The notes beneath the pieces were generated by a model. The model was not told the DNA's origin and made no database searches. It saw only the letters and a list, made by a program, of their open reading frames with translations. A stretch of 63,154 nt of DNA. It comes from Gemmatimonadota bacterium. Lineage in GTDB: Bacteria > Gemmatimonadota > Gemmatimonadetes > Gemmatimonadales > GWC2-71-9. The stretch lies in the NCBI GenBank assembly GCA_003223395.1, contig QHUZ01000046.1, positions 1-63,154 on the forward strand, given 5' to 3'. Numbering within the stretch: position 1 is the stretch's first letter; each line of letters begins with the position of its first letter. Below, in pieces: positions 1-63,154 of this stretch. The position numbers were made by a program, and so were the translations under genes.

Positions 1-570
1 CCGTCGGCGAGTTGCTGGTCCAATATTGAGGGCCGACGGGGGGAGCTGGGTTGAGCGGCAAACCAAAATGGTCGTTGCGCGCCCGCGCCACGATGCCGGC
101 GCCGACCTCGCGACCGATCGCCTCACCGCGCGCCAACCACGGATGCGGTTGCCCCAGACCTGCATTGGCTTGCTCGCTAACCAGATCCTCGAATGACTGA
201 GTGGCACCTGGAAAGAGATACGTCAGCACAGCGGCCGACGCGCCTGCCACCGCACCTCGCTCCGGCTCCGACCATCGCTGCCAACGGCCGCGTCTGCCTC
301 CTGCACGGCGAGATACTGCGCGACCCCGAGCAAAGCGTACGCGTGGGCGGCTTGAAGCGGGTTCAACGAACCCACGGGCGGCGTCGGCCCGATCGCCTGT
401 GCTCCCGCAACCGCCTGCCAGACCGGGCTTGCGAGCCCGGAGCTGAAAGGAACCCCGCTCCGTGATGCGCTGATGCCGGGCCCGGTTGGCGCGGGAGCTC
501 GGTCAGTGCAGGCCGACAGAGCGGCGAGGACGGACAGCAGAGTTGCTATTTTTGCCGATGGAACACGCAT
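1..570 (-). pseudogene. PAP2/vanadium haloperoxidase-like lipoprotein, frameshifted, 3' end off window
   Basis: The start ATG at 570 has a GGAGGC Shine-Dalgarno sequence and opens a lipoprotein signal peptide with lipobox LSALSAC-type (ALSACTD). The frame continues through VWQAVAGAQAIGP and HAYALLGVAQYLAVQEA, which resemble the N-terminal part of PAP2-superfamily / vanadium-dependent haloperoxidase-related phosphatases. It hits a stop at 223. A second minus-strand frame then continues with GAVAGASAAVLTYLFPG, EQANAGLGQPHPWLARGEAI and GIVARARNDHFG to the window edge; these are typical of the same family. The switch lies near 260-275, so one indel or sequencing error breaks the gene. The catalytic phosphatase motifs would lie beyond the left edge and cannot be checked. 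Family assignment is from sequence resemblance only. Confidence 0.6.
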
Positions 571-741
571 GATGCCTCCACGAGGTCGGGGTGAAACGAT
601 GGGGACAGCGTCGCCTCGTGGATGGGGTGCGCACGGCACAAGGTGGCGTGACAATAAACGCTCCGAAATCGAGCAGCCGTTAGATGAGGGACGGCATGAT
701 TCTGCCTATGCCTCACCGACGTCGTGTCCCTAGTGTTTCCC

Positions 742-1428
742 ATGCCGCTGCGCCTTTCTGAGCACCTCGAACGCGACCGCCCACGCGAGCGTTTCTGGGC
801 CGTCGGGCCCGCCGCGCTGACGGCACAAGAGCTTCTGGCCATTCTCCTCGGAACAGGGACGCGCGGGCAGGACGCCCTCGCGGTCGCCGCGGAGATCCTG
901 GCGCGCGGTGATGGCTCGCTGCGGCGTCTCGCCACCCGGCCCTGGGCCGAACTGGCCCGGATTCCGGGAGTTGGCAGGGCGAAAGCCGCCCGGCTGGCGG
1001 TCGCCATCGAGCTCGGTCGCCGGATCGGAACGGAGCTGGAGCCTCCGCCCGAGCGGATTCGAGGACCGGGCGACGTGCAGCGATACTATGGTCTGCGCCT
1101 CCGGGACCTGGCGGTCGAGGAGTTTCATGTCCTCGCCCTGGGGAGCCAGAGCCAGATTCTGGCGGATCTGCTCATTTCGCGGGGCATCCTGAACAGCTCG
1201 TTGGTGCATCCGCGGGAAGTGTTTCGGGCGGCGATCGCCGAGGCAGCGGCGGGAATCATCGTGGTGCACAATCATCCCAGCGGTGACCCCACGCCCTCGG
1301 CCGACGATCGAGCGGTGACGCGACAGCTGGTCGATGCCGGCCGGGTGCTAGATGTTCCGGTGTACGACCATGTCGTGATAGGAGGAGGAGAGCGGTACGT
1401 GAGTTTCGCGGAGGCAGGCCTGTTGTGA
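742..1428 (+). CDS. radC: RadC-family JAB/MPN domain protein
   Basis: About 228 residues, usual for RadC. The N-terminal half has the conserved ERPRE-like opening (DRPRERF), ALTAQELLAILLGTGTRG and a helix-hairpin-helix segment (IPGVGRAKAARL). The C-terminal half is the JAB1/MPN-type metalloprotease fold, with VVHNHPSGDPTPSADD supplying the His-x-His and Asp ligands. ATG 742 is preferred over the in-frame GTG at 724 because the family opening starts there. The biochemical role of RadC remains unclear; it was once linked to DNA repair, and relatives occur in mobile and antirestriction contexts. The gene stands alone between a broken lipoprotein gene and a BTAD regulator. Confidence 0.92.
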   Translation: MPLRLSEHLERDRPRERFWAVGPAALTAQELLAILLGTGTRGQDALAVAAEILARGDGSLRRLATRPWAELARIPGVGRAKAARLAVAIELGRRIGTELEPPPERIRGPGDVQRYYGLRLRDLAVEEFHVLALGSQSQILADLLISRGILNSSLVHPREVFRAAIAEAAAGIIVVHNHPSGDPTPSADDRAVTRQLVDAGRVLDVPVYDHVVIGGGERYVSFAEAGLL

Positions 1429-1519
1429 GTTGTCCCTGTCCGGTGGTCTGTCATTCGCCCATGTTATAGGCGGTCGATCAGCCCCCGATCACCCGAGAAT
1501 CATCTGGGAATTCATCTGG

Positions 1520-2405
1520 ATGGAGCAGCTTCGTCTCCTGACGTTTGGCGGCTTGAACCTTCTGGTGGGTGGCCAAGCGACGACTGGCTCGGCAACCCGA
1601 CGCCGTCGGCTGGCCCTCCTTGCGCTGCTTGCCCTCGCGCGTGACCGGGGGTTGAACCGCGACAAAGTCCAAGCCTATCTCTGGCCCGAGAGCGACACCG
1701 TTTGGCGGCTTGAACCTTCTGGTGGGTGGCCAAGCGACGACTGGCTCGGCAACCCGACGCCGTCGGCTGGCCCTCCTTGCGCTGCTTGCCCTCGCGCGTG
1801 ACCGGGGGTTGAACCGCGACAAAGTCCAAGCCTATCTCTGGCCCGAGAGCGACACTGCGCAGGCGCGTCACGGGTTGAACCAGCTGGTCTATTTTCAGCG
1901 ACGTCACCTCGACAGCGAGGACCTGTTCCTCGGCAAGAAGACGCTCCGTCTCAATCAGGCACTCATTACGGCCGATGTGTGGGATTTTGAGGACGCCATC
2001 GACGCGGGCGCCCACGAAGTCGCCGTACGGTTGTATACGGGCTCGTTTCTCGACGGCTTCTTTCTGCGCGGGGCCCCTGGCTTCGAGCGCTGGGCTGACG
2101 AGCAGCGCAAGCGCCTGGCGGAACGCTGTGCTCGGGCCTTCGGATTGCTCGCGGCGGCTGCCGTGACCAGGGGCGACCGCCACCAGGCGGTCGAATGGTG
2201 GCGCCGCGCCAGCGAGTTGAATCCCTATGATACGGACACCGTGTTGCGGCTGGCGGAGGCGTGGGTGGCAATCGGTGATCGGGCGGCCGCGGTTCGGTGC
2301 GCCCAGCAGCATGCAGATCTGCTTCGGAGCGAGCTCGATCTTCCTCCGGACGCCAAGGTGATGAGAGTGATTGAGCAGCTGCGAGACGGCTCTGGCACCG
2401 GTTGA
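1520..2405 (+). pseudogene. BTAD (SARP-like) transcriptional regulator split by a tandem duplication
   Basis: ATG 1520 starts MEQLRLLTFGGLNLLVGG, the usual opening of BTAD/SARP-type regulators (winged helix then bacterial transcriptional activator TPR domain). A 157-bp segment is duplicated exactly in tandem, and because 157 is not divisible by 3 the first frame ends at 1801. Removing one copy restores a single 242-residue protein running through LNQLVYFQRRHL, AGAHEVAVRLYTGSFLDGFF and a TPR-like C-terminus (AVEWWRRASELNPYDTDTVL). A downstream TTG at 1710 could still start a protein lacking the first residues. The gene may be broken, phase-variable, or intact with an assembly artefact. It ends convergently with a minus-strand lipoprotein gene. 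Confidence 0.75.
1542..1855 (+). repeat. Perfect 157-bp tandem duplication inside the BTAD regulator
   Basis: Copy one is 1542-1698 and copy two is 1699-1855. The two copies are identical base for base by eye. The length breaks the reading frame of the regulator. No flanking target-site duplication or transposon-like ends are visible, so slippage, unequal crossing-over or mis-assembly are the likely sources. Confidence 0.95.
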
Positions 2406-2420
2406 CGAGTCGCCAGACGC

Positions 2421-2450
2421 GGGGCCCGCGGTCTTGTGCCGCCGGGCCCC
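2421..2450. terminator. Hairpin between convergent genes
   Basis: GGGGCCCG (2421-2428) pairs exactly with CGGGCCCC (2443-2450), and inner CGG/CCG bases extend the stem. It sits in the 63-bp gap between the 3' ends of the BTAD regulator and the minus-strand lipoprotein gene. There is no T-tract on either strand, so it may attenuate rather than act as a classic intrinsic terminator. Confidence 0.45.
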
Positions 2451-2468
2451 GGGTTGCGGAACGTCACA

Positions 2469-2879
2469 TCAGGGACCTGAGTCACATCCACCAATGCAGT
2501 TCCTCACTTCGAACCGTCGAACCCTGATTTCACTGCCGGACGTGACCGTCAACGTCAACACGATGTCTCCGTCAGAGTGTGCGACGAAGAGTGACAGGTC
2601 TCGCTCCGTAGTCGTTGAGGGGATCTGCTGCCCCGCGAGGCGCGTCACCTCCCACCGGTATTGGTAGGCACCGGAACCACCGAAGGCGAATGCTTCCCAG
2701 CTGAAGGACCCGCTGGCATCGATCTGGAACGGACCGGCAATCTCAAATGAGAGAGACTGCACTGGCGGCGGTGGCTGCGGTTGCAGCCGTTGCGGAGTGG
2801 GTTCGACCGCGGACTGGCAGCCGGCCAACAGCACGGCGCATGTGCAGGCGCGAAGCGCGTGAAGCGGAAAGCGAAGCAT
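2469..2879 (-). CDS. Small lipoprotein with PKD-like region, unknown function
   Basis: 136 residues, starting at an ATG preceded by GGGAGGA. The N-terminus is a lipoprotein signal (LRACTCAVLLAGCQ) with lipobox LLAGC, then a Pro/Gln-rich linker (PQRLQPQPPPP). The rest looks like one beta-sandwich repeat similar in style to PKD domains (SFSWEAFAFGGSGAYQYRWE, followed by DGDIVLTLTVTSG). The last residues hold two cysteines (NCIGGCDSGP). Probably anchored to a membrane facing the periplasm or cell surface. I do not recognise a specific family. It is a single-gene unit pointing away from the outer-membrane protein downstream. Confidence 0.7.
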   Translation of the reverse strand: MLRFPLHALRACTCAVLLAGCQSAVEPTPQRLQPQPPPPVQSLSFEIAGPFQIDASGSFSWEAFAFGGSGAYQYRWEVTRLAGQQIPSTTTERDLSLFVAHSDGDIVLTLTVTSGSEIRVRRFEVRNCIGGCDSGP

Positions 2880-3122
2880 AGATCCTCCCCTGGGTGAACG
2901 ACCGGCCTTGTGGCTCTGGTCGAAGTACAGGTTAGGAAGGACCGGTCAGTCCGCAGTCACTCGAGAGTCAGCGAGGAATCATCAGCGGAAATGACCGGCG
3001 ACTGACTTTTGACTTTTAGGCTAGGGAATGCTGGCGTGACCGTCATTTGGTTGCGGATGGGTGGACGCAGACCTACCTTGCAAGGCTGGACGCGAAGAAG
3101 TTCGACACCTGAGGAGGCAGAT

Positions 3123-4175
3123 ATGCGGCGCAGTTCCCGAGCTGTTTTGGTGCTTGGCGCAGTGTTGGGCCTCCTTGTGGTTCCGCGGGTGTCGTATGGT
3201 CAGGGTTGCATGCCCCTTCGCTTCACGTCACCCAATTTCGGTGGCCAGCAGTCGCCATACTTCCAGGCGCGTGAGTGGCAGGTCGGGATCGCTGTCCGCC
3301 GGGTCGCAACCAACCGCTTCTTCGTCGGAACTCAGGAGAACGAAACCAAAGCACCCTTCGGCCAGCCGCTCCACCTGCGGCTGAACTCGGCTGATGTGAG
3401 TTTCACCTACGCGACGAGCGCGCGCCTCAGCCTCACACTGGTCGTCCCAATGTCTTACAGCACCGGCGACAACGTCTATCCCGATCTCCAGCGGCACCAG
3501 GTTTCGAGTACGGGGATCGGTGACATCAATCTCATAGGGAACCTCTGGCTCGGGGCTCCGGTCTCGCATCTCAAAGGCAATGTCCTGGTGGGTTTCGGCA
3601 TCAAGGCTCCGACCGGTCGCAATGACGTGCTGGGGAAGACCTACGACGCGCAGGGCAACGTCACGCAAGTGCCGCTCGTGCAGACCCTGCAGCTCGGTGA
3701 TGGAGGATGGGCGGTGCTGCTCCAGAGCCAGGCCTTCCGACAGGTCCTGCCTCGGGGTTCGGTGTATTTCTCCGGCTTCTACTCGGTCAGTTTAACCCAA
3801 CACACCGACGTGCTGTTTCCAGCGGAGAACAGGTTATGGGCCGCGCCCGACGTGTATTCACTGCGCACAGGTTTTTCCTACGGTATCAAGGCCGAGCCGG
3901 GCATTTCGACGAGTCTTGGTTGGCGGATGGACGGCACGATGGTCCGCGACCTCGTTGGCGGACGAACCGACTACTTTCGTAAACCGGGCTACACGATGTA
4001 CCTCGACCCAGGGGTTGCGCTCCAAAGCGGACCGAATCAGTTCACGCTCAACGTCCCGGTGCGCGTCCGTCATGACTATATGAATATGCTGATCAACAAC
4101 GCTCAAACCGCTCGCCTCGGAATGGGGGGCGTGTCCGACTATGTCATCTACGCTGGTTTTTCCCGGCGATTCTGA
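3123..4175 (+). CDS. Outer-membrane beta-barrel protein (transporter-like)
   Basis: 350 residues from ATG 3123, which follows GAGGAGGC and begins a clear signal peptide (VLVLGAVLGLLVVPRVSYGQ). The mature part alternates short amphipathic strands such as VGIAVRRVATNRFFVG, RLSLTLVVPMSYSTGD and NVLVGFGIKAPTGRND, and it ends with an aromatic residue (YAGFSRRF), the usual C-terminal beta-signal of outer-membrane barrels. The style resembles the transporter/MetA-pathway phenol-degradation-like barrel families, but the substrate cannot be told. An in-frame start at 3009 would add a non-signal leader and is rejected. It ends 7 bp from the convergent TlpA gene. Confidence 0.7.
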   Translation: MRRSSRAVLVLGAVLGLLVVPRVSYGQGCMPLRFTSPNFGGQQSPYFQAREWQVGIAVRRVATNRFFVGTQENETKAPFGQPLHLRLNSADVSFTYATSARLSLTLVVPMSYSTGDNVYPDLQRHQVSSTGIGDINLIGNLWLGAPVSHLKGNVLVGFGIKAPTGRNDVLGKTYDAQGNVTQVPLVQTLQLGDGGWAVLLQSQAFRQVLPRGSVYFSGFYSVSLTQHTDVLFPAENRLWAAPDVYSLRTGFSYGIKAEPGISTSLGWRMDGTMVRDLVGGRTDYFRKPGYTMYLDPGVALQSGPNQFTLNVPVRVRHDYMNMLINNAQTARLGMGGVSDYVIYAGFSRRF

Positions 4176-4182
4176 ACCGCCT

Positions 4183-4677
4183 CTAGGGCGCTGACAGAAT
4201 CTCTTTGAGATGCGTCTCGAACGCCCGTGGGGTGAATGGCCCGATGATGAGGCCGCGCACCAACCCATCCGCCCCAATGAAGACCGATGTCGGGAGGCCA
4301 CGCAGTCTGTAGCGTTTCCGCACGTCCCCGTGCTCGTCCAGGAGGACCGGGAAAGGCATCTGGAACTCGGCGACGAATCTCCGTACGGCCCGCGTCGACG
4401 TCTCTTGATCCCTGCCGTTGACCGCCAAGATGATCAGTCCGGAGTCCTTGTGAGCGCGGTAGGCTGCGACCATCACCGGCATTTCGTCGCGGCAGGGCGG
4501 GCACCAGGACGCCCAGAAGTTGATCACGATCGGGTGCCCCTTGAAGTCGGAGAGGCTGACCGAGTTCCCGTCCAACGTTTTCAGGGTGAACGCGGGGGCG
4601 GTGTCGCCGACGGTCTGGGCAGCGAGCGGGGCGGACACGAAGAACATGGTGGCCGCGATAAGGCGATGAAGAGTCAC
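4183..4677 (-). CDS. TlpA-family thioredoxin-like protein, exported
   Basis: 164 residues from GTG 4677, chosen because a Shine-Dalgarno-like AGGCGG precedes it and it opens a signal peptide ending SAPLAAQ. The mature protein is a TlpA/ResA-type thioredoxin fold: [20 protein letters not shown], then the redox motif [11 protein letters not shown], and the cis-Pro region [10 protein letters not shown]. It should act in the periplasm as a thiol-disulfide reductant. It is the last gene of a minus-strand operon, 17 bp after the DsrE-like gene, which itself contains several cysteines and is a plausible partner (inference). Confidence 0.9.
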
Positions 4678-4694
4678 ATGACCGCCTGTCGTGA

Positions 4695-5360
4695 TCAACC
4701 CGCGAAGATGTAGGCGCAGCCTCGGGACGCCGCGCCGTTGCACGCTACCACGCCGGACGGTACGACCTGTATTCCGGCGAACACCGCGTCGATCCAGTCA
4801 CGATTCACGTCATCGTGCTTCAGGCCCATCTTCTGGGCGACCGTACCGCTGGAGATGGTGATGGCCAGATTGCACACGGCAACCTTCACGCCCCGAGCGA
4901 TCAACTTCTGGAGAGCAGCCTCCGGAACGGCGAAGGCGCCTGGCATGTGGTAGAACGGGTTGCGCACAGCGGGCGCGTGTGTGTCGGGATCCTCGATCTT
5001 GAACACCTCACCCAACTTGTACTTGGTCCATGCCGAGTCGGTCAACGCCAGAGGAATCGCGTTATGACGCAGCACGATCACAACGCCGAGGTCCTTTTCG
5101 GGGAGTCCGTACGCGGGCGCGCCGGTCGTCAAGAAGGCCCACGACCAGACGAGCCCGATACCCTGGTTGACCTCGGGCATATCGTAGAGCTGTTTGTGAC
5201 TGCCGGGAATGCTGTCGAGCCAGCGCGTGAACTCAGTGCTCTGGTCCTGCGACGCCGGGATGTGGCGCGCGAGGGGTACGCCGGCGCCGAAGCCTACCGC
5301 AGCGCTTGCCGCCAGACTCAAGAAATCGCGGCGGCCGGCATGAAATCCTGCGTCATCCAT
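4695..5360 (-). CDS. Tat-exported DsrE/DsrF-like protein
   Basis: 221 residues with a twin-arginine signal (RRDFLSLAASAAVGFGAG) near the N-terminus, so it is exported folded. The remainder resembles the DsrE-like alpha/beta fold: DLGVVIVLRHNAIPLALTD, then LIARGVKVAVCNLAI with the conserved position of the DsrE cysteine, and VVPSGVVACNGAASRGCAYI near the C-terminus. DsrE-family proteins handle sulfur or sulfane carriers in the cytoplasm; exported versions are poorly studied. The start follows an AGGAG. It lies 18 bp after a Ser/Thr kinase and 17 bp before a TlpA thioredoxin, indicating co-transcription. Any sulfur or redox role here is inference. Confidence 0.75.
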   Translation of the reverse strand: MDDAGFHAGRRDFLSLAASAAVGFGAGVPLARHIPASQDQSTEFTRWLDSIPGSHKQLYDMPEVNQGIGLVWSWAFLTTGAPAYGLPEKDLGVVIVLRHNAIPLALTDSAWTKYKLGEVFKIEDPDTHAPAVRNPFYHMPGAFAVPEAALQKLIARGVKVAVCNLAITISSGTVAQKMGLKHDDVNRDWIDAVFAGIQVVPSGVVACNGAASRGCAYIFAG

Positions 5361-5378
5361 TCTCGGTCTCCTGGGGAT

Positions 5379-7718
5379 TCAAGGTAAACCCACGCGTTTC
5401 AGCAGACGTTCGAACCGCGGATCGGCGCGCAGTCCGTCGAACGTAGGGTCAACTCTCAGCGTGAACATTGTCCAGGGGCGCTCCACATAGGCGCTGTCGA
5501 GCTCCGCGAGCGCCCGCTCGTTGTCGCCCAGGCCGACGTGAATCATGGCGAGTGCGTAGTGCGACACGTAGCGACCTTCCCTTGCTACAGCGCCGAGCCG
5601 GTCCAGCTCCGCCAACGCCTGCGCCCGGCGCCCGCACTTCGCGTAGGCGTAGCCGAGGAAACCTCCCCACGCGATGGTGGAAAACACGGGCTTGCCTTCG
5701 AGCTCGGCTAACGACTCGGCGCACCGACCCAGCCATAGGTACGCTCGGGCAAGTTCCGCGCGTGTCGCCGGCCCTTGAAACAGGGAGTCCAGCTCGAGGA
5801 CCCGACGGGACTGGACAAGCGCTGCATCGTAGCGACGCGCCAGGAATAACATCGAAGCCAGGCGGGCGTTATTGACGGAAGAGAAGGGATCTAGGGTAAC
5901 GGCGTTCTGGACCTCGCGTATGGCGTCGTCCATTCGGTTGGTTGCCACGAAGTACCACCCATGGAACAGGTGCGCATCGGGATACCCGGGGTCGAGGGCC
6001 AGCGCCCGATCGAATTCGCGCCCTGCCGCTGCCCAATCCCAGTCGTAAAACAGCGCCATGAATCCCAAGGAGGTGTGCGCCTCCGCGAGCGTGCCGTCGA
6101 GCGCGAGCGCCCGCAGGGCGGCCGCCTTGGCCCTGGCATACACGACGCGCGGTGGAACGTAGCCAAAAACCGCAAGGTGACTATACGCGTCACTCAGCCC
6201 CGCCCACGCCAGCGCGTAGGATGAGTCCTTCTGAATCGCCTGACCAAAATAGTCCCGGGCCTTCGCGAGGCTGGCAGAGTCACGCCGCGCGAAGAAGTAG
6301 CGACCCTGGAGATATAGGTCGTGGGCCTCGGGGCTCCCCGTGGAGCGCTTCGCCAACGCAGCGCTCGCTGGGCCCGAAAGGTGCACGCGCAGCGCCGCGA
6401 CGATGGCGCGTGTGATCTCGTCTTGAACGGCGAACACATCTCGGTCCCGTGCGTCTCGATCGAATTCCGCGGACCAAAGCTCGCTTCCCTTCGCCACGTC
6501 GATGAGCTGCGCACTGACTCGTCGTCGCTTGCCCCCCATCCGGACCCCGCCGTCCAGCACGTAGAGGACATGGAGCTCTCTCCCGATCTCCTGAGGGGAG
6601 GCATTGCTTGTCTTGAGACTGAACGCCGCCGATCGCGCCGCGACGCGGAGTCCTTCGACTTTTCCCAGTGCCGTGGTGAGCTCGTCCGACATGCCAGAGC
6701 TGAAGGGCTCGTTGTTCGGATCGCCACCGATGTTCTTGAACGGGAGGACGGCGATGGATTGACCCGGCCCGTCGGATGTGCCGGGCAGGCGCGTCACGAC
6801 GGCATATCCGGCCACGAGCGCGGCGACACCGGCCGCGACGAACAGGGCCGGACGAGCGGTCTTCCTCGCAAATGATGGTGGAGCCCCCGCCTGCGTCAGC
6901 GCGTCGCTGAAAGCCGCCGCGGTCGCAAATCGGTCCGCCGGTAACTTCGCCAGTGCCTTGAGCACGGCGTGCTCCAATGCAGGAGGCACCTCGCGGCGGA
7001 TCGTGCGGAGCGGCGGCACTGGATCGAGCGTGTGTCGCGCAAGCACTTCCTGCGCCGTCGTGCCCAGGAACGGCGGATGCCCCGCCAACATCTCGTACAG
7101 AACGCAGCCTAGGGCGTAGGTGTCCGCCCGCCCGTCGATCTGCACGTGAGCCGTCGCTTGCTCCGGGCTCATATACCCGGGCGTGCCCACCGCGAGTCCG
7201 GTGTCCGTCAGCTTCTCCGGGCCCGCCGCGACGATCGCGCGCGCGATGCCGAAATCTGCGACGACCGCCTCCCCTCCGGATACCAGTATGTTCTCTGGCT
7301 TGATGTCCCGATGCACCACATCGTGGCTGTGCGCGTAGCTCAACGCGCTCGCCACCTCCCTGGCAATCCTCACAGCTTCGTTGACAGGCAGCTGCTGTTC
7401 GCGGTTGAGTCTGTCACGCAGTGATTCACCCTCCAGGTATGGCATCACATAATAGAGGAACCCGTTTGCCTCGCCGGAGTCGTGCAAGGGGAGGATATGG
7501 GGATGGGTGAGGCGGGCCGCGATCTCGATTTCACGGAGGAAGCGCTCGGCACCGAGAGCCGCCGCCAGCTCGGGACGGAGCACCTTGATGGCGACGGAGC
7601 GGTCGTGTTTCACGTCCCGAGCCAGAAAAACTGTTGCCATGCCGCCGCGCCCCAGCTCCCGGTCGATTGCGTAGCGATCGGCGAGTGCGGCGCGCAAGCG
7701 GGCAACCAGCTCAGCCAT
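5379..7718 (-). CDS. Membrane Ser/Thr protein kinase with TolB-like and TPR region
   Basis: 779 residues. The kinase domain (about 16-275) is complete: glycine loop GRGGMATVF (23-31), VAIK Lys45, catalytic HRDIKPEN (136-143) and DFG (155-157). A single transmembrane helix follows near 285-305 (LFVAAGVAALVAGYAVV). The extracytoplasmic part starts with SIAVLPFKNIGGDPNNEPF, the TolB-like N-terminal domain often found after such kinases, then TPR-like repeats (ALAWAGLSDAYSHLAVFG, EAHTSLGFMALFYDWDW) to the end. It probably senses an external or protein-bound cue and phosphorylates cytoplasmic targets. It shares about the whole architecture with the damaged upstream kinase, so the pair arose by duplication. 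It is followed at 18 bp by the DsrE-like gene. Confidence 0.92.
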   Translation of the reverse strand: MAELVARLRAALADRYAIDRELGRGGMATVFLARDVKHDRSVAIKVLRPELAAALGAERFLREIEIAARLTHPHILPLHDSGEANGFLYYVMPYLEGESLRDRLNREQQLPVNEAVRIAREVASALSYAHSHDVVHRDIKPENILVSGGEAVVADFGIARAIVAAGPEKLTDTGLAVGTPGYMSPEQATAHVQIDGRADTYALGCVLYEMLAGHPPFLGTTAQEVLARHTLDPVPPLRTIRREVPPALEHAVLKALAKLPADRFATAAAFSDALTQAGAPPSFARKTARPALFVAAGVAALVAGYAVVTRLPGTSDGPGQSIAVLPFKNIGGDPNNEPFSSGMSDELTTALGKVEGLRVAARSAAFSLKTSNASPQEIGRELHVLYVLDGGVRMGGKRRRVSAQLIDVAKGSELWSAEFDRDARDRDVFAVQDEITRAIVAALRVHLSGPASAALAKRSTGSPEAHDLYLQGRYFFARRDSASLAKARDYFGQAIQKDSSYALAWAGLSDAYSHLAVFGYVPPRVVYARAKAAALRALALDGTLAEAHTSLGFMALFYDWDWAAAGREFDRALALDPGYPDAHLFHGWYFVATNRMDDAIREVQNAVTLDPFSSVNNARLASMLFLARRYDAALVQSRRVLELDSLFQGPATRAELARAYLWLGRCAESLAELEGKPVFSTIAWGGFLGYAYAKCGRRAQALAELDRLGAVAREGRYVSHYALAMIHVGLGDNERALAELDSAYVERPWTMFTLRVDPTFDGLRADPRFERLLKRVGLP

Positions 7719-7733
7719 GGGATTCCACGATGC

Positions 7734-9924
7734 TCAGGAGACCAGACCCACCTTCTTGAGGAGGCGGCCGAACCGCGGATCGGCACGCAAGCCGTCGAAC
7801 GTGGGGTCCACTGTCAGGAGAAGCATGGCCCACGTTCGCTCTGCATAGGCGCTATCGAGCTCTGCGAACGCCCGGTCGGTGTCGCCTAGGCCGGCGTAAA
7901 TCATCGCGCAATCGTAATGCGACACCACCTGACCCTGCTTCCGCTCGGTTTCGAGATGACTCAGCTGGGCCAACGCCTGCGCCCGTTGCCCGCACCGCGC
8001 GTAGGCCCACCCTAAAAGGCCTCGGAACGGAGGCGCGGGCAGCTCCGGCCCTCGTTGGAACGCAGTCAGCGCTTCCACGCAATGACCCAGTTGCACGTCC
8101 GCACGGCCGAGGCTCACGCACGGCGTCGTCCATCCTGTTGGTTGCCACGAAATACCAGCCGCGGAACAGATGGGTGTCCGGATAGCGGGAATCGAGGGCG
8201 AGCGCCCGATCGAACTCCCGCCCCGCCGTACGCCAATCCCACTCGTAGAACAGCACGATGAACGCCAGGGAGGTGTGGGCCTCCGCACGCATACTGTCGA
8301 GCGCGAGCGCCCGCAGCGCGGCTGCTTTGGCCTTCCCATACACAGCGCGGTATGGAACGTAGCCAAACACTCCTGTGTGACTGTACGCGTCACTCAGGCC
8401 CGACCAGGCCAGCGCGTAGGATGAGTCCATCTGAATCGCGCGCTCAAAATAGTCCCGAGCCTTTCGGAGGCTCGCGGAGTCGCGCCGGGCGAAGAAGTAG
8501 CGCCCCCGCAAGTACAGCTCGTGCGCTTCCGGACTCCCAGTCGAACGCTGCACCAACGGCGCGCCGACCGGACCCGTGAGCTTCAGTTGCAGGACACCGA
8601 CCATGGCCCGCGCGATTTCATCCTGGACCGCGAAGATGTCCTTGGTGTCGCCCTCGTATTCGTCTGACCAGAGGTGGTAGCCGTTTGCCGCGTTGATGAG
8701 CTGCGCGCTCACCCGCAGCCGCGTGCCCGCCCGCTGCACGCTCCCTTCCAGCACGTAGCCGACGTTGAGCCTGCGCCCGATCTCCCGTACGTCGAGGTTC
8801 TTTCCCTTGAAGCTGAATGCCGAAGTCCGGGCGGCCACATTGAGCTTCGCTATCTTGGCCAGCGCGGTCGTCAGTTCCTCGGACATTCCGTCGCTGATCG
8901 GCTCGTCGTTCGGATCCGAACCGATGTTGACGAACGGCAGGACGGCGATCGACGGCGCAACCGTATCGGCGCCGAGCGGTCGGAGCGGCGCTGGGTGAGT
9001 CACGAGCGCATAGACCGCGGCGCTCACGGCAGCGGCTCCGGCCGCGAGCAGGCCGATTCGCGCGAGCCGCCGGCGTGCCGTCGGCACAGCAACCGTTCGT
9101 GTCAGGGCCTCCTGGAACGCCCCGACTGTGGGGAACCGATCCGCGGGGGCTTTGGCGAGGGCGCGCGACACCGTTTGCTCTACTACCGCCGGAGTCGTAT
9201 CGCGGAGGGTGCGCAGCGGAGGCACCGGATCGATCGCGTGCCGGGCCAGCACAGCCTGGTGGGTTGGTCCGGTAAACGGCGGGACGCCGGCCAGCATCTC
9301 GTACAACATGCACGCGAGACTGTACTGATCGGCGCGCCCGTCGATCGGGGCCCGGCCGACCGCCTGCTCCGGGCTCATGTAAGCGGGCGTCCCGATGCTC
9401 ATCCCGGTCGAGGTCAACTGGTCGGTGGACGCCGAGCTGACCGCCTGGGCGATCCCGAAATCGGCCACGAGCGCCACGCCGCCCGACAACAGAATGTTCT
9501 CGGGTTTGATGTCGCGGTGTACGACACCGTGCGCGTGGGCGTAGCTGAGGGCGCCGGTCACTTCCCGAGTGATCTGGAGCGCTTCCTCGAGCGGCAACTG
9601 CCCCTCCCGGGTCAGCCGATCCCGCAGCGATTCCCCTTCGATAAACGGCATCACGTAATACACCAAGCCGTTGGTCTGCCCAGAATCGTGCAGCGGGAGG
9701 ATGTGGGGATGATTGAGCCGGGCCGCGATCTCGATCTCGCGCAGGAACCGCTCGGCGCCAAGCGCCTGGGCCAGCTCCGGACGCAGGACCTTGATCGCGA
9801 CTTGGCGATGATGCTTCAGATCCTGGGCAAGAAAAACGACGGCCATCCCGCCATGGCCCAACTCCCGGTCGATCTGGTAGCGGTCAACCAGCCCAGTCCG
9901 CAGGCTCTCCTGCAGAGTGATCAC
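7734..9924 (-). pseudogene. Second Ser/Thr kinase with TPR tail, internally deleted and frameshifted
   Basis: Starts at GTG 9924. The kinase domain is intact (GHGGMAVVF, VAIK, HRDIKPEN, DFG), with a membrane helix and TolB-like segment (SIAVLPFVNIGSDPNDEP). The frame matches the next kinase up to TNRMDDAVRE, then reads nonsense to a stop at 7852. A second frame resumes the homology at SLGRADVQLGHCVEAL and runs to 7734 (DPRFGRLLKKVGLVS). Relative to the neighbour about 50-60 residues are missing at the junction near 8100-8120, so a deletion that is not a multiple of 3 removed part of the TPR region. A 690-residue truncated kinase could still be made. It lies 15 bp upstream of the intact paralogue. 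Confidence 0.85.
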
Positions 9925-10022
9925 GCGGTGTTCCCGGAGGCTGAGGCGGTTCCATCATACGGGGAAGCGCCGGTGGTGGCCAGCGCGTTGACGGACCGCG
10001 GGAGCCTCGCCATCCTCCATAG

Positions 10023-12206
10023 GTGACGAGTACGGCTCCAATTCTCGCGCCCGAACTGGCAAAGGCTGTCGCCGCGCAACGCGACCGCCTCGACCTCGAG
10101 GTGCTGTCGCGCGCTTACCAGATCAGCGCGCAGGCGCATCAGGGCCAGAAGCGCATGTCCGGCGACGACTACGTGTCCCACAGCGTCGCCGTCGCGACGA
10201 TTCTCGCCGAGCAGCAGATGGACACGACGACGATCGCCGCGGCGCTGCTGCACGACGTGGTCGAAGACTCCGACGTCACGCTGGAGCTGCTCCGCAGGGA
10301 CTTCGGGAACGAAGTGGCGGACCTGGTCGACGGCCTCACCAAGATCAAGGCCCTCAACTTCCGCTCCACCGCCGAAGAGCAGGCGGAGAACTACCGCAAG
10401 CTGCTGATGTCGGTGGCGCGCGATGCCCGGGTGATCATCATCAAGCTCGCCGACCGGCTGCACAACATGCGCACACTCGATCCCTTGCCGGCGGATAAGC
10501 GCAAACGGATCGCGCTGGAGACGCGCGAGCTGTACGCGCCGCTGGCGCATCGCTTCGGCATGGCGGGGGTGAAGGCGGAGCTCGAGGATCTGTCGTTCAA
10601 ATACCTCGAGCCCGACGACTACAAGCAGCTGGCGAAGCAGGTGAAGGCGCGGCGCGTGGAGCGCGACCGCACCATCGAGCGGATGCGCGCGCCGCTCTCC
10701 GACGAGCTGCGCCGCGCCAGCATCGTCGGCTGGGAGATCGTGGGCCGGCCCAAGAACCTCTGGTCCATCTTCAAGAAGATGAAGAAGCGCGGCAAGCCGT
10801 TCGAGGAAATCTACGATCTCCTCGCGGTGCGCGTCCTGGTGAACAACATCACCGATTGCTACCACGTGCTCGGTATCATCCACCACACGTGGACGCCGCT
10901 GCAGGAGCGGATCAAGGACTACATCGCGAGTCCCAAATCCAACGGCTACCAGTCGCTGCACACGACTGTGTTCGGGCCCAGCGGCCAGCTGTACGAGATC
11001 CAGATCCGCACGCGCGACATGCACCGCACGGCGGAGTACGGTATCGCTGCGCACTGGCTGTACAAGGAGAACGGCAAGAGCCCCGACGAGCTCGACCACC
11101 ACCTGTCGTGGTTCCGCCAGTTGATCGAGCTGCAGCAGGATGCGCATAGCCCCGAGGAATTCCTCGAGTTCCTGAAGATCGACCTCTATCAGGACGAGAT
11201 CTTCGTGTTTACGCCGCGCGGCGACGTGAAGCGGCTGCCGAAGAGCGCGACGCCGATCGATTTCGCGTTCATGGTGCACACCGAGGTCGGCCAGCACTGC
11301 AACGGCGCGCGCGTGAACGGCCGGATCGCGCCGCTGCATCGGCCGCTGCGCAACGGCGACACGATCGAGGTTCTCACCAGTCCGCAGGCCAAGCCCTCAC
11401 GCGACTGGCTGGCGCATGTCCAGACCGGTCGGGCCCGCCAGAAGATCCGGCAGTGGATCAAGCAGGAGGAGCAGGAGCGGAGTGTCACGCTGGGCCGCGA
11501 GATCCTCGCACGCGAAGTCCGGCGCCGGCGGCTCAGTCCTCCGACCCCCGAGCAGCTGACGCAGGCGGCGGAGACGCTCTCGCTCGGCGTGGCCGAACAG
11601 GTCGAGGCGTCGATCGGCCGGGGCGACGTGCAGCTCGGTCAGGTCATGAAAGCGTTGTATCCCAACCTGCCGCCCGAGGACATGCAGGCGCCCAAGCCGA
11701 CGGCCTTTGGACGCGTCATCGAACGCCTGCGCTTGGGCCGGGGCATCAAGATTCACGGCGTCGAGGGCCTGATGGTCCGCTACGCGCAGTGCTGCCAGCC
11801 TGTCCCCGGCGATCCCGTCGTCGGATACGTCACGCAGGGCCGCGGCATCTCGATCCACCGCAACGACTGCCCCAACCTGCTCACGCTGTCGGGCGACGAG
11901 GAGCGGCGCGTCGAGATCGACTGGCGCGAGGTGGAGGGCGAGACGTTCGTGGTCCGGCTGGCGGTCAGCGGCGAGGACCGGCGCGGCCTCTATGCCGATA
12001 TCTGTGAGGCCATCAGCGGCACCGGGACGAACATCCGCAGCGCCGAGCTGGCGTCGAAGGACGGCGTGGTCTTCGGCTCGGTGCTGGTGGAGGTCGAGAA
12101 TAACACCCATCTGCACAAGGTCCTGAAGGCGGTGCGCAAGGTGAAGGGTGTAACGGAGATCGCGCGACGGGACTCGAGCGGTCCCGCTGAAGTCGTCGTC
12201 GGTTAG
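10023..12206 (+). CDS. relA: Bifunctional (p)ppGpp synthetase/hydrolase, RelA/SpoT family
   Basis: 727 residues, the length of long RSH enzymes. An N-terminal HD hydrolase domain carries [10 protein letters not shown], the intact HDxxED motif expected of a working hydrolase. It is followed by the synthetase domain ([64 protein letters not shown]), a TGS domain ([24 protein letters not shown]) and a C-terminal ACT domain ([21 protein letters not shown]). It should both make and destroy the stringent alarmone; it is the only RSH gene in the window. GTG start at 10023. The 98-bp gap to the divergent kinase gene must hold promoters for both, though I could not identify convincing boxes. Confidence 0.95.
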
Positions 12207-12217
12207 TTTTCCCTCTT

Positions 12218-14224
12218 ATGCCGTTTGAGCTTGGCAACGCACCGCCGCCGGCGGGTGATCAGCCACGCGCGATCAGCGAGCTGAACGCCGGCCTGCGCCG
12301 TGGCGACAAATATCAGACGCTCCTCGGCGTCACGGGGTCCGGCAAGACGATGACGATGGCGCACGTCATCAAGGATTTCGGCAAGCCGACGCTCGTGCTC
12401 TCGCACAACAAGACGCTCGCCGCGCAGCTGTACGGCGAGCTCAAGGCGTTCTTCCCGTCCAACGCCGTCGAGTTCTTCATCTCTTATTACGACTACTACC
12501 AGCCCGAGGCGTACGTGCCGTCCACCGACACGTACATCGCGAAGGACTCCTCGATCAACGACGACATCGAGCGCCTGCGGTTGCGCGCGACCTCGAGTCT
12601 GATGGAGCGCGACGACGTCATCATCGTCGCGAGCGTCTCGGCGATCTACGGCCTCGGCGACCCCGAGCTGTATCGCGAGCTGCTGGTGACGGCGCAGAAG
12701 GGCGAGGCGCGGGGCCGGGATGCGTTGCTCGCGGATCTCGTCGCCGTGCAGTACCAGCGCAACGACATCGGGTTCGAGCGCGGGACGTTCCGCGTGCGTG
12801 GCGACACGGTCGAAGTATTCCCGGCGTACGACGAGCAGGCAGTCCGGATCGAATTCTGGGGCGATGAAATCGAGCGCATCGCGAAGATCGACCCGCTGAC
12901 GGGCAACGTCATCACGCAGATGGATAAGTCAGCGATCTATCCCGCCACGCACTTTGTCACGCAGCGCGCCACAATCGAGCGCGCCGTGTCGCGTATCCGG
13001 GCGGAGCTGGCCGAACGGCTGGCAGAGCTGCGGGCGCAGAACAAGCTGCTGGAGGCCCAGCGCCTGGAGTCCCGCACGCACTTCGATATCGACATGCTGA
13101 TGGAAGTGGGGCGGTGTGCCGGCATCGAGAACTACTCGCGGCTGTTCAGCGATCGGCTGCCCGGGGAACGGCCCGCATGCCTGCTCGACTATTTCCCGAA
13201 GGATTGGCTGTGCATCATCGACGAATCCCACCAGACGCTGCCGCAGCTCGGGGCGATGTACGAGGGCGATCGCTCGCGGAAACAGACCCTCGTGGACTTC
13301 GGGTTCCGGCTGCCGTCGGCGCTCGACAACCGTCCGCTGCGCTATGACGAGTTCATGGGCCTCGTGCCCCGCATCATGTTCGTCTCCGCGACACCCGGCC
13401 AGGACGAGCTACGCCTGTCGCAGGGCGTCATTGTCGAACAGATCATCCGGCCGACCGGACTCGTCGATCCCGAAGTCGAGATTCGGCCGGTGGCGGGGCA
13501 GGTGGATGACCTGCTCAGCGAAATCCGCCTCCGCGAAAAGAAGAACGAGCGGGTGCTGGTTACTACGCTCACCAAGCGCATGGCGGAGGACCTGACCGAC
13601 TACTTGCAGCAGCACGGCGTGCGGGTGCGGTATCTGCATTCGGAAATTGATGCGATCGAGCGGGTCGAGATCATTCGGGGTCTCCGCCTCGGCGAGTTCG
13701 ACGTGCTGGTGGGCATCAACCTGCTGCGCGAAGGGTTGGATTTGCCGGAAGTCTCTCTCGTCGCGGTGCTGGATGCCGACCAGGAAGGCTTCCTGCGTTC
13801 GGACCGGTCACTGATTCAGACCGTCGGCCGAGCGGCGCGCCACCTCAGCGGCAGAGCCATCCTCTATGCCGATCGCAAGACCGGCTCGATGGAGCGCGCC
13901 CTCAAGGAGATGGACCGGCGTCGCGAAACTCAGCTTGCCTACAACGTCGAGCATGGCATCACACCGCGGTCCATCGTGAAGTCGGTGCTCGATATCCGTT
14001 TCGTTACCCGCGTGGCCGACGCGCGGGTTGGGAAGCCTGGTGCCGGGGAGATCCGCCGGCCCGCCAACGCCGGCGAGCGCGACACCCTCATCCGCATGCT
14101 GGAGCAACAGATGCAGGCCGCCGCCGAGGAGCTCGATTTCGAGCTGGCGGCGGTGCTGCGCGATCAGCTCCTGGAGCTCAAGGCCGATGCGCCTCTCCGC
14201 GAGCGAGCTCAGCCGGTTCGGTGA
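12218..14224 (+). CDS. uvrB: Excinuclease ABC subunit B
   Basis: 668 residues, standard for UvrB, the damage-verifying helicase-like subunit of nucleotide excision repair. Walker A is [10 protein letters not shown]. The beta-hairpin region has [22 protein letters not shown]. Later come [20 protein letters not shown] (Walker B), FVSATPG, and helicase motif [18 protein letters not shown]. The C-terminal UVR/UvrC-binding motif ([20 protein letters not shown]) is present. It starts 11 bp after relA and its end overlaps tsaE by 38 bp. Confidence 0.97.
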
Positions 14225-14600
14225 GGACCTCGGCCGCCAGCTCCGCGCCCCCGCCGTCATTGGGTTGTCGGGAGAGCTGGGGACCGGGAAGACGACACTG
14301 ATCCAGGCCATCTGCCGCGGCCTGGGTGCCAAAGCGCGTGCCACGAGCCCGACGTACGCACTCGTCCATCATTACCATGCCGGTGCGGCGCCGGTCTACC
14401 ATATCGATTGCTACCGCCTCCGCAATCCCGACGAAGCCCGCGACCTCGGCTTTGACGACATGGTGCGCGAAGGCGCCATCATGCTGATCGAGTGGCCGGA
14501 GCGCGCCGGCGCATGGACGCCGCCGCTCGACCGGCGCTTTCATCTGTCATACGATGATGATCCGACGCGGCGTGTCGTCGCAGATCTTGGGACGGCGTGA
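14187..14600 (+). CDS. tsaE: tRNA t6A biosynthesis ATPase TsaE
   Basis: 137 residues starting at an ATG inside the 3' end of uvrB. It has Walker [12 protein letters not shown], the TsaE motif [17 protein letters not shown] and IEWPER. TsaE binds the TsaB-TsaD complex and drives turnover in making N6-threonylcarbamoyladenosine on tRNAs that read ANN codons. The adjacent tsaB begins in an ATGA-type overlap, so the two subunits are likely translated together. TsaD is not in the window. A longer in-frame reading from 14028 would lie wholly within uvrB and is not supported. Confidence 0.93.
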
Positions 14601-15310
14601 GCGACGTGACGTGGCTGGCCATCGATACGGCGACGGACGTCGCGAGTGTGGCGGTCCGCGTTGGCGAGCAGACATTCGCGCGGTCGATTCGCGGCGCACG
14701 CCAACACGCTGCGCAGATCGTGCCTCTTGTTCAAGCGGTACTCGGACTCGCACAGCTGTCGCTCGCGCAGATCGGAGGAGTCATTGTCGGCGACGGACCT
14801 GGCGGCTTTACGGGGCTGCGCATCGGGTGGGCTGCCGCCAAGGGTCTCATTCAAGAACGCCAACTCCCCCTGATCGCGATTCCCTCGCTGCTCGGAGCCG
14901 CGCACGCCGCCGCCGTGGAGAGCGTTGCGGTATGCTATGACGCGTTACGCGGACAGGTGTACGGGGCGATTTATGCCTTTGACGGCGATGAGGTGAAGAC
15001 GCTCGTCGCGCCAGACCTGTTTACGATCCCCACGCTTGCCGTGCGGGCGCGAAAGCCCCCGGATCTCGTGGTGGGAGAAGGTGCGGAGCGCTATGGCGAG
15101 ACCGTCGTCGCCTGGACGGGACGCGCGCCCGTTGGCATCGCCGCCCTCCCGCCCATCGCAGGATCGCTGCTCGCGCTGTATTCGTACGACGGCGCGCGTC
15201 GCGCGATTGAAGATCCGCGGGTTGTCGAGCCGGTGTATGGGCGTCCCGCAGAGGCTCAAGTGAAATGGGAGACGCGCCACGGCCGCCCCCTTCCGCATTC
15301 GTCCCGCTAA
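14597..15310 (+). CDS. tsaB: tRNA t6A biosynthesis protein TsaB
   Basis: 237 residues from a GTG that overlaps the tsaE stop by 4 bp. The N-terminus WLAIDTATDVASVAVRVG and the ASKHA-fold segment GVIVGDGPGGFTGLRIGWAAAKGL are the hallmarks of TsaB (YeaZ), the non-catalytic partner of TsaD. The C-terminal third (RVVEPVYGRP) is typical too. The stop at 15308-15310 falls just after a CGC-CCC-CTT stretch where a +1 shift would join it to rimI; see findings. Confidence 0.93.
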   Translation: MSDVTWLAIDTATDVASVAVRVGEQTFARSIRGARQHAAQIVPLVQAVLGLAQLSLAQIGGVIVGDGPGGFTGLRIGWAAAKGLIQERQLPLIAIPSLLGAAHAAAVESVAVCYDALRGQVYGAIYAFDGDEVKTLVAPDLFTIPTLAVRARKPPDLVVGEGAERYGETVVAWTGRAPVGIAALPPIAGSLLALYSYDGARRAIEDPRVVEPVYGRPAEAQVKWETRHGRPLPHSSR

Positions 15311-15722
15311 GCTCGACGATGTCGCAGCCGTTCACGCGATCGAGCAGGAGGTCTTCAGCGATCCGTGGTCCAGGCAGGATTTCCGCGACTGCGTGACGTT
15401 TGCGCAGTTTCTCGTCGCGGAAGGATCTGGTGGCGCGGTCGTGGGGTACGTGGTTGCGCTCGATGCCGCCGACGAAGGCGAGATCCTGAACCTTGCCGTG
15501 GCCCCCGCCGGCCGGCGTGCCGGGTTGGGACGCGCGCTCGTGCAACACATTCTCGAGGCGCTGTCGGCGCGCGGCGTCCGGCAGGTCTACCTCGAGGTGC
15601 GCGACTCCAACGCCCCGGCGCGCGCCCTGTACGCGGCGCACGGGTTCAAGGAGGTGGGTCGCCGGAAGCAGTATTACCGGCGGCCGGTCGAGGACGCCAT
15701 CGTGCTGAGACTTGATGCATAA
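15297..15722 (+). CDS. rimI: Ribosomal-protein-alanine N-acetyltransferase RimI-like (GNAT), start unresolved
   Basis: The conserved GNAT protein runs from IRPAKLDDVAAVHAIEQEVF through the acetyl-CoA loop (LAVAPAGRRAGLGRALV) to ALYAAHGFKEVGRRKQYY, matching RimI, which acetylates ribosomal protein S18 and is often linked to tsaB. No ATG, GTG or TTG lies in frame between the upstream stop (15261-15263) and GTG 15393, and starting at 15393 would delete the first strand and helix. I set the start at ATT 15297, where homology begins, but the true start could be a rare codon, a frameshift from tsaB, or hidden by a sequence error. Family confidence is high; start confidence is low. Confidence 0.8.
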   Translation: MRPAKLDDVAAVHAIEQEVFSDPWSRQDFRDCVTFAQFLVAEGSGGAVVGYVVALDAADEGEILNLAVAPAGRRAGLGRALVQHILEALSARGVRQVYLEVRDSNAPARALYAAHGFKEVGRRKQYYRRPVEDAIVLRLDA

Positions 15723-15748
15723 CTTCGGTACAAGTGGCGTATCTTTGG

Positions 15749-15777
15749 TTGACAGAATGACTTGCGATTTATATAGT
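15749..15777 (+). promoter_or_regulatory. Consensus sigma-70-type promoter for ssb
   Basis: TTGACA at 15749-15754 and TATAGT at 15772-15777 are separated by exactly 17 bp, in an AT-rich pocket of a very GC-rich region. The ssb start is 47 bp downstream of the -10 box, and an upstream CGGAGG lies near the GTG. This is the best promoter match in the window. Confidence 0.75.
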
Positions 15778-15823
15778 GTGAGGCACCCTTGGGCCCTAAC
15801 CCGCTTCATCGTCGGAGGTTGTT

Positions 15824-16294
15824 GTGAGCCGCAGTCTCAATAAGGTCCAGCTCATCGGGAATCTGGGTGCAGATCCCGAGGTACGCAGCACGAATAACGG
15901 CTCCCGCGTGGCGACTCTCTCGGTGGCGACCAGCCGCCAGTGGACCGGCAACGGGGGCGAGAAGCAGGAAAAGACGGAGTGGCACCGCGTTATCTGCTGG
16001 AACAACAAGGGTTCCGGCCTGGCCGATATCGCCGAGAAGTACCTGAAGAAGGGCGACAAGGTCTATATCGAAGGGCGGATTGAGTACCGGACGTGGGAAG
16101 ATCGCGAGAAGCAGACGCGCTACGTCACCGAGATCATCGCGCGTGAGTTGATCATGCTGGGGTCAAGAGGCGGAGCCGCTCCAGTGGGAGCGGGGGCTGT
16201 GAAGGGGGCCTCGGAAGCAGGCGGCAAAGCCCCAGAGTCGCTCGACGCGTTCCCGGAGGCGCTGGATGAGGAGGACGACGATCTGCCGTTCTGA
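15824..16294 (+). CDS. ssb: Single-stranded DNA-binding protein
   Basis: 156 residues from GTG 15824. The OB-fold is typical: LNKVQLIGNLGADPEVR, then EWHRVICWNNKG and KGDKVYIEGRIEYRTWED. A Gly/Ala linker leads to an acidic tail ending DDDLPF, the motif that recruits repair and replication partners. It is expressed from its own near-consensus promoter rather than from the rimI unit. The last 29 bp overlap the LysM gene. Confidence 0.97.
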   Translation: MSRSLNKVQLIGNLGADPEVRSTNNGSRVATLSVATSRQWTGNGGEKQEKTEWHRVICWNNKGSGLADIAEKYLKKGDKVYIEGRIEYRTWEDREKQTRYVTEIIARELIMLGSRGGAAPVGAGAVKGASEAGGKAPESLDAFPEALDEEDDDLPF

Positions 16295-17552
16295 CCGCGC
16301 CATACTACTGGCCCTGGCGGCGTTGCCGCTCATGTGGCGAGTCCTGCCGGCGCAGGACACCACGCAAACGGCCCAACCACAGGACACGACGCAGGCGGCC
16401 GCCGCTTTTCAGGGACAGGTTCCCGCCAGTCACACAGTCTCACGCGGTGAGACGCTTTGGTCCATCGCCCAGATGTACTTCAACGACCCGCTGCTGTGGC
16501 CGGAGATTTACCGTCTCAATACCGCCGTCATCGAAGACCCGCACTGGATCTATCCCGGTGAGGTTCTGAATCTCTCGGAGATGGTGACCATCGCGCAGGG
16601 TGGCGACACCGTGGTGGCGCGCCCGGATACGACACCGGCTGCCGCGGACACCGTTCGCGCGGCTCCTGGCGACACCGTGCCCGCCGTGGTTCCGCTCGAC
16701 ACGGCGATGATCGATACGATTCCATCGGACACCACGGCGTTTGTCGTGGAGCCGCCGCCGCCTACGGTCGCGGAAAGCCGCGAGACGATATTCGACCGGC
16801 GCCGCACGAATCGGCAGGTCGTGCAGGATGTGCTGCGCGCCTACACGCATCAGCCCTACCGTCCGCTCCGTGCGGGGGAGTTCTACGCCGCCGGGTTCTT
16901 GAGCGAGGAGGAGCGGCTGCCGTGGGGCCGCGTGCTCGGCGCGACTGCGACGCCCGCGATTCACCGGCTGACGGAACGGACGTCCGCGACCACGTTCCAA
17001 GAGATCGCCGTCCGGCCCCCGCGCAACGCATCGTTCCACGTCGGCGATTCGTTGCTGCTGGCGCGCATCGATCGAGGGCTCGAGTTCGGCCGGTGGGGCG
17101 ACGTGGTCGTCCCGGTCGGCATCGCCCGCGTCACGTCGATCGAGGCAGAGCAAGTGCTCGCGGAGGTCGTCACGCAGTTCGAGCGCATTCATGAGGGCCA
17201 GCTGGCGATGGCGCTCGAGCCGTTCCGCAACCCCGGCGAGGTCCGTCCGACGCCCGTCGAGAAGGGGATGACCGGCCAGCTCCTTGCCCAGCGCGATCCG
17301 CATCCGATCGCCGGCGCCCAGCAGTACTACTTCATCGACAAGGGCCGCCGCGATGGCGTCAGCCTGGGCGACGTCTTCGAGGTATTCAAGCCGGCACAGG
17401 GGTATGCGGGATCGGCATCGGAGGAAGTCCGCGCGGTCCTCATGATCGTCCACACGCGTGAGAAGTCCGCCACGGGTCTGTTGCTCCAGATCATGAATCC
17501 TGCGCTCGAACGGGGTATGCCGATACGGCTGATCAAGAAGATGCCTTCCTGA
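16266..17552 (+). CDS. LysM-domain secreted protein
   Basis: 428 residues. The N-terminus has a signal peptide (AILLALAALPLMWRVLPAQ), then a Thr/Gln-rich stretch and one LysM domain (HTVSRGETLWSIAQMYFNDP, LWPEIYRLN, IYPGEVLNL), so it should bind peptidoglycan in the periplasm. A Asp/Thr/Pro-rich linker (about 110-160) is followed by an uncharacterised C-terminal region rich in beta structure (SFHVGDSLLLARIDRG, YYFIDKGRRDGVSLGDVFEV). No catalytic motif is visible. It starts inside ssb, suggesting coupled translation, and precedes heme genes by 16 bp. Confidence 0.82.
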   Translation: MRRTTICRSDRAILLALAALPLMWRVLPAQDTTQTAQPQDTTQAAAAFQGQVPASHTVSRGETLWSIAQMYFNDPLLWPEIYRLNTAVIEDPHWIYPGEVLNLSEMVTIAQGGDTVVARPDTTPAAADTVRAAPGDTVPAVVPLDTAMIDTIPSDTTAFVVEPPPPTVAESRETIFDRRRTNRQVVQDVLRAYTHQPYRPLRAGEFYAAGFLSEEERLPWGRVLGATATPAIHRLTERTSATTFQEIAVRPPRNASFHVGDSLLLARIDRGLEFGRWGDVVVPVGIARVTSIEAEQVLAEVVTQFERIHEGQLAMALEPFRNPGEVRPTPVEKGMTGQLLAQRDPHPIAGAQQYYFIDKGRRDGVSLGDVFEVFKPAQGYAGSASEEVRAVLMIVHTREKSATGLLLQIMNPALERGMPIRLIKKMPS

Positions 17553-17568
17553 AAGGCGGCCGGGCCCA

Positions 17569-18390
17569 ATGTCGTGGGCCCGACCCGTATCTGGTGTGAT
17601 TGTCACGCTGCATCTCGTTGCCCTGGCGCTGTACGGGTTGGCCACGGCGCTGACGTTGGCGCCGTTCATGGGCTTCCGGCCGGCGCCGCGCGTCCTCACG
17701 ATCGCGATTCCCTGCGCGGGCGCAGCGGTCCACGTCGTCGCGGTTTCGCAGCTCACGCTCGTCGGTCTCGGCCCGGCGCTGTCGATGCTGGCCCTCTGTC
17801 TCGTCCTGTTACAGCTCGCGAGCGAGCGCCTGCTGCGCGGCTCGGCGGTGTCGTTCTTCGCGGCGCCACTGGCCACGGGCCTCGTCGGACTGGCGCTGCT
17901 GAGCGGGCTCGCGCCCGGCGCCGAGACCGTCGGGGCCCGCAATACCTGGTTCGTGCTGCACGTCGCGCTCAGCGCCCTCGGCCTCGCCTTGATGGCGCTG
18001 GCCTTCATCGCCGCCGCGCTGTACCTGCTGCAATTCCGCGAGCTGAAGGCGCGCCGCTTCGGCCAGATCTTCCAGCTTTTCCCGCCGCTCGAACGGCTCG
18101 ATCAGCTTAACCGCGTCGCCCTCGTCGCCGGCTTTCCAGCCCTGACGCTCGGCGTCTTGCTCGCGCTCGGCTACGGCGCGCAATTCTCCGGCGGGCTGCA
18201 TGTGGCCAAAGCGCAGCTCGTGTGGGGGATCTTTACCTGGGTGGTCCTGGGTTGGGCGGTCTGGGTGCGTGTCGTGCGCCATTGGGCCGGCCGCCGCGCG
18301 GCCCTCGCGAGTATCGCCGGCTTCGGCGCGGTGCTGCTGGTATATGTCGCGCTGAAGCTGACCCAACCAGGCGCCGAACGGTTCCTATGA
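17569..18390 (+). CDS. HemX/CcsA-like cytochrome c assembly membrane protein
   Basis: 273 residues, almost wholly hydrophobic, with about eight predicted membrane segments (for example VTLHLVALALYGLATALTLA, WFVLHVALSALGLALMALAF, LVWGIFTWVVLGWAVWV). Position directly before hemA, with a 4-bp overlap, matches the HemX-type gene found before hemA in many bacteria; these belong to the cytochrome c assembly/CcsA superfamily. The classic tryptophan-rich heme motif of CcsA is not obvious, so a role in heme transport or in controlling HemA level is more likely than full heme lyase activity (inference). Confidence 0.8.
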   Translation: MSWARPVSGVIVTLHLVALALYGLATALTLAPFMGFRPAPRVLTIAIPCAGAAVHVVAVSQLTLVGLGPALSMLALCLVLLQLASERLLRGSAVSFFAAPLATGLVGLALLSGLAPGAETVGARNTWFVLHVALSALGLALMALAFIAAALYLLQFRELKARRFGQIFQLFPPLERLDQLNRVALVAGFPALTLGVLLALGYGAQFSGGLHVAKAQLVWGIFTWVVLGWAVWVRVVRHWAGRRAALASIAGFGAVLLVYVALKLTQPGAERFL

Positions 18391-19670
18391 CGACGGGTCA
18401 TATGGAAATGGGGATCAAGGTCGTCGGGGTGAACCACCGCACCGCGCCGCTCGATGTGCGAGAGCGGTTTGCGCATGGCGCGCACGAGGTGCCGGGCGCA
18501 CTGGCGCGCGTCATGGCGGCGGGCGCCAGCGGCGGCGTGCTGCTCTCCACGTGCAATCGCACCGAATTCTACCTGGTCGCGGACGACGAGCCTGCACTCG
18601 AGGCGGTGTGGTCGCTGCTTGGCGAGCGACTCTCGTCGACGCCTTCGGGCGGTGCGCGGGAATACGGCTACATCGCGCGGGACCGTGACGCCGTCCGTCA
18701 CCTGTATCGGGTGTCGTCCGGTCTGGATTCCATCATCCTGGGCGAGTCGCAAATCCAGGGGCAGGTGCGAGAAGCGTGGGAGGCATCGCGCGCGCAAGCC
18801 GGTCCTGTACTGCACCGGTTGTTTCAGACGGCGTTGCACGTCGGGTCGCGCGTGCGCACCGAAACGGGTCTCGGAATGGGAACGGCGTCCGCCGCCTCCG
18901 CGGGCGTCGCGGTGGCGGGCAAGATCTTCGGCGATCTCGCCGGCCGGCGCGCGCTCATCCTCGGCGCCGGCGACATGGCCGAGCTCGCGGCGACCTGTCT
19001 CAGCGATCAGGGCGTGCAGATCACCCTGGTCGCGAACCGCACCCAGGAGCGCGCCCGCGCGATCGCCGAGCGGTTGGGTGGCAAGGCGGTATCGCTCGAC
19101 GAAGCGTGGCCACATTTCGCCACGACGGACATCGCGCTCTGCTCGACGGCGGCGCCGCACGCCGTGGTGACCTGGGAGCGTGTGGGGACGATCATTGGCG
19201 CGCGGCGCGGCAAGCCGCTGTGCATTCTGGACCTCGCCATGCCGCGCGATGTGGATCCGGCGATCGCGCAGCTCGAGAACGTGTTTCTGTACGATGTCGA
19301 CGATCTACAAACGGTCGCCGCGCAGGCGACCGCCCGGCGCCGCGATGAGATCCCCGCCGCCGAACGCATCGTCGAAGACGAGACGGACCTCTTTTGGGCG
19401 TGGTACGGCGGGCTCGGCGTGGTTCCGACCATCAAGGAGCTGCGCGCCCGCATGGATGATGTGCGCGCGACCGAGGTCGAGCGCGTGCTGCGCCAGCTCG
19501 ATCATCTGAGTCCCGCTGATCGCGCGCAGGTCGAACAATTCAGTCAGGCGCTGCTGAACAAGTTCCTGCACCAGCCAACCATCGCCCTCAAGAAGGCGGC
19601 GGAGGAAGGCCGCGGGTACGGCCTGCTCGAGGCCGTCCGCCGGCTCTTTGGAATGGAGCCACCGGCGTGA
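18387..19670 (+). CDS. hemA: Glutamyl-tRNA reductase
   Basis: 427 residues from ATG 18387 (ATGA overlap with the upstream gene); an alternative ATG lies at 18402. It makes glutamate-1-semialdehyde from Glu-tRNA, the first step of tetrapyrrole synthesis. Signatures: VVGVNHRTAPLDVRERF, catalytic cysteine in LLSTCNRTEFY, GLDSIILGESQIQGQVREAW, NADPH-binding ALILGAGDMAELA and the C-terminal dimerisation region. No hemL, hemB or hemC follows; galE does instead. Confidence 0.96.
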   Translation: MTTGHMEMGIKVVGVNHRTAPLDVRERFAHGAHEVPGALARVMAAGASGGVLLSTCNRTEFYLVADDEPALEAVWSLLGERLSSTPSGGAREYGYIARDRDAVRHLYRVSSGLDSIILGESQIQGQVREAWEASRAQAGPVLHRLFQTALHVGSRVRTETGLGMGTASAASAGVAVAGKIFGDLAGRRALILGAGDMAELAATCLSDQGVQITLVANRTQERARAIAERLGGKAVSLDEAWPHFATTDIALCSTAAPHAVVTWERVGTIIGARRGKPLCILDLAMPRDVDPAIAQLENVFLYDVDDLQTVAAQATARRRDEIPAAERIVEDETDLFWAWYGGLGVVPTIKELRARMDDVRATEVERVLRQLDHLSPADRAQVEQFSQALLNKFLHQPTIALKKAAEEGRGYGLLEAVRRLFGMEPPA

Positions 19671-20656
19671 CACGAATCCTCGTGACCGGGGGGGCAGGCT
19701 ACATCGGCAGTGTTGTCGTGGATCAACTCCTCGAGCGAGGGTTCACGGTCGTGGTGCTCGACGACCTGAGTGTAGGGCACCGGCAGGCGGTTGCCAGGGG
19801 GGCGGGCTTCGTCCAGGGGGGTGTAGGAAACCGCGAGCTGGTCGAGTCGCTGCTCGAGCGGGAGCGAATCGAGGCGATCATCCACCTGGCCGCGTTCGCC
19901 CTGGTCCCGGAGTCGGTCGCCCAGCCTCAGAAGTATGTGACCAACAATGTGACCGCCGCCCGTGTACTCTTGGAAGCGGCGGGTCGGGCCGGAATCCGCC
20001 GGTTGGTCTTTTCGTCCTCGTGCGCGGTGTACGGCCACCCGGCGGCGATTCCGATCACGGAAGATTCGCCGCTCAAGCCGGTGAATCCGTACGGCGAGAC
20101 GAAGCGCGATTTCGAACGGTTGCTCGCCGATATCGGGCCGAAACACGGCATGGGGGTCGTGAGCCTGCGGTATTTCAATGCGTCGGGCGCTACGGATCGA
20201 CGCGGAGAGGATCACGATCCGGAGACGCATCTGATCCCCAATGTCCTGGGCGTGGCGCTCGGTAAGCGCGCGGCGCTCGACGTGTACGGCACGGACTACC
20301 CGACGGCCGACGGCACCGCCGTACGAGATTATGTGCATGTCGCCGATATCGCCGACGCGCACCTGCGCGCGCTCGATGTCCCGCTGGATGGAGACGCTGC
20401 CGTCGCGGTGAATCTCGGCACCGGCACCGGATGCTCCGTCCACGCGGTGGTGGAAGCGGCGCGCCGCGTCACCGGGCGTGCGGTGCCGACGGTGGCGCGG
20501 CCGCGGCGCCCCGGCGATCCGCCGGAATTAGTCGCGGCAGTGGGCCGCGCGGCGGCGCTGCTTGGATGGCGCGCATCGCATTCGAGTCTGGAGGAAATCT
20601 TGAGCAGCGCATGGCGCTGGCATCAGGCACACCCGCAGGGATATCGAGGAGGTTAG
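19667..20656 (+). CDS. galE: UDP-glucose 4-epimerase
   Basis: 329 residues from a GTG overlapping the hemA stop by 4 bp. It is an extended short-chain dehydrogenase: NAD-binding ILVTGGAGYIGSVVVDQL, the serine region LVFSSSCAVYGHP, and catalytic NPYGETKRDFE (Tyr-x-x-x-Lys). GLRYFNASGA-like SLRYFNASGATD and VRDYVHVADIADAHL are classic GalE motifs. It would supply UDP-galactose for surface polysaccharide, fitting the envelope operon that begins 2 bp downstream. Confidence 0.93.
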   Translation: MTRILVTGGAGYIGSVVVDQLLERGFTVVVLDDLSVGHRQAVARGAGFVQGGVGNRELVESLLERERIEAIIHLAAFALVPESVAQPQKYVTNNVTAARVLLEAAGRAGIRRLVFSSSCAVYGHPAAIPITEDSPLKPVNPYGETKRDFERLLADIGPKHGMGVVSLRYFNASGATDRRGEDHDPETHLIPNVLGVALGKRAALDVYGTDYPTADGTAVRDYVHVADIADAHLRALDVPLDGDAAVAVNLGTGTGCSVHAVVEAARRVTGRAVPTVARPRRPGDPPELVAAVGRAAALLGWRASHSSLEEILSSAWRWHQAHPQGYRGG

Positions 20657-20657
20657 G

Positions 20658-21392
20658 GTGCTCGTTCAGGTCCGAGGGGCGATCCCCACGACGCCGTGGG
20701 AGCTGGTGCTCACGTCCAGCCGCGAAACGCAGTTCGTGCTGGCCGTGCTCGCCGTCTTTTCGCTGGTGTCGTGGTATCTGATCGTTCTCAAGTGGTGGCA
20801 ATTCCGCCGCATGCGACAGCTCGGCGACCGCTTCCTCGCCGAGGTGGAGAAGGCACCGCGGCTCGAAGAGGCGTATCATGCGGCGATGCGGCTGCCACCG
20901 TCCCCGTACAACCGGTTGCTGCGCGAGGCGGTCCACTTCTTTTCCGAGCTGAAACCGGGAAGCCTGAAAGGCACGGGTGGACCACCCGGCCCGCCCGGAG
21001 GAGCGGCAAGCGGCACGCTCACGACCACTCAGCTCGAAGCCCTGCGCATGGTGCTCGCCAAGGAAGTCGCGGCGGAGCGGGACACGGCCGCGCGATTCAT
21101 TCCATGGCTCGCGACCTTCGGCTCGGTAAGCCCGCTCCTCGGCCTGCTCGGGACGGTGCTTGGCGTGATGGACGCCTTCATCGGAATCGCGGTCGGCGGG
21201 TCGGGAAACATCACCGCCGTGGCGCCCGGCGTCGCGGAAGCGCTGGTCACGACGGTCGGCGGCCTGGCGGTCGCCGTTCCGGCCGTCATGGCGTACAACC
21301 TCTTCGTCAATCGGCTGGGGCTGTTCGCCGGCGAGCTCGAGGGCTTTGCCCAGGAGATCGTCGGGACGCTCGCCCGGGAAGGACGGATCTAA
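20658..21392 (+). CDS. tolQ: TolQ/ExbB-type proton channel subunit
   Basis: 244 residues with three membrane segments in the TolQ layout: an N-terminal helix (FVLAVLAVFSLVSWYLIVL), a cytoplasmic loop with a Gly/Pro-rich insert (GTGGPPGPPGGAASG), then two helices (LATFGSVSPLLGLLGTVLGV and TTVGGLAVAVPAVMAYNLFV). The GxxxPLLGLLGTVxGM-like motif is the family signature. With TolR it forms the proton-driven motor that energises the Tol-Pal system during outer-membrane constriction. The order of genes that follow (tolR, TonB/TolA-like, tolB, pal, cpoB) favours TolQ over ExbB or MotA. GTG start. Confidence 0.9.
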   Translation: MLVQVRGAIPTTPWELVLTSSRETQFVLAVLAVFSLVSWYLIVLKWWQFRRMRQLGDRFLAEVEKAPRLEEAYHAAMRLPPSPYNRLLREAVHFFSELKPGSLKGTGGPPGPPGGAASGTLTTTQLEALRMVLAKEVAAERDTAARFIPWLATFGSVSPLLGLLGTVLGVMDAFIGIAVGGSGNITAVAPGVAEALVTTVGGLAVAVPAVMAYNLFVNRLGLFAGELEGFAQEIVGTLAREGRI

Positions 21393-21832
21393 TGGCAGGA
21401 CTGCTCGGGAGCGGCGGGGGTGGCCTGCGCGGCCACGGCGAGCTGCCGCTCAACGCCGACATCAACGTGACGTCGCTCGTGGACGTCGCGTTCGTGCTGC
21501 TCATCATTTTCATGATCACCGCGCCGATCATGCAGGGGGGTGTCGATGTCCGTCTGCCGCGGGCCCAGGTGCGCGCCATCGAGCCAAAGCAGGGACTCGT
21601 CGTGACGATCGACATGGAGGGCAAGATCTATCTCGATCAGGCGGGACTCTCCTACGACGATTTCCAGGCCACGTTTCCGGCCTTTGTGCGAACGAAACGG
21701 CCCACCGGGGTGTATCTGCGGGCCGATGGTCGAGTCGCCTATGCCCGCGTGGTGCAGGTGCTGGCGGTGATTCGCAGTGCGGGCGTGCAGGACGTGGGAC
21801 TCGTAGCCGAACCGGAGACGATCAATCGATGA
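21392..21832 (+). CDS. tolR: TolR/ExbD-type motor subunit
   Basis: 146 residues, start codon overlapping the tolQ stop by one base (TAATG). After a Gly-rich cytoplasmic leader (LLGSGGGGLRGHGELPLNAD) comes INVTSLVDVAFVLLIIFMIT, the single helix with the conserved proton-relaying Asp. The periplasmic domain (VDVRLPRAQ ... VYLRADGRVAYARVVQVLAV) matches ExbD/TolR. The longer in-frame reading from 20696 is a shadow of tolQ. It should work only as a complex with TolQ. Confidence 0.92.
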   Translation: MAGLLGSGGGGLRGHGELPLNADINVTSLVDVAFVLLIIFMITAPIMQGGVDVRLPRAQVRAIEPKQGLVVTIDMEGKIYLDQAGLSYDDFQATFPAFVRTKRPTGVYLRADGRVAYARVVQVLAVIRSAGVQDVGLVAEPETINR

Positions 21833-22512
21833 GAGGACGCGGCCGCGCTCCGACCCCCGTAGGTATGGCGGTGACGGGAACCGTGTTCGTTCACGGGCTC
21901 GTGGTCGTGTTGCTGTTCGGCACGCCCAGCGGACGAACGCGGCTTCCGCCGACGTATCGCGTCCGCTTGATTGCGGCCCCCGCCGCCGACATGGAGTCCC
22001 GCAAGGCGCCCGAGGCATTCGAGCGTCCCGCCGAGGAGAAACCGGCGCCGATTCCGGCCGCCAAGCGTCCGCAGAGTACCGTCTCGCGCGCGACGCCGCC
22101 GCCGACGCAGGACCAGACTCGACGCGAAGCAGCCCCGCGAACCACCTCGTCGACCACGCCACTGCCGGGCGAGAAGCCGTCAACGGGCAACGACGTCGCG
22201 ACCGTGAGCACCGAGGGCATTGCATTCCCGTACCCTCAGTACCTCAGCAACATCGTGTCGCAGGTCCTCAGGCTTTGGCAGCGTCCCGAACAGAGCACGC
22301 CGCTCGAGGCAGAGTTGTCGTTTCTCGTGCATCGCGACGGCTCGGTGACCGATCTGTCGTTCATCCACCGCTCGAACAACTTCCAATTCGATCTCGAGGC
22401 GCAGGGAGCGATCGAGGCAGCCGCGAGCCGCCGCGCGTTTGGCCCGCTGCCCGATGGCTGGACGCCCGATGTGTTGTTCGTCCGATTCTATTTTTCGGGG
22501 CAGAGACAGTGA
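21829..22512 (+). CDS. TonB/TolA-like energy-transducing protein
   Basis: 227 residues, ATGA overlap with tolR. One N-terminal membrane anchor (MAVTGTVFVHGLVVVLLFG), a long Pro/Lys/Ala/Thr-rich spacer (about 50-125) suited to spanning the periplasm, and a C-terminal TonB-type domain (PYPQYLSNIVSQVLRLWQRP, ELSFLVHRDGSVTDLSFIHR). In this position it is the functional counterpart of TolA, carrying force from TolQR to TolB-Pal, although its C-terminal domain looks more like TonB. It is shorter than enterobacterial TolA, which has a long helical domain II. Confidence 0.85.
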   Translation: MRGRGRAPTPVGMAVTGTVFVHGLVVVLLFGTPSGRTRLPPTYRVRLIAAPAADMESRKAPEAFERPAEEKPAPIPAAKRPQSTVSRATPPPTQDQTRREAAPRTTSSTTPLPGEKPSTGNDVATVSTEGIAFPYPQYLSNIVSQVLRLWQRPEQSTPLEAELSFLVHRDGSVTDLSFIHRSNNFQFDLEAQGAIEAAASRRAFGPLPDGWTPDVLFVRFYFSGQRQ

Positions 22513-23921
22513 AACGAGAGAATGTTGGAATGATGGAATGTGTTATGGCGGTGGCAGTTCTTTCCATCGTTCCATCGTTCCATCTTTCCGCCCAGGACAC
22601 CAGCGCGATCGACCGCGGCGTGCGTATCGGCATCATTTATCGGCCCGGTGTGCGGCCGGGACTCGTGATGTTGCCCCGCACCGGCGTGGGTCTCGATTCC
22701 GTGCGTGCGATCATCGCCCGCGATCTCGATTACAGCGATCGTTTCGAAGTGATCACGCTTCCAGGCGGCGACTCGATTCGTCTTGCGACGTCGTCGTCCA
22801 CACCCACGCGCGGCACCGGCACGCGCCGATCCGGAACTGGCACTGCCGCAACGGGCGGCGCGCAGGCCGGAACACTCAATTATCCGCTCTATCAGGCGCT
22901 CGGCGCCGATTTCGCACTCGACATCACCGCGGCGGGCGACACGACTGTGGCGACGCTGCACGACGTCGCCGCTGCCGGCATTCGCCGCGCCGTCCGCGTC
23001 AAATTGCCGCGGCCGGGCGATCCCGATTTTCGCCAGGCGGTGCATCGGCTCGCCGATCAGACACTCCTGGCTGCGCTGGGGACCGCGGGCATCGCGGCGA
23101 CGCGGATCCTGTTCGTCAAAGACGGCAAGGTGTATCAGATCGATCAAGACGGAGCTGAGCAGAAGCTCGTGTCGTCGAGCGACCGCCAGGCGATGTCGCC
23201 GGCGTGGGCGTCGGACGGGCGGCGTTTTGCGTACATGGAGTTTCAAGCTGGGAAGGGCTGGCTGTATCTCCAGGAGATGGGCAGCGGGAAGCGCACCGCG
23301 GTGTCGACCACCGGAAGCGCTCTCGACTTCACGCCGGCGTTTTCGCCCGATGGCCAAACCCTCGCGTTCAGCCGCGCGACGGAGGAAGGGACCGATCTCT
23401 ACACGATTAACGTCAAGAGCAACTGTTGCTTACGCCGCTTGACCGTGGGGCGCTTTTCAGACAACTTGTCCCCGACGTTCAGCCCTGACGGGCAGCGCAT
23501 CGCATTCGTCTCGACGCGCCCGGGTCTGCCGCAGATCTATGTGATGGCGGCGGACGGAACGGACCAGCAGTTGTTCGCACCATTCGACTACGGTGTGACC
23601 GGCTCGTCTAACGCGCCGGAATGGTCGCCCGACGGGCAATCGGTGGCATTTCACCGGGACGTGGCGGGCACACTGCAGGTGTTCGTGCTCGACGTGCGGA
23701 CACGCACGGTCCGGCAGCTCACCTCGGTGGGGCGCAACGAGGATCCGACCTGGGCTCCCGACAGCCGTCATCTCGCCTTTGTTTCCGACCGGTCGGGCTA
23801 CCGCCAGTTGTGGATCATCGATCTCGACACCGGCCGAATTCGGCCACTGCTGCAGCAGAGTGGGGCGCGTTTGCCGGCTTGGTCTCCACGGCTTTCGGAG
23901 GCCCCATCTACCACCCCCTGA
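22509..23921 (+). CDS. tolB: Tol-Pal system beta-propeller protein TolB
   Basis: 470 residues from GTG 22509, the start that directly follows the previous stop and begins a signal peptide ending SFHLSAQD. The N-terminal TolB domain (VRIGIIYRPGVRPGLVML, DSVRAIIARDLDYSDRFEVI, LNYPLYQALGADFALDI) is followed by six-bladed propeller repeats with the pattern FSPDGQTLAFSR, FSPDGQRIAFVSTR, WSPDGQSVAFHRD, WAPDSRHLAFVSDR. It links the inner-membrane motor to Pal. The first codons are built from a small inverted repeat (22520-22589), listed separately. A reading from 22275 would lie inside the previous gene. Confidence 0.93.
   Translation: MKRENVGMMECVMAVAVLSIVPSFHLSAQDTSAIDRGVRIGIIYRPGVRPGLVMLPRTGVGLDSVRAIIARDLDYSDRFEVITLPGGDSIRLATSSSTPTRGTGTRRSGTGTAATGGAQAGTLNYPLYQALGADFALDITAAGDTTVATLHDVAAAGIRRAVRVKLPRPGDPDFRQAVHRLADQTLLAALGTAGIAATRILFVKDGKVYQIDQDGAEQKLVSSSDRQAMSPAWASDGRRFAYMEFQAGKGWLYLQEMGSGKRTAVSTTGSALDFTPAFSPDGQTLAFSRATEEGTDLYTINVKSNCCLRRLTVGRFSDNLSPTFSPDGQRIAFVSTRPGLPQIYVMAADGTDQQLFAPFDYGVTGSSNAPEWSPDGQSVAFHRDVAGTLQVFVLDVRTRTVRQLTSVGRNEDPTWAPDSRHLAFVSDRSGYRQLWIIDLDTGRIRPLLQQSGARLPAWSPRLSEAPSTTP
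22520..22589 (+). repeat. Imperfect inverted repeat (hairpin) in the tolB signal-peptide region
   Basis: The left arm contains GGAATGATGGAATG and the right arm CGTTCCATCGTTCC within a TTCCATCG-type tandem array. As RNA they pair over 14 bp with two G-U wobbles and a loop of about 25 nt, 15-80 nt downstream of the tolB start. The right array encodes the PSFHLSAQ end of the signal peptide. Confidence 0.75.
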
Positions 23922-23934
23922 TCGGAGAGACAGG

Positions 23935-24552
23935 ATGAAATCGGTAACGTTGCTCCTCGCGCTGGGCTTGGGCGCCGCCGTCCTGACCGGCTCGTCGTGT
24001 GGCGGCAATCCGCCCCCGCAGAATACGACGCCGGCGATCGACACCGCGGCCGAGAACGCGCGGATACGCGATTCCATCGCCGCGGCAGAGGCCGAACGGG
24101 CCCGTCAGGCGCAGGCGGAGGCGGAGCGCATCGCGGCGCAGCGCCGGTCGGATTCTCTCGCCGCACTCACGCGCGCGGGCGAAGAGGTCCGGACCACACT
24201 CGCCGCGATGATTCACTTCGACCTCGACAAGTCGAACATCCGCGGCGACGACATGGGTGCGCTCGATCAGAAGGTCGCGATTCTGCAGGCCAATCCCGAT
24301 CTGCGGATCCGGATCGGCGGGCACTGTGACGAGCGCGGCTCGGACGAGTACAACCTCGCCCTGGGCAATCGCCGCGCGCAATCTGCGAAGCAGTATCTCG
24401 TGAGCCACGGCATCGATGCGAGCCGCATCGAGACGCAGTCGTGGGGCGAGGAGCGGCCGCTCGTGGATGGCCACGACGAGAACGCGTGGTCGCAGAACCG
24501 GCGTGACGAGTTCGAGCCCATCAGCGGTGGCGACAATCTCCGCCGTCCGTAG
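23935..24552 (+). CDS. pal: Peptidoglycan-associated lipoprotein Pal
   Basis: 205 residues, ATG 23935 preceded by CAGGA. Lipoprotein signal with lipobox LTGSSC; then a charged coiled-coil-like segment (AAEAERARQAQAEAERIAAQ) longer than in classic Pal; then the OmpA-like domain with MIHFDLDKSNIRGDD, IGGHCDERGSDEYNLALGNR and ALGNRRAQSAKQYLVSHGI. This domain binds meso-diaminopimelate in peptidoglycan, anchoring the outer membrane. It is the outer-membrane end of the Tol system. The last part (SWGEERPLVDGHDENAWSQN) matches Pal closely. Confidence 0.94.
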   Translation: MKSVTLLLALGLGAAVLTGSSCGGNPPPQNTTPAIDTAAENARIRDSIAAAEAERARQAQAEAERIAAQRRSDSLAALTRAGEEVRTTLAAMIHFDLDKSNIRGDDMGALDQKVAILQANPDLRIRIGGHCDERGSDEYNLALGNRRAQSAKQYLVSHGIDASRIETQSWGEERPLVDGHDENAWSQNRRDEFEPISGGDNLRRP

Positions 24553-25312
24553 CACGCTCGTCCTGACGCTGGGGCTGGTCGCCGGCTGCGCCCTCAAAGG
24601 CGATGTCCGGAAGGTCCAGCTCCAGGTCGAGGCGTTACAAGCCGATCTCGCGAAGAGCGATGCGGCGCGGGCGGCGGAACGGGACACGATCCTGGCCGCC
24701 GTCCGGCTGCTGCAGCAGGCGCTCGCTACACAGCAGGCGTATCTGGTCCAGATGCGCGGCGACATCCGCACGGAGCTGCTGTCCGTACAACAGCAGCTCA
24801 CGAACGTCCAGGAGCTCGCGGGTGTGAGCCAGCAAAAGATCACCGAGCTGCGATCGCGCATCGAGTCGCGGGCGCAACAGCCCGACCCGGGCGCGGCCGG
24901 GGGAGCGCCGGTGGGTCCCTCCGGGAATCCCGCCGGCCCCGGTCCCGATCAGATGTATGACGTCTCACTGCAGCAGTACCGCCGTGGCAGTCTCGCGACC
25001 GCCCGGCTGGGCTTCCGGGAGTTGCTGCGGGTCTTCCCGGCGCATGAGCGTGCGCCTGACGCCCTCTTCTATATCGGCGAAAGCTTCGAAAAGAGTGCAC
25101 CCGATTCCGCGGCGGCGGTGTACGATCAAGTCGTGAAGACCTACCCGACCTCGCCGCGCGCTCCGTCGGCGCTGTACAAGCTGGGTCTGCTCGCCGAACA
25201 GCGGGGAGACAAGCCGACGGCGCGGACCTTCTACTCGCGGGTGATCGCGACGTATCCGCGCTCGCCCGAGGCCGATCTCGCGCGGCAAAATCAGCAGCGT
25301 CTCAAGCCGTAA
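24527..25312 (+). CDS. cpoB: Tol-Pal associated TPR protein CpoB (YbgF)
   Basis: 261 residues from GTG 24527, which overlaps the end of pal by 26 bp and opens a lipoprotein signal (LVLTLGLVAGC, Cys at the lipobox), unlike E. coli CpoB, which is soluble. An N-terminal coiled coil (VQLQVEALQADLAKSDAARA) is followed by a Gly/Pro-rich hinge and tandem TPRs (YDVSLQQYRRGSLATARLGF, PDALFYIGESFEKSAPDSAA, YKLGLLAEQRGD). CpoB coordinates peptidoglycan synthesis with outer-membrane constriction. No ATG is available in a sensible position. Confidence 0.88.
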   Translation: MATISAVRSTLVLTLGLVAGCALKGDVRKVQLQVEALQADLAKSDAARAAERDTILAAVRLLQQALATQQAYLVQMRGDIRTELLSVQQQLTNVQELAGVSQQKITELRSRIESRAQQPDPGAAGGAPVGPSGNPAGPGPDQMYDVSLQQYRRGSLATARLGFRELLRVFPAHERAPDALFYIGESFEKSAPDSAAAVYDQVVKTYPTSPRAPSALYKLGLLAEQRGDKPTARTFYSRVIATYPRSPEADLARQNQQRLKP

Positions 25313-25333
25313 CCTCCTGGCCGTACCCCAACG

Positions 25334-28300
25334 ATGACGCCGCGCGGTGAGATGCCGTTTCTCGACCATCTCGAGGAGCTGCGTTGGCGCATCCTCTGGA
25401 GCCTCATCGCGATCCTCGTGGGCACCATCGTTGGCTGGTGGCTGCTCGATAAGGTCGACATCATCGACGTCCTCAAACGGCCCATCGCGCCGTACCTGCC
25501 CGGCGGGCGCCTCGTCTTCACCAGCCCCGCCGAGCCGTTCATGCTCACGCTGAAGGTGGCGTTCGCGCTGGGCTGCCTCGTGGCGTCGCCGGTCGTCATC
25601 TATCAGATCTGGGCGTTCCTGTCACCGGCGCTGTATGAGCGCGAGCGGCGCCTGATCGTGCCGGCGCTCGCCATCGGCGTCGTGCTGTTCCTCGCCGGGG
25701 CGATCGCGTGCTACGAGTGGTTGCTGCCGGCGGCGCTCAAGGTGTTGATCGGCTTCCAGCGCAGCGACCTGACGGCGATGATCACCATCGACCGCTACTT
25801 CGGCATGGCCGTCCCGTTCGTCGTCGGATGCGGGCTGGTCGCGGAGCTCCCGCTCGTCGTCACGATTCTCGCGTCTCTGGGCATCGTGACGCCGCAGTTC
25901 CTGGGGCGGCAGCGGCGCTACGCGATCGTGATCGCCGCGTTCCTCGCGGCGATTCTGACACCGCCCGATGCTGTCTCGATGATGCTGATGCTCGGGCCAT
26001 TGCTCCTCTTGTACGAGCTCAGCATCTGGTGCGCGTGGGTCGCGAGCCGCAGGCGTGCCCGCCGGATCGCGGCGGCGACCATGGTGGTGCTCGTGCTTGG
26101 CCTGGGCGGGGCATCGTTGCACGCGCAGAATCCTCCGCCACCGCCGCCGCGGCGCGACACGACGGCGGTCGTCAAGCCGCCCGGGGGGACCCAGGCGGAC
26201 AGCGGTCGCCGCGGCGTGGACAGCTCGACCGCCCGCAAGCTCGGACTGCCGACCGGCCCCACCCGTTCGTTCCCCCCGCCCGATGCCGTGATGGACTCGC
26301 TGCTCAAACTCGAAGGCTTCCGCATCACCCGCTACACATCCGACACCTTCGTCGTCGTGGGCGACAGCCAGACGATCTTCTTGCGGCGCGAGGCGTACGT
26401 CGAGCGCGACGGCACGAAGCTCCAGGCCGACTCGATTCGCTATCACGAAGCGAGCTGCCGGCTCAATGCCTCCGGGGAGCCGCAGCTGTTCGATCAGGGC
26501 ACCGTGCTCGTCGGGGAAGGGATGACCTACGACACCTGCTTGCGCCGCGGCACCGTGCGGGACGCGCTGACCGACTTTCAGCAGGGCGGGGTCACCTGGT
26601 ATATGCGAGGGCGAGGGCTTGCATCCGACTCCGGCTCGAAACGCGTGTACGCGGCGAAGGCAACGTTCACGTCGGATCCCCAGCCCGTCCCTGACTACCA
26701 CTTTGCCGCTGGAAAGGCGAAATGGCTCAACAGGAGCACGATGGTGGCGCGGCCGGCGGTGTTGTACGTCCGGGACGTCCCGGTCATGTGGCTGCCGTTC
26801 ATTTTCAATGATATTCGCGGGGGCCGGCGCAGCGGCATTCTGTTCCCGCATTTCGGTCTGAACGATATCGTGCGCCCGACGCGCCGGTACTCGCGGCACA
26901 TCTCCGACTTCGGCTACTACTTCGCCGTCAACGACTACGTCGATGTGCTCGTGTCCGGAGACTGGTTCGCCGACCGGTACGTGCAGTTTCACGGCCAGGC
27001 CCAGTATCACTGGATCGACCGCTTTGTCGACGGGAGTTTGACGTATTCGCGGATGTCCCAGATCGACCGGCCGGGCGTCAATTCGCGGATCGGCTGGAAT
27101 CACTCACAGCGCTTCGACTCGCGCACGTCGTTCAATGCGCACGTCGACTATTCGACGAACGGGACGCTCATCACCCGCAATTCGCTCAACCCCTGGGAAG
27201 TCACGGCCCGGATCGGCTCGAGTCTGAACTTCGACAAGCGGTTTGCGTGGGGCGCGCTGAATATCGGGGGTACGCGCTCCCAGGATCTCTCGACGGCCAA
27301 CGTCAGCCAGACCTTCCCGACCATCAGCCTGACGCCGTCCTCGGTGAACATCACGCCGTGGATGACCTGGTCACCGGGATTCAGCTTCACGAACGATCAG
27401 CAATTCCACGTCGCGAGCGGCACGCTCCTGGTTCCCGGCGACAGCACGGTGCCCGACACCCTGCGGCTCTTCAACGACAATCGCAACACCAACGTGTCCA
27501 TCAGCACGCCGCTCCGCATCGGCCGCTGGAATTGGGGGAACAGTGTCACCGTGACCGATGTCCGGGTCCATGGGCGCCAGGAATTCGCGCTCCCAGACAG
27601 CACCGGCGGGGTCCGACGGGTCCTCTTCGGCGAGACGTTCGAAACGCGCGTCGATTGGAACACGAGCATCAACCTGCCATCGTTTTTCTCCGGTACCTGG
27701 AAGCTGCAGCCGAGCGTGGGGATCTTGAACACGACGAGCGGCGGCCCCTTCATGATCCGCAATCAGTTCACCGGCGGCCGGTATGTGCGGCAGGGGAAGC
27801 GGCCGGCCTTCAGCATGAGCCTGTCGCCGACCTTCTTCGGCTTCTTTCCAGGTTTCGGTCCGCTGTCGCGCATCCGGCATTCCATCTCGCCACAGATCAG
27901 CTATCAATACGCGCCCGGAGTCCAGGTCCCAGAGGAGTTTGCGCATGCGATCGATCCCACGGGTCGGGCGTTGAACTCCCGCACCGACCCGCAGCAGACC
28001 ATCAGCATCGGGTTGTCGCAGACCTTCGAAGCCAAGCTGAAGCCGCCGGCCGGTGACACCGCGAGCGAAAAGGAACCGCGCAAAATCAAGCTGCTGAGCA
28101 TCAGCACGAGCGCGATCGGCTACAACTTCGAGCAAGCCAAGCAACCACACCACACCGGGTGGCAGAACCCCTCGCTCCAGAACACGTTCCTGTCGGACCT
28201 GCTCCCGAGCTTTCAGCTGTCGATTTCCCACGACCTGTGGAAAGGCCAGGTCGGCACCGATTCGGCGAAGTTCTCACCGTTCCTGCAGAGCATCTCCGCA

Positions 28301-28843
28301 TCCTTCACCGTGACACCGGCGACGCTCCAGGGGTTGGGCCGATTGTTCGGGCTGCGCTCGCACCCCGTCGCCGCGCCAACGCCAGACACGACCGCGACAC
28401 AGTGCGCGGGTGCGTCCACTGACTGCCGTCGCTACCAGGGAAGCTCGGGCATACCATACGGGCCGCGCGTACCAGGGATGGGAAGCCGCGGGGGCTACGG
28501 CGGAGGCAGGGGCTTTACGCTCGGCATTTCGTTGTCGAGCACGCGGAGCCGGAGCGACACGACTCCGCAACAGCGCCATGCCCCGGGACGGCAGACGACC
28601 AATCTGAATCTGGCGTTCAGCCCGACCCGCAACTGGACGGCGAACTGGAGCACGTCGTACGATATGGGAACGCGGCAGTTCTCCTACCACTCGTTGACGT
28701 TCCAACGTGATCTGCGGCGGTGGCGTGCGAGCTTCAGCTTCAACAAGACGGCGGCCGGTAACTTTTCTTTCAGCTTCAACATTACGCTCACCGATCAGCC
28801 GGACATCAAGTTCGACTACGATCAGACCACCTATGTGCGGTAG
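25334..28843 (+). CDS. TatC fused to an LptD-like outer-membrane protein
   Basis: One uninterrupted 1169-residue frame. Residues 1-245 are a full TatC: FLDHLEELRWRILWSLIAIL, PAEPFMLTLKVAFALG, VIYQIWAFLSPALYERERR and six membrane segments ending WCAWVASRRRARR. Directly after comes MVVLVLGLGGASLHAQ (from 250; in-frame ATG at 26081), which looks like a signal peptide, then an OstA-like region (TIFLRREAYVERDGTKLQAD, QLFDQGTVLVGEGMTYDT) and a large beta-rich part with VPVMWLPFIFNDIRGGRRSG and QYHWIDRFVDGSLTYSR, typical of LptD-type LPS assembly proteins, ending KFDYDQTTYVR. TatC exports folded proteins; LptD inserts LPS into the outer membrane. Either two genes translated from 25334 and 26081, or a polyprotein cleaved by signal peptidase. 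Domain calls are firm; the mode of expression is not. Confidence 0.85.
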   Translation: MTPRGEMPFLDHLEELRWRILWSLIAILVGTIVGWWLLDKVDIIDVLKRPIAPYLPGGRLVFTSPAEPFMLTLKVAFALGCLVASPVVIYQIWAFLSPALYERERRLIVPALAIGVVLFLAGAIACYEWLLPAALKVLIGFQRSDLTAMITIDRYFGMAVPFVVGCGLVAELPLVVTILASLGIVTPQFLGRQRRYAIVIAAFLAAILTPPDAVSMMLMLGPLLLLYELSIWCAWVASRRRARRIAAATMVVLVLGLGGASLHAQNPPPPPPRRDTTAVVKPPGGTQADSGRRGVDSSTARKLGLPTGPTRSFPPPDAVMDSLLKLEGFRITRYTSDTFVVVGDSQTIFLRREAYVERDGTKLQADSIRYHEASCRLNASGEPQLFDQGTVLVGEGMTYDTCLRRGTVRDALTDFQQGGVTWYMRGRGLASDSGSKRVYAAKATFTSDPQPVPDYHFAAGKAKWLNRSTMVARPAVLYVRDVPVMWLPFIFNDIRGGRRSGILFPHFGLNDIVRPTRRYSRHISDFGYYFAVNDYVDVLVSGDWFADRYVQFHGQAQYHWIDRFVDGSLTYSRMSQIDRPGVNSRIGWNHSQRFDSRTSFNAHVDYSTNGTLITRNSLNPWEVTARIGSSLNFDKRFAWGALNIGGTRSQDLSTANVSQTFPTISLTPSSVNITPWMTWSPGFSFTNDQQFHVASGTLLVPGDSTVPDTLRLFNDNRNTNVSISTPLRIGRWNWGNSVTVTDVRVHGRQEFALPDSTGGVRRVLFGETFETRVDWNTSINLPSFFSGTWKLQPSVGILNTTSGGPFMIRNQFTGGRYVRQGKRPAFSMSLSPTFFGFFPGFGPLSRIRHSISPQISYQYAPGVQVPEEFAHAIDPTGRALNSRTDPQQTISIGLSQTFEAKLKPPAGDTASEKEPRKIKLLSISTSAIGYNFEQAKQPHHTGWQNPSLQNTFLSDLLPSFQLSISHDLWKGQVGTDSAKFSPFLQSISASFTVTPATLQGLGRLFGLRSHPVAAPTPDTTATQCAGASTDCRRYQGSSGIPYGPRVPGMGSRGGYGGGRGFTLGISLSSTRSRSDTTPQQRHAPGRQTTNLNLAFSPTRNWTANWSTSYDMGTRQFSYHSLTFQRDLRRWRASFSFNKTAAGNFSFSFNITLTDQPDIKFDYDQTTYVR

Positions 28844-28967
28844 ATCGTTGTCCTCTGGCGGAGACACCGCCAAGCCGGGCTCAGTCGTAACCCGCTGAAA
28901 ATCAGGCACTTCGCTTCGGGCATGAGGCGTGCTTACACCTCGGGCGATCCCCCGTCCTGAGGCTCTT

Positions 28968-30128
28968 ATGCGCGTGCTCCTGTCCTTCGTGCTACTGGTT
29001 GCTGTGGCGTGCCAGCCGTCCCTCGTCGGTCCCGGCGGCAGCGCGCCGTCCACGCCGGCGAACCTGACATATGAGCTCGAGCCGAGCGGCGATCCCAATC
29101 GCCCCCTCGGCATTCTGCTCATGTGGGACGATGTGACCGACGCGAACCTTGCCAGCTATCGCGTCTATTCGCGCTCCTCGAGCAGCGGCTCCTACGGCCT
29201 ACGCGGCGAAACCAGCTCGAACACTTTCCACGACAACGGTGTGCCCCATCTCGACTACTACGTGACAGCCGTGAACGACAACGGCGAGGAAAGCGGCGGC
29301 AGCAACGTGATCACGGTGGACGAGCGGCTGCAGCTCGATGCCCCCGCGTGGCTGTCTTCGATCTCCTTGAACGGCGCGATTCACCTCGAGTGGGATGACA
29401 GCTCGTACATCACGGCACCGACGCGCTTCAAGTGGTACCGCATCTACAGCACTGATTACAACCTCGACACCGGGCGGTGCGACACGAGCTGGCTGCTCGA
29501 AGGCACCACCGTCGCGCCGGAGTTTCTTGCGAGCGCCATGAGCAACGGCGTACCGCGCTGCTTCGGCGTTTCGGCCGTGAGCCGGGAGGGCTACGAGAGC
29601 CTCTGGTCGCCGCTGCGTCAGGACACGCCCCGTCCCGATGCGCGTAACACGCTGGTGTACGCCCTGCAGGTCAACGGCACCCAGGCGGGCTTCCGCTTCT
29701 GGGACGATGTAAACGGCGACGGCCGGGGTCAGGTCTCCGAGCTGGGCCTCGTGGAGAGCGGGAGCGCAACCGATGTCGATTTCCGAATCACACGCGGCAC
29801 CGCCGATACGATGTGGATCGAGCCCGTGTTCAGCGGGACGAGGATCGGGATCTACGGGCAGGTCGCGGATCTGACGAACATCGATTCCGCGCTGGCGACC
29901 GGGTACACGCGGAATGCCATCCAAGCGGTCCCGACGTATGGCTACGTGTTCGAGATCGTCGAAGGCTCGACCGTGCGCTATGGCGCGCTGCGCATGACGC
30001 ATGTCGGCCGGGACTACGTGATTTTTGACTGGAGCTTCCAAACTGATCCAGGCAATCCTGAGCTGCAGATCCGCGCCGGGCAGTCGACCGCGATGGCGAC
30101 TGGCACCGGGGTTTCAGGCTCAAAATAG
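28968..30128 (+). CDS. Lipoprotein with fibronectin type III-like domains
   Basis: 386 residues; ATG 28968 opens a lipoprotein signal (LSFVLLVAVACQPS). Two Fn3-like modules follow: GILLMWDDVTDANLASYRVY with YYVTAVNDNGEESGGSNV, and GAIHLEWDDSSYITAPTRFK with RCFGVSAVSREGYESLWSPL. The C-terminal 150 residues are a different beta-rich region (VYALQVNGTQAGFRFWDDVN) with no family I can name. Probably surface or periplasmic, possibly an adhesion or binding function. It is 124 bp after the TatC-LptD gene and is closed by a strong hairpin terminator. Confidence 0.75.
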   Translation: MRVLLSFVLLVAVACQPSLVGPGGSAPSTPANLTYELEPSGDPNRPLGILLMWDDVTDANLASYRVYSRSSSSGSYGLRGETSSNTFHDNGVPHLDYYVTAVNDNGEESGGSNVITVDERLQLDAPAWLSSISLNGAIHLEWDDSSYITAPTRFKWYRIYSTDYNLDTGRCDTSWLLEGTTVAPEFLASAMSNGVPRCFGVSAVSREGYESLWSPLRQDTPRPDARNTLVYALQVNGTQAGFRFWDDVNGDGRGQVSELGLVESGSATDVDFRITRGTADTMWIEPVFSGTRIGIYGQVADLTNIDSALATGYTRNAIQAVPTYGYVFEIVEGSTVRYGALRMTHVGRDYVIFDWSFQTDPGNPELQIRAGQSTAMATGTGVSGSK

Positions 30129-30146
30129 GGAGTCCGGGTCAGCTCG

Positions 30147-30181
30147 AGCGCCGGAGTGGTCGCAACAGCCACTCCGGCGCT
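30147..30181 (+). terminator. Rho-independent terminator before hutH
   Basis: AGCGCCGGAGTGG (30147-30159) pairs perfectly with CCACTCCGGCGCT (30169-30181) around a 9-nt loop, giving a 13-bp GC-rich stem. It is followed by TTAGCTTTGTTT, a T-rich run. It should end the lipoprotein transcript and insulate the hut genes, whose ATG is 15 bp downstream; it could also act as an attenuator or 5' structure for hutH. Confidence 0.8.
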
Positions 30182-30196
30182 TTAGCTTTGTTTCCC

Positions 30197-31660
30197 ATGG
30201 CGAAGCTCCCCTCCGTCACGTTGGATGGTCATTCGCTCTCCATCGCCGATGTCGTCGCGGTCGCACGGCAGCACGCTGCTGTGGCGCTCGATACCAAGGC
30301 CCTCGCGGCCGTGGCACAATCCCGGAAAGCGGTCGAAGCGGCGGTCGCGCGCGGCGCGACGATTTACGGTGTCAACACGGGGTTCGGCAAGCTCGCGCAC
30401 GTTCGCATCCCACCCGAGCAAGCACGCCAGCTGCAGCTGAACCTCATCCGCAGCCATGCGTCAGGCGTCGGGGAGCCGCTCCCCGCCGCTGCCGTGCGCG
30501 CCATGATGCTGCTGCGGGCGAACGTCCTCGTGCGCGGGACGAGCGGGGTGCGTCCCGTCCTTCCCGAGCTGCTGGTGGACATGTTGAACCGCAAACTCCA
30601 TCCGACCGTGCCGTCGCAGGGCAGCGTCGGTGCTTCCGGCGACCTCGCGCCGCTGTCGCATCTCGCGCTGGCGATGATCGGCGAAGGCGACGTGAACGTG
30701 CCGAAGCCCATCACGCTCGAGGCCAAAGAGGGGCTGGCCTTCGTGAACGGGACGCAGGCGCAGACCGGCCTGGCGGCGCTGCTCGTGACCGACGCCTGGA
30801 CGCTGTGGCGGAGCGCGCACGCCGCCGCCGCGATGAGTCTCGAGGCGGTCCGTGGCTCGCCCGATCCGTTCGACGCCCGCATCCACGACGCTCGCCCGCA
30901 TCCCTGGCAGCAGCGCTCCGCCGCGCTGCTGCGCGACCTCCTCGCCGACAGTGAAATCCGGGAATCTCATCGCGAAAACGATCCACGCGTCCAGGACGCC
31001 TACTCGCTGCGCTGCACGCCGCAGGTGCTGGGTGCAGTCGGCGAGGGCCTCGCGTTCGCCGAACGGCTGGTGACGACCGAGCTCAATGCGGCGACGGATA
31101 ACCCGCTCGTCTTCGGCGACGACGTGTTGTCGGGCGGGAACTTCCACGGACAGCCGATCGCGCTCGCGCTCGACGTGATCGGGATCGCGTTGACCACACT
31201 GGCGGGACTCGCGGAGCGGCGCCTCGAGCGCGTGGTGAACCCCGACCTGTCGTCGGGACTGCCGGCGTTTCTCGCGCACGACCCCGGCCTCGAGTCGGGG
31301 TTCATGACCGCGCAGATCGCTGCCGCCGCGCTCGTGGGCGACTGCCGTGTGCTCGCGACTCCGGCGAGCGTGCAGTCGGTGCCCACGGAAGGAAACCAGG
31401 AAGACGTCGTCCCGATGGGGATGAGCGCCGCATGGAAAGCCGGACGCATCCTCGCGAACGCCGAGCGCATCGTTGCGATCGAGCTGCTCGCAGGCGCACA
31501 GGGACTCGAATACTTGAAGCCGCTCCGGCCGGCCAAAGCCGTCGCGCGGATCCACGCCGCGGTGCGTCAGTACGCGGCGGCGCTCACCGGCGATCGTCCC
31601 ATGACGAGGGACATTGAGCAGGTCGCGAGCGGTATTCGTGAGGGGAAATTCGCCTCATGA
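30197..31660 (+). CDS. hutH: Histidine ammonia-lyase
   Basis: 487 residues from ATG 30197 (an in-frame TTG 9 bp earlier is less likely). It converts L-histidine to urocanate. The MIO cofactor triad Ala-Ser-Gly is in [16 protein letters not shown]. Other signatures: [51 protein letters not shown] and [15 protein letters not shown]. First gene of hutH-hutU-hutI. Because a terminator sits directly upstream, its promoter must lie within or near that hairpin or in the lipoprotein gene; I did not find clear boxes. Confidence 0.96.
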
Positions 31661-33321
31661 GCGGCCCGCGGACGGTGCGCGCTCCGCGCGGCTCCACGAA
31701 GAGCTGCAAGGGCTGGGTGCAGGAAGCGGCGCTCCGCATGCTGATGAACAATCTCGATCCCGAGGTGGCGGAGCGTCCGCAAGATCTCGTGGTGTACGGC
31801 GGCACCGGTAAGGCCGTGCGCAACTGGGCGTCGTTCGACGCGATCTGCCGCACACTCCGCGTGCTGGCGGACGACGAGACGCTGCTGGTGCAATCGGGCA
31901 AACCGGTCGGCGTGTTCACCACCCACGCGGATGCGCCGCGCGTGCTCATCGCGAACGCCAATCTCGTCCCGCGGTACGCCACGTGGGACGTCTTCCGCGA
32001 TCTCGAGCGCCGCGGCCTGATCATGTATGGCCAGATGACCGCGGGGTCGTGGATCTACATCGGCACGCAGGGAATCCTTCAGGGAACCTACGAGACCTTC
32101 GCCGCGGTCGCCGCCCGACACTTCGGTGGATCGCTCAAGGGCCGCGTCGTCCTCACGGGTGGACTCGGGGGGATGGGCGGCGCGCAGCCTCTCGCCGCGA
32201 CCATGAATGAGGGGATCTGTCTCGCTGTGGAAATCGATCCCGCCCGCGTGCAGCGCCGGCTCGAGACGCGGTACCTCGATCGCGCGACCACATCCGTGGA
32301 CCAGGCGCTCGCCTGGTGCGAGGACGCGAAACGGCGGGGCAGCGCCCTGTCCGTCGGGCTGGTGGGTAATTGCGCCGATGCACTGCCGGAGCTCGTGACG
32401 CGCGGCTTTGCTCCCGACGTCGTCACGGACCAGACGTCCGCGCACGACCCATTGAATGGCTACGTCCCGCGTGGGATGACACTCACGGACGCGGCGGACC
32501 TGCGGCGGACGTCGCCCGATGAGTATCTCACGCGCGCGCGCGCGAGTATCGCCACGCACGTGGGCGCCATGCTGGCATTCCAACAGCGCGGCGCCGTCAC
32601 ATTCGACTACGGCAACAACATCCGCACCGAAGCGCGGGATGCCGGGGTCACCGACGCGTTTGCGATCCCCGGTTTCGTGCCGGAATACATCCGGCCGCTG
32701 TTTTGCGAGGGGAAGGGCCCATTTCGCTGGGTCGCGTTGTCCGGCGAGACGAAAGATCTGCATCGCACCGATCAGCTCGTGCTGGAGCTGTTTCCCGACA
32801 ACGCGCATCTGAAACGCTGGATCACGCTCGCACAACAGCGCGTGGCATTCCAGGGACTTCCGGCGCGGATCTGCTGGCTGGGGCAGGGAGAGCGCGCGCG
32901 GTTCGGAGTTGCCTTGAACGAGCTGGTGCGACGCGGCGAGCTGGCGGCGCCGATCGTCATCGGTCGCGATCACCTCGACACCGGCTCGGTTGCGTCGCCG
33001 TTCCGAGAAACGGAAGCGATGCGTGACGGTTCCGACGCGATCGCCGACTGGGCCATTCTCAATGCGTTGCTCAATACCGCATCCGGCGCGTCGTGGGTCT
33101 CGTTTCATCATGGCGGCGGCGTCGGCATCGGCAACTCGTTGCATGCGGGGCAAGTCATCGTCGCCGACGGGACGGGCGCCGCGGGCAAGCGGCTCGAGCG
33201 CGTGCTCACCAACGATCCGGGAATTGGCGTCGCCCGTCACGCCGACGCAGGCTATCCCGAAGCGATCGATACGGCGCGCCGCCACAACATCCGGCTGCCG
33301 ATGGGCGAGGATCTCGACTGA
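31657..33321 (+). CDS. hutU: Urocanate hydratase (urocanase)
   Basis: 554 residues, ATGA overlap with hutH. Second step of histidine breakdown: urocanate to imidazolonepropionate, using tightly bound NAD. Typical blocks are [59 protein letters not shown] (nucleotide binding), [19 protein letters not shown] and [20 protein letters not shown]. Full-length and intact. Confidence 0.97.
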
Positions 33322-33326
33322 AGACA

Positions 33327-34586
33327 TTGCTCGTCGGGGCGCGCCAGGTCGTGACGTGTCGCGGGCCTGCGCGCGCCCGCCGTGGGCGCGAGATGGCGGA
33401 CGTCGAGGTGCTCGCCGACGCGGCGGTGCTGATCGACGGCGCCCGGATCGCGTGGGTGGGTCCGCGACGGGAGGCGCCCAAAGTAGAGGCGCAGCATGCT
33501 GCGCCTGTACGCGTCGTCGAAATCGACGGTGTGCTGTTCCCCGGGTTCATCGATTGCCACACCCACGGTGTCTTCGGCGCGCCCCGGCTCGACGATCAGG
33601 AGCGGCGCGCGCTGGGCGTCGACTATAAGGCCATCGCCGCGGCGGGGGGCGGGATTCTGCAATCGGTGCGCGACGTGCGCCGCCGCTCCGAAGCGGAGCT
33701 CGTCACACTCACCCGATCACGTCTCGAGACGCTGATCGCGCATGGCGCGACGACGATCGAAGTGAAATCCGGGTACGGCCTCGAGCTGGAGGCCGAATTG
33801 AAGCAACTCCGCGTGATCCGCCAGTTGTCTGAGCAGCTGCCGGTCACGCTGATCCCGACATTCCTCGGCGCGCACGAGGTCCCGCCGGAGTATCGCAACA
33901 AGCGCGCCGAGTACGTGCGACTCGTCTGTGAGGAAATGCTCCCGGCCGTTGCGCGCGAAAAGCTGGCGCAGTGTTGTGATGTCTTCTGCGAGCCGGGCGT
34001 CTTCACGGTGGCGGAGAGTCGTCAGATTCTCACAGCCGCGCGCTCGCACGGCTTTGCGGTGAAGCTGCACGCCGACGAGCTCGAGGGTTCCGGCGGCGCC
34101 GAGCTGGCGGCGGAGCTGGGGGCGGTGTCGGCCGATCATCTGGCCGCGATCTCCGAGCCGGGGATCGGTGCGCTCGCCGCCAGCCCGACGGTGGCCGTGC
34201 TGCTCCCGGCGACGATGCTCTTTCTCGGCAAGCGGTCCCAGGCGCCAGCCCGGCGGTTGATCGACGCGGGGGCAGCCGTCGCTCTGGCGACGGATTTCAA
34301 TCCGGGGACCTCGCCGACGGTGAGCCTGCCGCTCGTCATGTCATTGGGCGTCTCGCAACTTGGGCTACGTCACGCGGAAGTTGTGACGGCCGTGACGATC
34401 AATGCCGCCGCCGCACTCGGACTCGCCGCGGACCGTGGCCAGATCGCCGCCGGATGTGTCGCGGATCTCGTCGTCGTGGCCGCAGACGACTGGCGGGAGG
34501 TCGCATACTGGATGGGGAAAGAGGTCGTAAGCGCCGTCTGGACAGCAGGTTCGGCTTGTCCCACCAAGGGGGCCCCGATATCTTAG
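33327..34586 (+). CDS. hutI: Imidazolonepropionase
   Basis: 419 residues from TTG 33327; CTG 33318 has a better-spaced GAGG, and the first ATG (33393) would remove the conserved N-terminal strand, so the start is uncertain. It is a metal-dependent amidohydrolase: GFIDCHTHGVFGA (His-x-His), [20 protein letters not shown] and ALATDFNPGTSPTVSLPL. It hydrolyses imidazolonepropionate to N-formimino-glutamate. The final hut step (hutG or hutF) is not in the window. Confidence 0.93.
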   Translation: MLVGARQVVTCRGPARARRGREMADVEVLADAAVLIDGARIAWVGPRREAPKVEAQHAAPVRVVEIDGVLFPGFIDCHTHGVFGAPRLDDQERRALGVDYKAIAAAGGGILQSVRDVRRRSEAELVTLTRSRLETLIAHGATTIEVKSGYGLELEAELKQLRVIRQLSEQLPVTLIPTFLGAHEVPPEYRNKRAEYVRLVCEEMLPAVAREKLAQCCDVFCEPGVFTVAESRQILTAARSHGFAVKLHADELEGSGGAELAAELGAVSADHLAAISEPGIGALAASPTVAVLLPATMLFLGKRSQAPARRLIDAGAAVALATDFNPGTSPTVSLPLVMSLGVSQLGLRHAEVVTAVTINAAAALGLAADRGQIAAGCVADLVVVAADDWREVAYWMGKEVVSAVWTAGSACPTKGAPIS

Positions 34587-34595
34587 TCGTTCCAT

Positions 34596-37100
34596 ATGTC
34601 AAAGCTCGAGCAGCTCAAAGAGAAGGCGAAAGGTCTCGAGGCCAAGGATCCGAAGAAGGCCGTGGAGATCTGGCTCGAGGTTCTCAACAATCAGGACGAG
34701 ACCAATCCTGATCTCTCCATATACAATCGCATCGGCGATCTCTACATCAAGCTGAAGGACCCCGCGCTGGCAGCGGATTACTACGACCAGGCCGTGGACA
34801 AGTACGCCGAGCTTGGGTTTCACAACAACGCCATCGCGATGTGCAACAAGGTGCTGCGCAACGCGCCGGCGCGGCAGACCACGTATCTGAAGCTGGCGAA
34901 ACTGTACGCCGCCAAGGGCTTCATCGCCGAGGCGAAGCACAACTTCGTCGAGTACGCCGAACGGATGCAGAAGGTCGGGAAGATCGAACACGCCTTCGCG
35001 GCGCTGAAGGAATTCACCGATATATCGGGCGAGAGCGCGTCGCTGCGCGACATGCTCTCCGAGCATCTCAAGATGTACGGCACCGACCCAGGCAAGCGCG
35101 CCTCGTCCGCCGGAGGGCGACCGACTCCTCCTGCGGCGCCGAGAACGGCCCCGCCCGCGGGTGGCGACGACGTACACAAATCGGGCAGCAGGAAGACATC
35201 CAGTCTTGTCTTCCTCGATCTGGATGAGCCGCGCGTCGCGAAGGGCCAGAAGGCAGCGCCAGCGCCCAAGCCAGAGCCGGAACCAGAGCCGGCTCCCCCC
35301 GTCGCGGAGAAGCTCATCGAGGAAGTCGTGCCCGAGCCGGACGAGTCGCTGCAGATCGAAACGACGAGTCTGGTGGATGAGCCTCCGAGTAGTGGCGGCG
35401 GCAGCGGGATGCTCGAGGGTCTGGAGACGACGGTTGCGGACTTCGGACAGGTGCGCCAGGAGAGTCCCAAGACGCCGTCGATCCGCGAGGAATTGAATCC
35501 GGCGGATCTCGATCTCGAGCCCGTGGCCGAGCTCGAGCCCACGATCCCCGCCGTGAGCCCGGACGAGGGAATCGAGCTGGAGGGGGCCGATCTCGTCCTC
35601 GAGGGCAACGTCGTGGATACGCCGGCGGCCGCGCCTCGACCGCCGGCGAAGAAGGCGGTGCCGACACTCAAGCCGCTCGGACGTGGCCCCGGGGGAGGGG
35701 GCAAGCCGGCCGCCGACACGCCGCGCGTGAAGCCGGTCGTGCCGAAGCGTCCAGCCGCGTCGCCGGCATCCTCGGCGCCGGGGAAACGCAAAACCGTCGT
35801 CGAGGTCCCACCGCTCGAGCTGGAGCCGGACTTCGAGACAGCCATAACCGACAAAGGGCACGACGTCGATGAGGAGCCGCTTGCCATCGACGAGACGCCC
35901 AGACATCCGAGCTTCATCCAGACCGAAGACGACACGTCGATATCGTCCGGCGGGCGTCGCTCCGGTTTCATCGACCTCGGGATCGACGAGATCAGCAGCG
36001 GTGGAGACCAGGCGGGCTCGCTCGTCTTCTCCAACATCGAGGAAACGCCGGCGGCGCCGGGCATCGAAGAGCTCGAGGAACGGGTCGCCGATAATCCGGA
36101 CGATCCCGAGGCACATCAAGCGCTCGGCGAGGCGCTGATCGAGCAGGGCGAGCGGGAGCGCGGCATCGAAGAGCTGGATCTCGCCACCGCGGGTTACGAG
36201 AACGGCGGCAATCTCTCGCACGCGCGCGATCTCGTGGATGAAGTGCTGAGGCTCGACCCGAACAGCGTGCGTCACCGGCAGAAGGCGGTGGAGTTCGCGT
36301 TCAAGGCGGGCGACAAAGCAAGGCTGGTGGACGCGTATCTCGAGCTTGCCGACGCGCTGTTGCGTTCGGATCTTCCAGAAAAAGCCCGCGCGGTGTACGC
36401 GCGCGTCGCGGAGCACGATGCCAAAAACGAGCGTGCCAAGGCCGCGCTCGCGATGCTCGCGCCGGCGGTTGCGACGCCTGCGGCCGCGCCCGGCAAACCT
36501 GAGGGCAAGGTCAAAGCCAAAGACGCGAAAATGAAGGTCCGTGACGAAGCAGCCGTGAACGGCGACTTCATCGACCTCGGCTCGATGCTCACCGACGAGG
36601 ACGACGACAGTGTCCCGGCCAAGGACACGCGGATGACCGTCGCCGACGAAGAGCCGACCGGCGACGAAGAGCAGGACTTCCAGGACATGCTGGCCCGGTT
36701 CAAGCAGGGCATCGACGAGAACATCGATGAGGCCGACTTCGAATCGCACTACGATCTGGGCGTCGCGTTCAAGGAAATGGGCTTGCTCGATGAGGCGATT
36801 GCGGAGCTGCAGAAGGCCTTGCGAGCCCCGGAAGGAAAGCTGCGCACGTCGGAGATGTTGGGGATCTGCTTCTTCGAGAAGGGGGCATACGGCGTGGCCG
36901 AATCGATTTTGCGGCGCGGTCTCGATCTGCCCGCCTCCGGCGATCAGGAGCGTCTCGGCGTCCTGTACTGGCTCGGCCGCGCGCTCGAACAGCAGGGCAA
37001 GAAAGCCGACGCGCGCGACCTGTATGGACGCGTCTTTGCGGTAGACATCCGTTTCCTCGATGCCGAGCAGCGCGTCAAAGCGCTCGCCAAGGCGAAATAG
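34596..37100 (+). CDS. Large acidic TPR-repeat protein, unknown function
   Basis: 834 residues with no signal peptide or membrane segment. TPR-like repeats occupy the N-terminus (PDLSIYNRIGDLYIKLKDPA, NNAIAMCNKVLRNAP, YLKLAKLYAAKGFIAEAKHN), a region near 490-620 (HQALGEALIEQGERERGIEE) and the C-terminus (FESHYDLGVAFKEMGLLDEA). Between them lie long low-complexity Pro/Glu/Asp/Ala stretches, likely disordered. It looks like a cytoplasmic scaffold. A second protein of the same style is encoded at 40.8 kb. It follows hutI by 9 bp and precedes a prenyl synthase by 1 bp, but those functions give no clear clue. Confidence 0.72.
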   Translation: MSKLEQLKEKAKGLEAKDPKKAVEIWLEVLNNQDETNPDLSIYNRIGDLYIKLKDPALAADYYDQAVDKYAELGFHNNAIAMCNKVLRNAPARQTTYLKLAKLYAAKGFIAEAKHNFVEYAERMQKVGKIEHAFAALKEFTDISGESASLRDMLSEHLKMYGTDPGKRASSAGGRPTPPAAPRTAPPAGGDDVHKSGSRKTSSLVFLDLDEPRVAKGQKAAPAPKPEPEPEPAPPVAEKLIEEVVPEPDESLQIETTSLVDEPPSSGGGSGMLEGLETTVADFGQVRQESPKTPSIREELNPADLDLEPVAELEPTIPAVSPDEGIELEGADLVLEGNVVDTPAAAPRPPAKKAVPTLKPLGRGPGGGGKPAADTPRVKPVVPKRPAASPASSAPGKRKTVVEVPPLELEPDFETAITDKGHDVDEEPLAIDETPRHPSFIQTEDDTSISSGGRRSGFIDLGIDEISSGGDQAGSLVFSNIEETPAAPGIEELEERVADNPDDPEAHQALGEALIEQGERERGIEELDLATAGYENGGNLSHARDLVDEVLRLDPNSVRHRQKAVEFAFKAGDKARLVDAYLELADALLRSDLPEKARAVYARVAEHDAKNERAKAALAMLAPAVATPAAAPGKPEGKVKAKDAKMKVRDEAAVNGDFIDLGSMLTDEDDDSVPAKDTRMTVADEEPTGDEEQDFQDMLARFKQGIDENIDEADFESHYDLGVAFKEMGLLDEAIAELQKALRAPEGKLRTSEMLGICFFEKGAYGVAESILRRGLDLPASGDQERLGVLYWLGRALEQQGKKADARDLYGRVFAVDIRFLDAEQRVKALAKAK

Positions 37101-37101
37101 C

Positions 37102-38091
37102 GTGAGTCAACAAGTCACCCGTGTGAGCCTCCGCGACGTCCAGCGACCGGTGGCTGGGGAGCTGGAGCAGGTGGTCCTCGAGCTGCGGCGCGTCATCGCC
37201 GCAGATTTCCCAAGCGTGAGCGAAGTGAACGACCACCTCTTACAAATGAAGGGGAAACTCTTCCGGCCGACGCTCCTGCTGCTCAGCCATCAGGCGGCCG
37301 GGTCCAAGGATCCGCGCGCCGTCACGCTCGCGGCCGTCGTGGAGTTGATCCATCTCGCGACGCTGGTGCACGACGACTCCGTGGACCACTCGGTCTTGCG
37401 GCGCGGCCTGCCCACGATCAATGCGCTGTTCTCGCATCAGATCGCCGTGATCATGGGAGACTATCTCTATTCGCGGGCGATCATCGAGCTCGTCCGGCTG
37501 GACGACCACGAGGCGCTGCGCGTGCTGGCGCGGGTCACGAACGAGATGACCGTCGGCGAGATGCGGCAACTCGAGGCGCACGACAAGCTGGCGTACGGCG
37601 AAGGGGCGTACGATGCGCTCATTCGGGCCAAGACCGCGTCGCTCCTGTCCGGCGCGTGCGAGGTGGGTGCCCTGACCGCGCCCGCCAACTTCCGCCAGGC
37701 CCTGGCGCGCTTTGGGATGCTCCTCGGCATGGCGTTCCAGATTACTGACGACTTGCTCGACTACACCGAGCCCGAAGCGGTGACGGGAAAGCCGTCCGGC
37801 CTCGATCTGCGCGAGCACAAGGTGACGCTGCCGCTGATCGCCGCGCTCGCGCGGATGCCGGCCGAGGGTCGGACGGTGGTAGCCGAGCTGATGGACGCGG
37901 CGGAGCCGGGTGACGATTTGGTGGCTGAAGTGATCCGATTGGTGGAGGGCGCCGGCGGGCTCGGGACGGCTCGCCAGCGGGCCTTGGACCTTGCCCAGCA
38001 GGCGGAGGCGGAGCTCGACGTTCTGCCGGCTTCGCCCGCGCGGGATGCACTACAGGGGAGCATTGCCTATGCCGTGGAACGTCGGAGCTAG
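37102..38091 (+). CDS. Trans-polyprenyl diphosphate synthase
   Basis: 329 residues from GTG 37102. Both aspartate-rich motifs are present: LVHDDSVDHS (first DDxxD) and FQITDDLLDYTE (second DDxxD), plus GKLFRPTLLLLSHQ and LPTINALFSHQIAVIMGDYL. These mark the long-chain type (octaprenyl/heptaprenyl-like, IspB/HepT group) that makes the isoprenoid tail of menaquinone or ubiquinone. Chain length cannot be fixed by eye. A start at 37060 would overlap the previous gene and lacks family similarity. Confidence 0.9.
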   Translation: MSQQVTRVSLRDVQRPVAGELEQVVLELRRVIAADFPSVSEVNDHLLQMKGKLFRPTLLLLSHQAAGSKDPRAVTLAAVVELIHLATLVHDDSVDHSVLRRGLPTINALFSHQIAVIMGDYLYSRAIIELVRLDDHEALRVLARVTNEMTVGEMRQLEAHDKLAYGEGAYDALIRAKTASLLSGACEVGALTAPANFRQALARFGMLLGMAFQITDDLLDYTEPEAVTGKPSGLDLREHKVTLPLIAALARMPAEGRTVVAELMDAAEPGDDLVAEVIRLVEGAGGLGTARQRALDLAQQAEAELDVLPASPARDALQGSIAYAVERRS

Positions 38092-38095
38092 GTCC

Positions 38096-38368
38096 ATGTC
38101 CCACGGCCCGCGTCGCCCCGGTTTCTATCTAGGGGTGCTGGCGGTTGGCTTCGTGGTCGGGGGCTTGCTGCAGGCGTTCCTGCGGCGCTTCTTACCTCAG
38201 GGGCCGGCGAAGGAAGTGTTCACCTGGTCGGTGACCCCGACGATCGGGCCGGTGCACCTGGATCTGCTGGTGATGTCGATTACGCTCGGACCGATCGGGC
38301 TCGACGTGTCGCTGCTTGCGGTGGTCGGTGTCGTGGTCGCGTATCTCGTGGCCCGCTCGCTCTTCTAG
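38096..38368 (+). CDS. Small two-helix membrane protein, DUF4321-like
   Basis: 90 residues with two hydrophobic segments (YLGVLAVGFVVGGLLQAFL and SLLAVVGVVVAYLVARSLF) flanking a polar middle (TWSVTPTIGPVHLDLLVMSI). The layout resembles the DUF4321 family, whose role is not known. It lies 4 bp after the prenyl synthase gene and 11 bp before tatA, so it is probably in the same transcript. Confidence 0.65.
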   Translation: MSHGPRRPGFYLGVLAVGFVVGGLLQAFLRRFLPQGPAKEVFTWSVTPTIGPVHLDLLVMSITLGPIGLDVSLLAVVGVVVAYLVARSLF

Positions 38369-38379
38369 AAAGGCGAATC

Positions 38380-38601
38380 ATGCTCGGCAATCTCGGCTTC
38401 ACGGAAATCGCGATTCTGCTGCTGATCCTGGTGCTGTTCTTCGGCGCCAAGCGCATCCCGGAGATCGGCGCGTCGATCGGGAAGGGCATTAAGGAATTCA
38501 AGAAGGGTCTCAAGGACGTGTCGGCCGAGGAACCGCCGGCGTCCTCGGATTCCTCAATCCCCCCGGCCGGCGGCGGCAGCCCGAAGCGTCTGAATCAGTA
38601 G
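38380..38601 (+). CDS. tatA: Twin-arginine translocase subunit TatA
   Basis: 73 residues. Short N-terminal helix (GFTEIAILLLILVLFFGAKR), the FGAKRIPE hinge and an amphipathic helix (GASIGKGIKEFKKGLKD), followed by a flexible tail. TatA polymerises to form the pore for folded proteins with RR signals, one of which is the DsrE-like protein at 5.3 kb. The tatC partner is 13 kb upstream, fused to an LptD-like protein. Confidence 0.93.
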   Translation: MLGNLGFTEIAILLLILVLFFGAKRIPEIGASIGKGIKEFKKGLKDVSAEEPPASSDSSIPPAGGGSPKRLNQ

Positions 38602-38613
38602 CGGCACGGTCTC

Positions 38614-38835
38614 ATGCTGGGAAATCTGAGCGGCAGCGAAATCCTGATTCTGATGTTGATCGTCCTGCTCGTCTTCGGCGCGAATCGGCTGCCGGAAGCG
38701 GGCAAAGCGGTGGGGAAGGGACTGCGCGAGTTCAAACGCGCGCTCTCTGACGCGGAACACAGCATTCAGCAGCTGCCCCCCTCGCGGGAGGAAGAGCAGC
38801 CGCGCGATGCCAAACCGAAGCGTTTAGTCGAGTAG
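38614..38835 (+). CDS. Second TatA/TatB-like subunit
   Basis: 73 residues, a clear paralogue of the preceding gene, 12 bp downstream: LSGSEILILMLIVLLVFGAN, RLPEAGKAVGKGLREFKRAL and an acidic/basic tail ending PKRLVE like its neighbour. It could serve as TatB or as a second TatA; length and the FGAN variant of the FG motif do not decide. It ends 2 bp from the convergent ppiD stop. Confidence 0.88.
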   Translation: MLGNLSGSEILILMLIVLLVFGANRLPEAGKAVGKGLREFKRALSDAEHSIQQLPPSREEEQPRDAKPKRLVE

Positions 38836-38837
38836 TG

Positions 38838-40673
38838 TTACTGCAGTAGCGTCGAGGCGTCCGCCGAGGCTTGCGACTTGAAGAGATCCTTGCGCCGATC
38901 GACGACCTTGGCTTTGGCGCGCACCCCGTCCAGATACTGCTGAATCCGCGCCTGCTGCAGCGCCTGCCGCAGCTGCGTCCGCTGTACCTCTTTTTGCGCG
39001 AGCCAGGCCGTCGAGTCCGCGAGTCTGCGTCCCAACGACTCGAGGATGAAATAACCGTTCTCACCTTCGACCACGGCGCTGCGCTCCCCGACGCGCAGGC
39101 CGAAGGCGGTCCCGACGGCGATCGGCTCGCCGCTGAGATCGCGCGGCGGCCGCATGCGCGTGAAGGGTCCGAGGCGCTGCACTGGGATGCCGCGCGCTGC
39201 GGCGGCACTCGCCAGATCCGGCACGCCCTTGAGCAGCGCAGCGAGCGAGTCCGCGCGACGGCGCGCGAGCGTCTTGAGCTTCTCGACACGAACGAGATCG
39301 GAAACGCGCGCCCGAATCAGTGCCAGCGGCGGTGTGCCCGCGGTCGTGACGGAGTCGAGCCGGAACACGTAGTATGCCGCGTCGCCCTCGATCACGGGGC
39401 TGGTTTCACCGACTGGCGTCTCGAATGCCCACACACTCACGTCGGGAATCCGGTAGTCTCCGAGCCGGAACCCCTGACCTTCGACGACCTTGTACTCCGG
39501 AGACAGCAGTAATCCCATGCGGCGGCCCACCTCATCGAGCGTCGTGGGATCACTTCGCTCTGCCGCCAGGCGTTCGAGCGTGTCGACGCGCGTTTCAACC
39601 TGATCGAGGTGGGCAGCCAACAGCGGCACGGGAATCAGGATGTGCCGGACCTTGACTGAGTCGCCCTTGGCCTGGTCGATGCGAATCAGGTGATACCCGA
39701 ACTGTGACTGCACGGGGCCGGACAGCTGGCCCGGCTTCAGGTTTCGGACGGCCTGCATGAAGGGGGCAACGAAGGTGCTGTCGCTCTTCTTGATCCAGCC
39801 GAGGTCGCCGCCGCGCTGGCCGCTGCCGGAATCGCTGGACTCCCGCTTGGCAACGTCCTCGAACTTTGCCCCGCGCGCGAGCTCGCTCCGCACCCGCGCT
39901 ACGTGGGCGCGCGCCGCGGCGCTGTCCTCGGCGTTCGGGAGGCGCGGAATGGCGATCCACCGCACCGATGCGACGGCCGGCCGCTTGAAGTCGTCGGGGT
40001 GTTTCGCGACGTAGGCCTGCAGCTCGGCGTCACCGATCGGCGTCGTGTCGATGATCGCATAGGGTGACACGGCGATTGCGGCGACTCGCACCGAGTCGTG
40101 CTGATCCTTGTACAGCCGCCACAGCTTGGCGTCGGGAATGTAGACATCGCTGGCGAGATATTCGAACAGCTTGAGGCGCGGAATCTGCTGGCGGTAGATC
40201 GCTTCGAGCTGCAGCAGCAGGTTGCGGTCACTGGTGGTGGAGAGGAACTGCTGCCACTTGCGAATGTCGAACTGGCCGTCGGTCTGGAACTGCGGATCGC
40301 GCATGATGTCGGGCAACGGCGAATTATGCGCCATGGCGATGATCTCGTCGTCGCTCACCCGAATGCCGAGACGGTTGTACTCCTGCTCGAGCAGCGCGTC
40401 CTGGACCATCTGATTGATGACTTGATCCTGGAGTTGCCGGTCCTCTTCCTTCGTCGTCGGCGCCGTGCCGTACTGCTGATGGTATTGCTCGGAGGCCACC
40501 TGGACGCGCTGCTGGTATTCGGTGACCGGATATTCTTTGCGGTTGACCCGCAGCACGACGTTGCCGCTGGGTCCGAGGATACTCATCACTTGTCCGATGG
40601 CGAGCCACAGCACGAACGCGACGGCGAGGATGTAAAAGATCCACTTGGCGTTGGCGCGCATCGTGCGCAGCAT
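38838..40673 (-). CDS. ppiD: Membrane-anchored PPIase/chaperone PpiD (SurA-like)
   Basis: 611 residues from ATG at 40673. One N-terminal membrane helix (WIFYILAVAFVLWLAIGQVM) then a SurA-like chaperone region (QDQVINQMVQDALLEQEYNR, FDIRKWQQFL) and a parvulin domain (LGWIKKSDSTFVAPFMQAVR, SGPVQSQFGYHLIRIDQAKG). It helps fold proteins as they leave the Sec channel, including outer-membrane proteins. A longer in-frame reading up to 41390 overlaps the divergent TPR gene and is rejected. A 17-bp-spaced promoter lies just upstream. Confidence 0.9.
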   Translation of the reverse strand: MLRTMRANAKWIFYILAVAFVLWLAIGQVMSILGPSGNVVLRVNRKEYPVTEYQQRVQVASEQYHQQYGTAPTTKEEDRQLQDQVINQMVQDALLEQEYNRLGIRVSDDEIIAMAHNSPLPDIMRDPQFQTDGQFDIRKWQQFLSTTSDRNLLLQLEAIYRQQIPRLKLFEYLASDVYIPDAKLWRLYKDQHDSVRVAAIAVSPYAIIDTTPIGDAELQAYVAKHPDDFKRPAVASVRWIAIPRLPNAEDSAAARAHVARVRSELARGAKFEDVAKRESSDSGSGQRGGDLGWIKKSDSTFVAPFMQAVRNLKPGQLSGPVQSQFGYHLIRIDQAKGDSVKVRHILIPVPLLAAHLDQVETRVDTLERLAAERSDPTTLDEVGRRMGLLLSPEYKVVEGQGFRLGDYRIPDVSVWAFETPVGETSPVIEGDAAYYVFRLDSVTTAGTPPLALIRARVSDLVRVEKLKTLARRRADSLAALLKGVPDLASAAAARGIPVQRLGPFTRMRPPRDLSGEPIAVGTAFGLRVGERSAVVEGENGYFILESLGRRLADSTAWLAQKEVQRTQLRQALQQARIQQYLDGVRAKAKVVDRRKDLFKSQASADASTLLQ

Positions 40674-40719
40674 GGCGACTCTCGAACTCCGTTGAAGAGA
40701 GGAGGGCTGAAGGGGCATA

Positions 40720-40748
40720 AGTCTAAAAACGACAACGCACAAACTCAA
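40720..40748 (-). promoter_or_regulatory. Sigma-70-like promoter for ppiD
   Basis: On the minus strand TTGAGT (40748-40743) and TAGACT (40725-40720) are separated by 17 bp, the optimal distance, 47 bp upstream of the ppiD ATG. The match is 5 of 6 for the -35 box (TTGACA) and 4 of 6 for the -10 box. Confidence 0.55.
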
Positions 40749-40769
40749 GCGCACAGGTGCACGGGTCAT

Positions 40770-40799
40770 TTGACAGCGGCGCAGGCCCAACACTATCTT
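40770..40799 (+). promoter_or_regulatory. Possible promoter for the TPR-aroQ-accB operon
   Basis: TTGACA (40770-40775) is perfect; the best -10 is TATCTT (40794-40799) at 18 bp. It faces the GTG at 40836 and shares the 162-bp divergent region with the ppiD promoter. Confidence 0.5.
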
Positions 40800-40835
40800 C
40801 GCCCAATTCCCACATAGACTTAGGCCGGGGGGGCC

Positions 40836-42389
40836 GTGGCCTATACCAGTGAGATCGACAAGCTCGAAGCGCGTTTTCGGGATAACCCCAAGGGCAGAAA
40901 CTTTGCCCCCTTGGCGGACGCCTATCGTAAAGCAGGACTTATAGATAACGCGATCGATCTCTGTCAGAATGGTCTCAAGCTGCACCCCGACTACGTCAGC
41001 GCTTACATCGTCTACGCCCGCTGCCTCGTCGACAAGAAGGACGAGGCCGGTGCGCACGGTGTCTTCACGCAGGTCCTGGATCTGGACCGAGAAAACATCA
41101 TCGCGTTGCGCGGCCTCGCCGAACTCGCCGAGCGGACGGGGAAGTACGCAGAAGAAGTCGAGTGGCTGTCCCGGCTGTTGAACGCCGACCCCATGAATGG
41201 GGACGCAGCCGAAGCGCTGGCGCGAGCCAAGCGGAAGGCTGCCGCTACGACCCCGATGACCAAGCCGGATTTCGCGGTCGAGCACGAGACTCCCGAGCCG
41301 GTCACGCTGAAGCGGCCGTCGCGGCCTTCGGCGTCCATACCGGAAGTCGAGAACTTTGAAAACCCCATCAGCTTCAATCCCAACGCCCACGCCGCCGCAA
41401 AAGCGGACGGCCTGGAGGTTCAGGAAGACGTCGAGCTGAACGCGCAGCAGATCGAGCAGGTCGAGATCGAGGGTCTGGCGCGCACGCAGTACGAAGGCAG
41501 CGGGATGTTCAAGCTCGATGCGCGGGAACCGACCTCGGAGTCCGGACCAGACCTGGATGAAGCGCTGCCGCAGGTCGATCTGCCGCTCATCATGCCGGAC
41601 GACGACATCCTCGCCCCCCTCAGAGCGGCCGCTCCCTCGCCACCGCCTCCGCCACAGCCTCCGCCGCCTCCAGCACCTCCACCAGCCCCACCGCCGTCGC
41701 GGGTGCCTGCGGCGGTCGCCCTGTCGGATGATGACGGGGCAGCGGACACGGCGACGCTGTCACGAGCGGAGCCCGTGCTCACGGAAACGATGGCGGAGCT
41801 GTACCTCAAGCAGGGCCATCAACAGGACGCGCTCCGCGTCTATCAGGCGCTGCTCGCGCAGCGTCCCAGCGACGCGAAACTGAGGAGCAAGGTCGAACAG
41901 TTGTCCTCCGGCGGCAGAAAGAAATCCGGCGTTTCGGCGCAGGCCTTTCTGAAGGGCATCTGGGCGGGACGCGGGGCGGGCGCCCGTCCGCCCGCTCCGG
42001 CGGACCAGGGTACGCTCGCCGCAGCGTTCGACGCGGCGGGTGGGGGAGGGGGGCCGCCCCCCGGCGAACCGTCGCGTCCGGCGAACGACCATATCTCGCT
42101 CGACTCCGTCTTTGGCGAGGAGGCGGGACGGCGCGGGAACGCGCACCCAATCGAACCGCCTTCACCCGCTTCATCCTCTCAAGCCAAGACGGGAGGCTTC
42201 TCGTTCGACGAATTCTTCGCCGGCGGGAAGCCGGGCGCGCCGGGCGCTACGAGTGAAGGCGGCGGCGCCGACCCGGCGTCGTCCAAGACCCCCGGCGCGA
42301 GCCGTTCGTCCGGCCGGACACAGCGTCCGCCCGAAGACGAGGTGGAAGCCGATCAGTTCCAGCAGTGGTTGAAGAAGCTCAAGTCCTAG
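40836..42389 (+). CDS. TPR protein with proline-rich linker, unknown function
   Basis: 517 residues from GTG 40836. The N-terminus has TPR units (NFAPLADAYRKAGLIDNAID, YIVYARCLVDKKDEAGAHGV, LRGLAELAERTGKYAEEVEW), then a disordered middle containing a Pro-rich tract (about residues 267-290), one more TPR (MAELYLKQGHQQDALRVYQA) and a C-terminus rich in Gly/Ser/Pro ending QWLKKLKS. The NEFF-like phrase FSFDEFFAG may be a short binding motif (guess). It resembles the larger TPR protein at 34.6 kb in design. It starts a long co-directional run and its stop overlaps aroQ by one base. Confidence 0.75.
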   Translation: MAYTSEIDKLEARFRDNPKGRNFAPLADAYRKAGLIDNAIDLCQNGLKLHPDYVSAYIVYARCLVDKKDEAGAHGVFTQVLDLDRENIIALRGLAELAERTGKYAEEVEWLSRLLNADPMNGDAAEALARAKRKAAATTPMTKPDFAVEHETPEPVTLKRPSRPSASIPEVENFENPISFNPNAHAAAKADGLEVQEDVELNAQQIEQVEIEGLARTQYEGSGMFKLDAREPTSESGPDLDEALPQVDLPLIMPDDDILAPLRAAAPSPPPPPQPPPPPAPPPAPPPSRVPAAVALSDDDGAADTATLSRAEPVLTETMAELYLKQGHQQDALRVYQALLAQRPSDAKLRSKVEQLSSGGRKKSGVSAQAFLKGIWAGRGAGARPPAPADQGTLAAAFDAAGGGGGPPPGEPSRPANDHISLDSVFGEEAGRRGNAHPIEPPSPASSSQAKTGGFSFDEFFAGGKPGAPGATSEGGGADPASSKTPGASRSSGRTQRPPEDEVEADQFQQWLKKLKS

Positions 42390-42832
42390 TGTCTCGCCAC
42401 ATCGCCGTGCTGAATGGCCCCAATCTGAATCTGTTGGGAGAGCGTGAGCCTGAGATTTACGGCCGCACGAGTCTGGCGGACATCGAGCGCGCCACGAAAG
42501 AGCGCGCGCGCACGCTGGGTGTCGAGTGCACCTGGATTCAGACGAATCATGAAGGCGAGCTGGTAGAAGCGATTCAGGGGCTGAAAGGCCGTGCCGATGG
42601 CGCGCTGATCAATGCCGCGGCGTTTACGCATACCAGTCTGGCCGTGCGCGACGCGTTGCTCGCGGTGCGCGTGCCGTTTGTGGAAGTGCATCTCTCCAAC
42701 ATCTTCGCCCGCGAGCCGGAGCGGCGGCGCTCGTTGCTCGCGGATCTTGCCGTTGGCGTAGTGACGGGATTCGGCGCCGACAGTTATCGGCTGGGATTCG
42801 AAGCGCTTGCCAGGTACCTCGAGTCGCGATAG
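42389..42832 (+). CDS. aroQ: 3-dehydroquinate dehydratase, type II
   Basis: 147 residues, standard size. GTG 42389 overlaps the previous stop by one base. Signatures: IAVLNGPNLNLLGEREPEIYG (the catalytic Tyr is in EIYG), QTNHEGELVEAIQ, and GALINAAAFTHTSLAVRDAL, plus VEVHLSNIFARE. Third step of the shikimate pathway. It is the only aro gene here, as is common for aroQ next to pepP and accB. Confidence 0.96.
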   Translation: MSRHIAVLNGPNLNLLGEREPEIYGRTSLADIERATKERARTLGVECTWIQTNHEGELVEAIQGLKGRADGALINAAAFTHTSLAVRDALLAVRVPFVEVHLSNIFAREPERRRSLLADLAVGVVTGFGADSYRLGFEALARYLESR

Positions 42833-43928
42833 GCGCGCCGAGCGACAGGCGGCGCTGGCGGCAATACTCGATGCCGAGGGCTTGGACGCGCTGCTCGTGA
42901 CGTCGCGGCCGAACATTCGGTATTTGACGGGATTCAGCGGATCAGCGGGCGTGGCGGTAGTGACCCGGGGCGAGGCCCTGCTGGTCACCGATTTCCGCTA
43001 CGACGAGCAAGCGCGGCAGCAGTCCGGCTCGGTGGCGCGCGTCGAAATCGAAGGGACGAGTGTCTGGGATCGGCTGCTCAAGGAGCTCGGGGCTGGGGTT
43101 TCGGGGCTGGGGCCTGGGGGGTCGATCGGTTTCGAAGCGCATGCGATAAGCGTGAAGGATGCGGAGCGGTTTTCGACGGGACCCGGCACGGCGTGGCGCT
43201 GGAAGCCCGCCGGCGAGCTGGTCGAGCGGCTGCGGGTACGCAAGGACGCGGGGGAAGTGGCCGCCATTCGTGCCGCTGCGACGCTCGCGACGGCGGCGCT
43301 GCGCGATACGCTGGAGACGGTGCGGTCGGGGCAGTCGGAGCTCGAGATCGCGGGGGACCTCGAACGGGCGCTGCGGCGGCGCGGCAGCGAGGCGCACCCG
43401 TTCCCCGTGATCGTGGCGAGCGGGCCGCGGAGCGCGCTCCCGCACGCGCTCACAAGCCGCCGCACGGTGGCGGCGGGCGAGTGGCTGCTGCTAGACTTCG
43501 GCGCCGTTGTCGACGGGTACTGCGCCGACATGACGCGCACGGTCGTGGTCGGCGCGCGGGCCGATGAGTCGCAACGCGCGCTGTACGGCCTGGTGCAGGA
43601 GGCGCAGCGGCGCGCACGCGAAGGTGTGCGCGCCGGCATGAGCGGGCGGGACGCGGACGCACTCGCGCGCGAACCGATCGAAGCACGCGGCTTCGGCGCC
43701 GCGTTCGGGCATTCGACGGGGCACGGCCTCGGTCTCGAGGTGCACGAAGCTCCGCGGCTCGCGCGCACTGCGCCCGACGCACTGCCCGAGGACGCCGTCG
43801 TGACGATCGAGCCGGGCGTCTACGTCGCGGGACGGGGCGGCGTGCGGATCGAAGACGACGTGCATTTGTCGGTCGATGGGCCCGTGCTGTTGACGGACGG
43901 CTGTACGGATCTCCTGGAACTGGTGTAG
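42807..43928 (+). CDS. pepP: Xaa-Pro aminopeptidase (M24 family)
   Basis: 373 residues from TTG 42807, inside the end of aroQ by 26 bp. An N-terminal creatinase-like domain ([20 protein letters not shown]) precedes the pita-bread catalytic domain with all metal ligands visible: [18 protein letters not shown] (two Asp), [14 protein letters not shown] (His), TIEPGVYV (Glu) and GVRIEDDV (Glu). It cleaves an N-terminal residue before proline. The GHxxGHG motif is intact. A G-rich repeat (43087-43120) forms the linker between domains. The aroQ-pepP-accB order is common in bacteria. Confidence 0.92.
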
Positions 43929-43954
43929 GGCCTCTTGGGGGGTATCTTCACGAT

Positions 43955-44449
43955 ATGAAGCTCGACATCATCGCCCAGATCGTGCAGATCTTGAAGGACG
44001 CCCCCGAGGTGGGGGCGATCGAGATCCGTCGCGGTCTGTTCGGGGCGTGGTCGTCGGTGCGGGTTTCGAAGGCGGGCCACGGGAATACGATCGGCGGGGG
44101 ACTGGCGGGGGGAGCCCATGTGGTCGTCTCGCACCCCGCTGCAGCACCCGGCGCCCCGCCTCCAGGCTCCGCTCCAACCGCTCCTGCTCCCTCTGCCGGC
44201 CCCCAGCTCCTCGAGATCAAGTCCCCGATGGTGGGGACGTTCTACCAGTCGCCCGAGCCTGCCGCGCAGCCGTACGTGAAGGTCGGGTCGCGGGTGAACG
44301 TAGGGCAGGTGGTCTGCATCATCGAAGCGATGAAGATCATGAACGAAATCGAGTCCGAGGTCGGCGGCGTCGTTCGGGAAGTCACCGCGCAGAACGCGCA
44401 ACCGGTGGAGTTCGGCCAGGTCCTTTTCCGGGTGGATCCGCATGGGTGA
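43955..44449 (+). CDS. accB: Biotin carboxyl carrier protein of acetyl-CoA carboxylase
   Basis: 164 residues. N-terminal part [20 protein letters not shown], a Gly/Ala/Pro linker (about 50-85) and the biotinyl domain with [31 protein letters not shown], in which the Lys of EAMKIMNE is biotinylated. It carries carboxyl groups from AccC to the carboxyltransferase for fatty-acid synthesis. Its normal partner accC is displaced by one gene, pilT. Confidence 0.96.
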
Positions 44450-45598
44450 GGCGACGCAGAGCAATCTGCCGGCATTCAACTTCAAACAAGCAATCACGCA
44501 CATGGTACAGCGCAACGGCTCCGACTTGCTGCTGAAAGTCGGGCGTCCCGCGACCATCCGCGTGAACGGCGACCTGGTCGCGCTCGATACCGCGCCACTC
44601 AAGCCGGAGGAGCTCAAGTCGCTCGCTGAGCAGATCATGACGCCGCGGCAGGTCAAGGAGTTCGCCGAGCATAAGGAGGCGGACTTCGCGATCGGCGTGC
44701 CGGGCGTCGGCCGGTTCCGGACGAACGTCTATCAGCAGCGCGGCACGGTGGCGTTCGCGTTCCGGGCGATTCCGTATGAGGTCAAGCAGATCCGCGAGCT
44801 GAATCTTCCGGGCGTGCTGGAGGAAATCGCGCTCAAGCCGCGCGGCCTGGTCCTGGTGACGGGCGTGACGGGGTCGGGGAAATCGACGGCGCTCGCCGCG
44901 ATGATCAACCACGTGAACACGAACCGGCGCGTGAACATCATCACGATCGAGGACCCGATCGAGTTCCTGCATCGCGACCAGCACGCCAACATCTCGCAGC
45001 GCGAGGTCGGCAACGACACCCTCACGTTCAACTCCGCGCTCCGGCACGTGCTACGGCAGGATCCCGATCTGATCCTGATCGGCGAGATCCGCGACATGGA
45101 GACGCTCGACACCGCCCTCAAGGCGGCGGATACGGGTCACATGGTGTTCTCGACGCTGCACACGACCGATGCGACGCAGACGGTGAGCCGCGTGATCTCG
45201 TTTTTCCCGCCGCACCAGCACGACGAGATTCGGCACCTCCTGTCCACCGCGCTGCAGGCGATCGTCTCGCTGCGACTGGTGCCGCGCAAGGACGGCCGCG
45301 GCCGCGTCCCGGCCGCCGAGGTACTGATCAATACGGCCGCCGTGGCCGACAACATCCGGGATCTGTCCAAGCAGCTCAACATTCCCGATCTCATCGCCCA
45401 AGGCTCGGTGCAGTACGGCATGCAGAGCTTCGACCAGTCGCTGTTCCACTGGTACCAGCAGGGCGTCATCAGCTACGAGAGCGCGATTTTCTACGCGACG
45501 AACCCGAGCGAGTTCGCCCTGAAGGTGTCGGGCGTGGATTCGTCCGGGAACCGGCTGGGTGGCTCCGACGCGGCCGGGGCGATCGAGCTTACGCCGTA

Positions 45599-45599
<1 letters not shown>
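44442..45599 (+). CDS. pilT: Type IV pilus retraction ATPase PilT
   Basis: 385 residues, beginning 8 bp inside accB and ending on the first base of accC. Family features: the N-terminal PilT domain ([20 protein letters not shown]), Walker [19 protein letters not shown], the Asp box [12 protein letters not shown], Walker [18 protein letters not shown] and the His box [16 protein letters not shown]. It powers pilus retraction for twitching motility. No pil structural genes are nearby. The tail after ATNPSEF (about 20 residues) is typical of PilT. Confidence 0.94.
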
Positions 45600-46953
<1,354 letters not shown>

Positions 46954-46957
<4 letters not shown>

Positions 46958-47679
46958 AGATCGACGTCTACTACACCCCACTCGGCCTCAATGCGGGAGA
47001 TCTGACGGGCCGAGCGGTCGTCGTCATTGACGTGCTGCGGGCGACCAGCACGATCGTGACCGCGCTCGCGGCCGGGGCGAAGGCCATCGTCCCCGCCGCC
47101 AGCTCGGACGAGGTCGTGCGCCTCACCGCGAACCTGGAGAAGAACGGGATCGTCCTCGCGGGCGAGCGGCGCCTGCTGAAGATCGAGGGATTCAGCCTGG
47201 GGAATTCGCCACGGGAGATGACGAAGGAAGCCGTGGGCGGGAAGACGCTGTTTTTGGCCACGACCAACGGCACACCCGCCCTGCTGGCGGCACAAGGCGG
47301 GGATCCGGTGCTGGTCGCCGCAGCCTTGAACTTCAGCGCCGTGGCCGAGCGCGCCCGCGGGCTGTTCACCGAGCGCGGCGATCTCGTCATCATTTGCGCG
47401 GGGCGCGATAAGCAGTTCGCGCTCGAGGACGCCTACACCGCCGGCCGCCTGATCAAGGCGGTGAAGAAGGGCGTGCCGCCGAAAAAGCTCGCCCTCAACG
47501 ACGCCGCACAGGTCTCGCTCGACCTCGCGGCGCTGGGCGGCTGGCAGGATGCGCTCGGCGCGAGTGATGCCGCGCGCATGCTCGGCGAGGCGGGCCTCGG
47601 GGATGACGTGAAGTTCTGCGCTAATCCCGACCGGCTCTCGATCGTCCCCGTCTACGCGGATCGCCGCATCGCGGCATGA
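46954..47679 (+). CDS. comB: ComB-family 2-phosphosulfolactate phosphatase
   Basis: 241 residues, ATGA overlap with accC. Characteristic blocks: [56 protein letters not shown] and [20 protein letters not shown]. The named reaction belongs to coenzyme M synthesis in methanogens, but bacterial homologues are widespread without coenzyme M, and no comA or comC lies here, so the substrate is uncertain. It may act on phosphosulfolactate-like or other phosphate esters. Its stop overlaps ftsK by 4 bp. Confidence 0.85.
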
Positions 47680-49886
47680 ATCCCAAAGCTCGACAGGAGC
47701 TCGTCGGCATCGCGGCCCTGCTGGTGGGGTTCTTCCTCGGGCTGACGCTGCTGCCGGTGGCGTTGACGGGAAGCTGGGGACGGACGATCGGCAACGCGCT
47801 GTGGCAGCTGTTCGGCGTCGGCGCGATCGTCGTGCCCATCCTCGGCGTGGGCTGGGCGCTCGCCGCGTTCGAGCGACTCGGCGCGCTGTCCTGGGAGCGG
47901 GCAGCCGTGCTCGGCACCGGTCTCGTTCTCCTCATTCCGTATGGTATTGCGCTCGCCATCGGGCCGACGTTCCCACCCGACTACACGAACTGGACGCGCA
48001 GCGAGCGGCTCGTCGGGCTATTTCCCGGATTCCTGGCGAACGGTGTGCAAGGCGCGATCGGAACGGCAGGAGCTGTGCTTGCCGGTGTCTTCGCTCTGTC
48101 CGCCGTCGGCGCGCTGACTATCGGCTGGCATCCGTTGACACTACTCCGCGCGCGTGCTAGGGCTCCGGCAAAAGAGCGTGCGCCGTCCGCCGTGCGCAGT
48201 GCGCCGGAAGACATGCCATCCGACGATCGTAGGGTCTCCGATACTGCAGTCCGGCGTACGGCGTACGGCGCACAGCGCACGAAGGTAAAGCCCGCACCGT
48301 CCCCAAAGTCTCCACCACCTCCGGGCTCGCAGATCCCTCCCATCGAGTTGTTAACCGAGGGTCCGCTCGCGGTCGAAGACGCGGACGCGGCGCAGATCGA
48401 GGACATGGGCCGGCGGCTCGTCACGACGCTCGAGACGTTCCGTGTGGGCGCGCAGATCATCAACAAGACCGTGGGTCCGGTCGTGACGCGGTTCGAGCTC
48501 GAGCCGGGACGCGGCGTCAAGGTGGGGCGCGTGTCCTCACTCGCCGACGATCTCGCGCTCGCGATGCGCGCGCAATCGCTGCGGATCGTCGCGCCGATTC
48601 CGGGGAAGGCGGCGATCGGGATCGAGGTGCCGAATCCGACACCCCGGCTGGTCCACGTGCGCGATCTCATCGACAGCGCGGAATTCCGGCGCGCGGCGCG
48701 CGTGCTGCCGGTCGTCCTCGGCCGCAACCTGGAAGGCGATGAAGTCGTCGACGACCTGACGAAGATGCCGCACCTCCTCATCGCCGGCGCGACCGGGTCG
48801 GGAAAATCGGTGTGCATCAACGCGATCATCACGAGCCTGGTCTATGCCCATGGGCCCGACAAGCTGAAACTGCTGATGATCGATCCGAAAATGGTCGAGC
48901 TGTCGATGTACAGCGCGCTGCCGCACCTCGGTCTTCCCGTGGTGACGAGCCATCACAAAGCGGCGAACGTGCTGAAATGGGCGGTGTGGGAAATGGAGCG
49001 GCGCTACCGGTTGCTGCACGCCAATCACGCGCGCAACATCACGGACTTCAACAAGAAGGTCGAGACGAAGGCACCGCTGAAAGGGCCGCGTGAAACGCTG
49101 GCCACGCAGGCCGGCATTCAGAAAGAGCTGCCGTTCGATGCCGTGTACAGCGGCGGCATTCTCGCGTACATCGTGCTGATCGTGGACGAGCTGGCCGATC
49201 TCATGCTCACCGTGCAGGGCGAAATCGAAACGCCGCTCGCGGTGCTCGCCCAGAAAGCGCGCGCGATCGGCATCCACCTGATGCTCGCGACGCAGCGGCC
49301 GTCGGTGAACGTGATCACGGGATTGATCAAGGCAAACTTCCCGTGCCGGATCGCATTTCGCGTTTCGGCAAAAGTCGACAGCCGCACGATTCTGGATCAA
49401 AACGGCGCCGAAACGTTGCTCGGCAACGGCGACATGCTGTTCCTGCCGCCCGGCAAGAGCGAGCCGATGCGTGTGCAGGGCGCGTTCATTTCGACCGACG
49501 AGACGGAGAAGCTGATGGAGTGGTACAAGGCGCACGCCGCGGCGGCCGTCGCCGCGCCTGGAACGTCGATCGACGAGCAAGTTGCGGCGCTCGAGAAGGC
49601 GGAGAAGGAGGGAGAAGGAGGCGGGAGTCAGGAGCCGGGAGCCGGGGAACGCGATCCTCTCTTTCGGCACGCCGCGGAAGTTTGTATCCAAAACCAACTC
49701 GGATCTACGTCGTTGTTGCAGCGCCGGATGAGCATTGGGTACGGACGGGCGGCCCGCATCATCGATCAACTGGAGCTCGCGGGCGTCCTCGGCCCCGCCA
49801 ATGGCTCCAAACCCCGGGATGTGCTGGTAGGACTGGAAGAACTCGACGATCTCACCGGCCGGGAGGGCGCAAATTCGAGCAGCTAA
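47676..49886 (+). CDS. ftsK: DNA translocase FtsK/SpoIIIE
   Basis: 736 residues. Four membrane segments in the first 160 (for example IAALLVGFFLGLTLLPVALT and AAVLGTGLVLLIPYGIALAI), a linker carrying an inverted repeat, then the motor: VTRFELEPGRGVKVGRVSSL, Walker A LIAGATGSGKSVCINAII, MIDPKMVELSMYSALPHL, VLIVDELADLM and MLATQRPSVNVITGLIKANF. The gamma winged-helix (SLLQRRMSIGYGRAARIIDQ) at the C-terminus reads DNA polarity sequences. It moves DNA through the closing septum. A purine-rich insert (49594-49650) separates motor and gamma domain. It ends directly before the yraN ATG. Confidence 0.96.
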   Translation: MNPKARQELVGIAALLVGFFLGLTLLPVALTGSWGRTIGNALWQLFGVGAIVVPILGVGWALAAFERLGALSWERAAVLGTGLVLLIPYGIALAIGPTFPPDYTNWTRSERLVGLFPGFLANGVQGAIGTAGAVLAGVFALSAVGALTIGWHPLTLLRARARAPAKERAPSAVRSAPEDMPSDDRRVSDTAVRRTAYGAQRTKVKPAPSPKSPPPPGSQIPPIELLTEGPLAVEDADAAQIEDMGRRLVTTLETFRVGAQIINKTVGPVVTRFELEPGRGVKVGRVSSLADDLALAMRAQSLRIVAPIPGKAAIGIEVPNPTPRLVHVRDLIDSAEFRRAARVLPVVLGRNLEGDEVVDDLTKMPHLLIAGATGSGKSVCINAIITSLVYAHGPDKLKLLMIDPKMVELSMYSALPHLGLPVVTSHHKAANVLKWAVWEMERRYRLLHANHARNITDFNKKVETKAPLKGPRETLATQAGIQKELPFDAVYSGGILAYIVLIVDELADLMLTVQGEIETPLAVLAQKARAIGIHLMLATQRPSVNVITGLIKANFPCRIAFRVSAKVDSRTILDQNGAETLLGNGDMLFLPPGKSEPMRVQGAFISTDETEKLMEWYKAHAAAAVAAPGTSIDEQVAALEKAEKEGEGGGSQEPGAGERDPLFRHAAEVCIQNQLGSTSLLQRRMSIGYGRAARIIDQLELAGVLGPANGSKPRDVLVGLEELDDLTGREGANSSS
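48183..48285 (+). repeat. Inverted octamer-type repeat pair in the ftsK linker
   Basis: The left arm (48183-48206) is made of CCGTCCGC / CGTGCGCAG-like units; the right arm (48244-48285) contains CGGCGTACGGCGTACGG and CGCACAGCGCAC. The reverse complement of the right arm aligns with the left arm over about 30 bp with few mismatches. Both lie in the non-conserved linker between the membrane and motor domains. Confidence 0.65.
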
Positions 49887-50339
49887 ATGATGAGGCGTGC
49901 GGCAATCGGGTTATGGGAGCGTCCGGAGGACCGATACCTTCTCAGCGTGTCGAGCGGCATCCATAGCGATCCAGCGGACTGGTCCGACGCGCGCCACCAG
50001 CGCGGCCTTGCCGGTGAAGAGCAGGCGATCCGTTATCTCCAAGCCCGCGGCTGGGAGGTCGTTGCGCATCGCTTTCGCGTCGGCCGCATCGAGGTGGACC
50101 TGATCGCCCGGCGTGGTCATCTGGTGGCCTTCGTCGAAGTCAAAACCCGGCGGGGCACCGCGTTCGGGAGTCCGTTCGAAGCGGTGACGGGCGCCAAGCG
50201 GAGAGAAATCGTGAAAGTGGCGCGCGTGTGGATGGACCGTTATGGGCAGCGTTCCGACGTCTATCGCTTCGACTGTATAGCTATTGTCGACAACAAGTTA
50301 GAGCATCTGGAAGACGCCTTCCGTCCCGGATGGCGGTGA
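49887..50339 (+). CDS. yraN: UPF0102 (YraN) family protein, nuclease-like fold
   Basis: 150 residues; ATG 49887 follows the ftsK stop with no gap. Family core: [20 protein letters not shown], NRFRVGRxEIDLIA-like [20 protein letters not shown] and [15 protein letters not shown], which contains the acidic/Lys pattern of the restriction-endonuclease-like fold. The function is not established; a nuclease role in Holliday junction handling has been suggested. The first 30 residues are not conserved-looking, so the true start may be further in. Its neighbours ftsK and recA are both DNA-recombination genes. Confidence 0.88.
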
Positions 50340-50388
50340 CATCGGTTTCGGTATATATTCGGGCCTCAACCAGGAGGCTCGCCACCTT

Positions 50389-51495
50389 ATGTCGAGGTCA
50401 ACCATGGCAGAACAGCAACCGGCCAAGTCCTCCGTTCCCTCCCTCACGGACGACCGCCGCAAGGCACTGAATCTCGCGATCACGCAAATCGAGAAGACCT
50501 GCGGGAAGGGGTCCATCATGCGGATGGGCGCCGACACACCGCAGGTGCGCATTGCCGGGATATCGACCGGCGCCATCAATCTCGACGCGGCGATCGGGAT
50601 CGGCGGCATCCCCCGCGGCCGGGTGACGGAGATCTTCGGCCCCGAGTCGAGCGGCAAGACGACCCTGGCCCTGCACGTCGTCGCGCACGCGCAACGAGAG
50701 GGCGGTGCGGCCGCCTACATCGACGCCGAGCACGCCCTCGATGTCGAGTACGCCAAGAAGCTGGGCGTGGACATCGAGAATCTGCTCGTCTCCCAGCCGG
50801 ACACAGGCGAGCAGGGTCTCGAGATCTGCGAGATCCTGGTGCGCTCGGGTGCGGTGGACGTCGTGGTCGTCGATTCGGTGGCGGCCCTCGTGCCCAAAGC
50901 TGAAATCGAAGGGGAAATGGGCGACTCACTCCCGGGTCTGCAGGCTCGGCTCATGAGTCAGGCGCTGCGCAAGCTCGCCGGCGCGATCAACCGCTCACGT
51001 ACCTCGGTCATCTTCATCAATCAGCTGCGTGAGAAGATCGGGGTCATGTTCGGCAACCCTGAGACGACGAGCGGCGGCCGGGCGCTGAAGTTCTACGCGT
51101 CGGTGCGGCTCGACATGCGTCGCATCGCGCCGGTCAAGGATCGCGAAGTGGTGATCGGCAATCATGTGCGCGTGAAGGTGGTGAAGAACAAGGTGGCACC
51201 GCCGTTCCGCCAGGCGGAGTTCGACATCATGTTCGACGAAGGGATCAGCCACGAGTCGCTGCTCGTGGATATCGCGGCGGAGGCCGGCATCATCGAGAAG
51301 TCAGGCGCGTGGTACTCGTACGGCAAGGAGCGAATCGGACAGGGGCGTGAGAACGCCAAGTTGTACCTGAAGGACCACCCGGACATGTCGGCCGAAGTCG
51401 AGGCACGCGTGAAGCAGCACCTCGGCGTCAGTACTGTGGAACCGGGTGCAGGGGGAACAGTCGCCGACGAGGATACGCCCGCGAGCGAAGAGTGA
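50389..51495 (+). CDS. recA: Recombinase A
   Basis: 368 residues from ATG 50389, 11 bp after AGGAGG; ATG 50404 with GAGG at proper distance is an alternative. Walker A is [20 protein letters not shown]-binding loop L1 and L2 regions ([58 protein letters not shown]) are intact. The acidic C-terminus ([10 protein letters not shown]) is normal. It drives homologous recombination and the SOS response. I could not find a clear LexA box in the short upstream region. Confidence 0.97.
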
Positions 51496-52118
51496 TTCTC
51501 ACCGGACTCGCCCCCGATCCACACCGCCCAGACTACAGGCTGGTCGACGTGGATCGGGGGCGATTTGCGTCCCTCCGGGCCACAGATCTTGCAGATCTTG
51601 AACTGCGGATTGGCGCGGAGATTCCCGCCGTCATATTCGCCCGGCTGCAGGAGCTCGCCGATGTCGAAGCCGCCCATCGCGCCGCGCTGCGCGCCGTGGC
51701 CCGGCGTGCGCACGCGCGCGGTGACCTGCGGCGCCGGCTGCTGCAGAAACAACATCCCCCCGCCGCCGTCGATGCCGCTCTGGATCGGTTGCGCTCCGCC
51801 GGCCTGATCGACGACGCTCGCTTCGCGGTGGACTACGCGGCAGCCAAAGCTCGGCGCGGGCGCGGGCCGTCGCGATTGGCGCGCGATCTCCAGGCCCAGG
51901 GCGTCGATCGACGCGTTGCCGAAGACGCGGTGCGCACGTCGCTGGCGGCGGAAGGAGTCGATCCGACCGAAGCGGTGCGGGCGCTGGCCGAGAAGCGGGC
52001 TCGGCAGCTATCGGGGCTGCCGGCGGCGGTGAGGAAGCGAAGGCTGGTGGCGTTCTTGGTACGGCGAGGGTTCAACGGCGGGGACGTACGGGAGGTGGTC
52101 GAATCCCTTAACTCCTAG
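51492..52118 (+). CDS. recX: RecA regulator RecX
   Basis: 208 residues from a GTG overlapping the recA stop by 4 bp. Three-helix RecX repeats are seen: [60 protein letters not shown] and [20 protein letters not shown]. The first 60 residues resemble an N-terminal extension found in longer RecX proteins. RecX caps or inhibits RecA filaments, and overlap with recA keeps their ratio linked. Confidence 0.9.
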
Positions 52119-52138
52119 TTGCACTATATTTTACCTGC

Positions 52139-54760
52139 ATGAAGTCCGCCGACATCCGCCGCAAGTTCATCGACTACTTCAGGGCACCGCCTCGCTCCCA
52201 CCAGGAGGTGCCGAGCTCCTCCCTTGTCCCCGCAGACGACCCCACGCTGCTCTTCACCAACGCCGGGATGGTGCAGTTCAAGCGGGTGTTTCAGGGCTTG
52301 GAACGCCGCGACTACGCGCGAGCCGTAACCTGCCAGAAGTGCGTCCGGGCGGGGGGGAAACACAACGACCTCGAGCAGGTCGGCCATACCGCACGGCACC
52401 ACACCTTCTTCGAGATGCTCGGCAACTTCTCCTTCGGCGACTACTTCAAAAAGGAAGCGATCGAGTACGCCTGGGAGTGGGTGACGAGCAGCCAGTGGCT
52501 CGGCATCGATCCGGACCGCCTGTATGTCACGGTGCACCATTCCGACGATGAAGCGCGCAAGCTGTGGCGCCAGATCACCGGGATCTCGGAAGCCCGAATC
52601 TTCGGCCTCGGCGACAAAGACAACTTCTGGCAGATGGCCGATACCGGCCCCGCCGGCCCGAACACCGAGCTGAACGTCGACCTGCGACCCAAGAACGAGC
52701 GCGGCAAGGGTGAGCTCACGACGGACGAGTTCGTGCGCCTGAACGAGGAGGGCAAGCAGCTCGAGATCTGGAACCTCGTCTTCATGCAGTACGACCTGCA
52801 GCCCGACGGCTCGCGGAAGAATCTCCCGAAACCCTCGGTCGATACCGGGGCCGGGCTCGAGCGCATCGCCTCCGTCATGCAAAACGTGCCCTCGAATTTC
52901 GACACCGATCTGTTTCAGCCGATCATCGCGCAGGCCGTCGAGATTGTGGGGCGGCCCTACGATCGCGGTCCCTCCGGCGCGCCCTACCGCGTGCTCGCCG
53001 ACCATGCGCGCGCCGTCGCGTTTCTGCTCGCCGACGGCGTCTACCCGTCGAACGAAGGGCGCGGCTACGTCCTGCGGCGCATCCTGCGGCGGGCTGTGCG
53101 CCACGCCTGGCTTCTGGGCCGGCGCGAGCCGACGCTGGCGCCGCTCACGCGGTCGGTCACGGGCGCGATGGGGGACGTCTACCCGGAGCTCGGGTCGAAG
53201 GAGCAGCACATCGAGCGGGTCACCCGCGCCGAAGAGGAGCGCTTCCTCGAGACTATTGAAGGCGGACTCACGCGGATGGAGGAGTTGCGTCACCAGCCGG
53301 TTATTTCGGGCGACGATGCGTTCAAGCTGTACGATACCTACGGCTTCCCGCTCGATCTGACGCAGATGATCGCCGCCGAGCATGGGCATACGGTGGACGT
53401 CGAGGGATTCGAGCAGGCGCTGGGGCAACAGCGGCGGCGATCCAGGGCGGCGAGGAAGGCGGCGGCGGCGGGGGGCGGCGAAGGGCGGCAAAGGGGCGGC
53501 GAATGGGTTGAGTTAAAGAAGAAGGGCAAGCAGAAGTGGATCGGGTACGAGGCCACCAAGGCCGAGACCGAACCGATCGCATTTCGGCAGACCGGTGATC
53601 AACTCGAGCTGATCCTCGAGGAGAATCCGTTCTACGCCGAGTCGGGCGGCCAGGTCAGCGACACCGGTGTGGTCCAAGGGGACGGGTGGGAGTTGACCGT
53701 TGCAGGCGTCGAGAAGGTGGACGGCAGGAACGCCGTCGTCGGCACGTTCGGCGAGACGTTCGAGCCGACGCCCGCGCTCGCGCAGGTCAACGAGGCGCGG
53801 CGCCGCAATATCGAGCGCAATCACACCGCGACGCATCTCGTGCATGCGGCGCTGCGGAAGATTCTGGGCCCGCACGTGCGCCAGGCCGGATCGGTCGTCG
53901 CGCCCGAGCGGCTGCGGTTCGACTTCAGCCATCCCGGTCCCATCAAGCGTGATCAGCTCGGCGTCATCGAGGCCGAGGTGAACGCGCACGTGTGGGAGAA
54001 TCTCCCTATCGAGACCCGACAGATGGCGTACAAAGACGCGGTGGCGGCGGGCGCCATGGCGTTGTTTGGCGAGAAATACGGCGACGTGGTACGGGTGGTG
54101 GACGTTCCCGGCGTGTCGCTCGAGCTGTGCGGCGGTACCCACGTCGGGTCGACGGGACAGATCGCGCTGTTTCGCTTCACGCACGAGACCGGCGCTGCTG
54201 CGGGCGTGCGCCGCATCGAGGCGCTCACCGGTCCCACGGCCTACCGTTACGCGCTCGAGCAGCAGGGCCGCCTGTCCGAAGCCGCGGGACTGCTCAAGAC
54301 GCAGCCCGAGCATCTGGCGCGCCGCATCGAAGCGATGCTGGAGGAGAACCGGAAGCTCGAACGGCGGGTTCAGGAGCTGCTGAAATCGGGAGGCGGGACA
54401 CGGGAAACGGGAAACGTGGAACGCATCGGGGATGTGGAGCTCTATATCGACGAGTCCGAGCTCGACGACCGCGGCCAAATCGCCGCGATCATGGATGGCT
54501 TCCGCGCGAAGCATAAGCGCGCTATTTCCGTGCTGTTCATAAAAGGCGAGCGAGCCGGGATCCACGTGGCCGTTACGGACGATCTGGTCTCCAAGGGCGT
54601 CAAAGCGGGTGACATCGCCAATGCCATCGCGTCCACGACGGGCGGGAAGGGCGGCGGGCGGCCCCATTTTGCGTCCGCCGGTGTCGGGGACGCCACCAAG
54701 CTGGGCGAGGCACGCGCGCGCACGCCGGACATCGTTCGGGAGTTGGCATCGTCGCGATGA
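52139..54760 (+). CDS. alaS: Alanyl-tRNA synthetase
   Basis: 873 residues, usual length. Class II catalytic motifs: FTNAGMVQFKRVFQG, NDLEQVGHTARHHTFFEMLG, PDGSRKNLPKPSVDTGAGLE and NEGRGYVLRRILRRAVRHAW. The editing domain has zinc ligands in NHTATHLVHAAL (HxxxH) and ELCGGTHV (Cys, His). A C-terminal DHHA1 domain (GKGGGRPHFASAGVGDATKL) closes it. Two non-conserved low-complexity inserts are notable: near 53450-53510 (Ala/Gly/Arg-rich) and 54388-54424 (GGGA-type repeat). The catalytic parts are intact. Confidence 0.97.
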   Translation: MKSADIRRKFIDYFRAPPRSHQEVPSSSLVPADDPTLLFTNAGMVQFKRVFQGLERRDYARAVTCQKCVRAGGKHNDLEQVGHTARHHTFFEMLGNFSFGDYFKKEAIEYAWEWVTSSQWLGIDPDRLYVTVHHSDDEARKLWRQITGISEARIFGLGDKDNFWQMADTGPAGPNTELNVDLRPKNERGKGELTTDEFVRLNEEGKQLEIWNLVFMQYDLQPDGSRKNLPKPSVDTGAGLERIASVMQNVPSNFDTDLFQPIIAQAVEIVGRPYDRGPSGAPYRVLADHARAVAFLLADGVYPSNEGRGYVLRRILRRAVRHAWLLGRREPTLAPLTRSVTGAMGDVYPELGSKEQHIERVTRAEEERFLETIEGGLTRMEELRHQPVISGDDAFKLYDTYGFPLDLTQMIAAEHGHTVDVEGFEQALGQQRRRSRAARKAAAAGGGEGRQRGGEWVELKKKGKQKWIGYEATKAETEPIAFRQTGDQLELILEENPFYAESGGQVSDTGVVQGDGWELTVAGVEKVDGRNAVVGTFGETFEPTPALAQVNEARRRNIERNHTATHLVHAALRKILGPHVRQAGSVVAPERLRFDFSHPGPIKRDQLGVIEAEVNAHVWENLPIETRQMAYKDAVAAGAMALFGEKYGDVVRVVDVPGVSLELCGGTHVGSTGQIALFRFTHETGAAAGVRRIEALTGPTAYRYALEQQGRLSEAAGLLKTQPEHLARRIEAMLEENRKLERRVQELLKSGGGTRETGNVERIGDVELYIDESELDDRGQIAAIMDGFRAKHKRAISVLFIKGERAGIHVAVTDDLVSKGVKAGDIANAIASTTGGKGGGRPHFASAGVGDATKLGEARARTPDIVRELASSR

Positions 54761-55011
54761 CCCGCGACCAGGTGTTGGCGTGGCTCGACACGCGCCGCCC
54801 CGTGCCGCCGGCCACACTGCGCGACCGTCTGCGCCGCGCCGTGCACGACGCGCCCGGCGGGCTCGCGGCGCACCTCGCGCGCCTGGGTCAGGAATTGCTG
54901 GACGGGGTAACATCGCAACCAGCGGGAGGCCGCGAGTTGGCGCTCGATCTGCTCGCGGCGGACGCATTCGCCACCTACGCTTTCGAGGCTCAGGCCGAAG
55001 ATGAGACTTGA
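54757..55011 (+). CDS. Small conserved-looking protein of unknown function
   Basis: 84 residues, ATGA overlap with alaS and an 11-bp overlap with the next gene. It is rich in Ala, Arg, Leu and Asp, with probable amphipathic helices (MTRDQVLAWLDTRRPVPPAT, LRDRLRRAVHDAPGGLAAHL) and no signal peptide, Cys cluster or membrane segment. I do not recognise a family. Its tight packing between alaS and the GGGP synthase-like gene supports that it is real and suggests co-translation with them. Confidence 0.6.
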   Translation: MTRDQVLAWLDTRRPVPPATLRDRLRRAVHDAPGGLAAHLARLGQELLDGVTSQPAGGRELALDLLAADAFATYAFEAQAEDET

Positions 55012-55750
55012 TGGTCAGGGTTTGCTCGTGCTCGTGGATCCGGTCCGCACCAGCGGCGCGGAGGCGGAACGCATTGCACGCGCGGCGAAAGCGGCGGGTG
55101 TGCGTGGGCTGCTGATCGGCTCGTCATTCGACGGCGCCGCCCAGACCCACGACGTGGCGCGGGCGCTGCGGGCCAACGCGCCCGGCATACCGGTGGCGCT
55201 GTTTCCCGGATCGGCCATGCAGCTCACCGATCAAGTGGATCTGGTGCTCTTCCTGTCGCTCGTGTCGGGCCGCAATCCGCAGTATCTGATCGAGGAGCAC
55301 GTGCGCGCGGTGCCGTTTTTGCGGCAACATCCGGTCCCGACGCTGTCGACCGCCTACATCCTCATCGACGGCGGGCGGGTAACGAGCGTGGAGTCGGTGA
55401 GCCAGACGCGGCCACTCCCTGCCGATAAGCCCGAGCTGGCCGCCGCTCACGCGACCGCCGCCAATCTGATCGGGATGCAGGCGGTCTATCTCGACGCCGG
55501 CAGCGGGGCCGAGCGGCCGGTCTCACCGGAGGTGATTCGTGCGTGCCGCGCGGCCGTGCCGAAGTGCGCGCTGTTCGTCGGGGGCGGCATTCGCACGCCG
55601 GCGCTGGCGCGCGCCGCGCGGCAGGCAGGGGCAGACTTCGTCGTCATCGGCACCGTCGTCGAAGAAGGACCGCCAGGAGGGGGAGGGGGAGGGGGAGGGC
55701 GAGGGGGGGAACTCGGGGGTCTGGAGGCGTTCGTCGAGGCTGTGCGGTGA
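55001..55750 (+). CDS. Geranylgeranylglyceryl phosphate synthase family (PcrB/GGGPS-like)
   Basis: 249 residues, TIM-barrel. Recognisable blocks are LLVLVDPVRTSG, GVRGLLIGSSFDGA, VALFPGSAMQLTDQVDLVLF, SLVSGRNPQYLIEEHV, NLIGMQAVYLDAGSGAERPV and FVGGGIRTPALARAARQAGA, which fit the GGGPS/PcrB family. In archaea it forms the first ether bond of membrane lipids; bacterial relatives either make heptaprenylglyceryl phosphate or have unsettled roles, and the FCB group is known to carry group II members. The C-terminus is altered by a Gly-rich hexamer repeat (55676-55708). Overlaps gmhA by 4 bp. Confidence 0.85.
   Translation: MRLDGQGLLVLVDPVRTSGAEAERIARAAKAAGVRGLLIGSSFDGAAQTHDVARALRANAPGIPVALFPGSAMQLTDQVDLVLFLSLVSGRNPQYLIEEHVRAVPFLRQHPVPTLSTAYILIDGGRVTSVESVSQTRPLPADKPELAAAHATAANLIGMQAVYLDAGSGAERPVSPEVIRACRAAVPKCALFVGGGIRTPALARAARQAGADFVVIGTVVEEGPPGGGGGGGGRGGELGGLEAFVEAVR
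55676..55708 (+). repeat. G-rich hexamer repeat in the GGGPS-like gene
   Basis: Four tandem GGGGGA-type units (GGAGGGGGAGGGGGAGGGGG) and a degenerate fifth encode a poly-Gly tract near the C-terminus. G-runs of this sort can form quadruplexes and are prone to slippage. Confidence 0.75.
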
Positions 55751-56319
55751 GCGCCGAGAAAATCCGCGAGTCCCTGGGCGGCCTGGCGGCGCTCGCCGGC
55801 CAGGTCGCAGCGGAGCAGGCGGATCAGATCGCGGCGATTGCCGAGCGGTTCGAGGGCACGCTGCGCCTCGGCGGTACCCTGTTCTTCGCGGGAAACGGTG
55901 GGAGCGCCGCCGACGCCCAGCACGTCGCCACCGAGTACGTGGTGCGCTACCAGACCAACCGGCCGGCGATGCGCGCGGTTGCGCTCACGACCGACACGTC
56001 GTTGCTCACGGCATGCGCCAACGACATGGGGTTCGATGAAGTCTTCGCCAGGCAGGTCGAAGCGCTGGCCGAGCCGGGAGACCTGCTCGTGTTGCATTCG
56101 ACGTCCGGGGAGAGTCCCAACGTGATTCGCGCCGCGCAGGCCGCCAAGGCGCGGGGGGTGGGCGTCGTGGCGCTGCTCGGACGCACCGGCGGCCAGCTCA
56201 AAGACCTTGCCGATCTCGTCCTCATCGTGCCCTCGTCCGAGACGGCGCGCATCCAGGAGCTGCATCTCGCGATCGAGCACGTGATCTGCGACCTGGTCGA
56301 AGATCGGTTGAAGGATTGA
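55747..56319 (+). CDS. gmhA: Phosphoheptose isomerase (SIS domain)
   Basis: 190 residues from GTG 55747 (4-bp overlap). SIS fold with GGTLFFAGNGGSAADAQHVATEYV (substrate loop; conserved Glu), ALTTDTSLLTACANDMGFDE, LLVLHSTSGESPNVIRAAQA and QELHLAIEHVICDLVE. It converts sedoheptulose 7-phosphate to D-glycero-D-manno-heptose 7-phosphate for LPS inner core, in line with the diderm envelope and LptD-like gene. DiaA-type SIS proteins look similar, but the Glu/His pattern favours GmhA. Confidence 0.88.
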   Translation: MSAEKIRESLGGLAALAGQVAAEQADQIAAIAERFEGTLRLGGTLFFAGNGGSAADAQHVATEYVVRYQTNRPAMRAVALTTDTSLLTACANDMGFDEVFARQVEALAEPGDLLVLHSTSGESPNVIRAAQAAKARGVGVVALLGRTGGQLKDLADLVLIVPSSETARIQELHLAIEHVICDLVEDRLKD

Positions 56320-57044
56320 TCGATCTCCGCGGGAAGCGGGCGTTTGTGACCGGCGGCGGCCGGGGCATTGGGCGTGCGACGGCCGTACTGCTTGCGCGGG
56401 CCGGCGCGAAGGTCGCCGTCGGGTACCGCAGCCGCAAACCCGCCGCCGATGCGCACGTCACTGCCGCCGTCCGCGGCGATCTCGGCACGCCGACCGGGGC
56501 CACCAAGGCCGTCGCAGAGGCGCTGCGGGCGCTCGGCGGCAGTCTCGACATTCTCGTGATCAATCATGGCGTCTGGCCGGCCGACGACGTGCCCGTCGCG
56601 AAGCTGAGCGACGCGCAGTGGGAGTCCACCCGGCGCGCGAATCTCGACGCCGTGATCTACGTCTGCCGAGCCGCGATTCCGCACATCACCGAAGGGGGAA
56701 CGATCGTCCTGGTGTCATCGACCGCCGGTCAGCGGGGCGAGGCGTTTCACGCCGATTACGCCGCCACGAAAGGCGCGGTTATCGCGATTACCAAATCCCT
56801 CGCGGTCGAGCTCGCGCCGCAGATCACGATCAACTGCGTGGCGCCGGGGTGGGTCGACACCGAGATGTCGGCGAAGCCGTACGCCGCCGGCGGTCGTGCG
56901 GCCATCGAGAACACGATTCCGCTGCGGCGCGTCGCCAGCGCCGAGGATGTGGCGGGTCCGATTCTGTTTCTCTGTTCCCCGCTCGCGAGGCACATGACCG
57001 GCGAGATTCTCAACGTGAACGGCGGCTCAGTGCTCTGCGGATGA
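56316..57044 (+). CDS. Short-chain dehydrogenase/reductase (FabG-like)
   Basis: 242 residues from a TTG that overlaps the gmhA stop by 4 bp. Classical SDR: cofactor motif VTGGGRGIGRATAVLLARAG, NxxG-like VINHGVWP, SSTAGQRGE and catalytic DYAATKGAVIA (Tyr-x-x-x-Lys). It ends LNVNGGSVLCG as FabG-type oxoacyl-ACP reductases do. The actual substrate is unknown; the position between gmhA and cca does not point to fatty-acid synthesis. Intact, with its stop overlapping cca. Confidence 0.85.
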   Translation: MIDLRGKRAFVTGGGRGIGRATAVLLARAGAKVAVGYRSRKPAADAHVTAAVRGDLGTPTGATKAVAEALRALGGSLDILVINHGVWPADDVPVAKLSDAQWESTRRANLDAVIYVCRAAIPHITEGGTIVLVSSTAGQRGEAFHADYAATKGAVIAITKSLAVELAPQITINCVAPGWVDTEMSAKPYAAGGRAAIENTIPLRRVASAEDVAGPILFLCSPLARHMTGEILNVNGGSVLCG

Positions 57045-58216
57045 CGTTCCCCGAGAAGCTGCCCATACCGTCCGAAGTCCTGAAGATTGCCAAGAAGCTC
57101 GAGGACGCGGGCTTCGAGACGTGGTGCGTGGGTGGCGCGATCCGGGACAACCTCCTCGGCGTCGAGAATCACGACTTCGATCTCACGACTGCGGCGCCGT
57201 CCGCCGAGGTCCAGAAACTGTTCAAGCGTACGGTCCCGGTAGGGATCGAGCACGGCACGGTCGCCGTGCTCGACGGCGCCAATCAGCAGCACGAGGTCAC
57301 GACATTTCGGAAGGATATCAAAACGGACGGCCGCCACGCGGTGGTGGAGTTCGGCGTGTCGCTCATGGACGATCTGGCGCGACGCGACTTCACGATCAAC
57401 TCCATCGCCTATCATCCCATCCGGCACGAGTGGCGGGATCCATTTGGGGGCGAACAGGATCTCGCGAAGAAGCTGATTCGGTCCGTCGGCGATCCGAACT
57501 GGCGGTTTCAGGAAGACTATCTGCGGATTCTGCGTGCGCTGCGCTTCAGCGCGCGCTTCGAGTTCCGGATTCATGCGCGCACCCTGGAGGCCGCCAAGGC
57601 GAACATCCAGGGACTCGCCCAGCTGTCGGCCGAGCGCGTGCGGGACGAATGGTTCAAGGGACTGAAGACCGCCGCGCGCCCGTCGAAACTGGTTGCACTC
57701 TGGTGGGATGTGGGCGCGATTCGAATCTGGCTCCCCGAGATGCGGGATGCGGGAAGCGGGATGCGCGATGCCATGAAGCACGTCGACAAACTTCCGCGGG
57801 ATCCGGTACTGATCACGGCGTTTCTGGCGAAGGATCCGGCGTCGTTGCTCACGCGTCTCAAATGCTCGACACGAGACATCGAACGCGGCCGTGCGATCGG
57901 GCTCTGGCGCGACAAATACCCAGATGCGAAAGATGCGACGGCGACACGGCGCTGGCTGTCAGCGGTAGGCGATCATGCGGACGACCTTCTAGCGTTGCTC
58001 CCCGCTCCCCGCTCCCCGCTCACTCAGGCAGTCGAGAAGATCCGAGCGGCAAACGCTCCGCTGACGCTGAAGGACCTCGCCGTGAAGGGCGACGATCTCA
58101 TCGCTGCGGGCGTGCGCCCCGGACCGGACGTCGGCGAGGCGCTCGCGCGGCTGCTCGAGGAAGTGCTCGAAGACCCGTCCCGCAACACCAAAGCGTACCT
58201 CCTGTCGCGTGTCTAA
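57041..58216 (+). CDS. cca: CCA-adding/poly(A) polymerase-type nucleotidyltransferase
   Basis: 391 residues from ATG 57041 (ATGA overlap). N-terminal class II nucleotidyltransferase: GFETWCVGGAIRDNLLGVEN, HDFDLTTAAPSAEVQKLF, VPVGIEHGTVAVLDG and DDLARRDFTINSIAYHP; RFQEDYLRILRALRFSARFE is the neck motif. It adds or repairs the CCA end of tRNAs, though a PcnB-type or split A-/CC-adding enzyme cannot be excluded. The C-terminal half has low conservation and holds two inverted simple repeats (57741-58025). The longer upstream in-frame reading is a shadow of the SDR gene. Confidence 0.88.
   Translation: MTFPEKLPIPSEVLKIAKKLEDAGFETWCVGGAIRDNLLGVENHDFDLTTAAPSAEVQKLFKRTVPVGIEHGTVAVLDGANQQHEVTTFRKDIKTDGRHAVVEFGVSLMDDLARRDFTINSIAYHPIRHEWRDPFGGEQDLAKKLIRSVGDPNWRFQEDYLRILRALRFSARFEFRIHARTLEAAKANIQGLAQLSAERVRDEWFKGLKTAARPSKLVALWWDVGAIRIWLPEMRDAGSGMRDAMKHVDKLPRDPVLITAFLAKDPASLLTRLKCSTRDIERGRAIGLWRDKYPDAKDATATRRWLSAVGDHADDLLALLPAPRSPLTQAVEKIRAANAPLTLKDLAVKGDDLIAAGVRPGPDVGEALARLLEEVLEDPSRNTKAYLLSRV
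57741..58025 (+). repeat. Inverted GCGGGAN / CCCCGCT repeat pair inside cca
   Basis: The left arm (57741-57770) has GCGGGATGCGGGAAGCGGGA, encoding RDAGSGMRDA. The right arm (57996-58025) is TGCTCCCCGCTCCCCGCTCC and further units, encoding LLPAPRSPLT. The right arm read on the other strand is GCGGGGA repeated three times, the same 7-bp type as the left arm. The arms are about 225 bp apart, in the poorly conserved C-terminal half of the protein. Confidence 0.7.
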
Positions 58217-58928
58217 GGCGCTGCTGTACGCGCTCGTCGCGGCGGCCGGCAACGTGCTCGGTGCGCTCGCCGTCACCCGGCGCGCCGTCCGCGAGCTGCG
58301 CGTCATCGAGCTACTGGTGGCGTTCGGCGCGGGATTCATGCTTGCGGTGGCCATCGTGGAGCTGTTGCCTGCGGCGCTGCCCCGCAGCGGCTCCAGTGGG
58401 CCCGCGCTGGTGCTCGTGGGCTATCTCGCGGTGCATCTCACGCAGCATACCGTGACGCCGCACTTCCATTTCGGGGAAGAAACCCACACGGTCAGCTCCA
58501 TCGCGGGAACATCGGCGCTCGTGGGTCTGCTGCTGCACACGTTCTTCGATGGCGTCGCGATCGCGAGCGCGTTCCTCGTGCGGTCGGAGCTTGGCATCAT
58601 GGTGTTCATCGCCATCTTTCTCCACAAGCTGCCGGAAGGCGTGACGATCTCGAGCCTGATGCTGGCGGGCGGGCGGAGCGGGGGACGAGCGGTGGGGGCG
58701 GCGGCGCTGCTCGGCGTGGCGACCATGCTGGGTGTGGTCCTCACCGAGCAGATGGGCTTTCTCGTCCAGCACGGCCTTGCGCTGTCGGCCGGCGTGACGA
58801 TCTATGTGGCGGCGTCGAATCTCGTGCCAGAATTCCAGGGTAAGCAGGGATGGAAGCTGCCGGCGGCCTTCTTTGCCGGCGCGGCGATATTTTTCTTGAC
58901 CAAGGTGCTGATGGACGGCGCGTCGTGA
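58209..58928 (+). CDS. ZIP-family metal transporter
   Basis: 239 residues, GTG start 8 bp inside cca. About eight hydrophobic segments; the metal site residues are in LLLHTFFDGVAIASAFLV (His, Asp) and FIAIFLHKLPEGVTISSLML (HxxxE-type). A histidine-rich loop (HLTQHTVTPHFHFGEETH) lies between helices 3 and 4 and could bind zinc. Expected to import Zn, Fe or Mn into the cytoplasm. Its stop overlaps the rarA start by 4 bp. Confidence 0.9.
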   Translation: MSKALLYALVAAAGNVLGALAVTRRAVRELRVIELLVAFGAGFMLAVAIVELLPAALPRSGSSGPALVLVGYLAVHLTQHTVTPHFHFGEETHTVSSIAGTSALVGLLLHTFFDGVAIASAFLVRSELGIMVFIAIFLHKLPEGVTISSLMLAGGRSGGRAVGAAALLGVATMLGVVLTEQMGFLVQHGLALSAGVTIYVAASNLVPEFQGKQGWKLPAAFFAGAAIFFLTKVLMDGAS

Positions 58929-60256
58929 CGGAACCGACACTGTTTCAAGGCTCCAGCGAGCCTCTCGCTGCGCGCATGCGGCCCAAGACGCTCGAGCAAT
59001 TCTTGGGGCAAGAGCATCTGCTGGGCCCCGGGAAAGCACTAGGCGATCTGATCCGCCGCGGCGACGTTGGGTCGTGCATCTTCTGGGGGCCGCCGGGCTC
59101 CGGCAAGACGACGCTCGCCAAGATCATCGCCAACTACACCGATCGGCACTTCGAGCCATTCTCCGCCGTAACCGAAGGCGTGGCCCGCGTGCGTGAGATC
59201 ATCAAAGAGGCCGAAGAGCGGCTCAAGTATCGCGGACAGGGCACCATCCTGTTCTGCGACGAGATCCACCGCTTCAACAAGGGCCAGCAGGATGCGTTCT
59301 TGCCCTGGGTCGAAAACGGGATCATCACGCTCATCGGCGCAACCACGGAGAATCCAAGCTTCGAGCTCACCGGAGCCCTCCTCTCCCGGTGCAGGGTGTT
59401 TGTGCTGGAACCGTTGAACGACGCACACATCAATACGCTTCTCACGCGAGCGATCGACGCGGAAAACAAAGGGAGAGGGGAGAAGGGAGAAGTACGATTC
59501 GGTGACGATGCCCTGGAACTGCTCGTTACGCATGCTCAAGGTGATGCGCGACGCGCGTTGAACACACTCGAAGCCGTCTTCAAGCACGTGTCGAACATCT
59601 CCCCTCTCCCCTCTCCCGTTCCTGGTGAAGTCATCCGCCAAGTTTTGGAGAAGCCGTTACCGGTTTACGACAAGGCCGGCGAACAGCACTTCAACCTGAT
59701 CTCGGCGCTCCATAAGGCGATCCGCGGCTCGGACGTCGATGGGGCGCTGTATTGGCTCGCCCGCATGCTGGCCGGTGGAGAGGATCCGCTGTACATCGCG
59801 CGGCGACTCGTGCGCATGGCGCTCGAGGACATCGGGCTGGCGGATCCGCGGGCCCTGACCGTCTGCATCGCGGCCAAAGACGCGTACCACTTCCTCGGCA
59901 GTCCCGAGGGCGAGCTGGCACTCGCGGAGGCCGCCATCTATCTCGCCACCGCGCCGAAGTCGAACCGCGCGTACGCCGCGTTCGGAGACGCGCAGGCCGC
60001 TGCCCAGGAGCATCCTGCCGAGCCCGTGCCGCTCCACATTCGCAATGCGCCGACCGGTCTGATGAAGGATCTGGGATACGGCAAGGGTTACAAGTACGCC
60101 CACGACTACGACCAGGCGTATGCGCCGCAGGAGTACCTGCCGGAAGCGTTGCGGGGAGCGAAGTGGTACCAGCCCGCCGACGCCGGTTACGAAAAAACGG
60201 TCAGGGAGCGGGTCGAGTGGTGGGAGAAGCTGAAACGAGATGCAGGAAGGGCGTGA
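58925..60256 (+). CDS. rarA: Replication-associated recombination protein A (MgsA/RarA)
   Basis: 443 residues from GTG 58925. AAA+ ATPase: [20 protein letters not shown], Walker [19 protein letters not shown], Walker [21 protein letters not shown], sensor 1 [19 protein letters not shown] and the C-terminal tetramerisation part ([20 protein letters not shown]). RarA acts at stalled forks with SSB. An in-frame pair of inverted GA/CT repeats (59468-59623) interrupts the middle of the protein, giving extra residues ([13 protein letters not shown] and [10 protein letters not shown]). Confidence 0.94.
59468..59623 (+). repeat. Inverted GGGAGA / TCTCCC repeat pair inside rarA
   Basis: The left arm (59468-59492) is GGGAGAGGGGAGAAGGGAGA with flanks; the right arm (59599-59623) is TCTCCCCTCTCCCCTCTCCC. 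Their strands are complementary over about 18-20 bp with few mismatches and they are 106 bp apart. Both arms encode non-conserved insertions in RarA. Confidence 0.75.
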
Positions 60257-60257
60257 G

Positions 60258-60638
60258 ATGATCCTCGGCGTGGGTTTGGATGTCGTGGCGGTCGGCAGGG
60301 TCGAGCGCTCGCTGCTGCACGACGACGTCGCGGAGTTCGTCGAGCGCGTCTTCACCGCGGCAGAGCACACCGAGTGCGAGGCGCGGGCAGACCGTGCCCA
60401 GGCACTGGCGGCGCGGTTTGCCGCGAAGGAAGCCTGCTTCAAGGCACTCGGCACAGGCTGGGCCGTGGGTGTTTCATTCCAACAAATCGAGGTGACGAGT
60501 GGGGACGCCGGGAGGCCCGAGCTGCGGCTTTCCGGGGCGGCGGCAGCCCGTGCCGAGGCCATGGGGGTTCGTAGTGTGCATGTGACGCTCTCACATGAGC
60601 GTGACTACGCCGCCGCGGTGGTGATTCTCGAGGGGTAG
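60258..60638 (+). CDS. acpS: Holo-[acyl-carrier-protein] synthase
   Basis: 126 residues from ATG 60258, preceded by GGAAGG; an earlier in-frame ATG at 60240 overlaps rarA. Motifs: MILGVGLDVVAVGRVE (Asp Mg ligand) and AARFAAKEACFKALGTG (Glu and Lys of the WxxKEA pattern). It transfers 4'-phosphopantetheine to ACP. It is the last gene of the long run that begins at aroQ, and it is 220 bp before a possible non-ribosomal peptide cluster; AcpS may or may not serve carrier domains there. Confidence 0.93.
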   Translation: MILGVGLDVVAVGRVERSLLHDDVAEFVERVFTAAEHTECEARADRAQALAARFAAKEACFKALGTGWAVGVSFQQIEVTSGDAGRPELRLSGAAAARAEAMGVRSVHVTLSHERDYAAAVVILEG

Positions 60639-60676
60639 CGGAACTGTCACAAGTTTGCAGCACTCGCCTGAGGACG

Positions 60677-60706
60677 TTGGCGCCGCCAGCGATCCCGCTC
60701 TATACA
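60677..60706 (+). promoter_or_regulatory. Possible promoter before the LLM monooxygenase
   Basis: TTGGCG (60677-60682) and TATACA (60701-60706) are 18 bp apart, in the 219-bp gap (60639-60857) between acpS and the next gene. The gap holds no convincing gene; an AT-rich stretch follows at 60707-60735. The 5' leader would be about 140 nt. No operator could be identified. Confidence 0.4.
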
Positions 60707-60857
60707 GATAACATGTTTCTCGACAATAAGTTAGCGCCCATGTGTCGCGCCGGCGCCATAGCTCGGCTTTTGCGATGTCGCCGGTCGGGAGGGGCACGAG
60801 CGCCCTGCGGCCACGAACGCTGGCGCGCGGCGCACCCCGGCGTCCGGGAGACCTGTC

Positions 60858-61886
60858 ATGCCAGCCGACTCGAACGGCCAGTCGATCAAGATCTTCTCCA
60901 CGTGCCCCCCATCGAATCTTGTGGAGCCGGGGAGCTATCGCCGCCAGGTGATCGACATCGCTCGATGGAGCGAGGCCGCGGGGTGCGAAGGAATCCTGGT
61001 CTATACCGACAACGGGCTGGTCGACCCGTGGCTGGTGGCACAGATGATCATCACCCACACGGAGCGCCTCTCCCCTCTGGTCGCGGTGCAGCCGATCTAC
61101 ATGCACGCCTATTCAGTCGCCAAGATGGTGGCCTCGCTCGGGTTGCTGTACGGGCGCCGCGTGTACCTGAATATGGTAGCGGGCGGGTTCAAGACCGACC
61201 TGAACGCGCTCAACGATCCCACCCCGCACGACGAGCGATACACCAGGCTGGTCGAGTACACCTCGCTGGTCATGGCGCTGCTCCGAGGCGGGCAGCCCGT
61301 GACGCACGAGGGCCATTATTACCGCGTCACAAACCTGAAGATGACGCCGTCGCTGCCGGCCGACCTTGTGCCGGGCGTGTTTATGTCCGGGTCTTCGGCG
61401 GCGGGCGTCGAGGCCGCCCGGGCGCTCGGTGCGACGGCGGTGCAGTATCCGAAGCCCGCCGCTGATTACGCGGGCTCCGGCACTATCGATGCGGTGGAGT
61501 CGGGCGTTCGGATCGGGATCATCGCACGCGACACCGCTGACGAGGCCTGGAGCACGGCGCGCGCCCGCTTTCCCGAGGATCGGAAGGGGCAGCTCACTCA
61601 CCAGATGGCGATGAAGGTGTCCGACTCGGTGTGGCACAGCCAGCTGTCGGAGCTCGTCAAGGCAGGCGGTGATCGGGAACAGAACCCGTACTGGCTGGTT
61701 CCCTTCGAGAATTACAAGACGTTCTGCCCGTATCTCGTGGGCAGCTACGAGCGAGTGGCGGACGAAGTCGCCCGCTATGTGGGTGCTGGCTACCGCACGT
61801 TCATCCTCGACGTCCCGGCCAGCCCGGAGGAGCTGGGGCACATCCGCGTCGTGTTCGAGCAGGCCACGAGCCGCGTGGCGTCATGA
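60858..61886 (+). CDS. LLM-class flavin-dependent monooxygenase
   Basis: 342 residues, a bacterial-luciferase-like TIM barrel: IDIARWSEAAGCEGILVYTD, PLVAVQPIYMHAYSVAKMVA, RRVYLNMVAGGFKTDLNALN and GVFMSGSSAAGVEAARALGA are reminiscent of SsuD-type and natural-product-associated members. Such enzymes use FMNH2 and O2 to hydroxylate a substrate or cleave C-S bonds. Its stop overlaps an adenylation gene by 4 bp (ATGA), so a tailoring role in a peptide pathway is plausible (inference). An alkanesulfonate role remains possible. Confidence 0.85.
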   Translation: MPADSNGQSIKIFSTCPPSNLVEPGSYRRQVIDIARWSEAAGCEGILVYTDNGLVDPWLVAQMIITHTERLSPLVAVQPIYMHAYSVAKMVASLGLLYGRRVYLNMVAGGFKTDLNALNDPTPHDERYTRLVEYTSLVMALLRGGQPVTHEGHYYRVTNLKMTPSLPADLVPGVFMSGSSAAGVEAARALGATAVQYPKPAADYAGSGTIDAVESGVRIGIIARDTADEAWSTARARFPEDRKGQLTHQMAMKVSDSVWHSQLSELVKAGGDREQNPYWLVPFENYKTFCPYLVGSYERVADEVARYVGAGYRTFILDVPASPEELGHIRVVFEQATSRVAS

Positions 61887-63154
61887 GCGAGCTGTTGCAG
61901 GACGGGATCACTGCGCAGGCCCTGCGCCGGCCGGAGGCACCCGCGGTCGTGTCGCGCGACGAGCGACTGACGTACGGTGAGCTTGAGGAACAGAGCAACC
62001 GGCTCGCCCGACTCCTGCGAGAGGCCGGCGTGCAGCGGGGCAATCGGGTCTGTCTGCTCATGCCCAAGTCGCCGGCCGTAGTGGTGGCTATGTTGGGCGT
62101 GCTCAAGGCGGACGCGATCTATGTCCCCCTCGATCCCACGAGTCCCGCGCCGCGCGTCGTGAAGATGATTGCGTCGTGCGACGACCGCTGGATCCTCGCG
62201 GCGGGGGGAGGGGCAGGAGGCGGGCCAGTGGTGGGCCTGCTGGACGAACTGTTCGCGGATACGCGGTTCGCAGCCGAGCATGACGTGGGCTGGATGTCGA
62301 CCCCGCCCGCCCAAGGCGCGCGGTTCACGCCGCGGTTTTCGTGGGCCGACCTGAGCCGCTGCTCGGCCACGTTGCCAGAGCGGCAGAACAGCCCAGACGA
62401 CCCTGCGCACATTCTCTTCACGTCGGGGTCCACGGGCGTTCCCAAGGGCGTGGTGATTACACATGGCAACGTCCTGCCGTTTCTCCGCTGGGCTCGCGAC
62501 TACTTTGGGACGAGCACATCCGACCGGGTTTCGTGGCACCCACCGTTGCACTTCGACCTGTCCACCTTCGACGTGTTTGGTACATTGCGCGCAGGTGCTG
62601 TGCTGTACCCAGTGCCTCCGGACGTGAGTTTATTGCCTCACAAGCTCGCCCAATTCATCCGGGCAAGTGACCTCACGCAATGGTTCTCGGTACCGTCCGT
62701 GTTGAACTACGTGGCGAAGTTCAACGTGCTGCGCGATGGCGATTTTCCCGCCCTGCGCCGAGTGCTGTGGTGCGGCGAGGTGCTGCCCACGCCCACGCTG
62801 ATCTACTGGATGCAGCGGCTGCCGCACGCGTCGTTCACGAATCTCTATGGGCCCACTGAGACGACGATCGCGAGCAGCTACTACCCTGTGCTGGAGCGCC
62901 CGACGGACGAGCGGGCGGAGATCCCCATCGGCCGGCCGTGCCCAGGGGAGAAGCTGCTCGTGCTGGACCATGAGGGCCGGCCGGTGCCGTCCGGCGAGGT
63001 GGGCGATCTGTACATCGCAGGCGTGGGCCTCAGCCCGGGGTACTGGCGCGATCCGGAGAAGACGCGGAGCGCGTTCCTGCTGCATCCGCAAGGGAGTGGA
63101 GGGGGGGGCGAGCGGATCTACCGGACCGGGGACTTGGCCCGGGTAGACCGACAC
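61883..63154 (+). CDS. Amino-acid adenylation (NRPS-type AMP-binding) enzyme, C-terminus off window
   Basis: 424 residues seen, open to the right edge. Core motifs in order: LTYGELEEQSNRLARLL (A1), MLGVLKADAIYVPLDPTSPA (A2), LFTSGSTGVPKGVVITHGN (A3), HFDLSTFDVFGTL (A4; the Asp expected to bind the amino group), NLYGPTETTIASSYYPV (A5), GEVGDLYIAGVGLSPGYW (A6) and YRTGDLAR (A7). It activates an amino acid as aminoacyl-AMP. No condensation domain precedes it, so it may be stand-alone or the first module. A Gly-rich insert (LAAGGGAGGGPVVG) sits between A2 and A3. Carrier and later domains lie outside. Confidence 0.92.
   Translation, partial: MSELLQDGITAQALRRPEAPAVVSRDERLTYGELEEQSNRLARLLREAGVQRGNRVCLLMPKSPAVVVAMLGVLKADAIYVPLDPTSPAPRVVKMIASCDDRWILAAGGGAGGGPVVGLLDELFADTRFAAEHDVGWMSTPPAQGARFTPRFSWADLSRCSATLPERQNSPDDPAHILFTSGSTGVPKGVVITHGNVLPFLRWARDYFGTSTSDRVSWHPPLHFDLSTFDVFGTLRAGAVLYPVPPDVSLLPHKLAQFIRASDLTQWFSVPSVLNYVAKFNVLRDGDFPALRRVLWCGEVLPTPTLIYWMQRLPHASFTNLYGPTETTIASSYYPVLERPTDERAEIPIGRPCPGEKLLVLDHEGRPVPSGEVGDLYIAGVGLSPGYWRDPEKTRSAFLLHPQGSGGGGERIYRTGDLARVDRH

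Follow-up and report, generated by a model that had tools for sequence, protein, structure and literature searches.

Introduction

The cytochrome b/cytochrome c1 precursor FbcH of Bradyrhizobium japonicum carries an internal signal peptide, which is cut by signal peptidase. Cellular polyproteins are rare in bacteria. The tatC-lptD locus described here resembles FbcH in that a single chain would join a polytopic protein of the inner membrane to an exported one through an internal signal peptide; FbcH is a known example of signal peptidase separating a membrane protein from an exported partner. However, the products of FbcH are subunits of one inner-membrane complex, whereas TatC and LptD belong to two unrelated machines and LptD must continue to the outer membrane.

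C-terminal fusions to TatC have also been made and tolerated, namely TatC-lysozyme (PDB 4htt) and TatC-dL5 (PMC11867995), but these are engineered constructs in which the join has no signal peptide. TatC spans the membrane with six helices in N-in/C-in topology, and domains fused to its C-terminus were tolerated in E. coli (PMC11867995); the docking site of TatA/TatB lies at TM5/TM6 (PMC5201420). Another point of comparison is the ‘Q-rule’, the occurrence of Gln directly after the signal peptidase I site that is known for Bacteroidetes substrates (PMC5837995). The Q-rule was reported as not typical of phyla related to Bacteroidetes, with Gemmatimonadetes not being named (PMC5837995). At the TatC-LptD seam, Gln likewise directly follows the predicted cut, but the host belongs to the Gemmatimonadota.

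Among natural loci, close counterparts are the separate tatC and lptD genes of f2, the sister family of the family studied here (f1), and of f3. They have the same order and encode the same proteins, with an A↓Q signal peptide on nearly all LptDs, but their stop and start codons overlap or lie a few bases apart, and LptD is equipped with a separate start codon and, as a rule, a charged n-region that belongs to it. No description of a TatC-LptD fusion, its spread or its recurrence was found in the literature searched, from which most subscription journals were outside coverage.

Results

The fused gene lies in the window, by which we mean the whole stretch of 63,154 nucleotides that was analysed, and its parts are listed in Table 1. 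Re-examination of the ORF upheld the initial annotation, according to which a stop-free frame of 1169 codons runs from TatC through an outer-membrane protein. The tol-pal cluster upstream (TolQ/ExbB, TolR/ExbD, a TonB/TolA-like protein, a TolB-like propeller, Pal/OmpA and a CpoB-like TPR protein) ends 21 nt before tatC. Downstream of the fusion, a histidine-degradation cluster (HutH, HutU and HutI-like) occupies window positions 30188-34586.

Table 1. Features of the tatC-lptD locus, in window coordinates
Feature	Position	Strand	Basis or remark
tatC-lptD fused ORF	25334..28843	+	ATG start, 1169 aa, no internal stop
TatC domain	25364..25999	+	PF00902 match, residues 11-222
End of TatC TM6 (YELSIWCAWVA region)	26000..26044	+	
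Arg-rich cytoplasmic tail of TatC, SRRRARRIAAAT, putatively doubling as signal peptide n-region	26045..26080	+	
SRRRARR	26045-26065	+	residues 238-244 of fused ORF
In-frame ATG, codon 250, immediately 5' of hydrophobic stretch MVVLVLGLGGASLHA↓Q	26081	+	
Putative h/c-region of signal peptide, MVVLVLGLGGASLHA	26081..26125	+	
Predicted signal peptidase I site A264↓Q265	26123..26128	+	seam conservation; Q-rule of PMC5837995
Pro-rich linker, variable, predicted N-terminus of mature LptD	26129..26230	+	
LptD: N-terminal LptA-like beta domain and outer-membrane barrel	26231..28840	+	
tol-pal gene cluster, upstream, same strand as tatC	20658..25312	+	

Both halves could be assigned with confidence. 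In profile searches the N-terminal half matched PF00902 with E = 3.2e-65 and scored 201.5 bits against TIGR00945 (cut-off 132.7). In an alignment of 66 sequences, the TatC columns E15, R17, P50, F95 and E104 are invariant; the functional residues of TatC we take to be, in E. coli numbering, E15, R17, a Pro near 48, a Phe near 94 and a Glu near 103. The other half, which had been annotated as LptD-like, turned out to be a genuine LptD: an LptD_2 (PF19838) match begins at residue 471 (E = 2e-38), its profile matches the solved LptD chains 7omm (7e-10) and 8h1r, and an AF2 model (pLDDT 77.6) consists of an N-terminal beta domain and a large barrel, for which the first 36 Foldseek matches in the PDB are all LptD. 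No second tatC or lptD was found, with one PF00902 and one LptD_2 locus per genome searched, and in the fused genomes the fusion is the sole locus of either kind. The window's genome also has genes for a TatA-type protein, signal peptidase I and LpxC, the last being a marker of LPS biosynthesis that is present in G000 and in 19 of 20 relatives. Two tandem TatA-type genes of 73 aa each (PF02416 matches) lie at window positions 38380-38835, ~10 kb downstream of tatC-lptD.

Relatives were collected by whole-genome searches and by fetching the junctions. Within f1, the Gemmatimonadota family of MAGs to which the window belongs, 82 genomes had both parts on one contig and were evaluable. The expectation that the fusion would recur in related genomes was borne out: 76 of these 82 junctions, covering 32 of 35 genera, are in-frame and stop-free, and the same seam occurs in three f2 genomes (G054, G251 and G275), giving 79 fused loci overall. 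A conserved stop codon between the two parts, which would have spoken for separate genes, was looked for and is not present in f1. Some of the fused contigs are long, e.g. 853 kb (G027:C2) and 2.87 Mb (G124:C1), and those fused loci that have named records come from MAGs with the label Gemmatimonadetes or Gemmatimonadales. Among the f2 genomes sampled, tatC and lptD usually overlap at GTGA or TGATG, and in f3 the two genes are adjacent and separated by a stop, with a GTG 0-1 bases later. In another order of the same class, G303:C111:72320-75733 and G416:C60:19425-22196 give a one-frame tatC/lptD match with a single TGA inside; if this TGA sits between tatC and lptD, these loci are one change short of fusion.

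The seam is arranged alike in all 79 fused loci: the YE end of TM6 leads into a tail rich in Arg, then come a few spacer residues and a hydrophobic stretch that closes with A/G/S/T↓Q. The hydrophobic stretch up to the site measures 12-24 residues (median 16), the residue before Gln is Ala in 72 loci, Gly in 4, Thr in 2 and Ser in 1, and the -3 residue is Leu, Ala or Val in 73/79. In the alignment of 66 rows, A264 and Q265 are conserved to 91% and 98%, with variable flanking columns. The TatC tail has a median net charge of +5, and its columns 239-241 hold Lys or Arg in 91-98% of the 66 sequences. Its charge, h-region and A/G/S/T↓Q give the seam the sequence features of a correctly oriented signal peptide that carries a type I site. 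The earlier proposal of a Sec signal peptide at the junction of SRRRARR and the hydrophobic stretch thus agrees with the sequence features of all 79 seams. A lipoprotein signal was ruled out because the +1 residue is not Cys. A Tat-type signal (S-R-R-x-F-L-K) was likewise rejected: the Arg cluster is conserved, the columns after it are rich in Ala and Arg, and there is no conserved Phe or Leu. An AF2 model of TatC with the seam is helical, and its h-region is modelled with low confidence (pLDDT about 50-66).

In four genera, pN/pS spanned 0.26-0.54 for the tail, 0.46-0.63 for the h/c-region and 0.36-0.75 for the linker, and the synonymous divergence (pS) at the seam was similar to that of the coding body. 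A pN/pS below 1 together with a body-like pS means that translation across the seam uses this frame and that no motif is being maintained at the nucleotide level. The linker at the LptD N-terminus has a median length of 34 residues (24-53) in fused genes versus 26-38 in split ones; it is not a special tether, since its length is similar in both. The same A↓Q is found in nearly all split LptDs of the phylum. Two other secreted proteins of the window also have A↓Q after an h-region, the TolB-like protein at 22533-23918 (...SFHLSAQ) and a minus-strand ORF at 4186-4797 (...PLAAQ); these few proteins hint at a Q-rule in Gemmatimonadota.

The history of the fusion was followed by parsimony on trees built from TatC and LptD, with the seam left out. 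Family f1 forms one clade (support 85-88), and parsimony gave seven state changes: one fusion at the f1 base, two in f2 and four losses in f1 (g21, g48, G011 and G119). The f2 fusions are thus two independent events in addition to the f1 fusion. The split rows within f1 are read as re-splits of the fused gene, about four times, because they are nested inside fused clades (e.g. G119 in g28), although the tree alone cannot tell gain from loss. The re-split f1 lineages have a new stop together with a signal peptide for LptD and, mostly, a clear LptD start. In split relatives generally, a start at or near the TatC stop is clear in all but G079, and in most the LptD n-region has its own Lys or Arg. 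In G079 (genus g48), the LptD frame has no obvious start. At its seam (G079:C35, L129), a GGGGGC repeat just before the signal peptide differs in length by one base, and nothing else interrupts the fused frame; the difference may be either a sequencing error or a slippage-prone switch. In G013, also of f1, tatC and lptD lie on different contigs. The TatC tail of this genome (L136, L135) is long and f2-like, and the fused tatC may have been replaced by a foreign copy. In the G275 fusion (L140, f2), a plausible GTG start and an Arg are kept just before the signal peptide; this could represent an early stage of fusion. By a rough estimate, about 18 stop gains would be expected on the tree without constraint, and stops at the seam are confined to lineages that split.

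Discussion

The seam could in principle harbour an internal start, at ATG, GTG or TTG (26081 here), from which LptD would mainly be made as a separate product, with the read-through chain a minor one. The ATG at 26081 lies just before the h-region, overlapping stop/start pairs exist in split relatives, a plausible GTG with Arg is retained in G275, and a start codon followed by Lys or Arg before the h-region occurs in 30/79 fused loci, all of which would suit such initiation. However, when ATG, GTG and TTG codons between TM6 and the h-region were counted in the 79 fused loci, with each gene's codon usage as the expectation, 87 candidate starts were seen versus 84 ± 6 expected; 24 loci had none of the three codons versus 23.6 expected, and only 13 had an ATG. 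Shine-Dalgarno matches at seam starts were background-like, without an excess, in a comparison of low power given that they are also weak at the tatC starts of the same genomes. A signal peptide beginning at 26081 would moreover have an uncharged n-region. Internal initiation also leaves the absent TatC stop unexplained, since a stop placed ahead of a functional internal start should be neutral; the confinement of stops to split lineages fits an LptD that needs read-through from TatC. We consider internal initiation unlikely, and the ATG at 26081, which the initial annotation had offered as the simpler option, is neither conserved nor preceded by a clear Shine-Dalgarno sequence.

Alternatively, the chain might stay uncut, so that LptD would be tethered to TatC via the seventh helix and the Pro-rich linker and would span both membranes. 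The single open frame and the ~34 linker residues after the helix are compatible with this, but A264↓Q265 is nearly invariant while its neighbours drift, the linker is no longer than in split relatives, and the split and displaced genes show that a tether is dispensable, which makes an uncut chain very unlikely. We regard as more improbable still a programmed frameshift into a nearby stop of another frame, yielding TatC alone besides the fusion product. A +1-frame stop does lie within 15 codons in 17/79 loci, yet it is not conserved, the median distances in the two other frames are 77 and 133 codons, and the ordinary synonymous variation in the tail argues against a conserved slippery site. 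The suspicion of an assembly or sequencing artefact, i.e. a lost stop or an indel, may arise from all named fused members being MAGs and from the one-base difference in the G/C repeat at the seam of G079, a member of the same family. This reading is refuted by the recurrence of the same in-frame seam in 79 genomes, large contigs included, and is also contradicted by pN/pS below 1 across the seam; we give it a practically negligible chance.

With high probability, then, tatC-lptD is one gene for one primary polypeptide, in which the TatC tail serves as n-region and from which signal peptidase I would free LptD, leaving a seventh helix on TatC. The computed support for one chain comprises the conserved read-through frame, its single copy, the conserved seam features and protein-level selection on the seam, from which we infer single-chain translation, the insertion topology, cleavage and normal function of both products. 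Of the proposals in the initial annotation, the natural polyprotein is the one that fared best, with a conserved stop-free frame, a conserved seam and a cleavage predicted from sequence patterns. TatC would insert with six helices, N-in/C-in, and its Arg-rich tail would supply the n-region for a Sec signal peptide inside the chain. The hydrophobic stretch would then insert N-in/C-out, as signal peptides do, forming a seventh helix and starting the export of LptD. Signal peptidase I would cut after A264 and free an LptD with the new N-terminus Q265, which would reach the outer membrane in the usual way, through periplasmic chaperones and BAM. What had been the signal peptide would stay on TatC as its seventh, C-terminal helix, near the TatA/TatB site at TM5/TM6.

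The origin of the one-chain gene can be pictured in similar terms. Overlapping stop and start codons would already tie lptD translation to tatC, and loss of the stop, plus frame adjustment where needed, would fuse the two genes. The fusion might be close to neutral, the cut restoring two products. Once the internal start had decayed, any new stop would eliminate LptD, except where a start arose again. Near-neutral fusion and start decay would thus account for long persistence and occasional re-splits without a functional link between Tat and LPS export. The suggestion of a functional coupling between Tat and LPS assembly through the fusion gained no support, given that the gene was re-split about four times, that the G013 genes are on different contigs and that the seam looks built for separation. 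It is quite unlikely, in our estimate, that the Tat receptor has taken over the old LptD signal peptide as a functional component beside TM5/TM6 and that the supply of Tat receptor and LPS inserter is locked at 1:1.

Two envelope-building machines thus probably depend on the cell cutting one chain. The arrangement is conserved family-wide, in 76 genomes of 32 genera, and the only copies that the cell has of both machines would hang on one cut. The loci form a natural series: separate genes that overlap, in-frame neighbours interrupted by one stop, fusions of three origins and genes that were split again. This series makes gene fusion and fission, the use of a membrane-protein tail as an n-region and the C-terminal extension of TatC testable.
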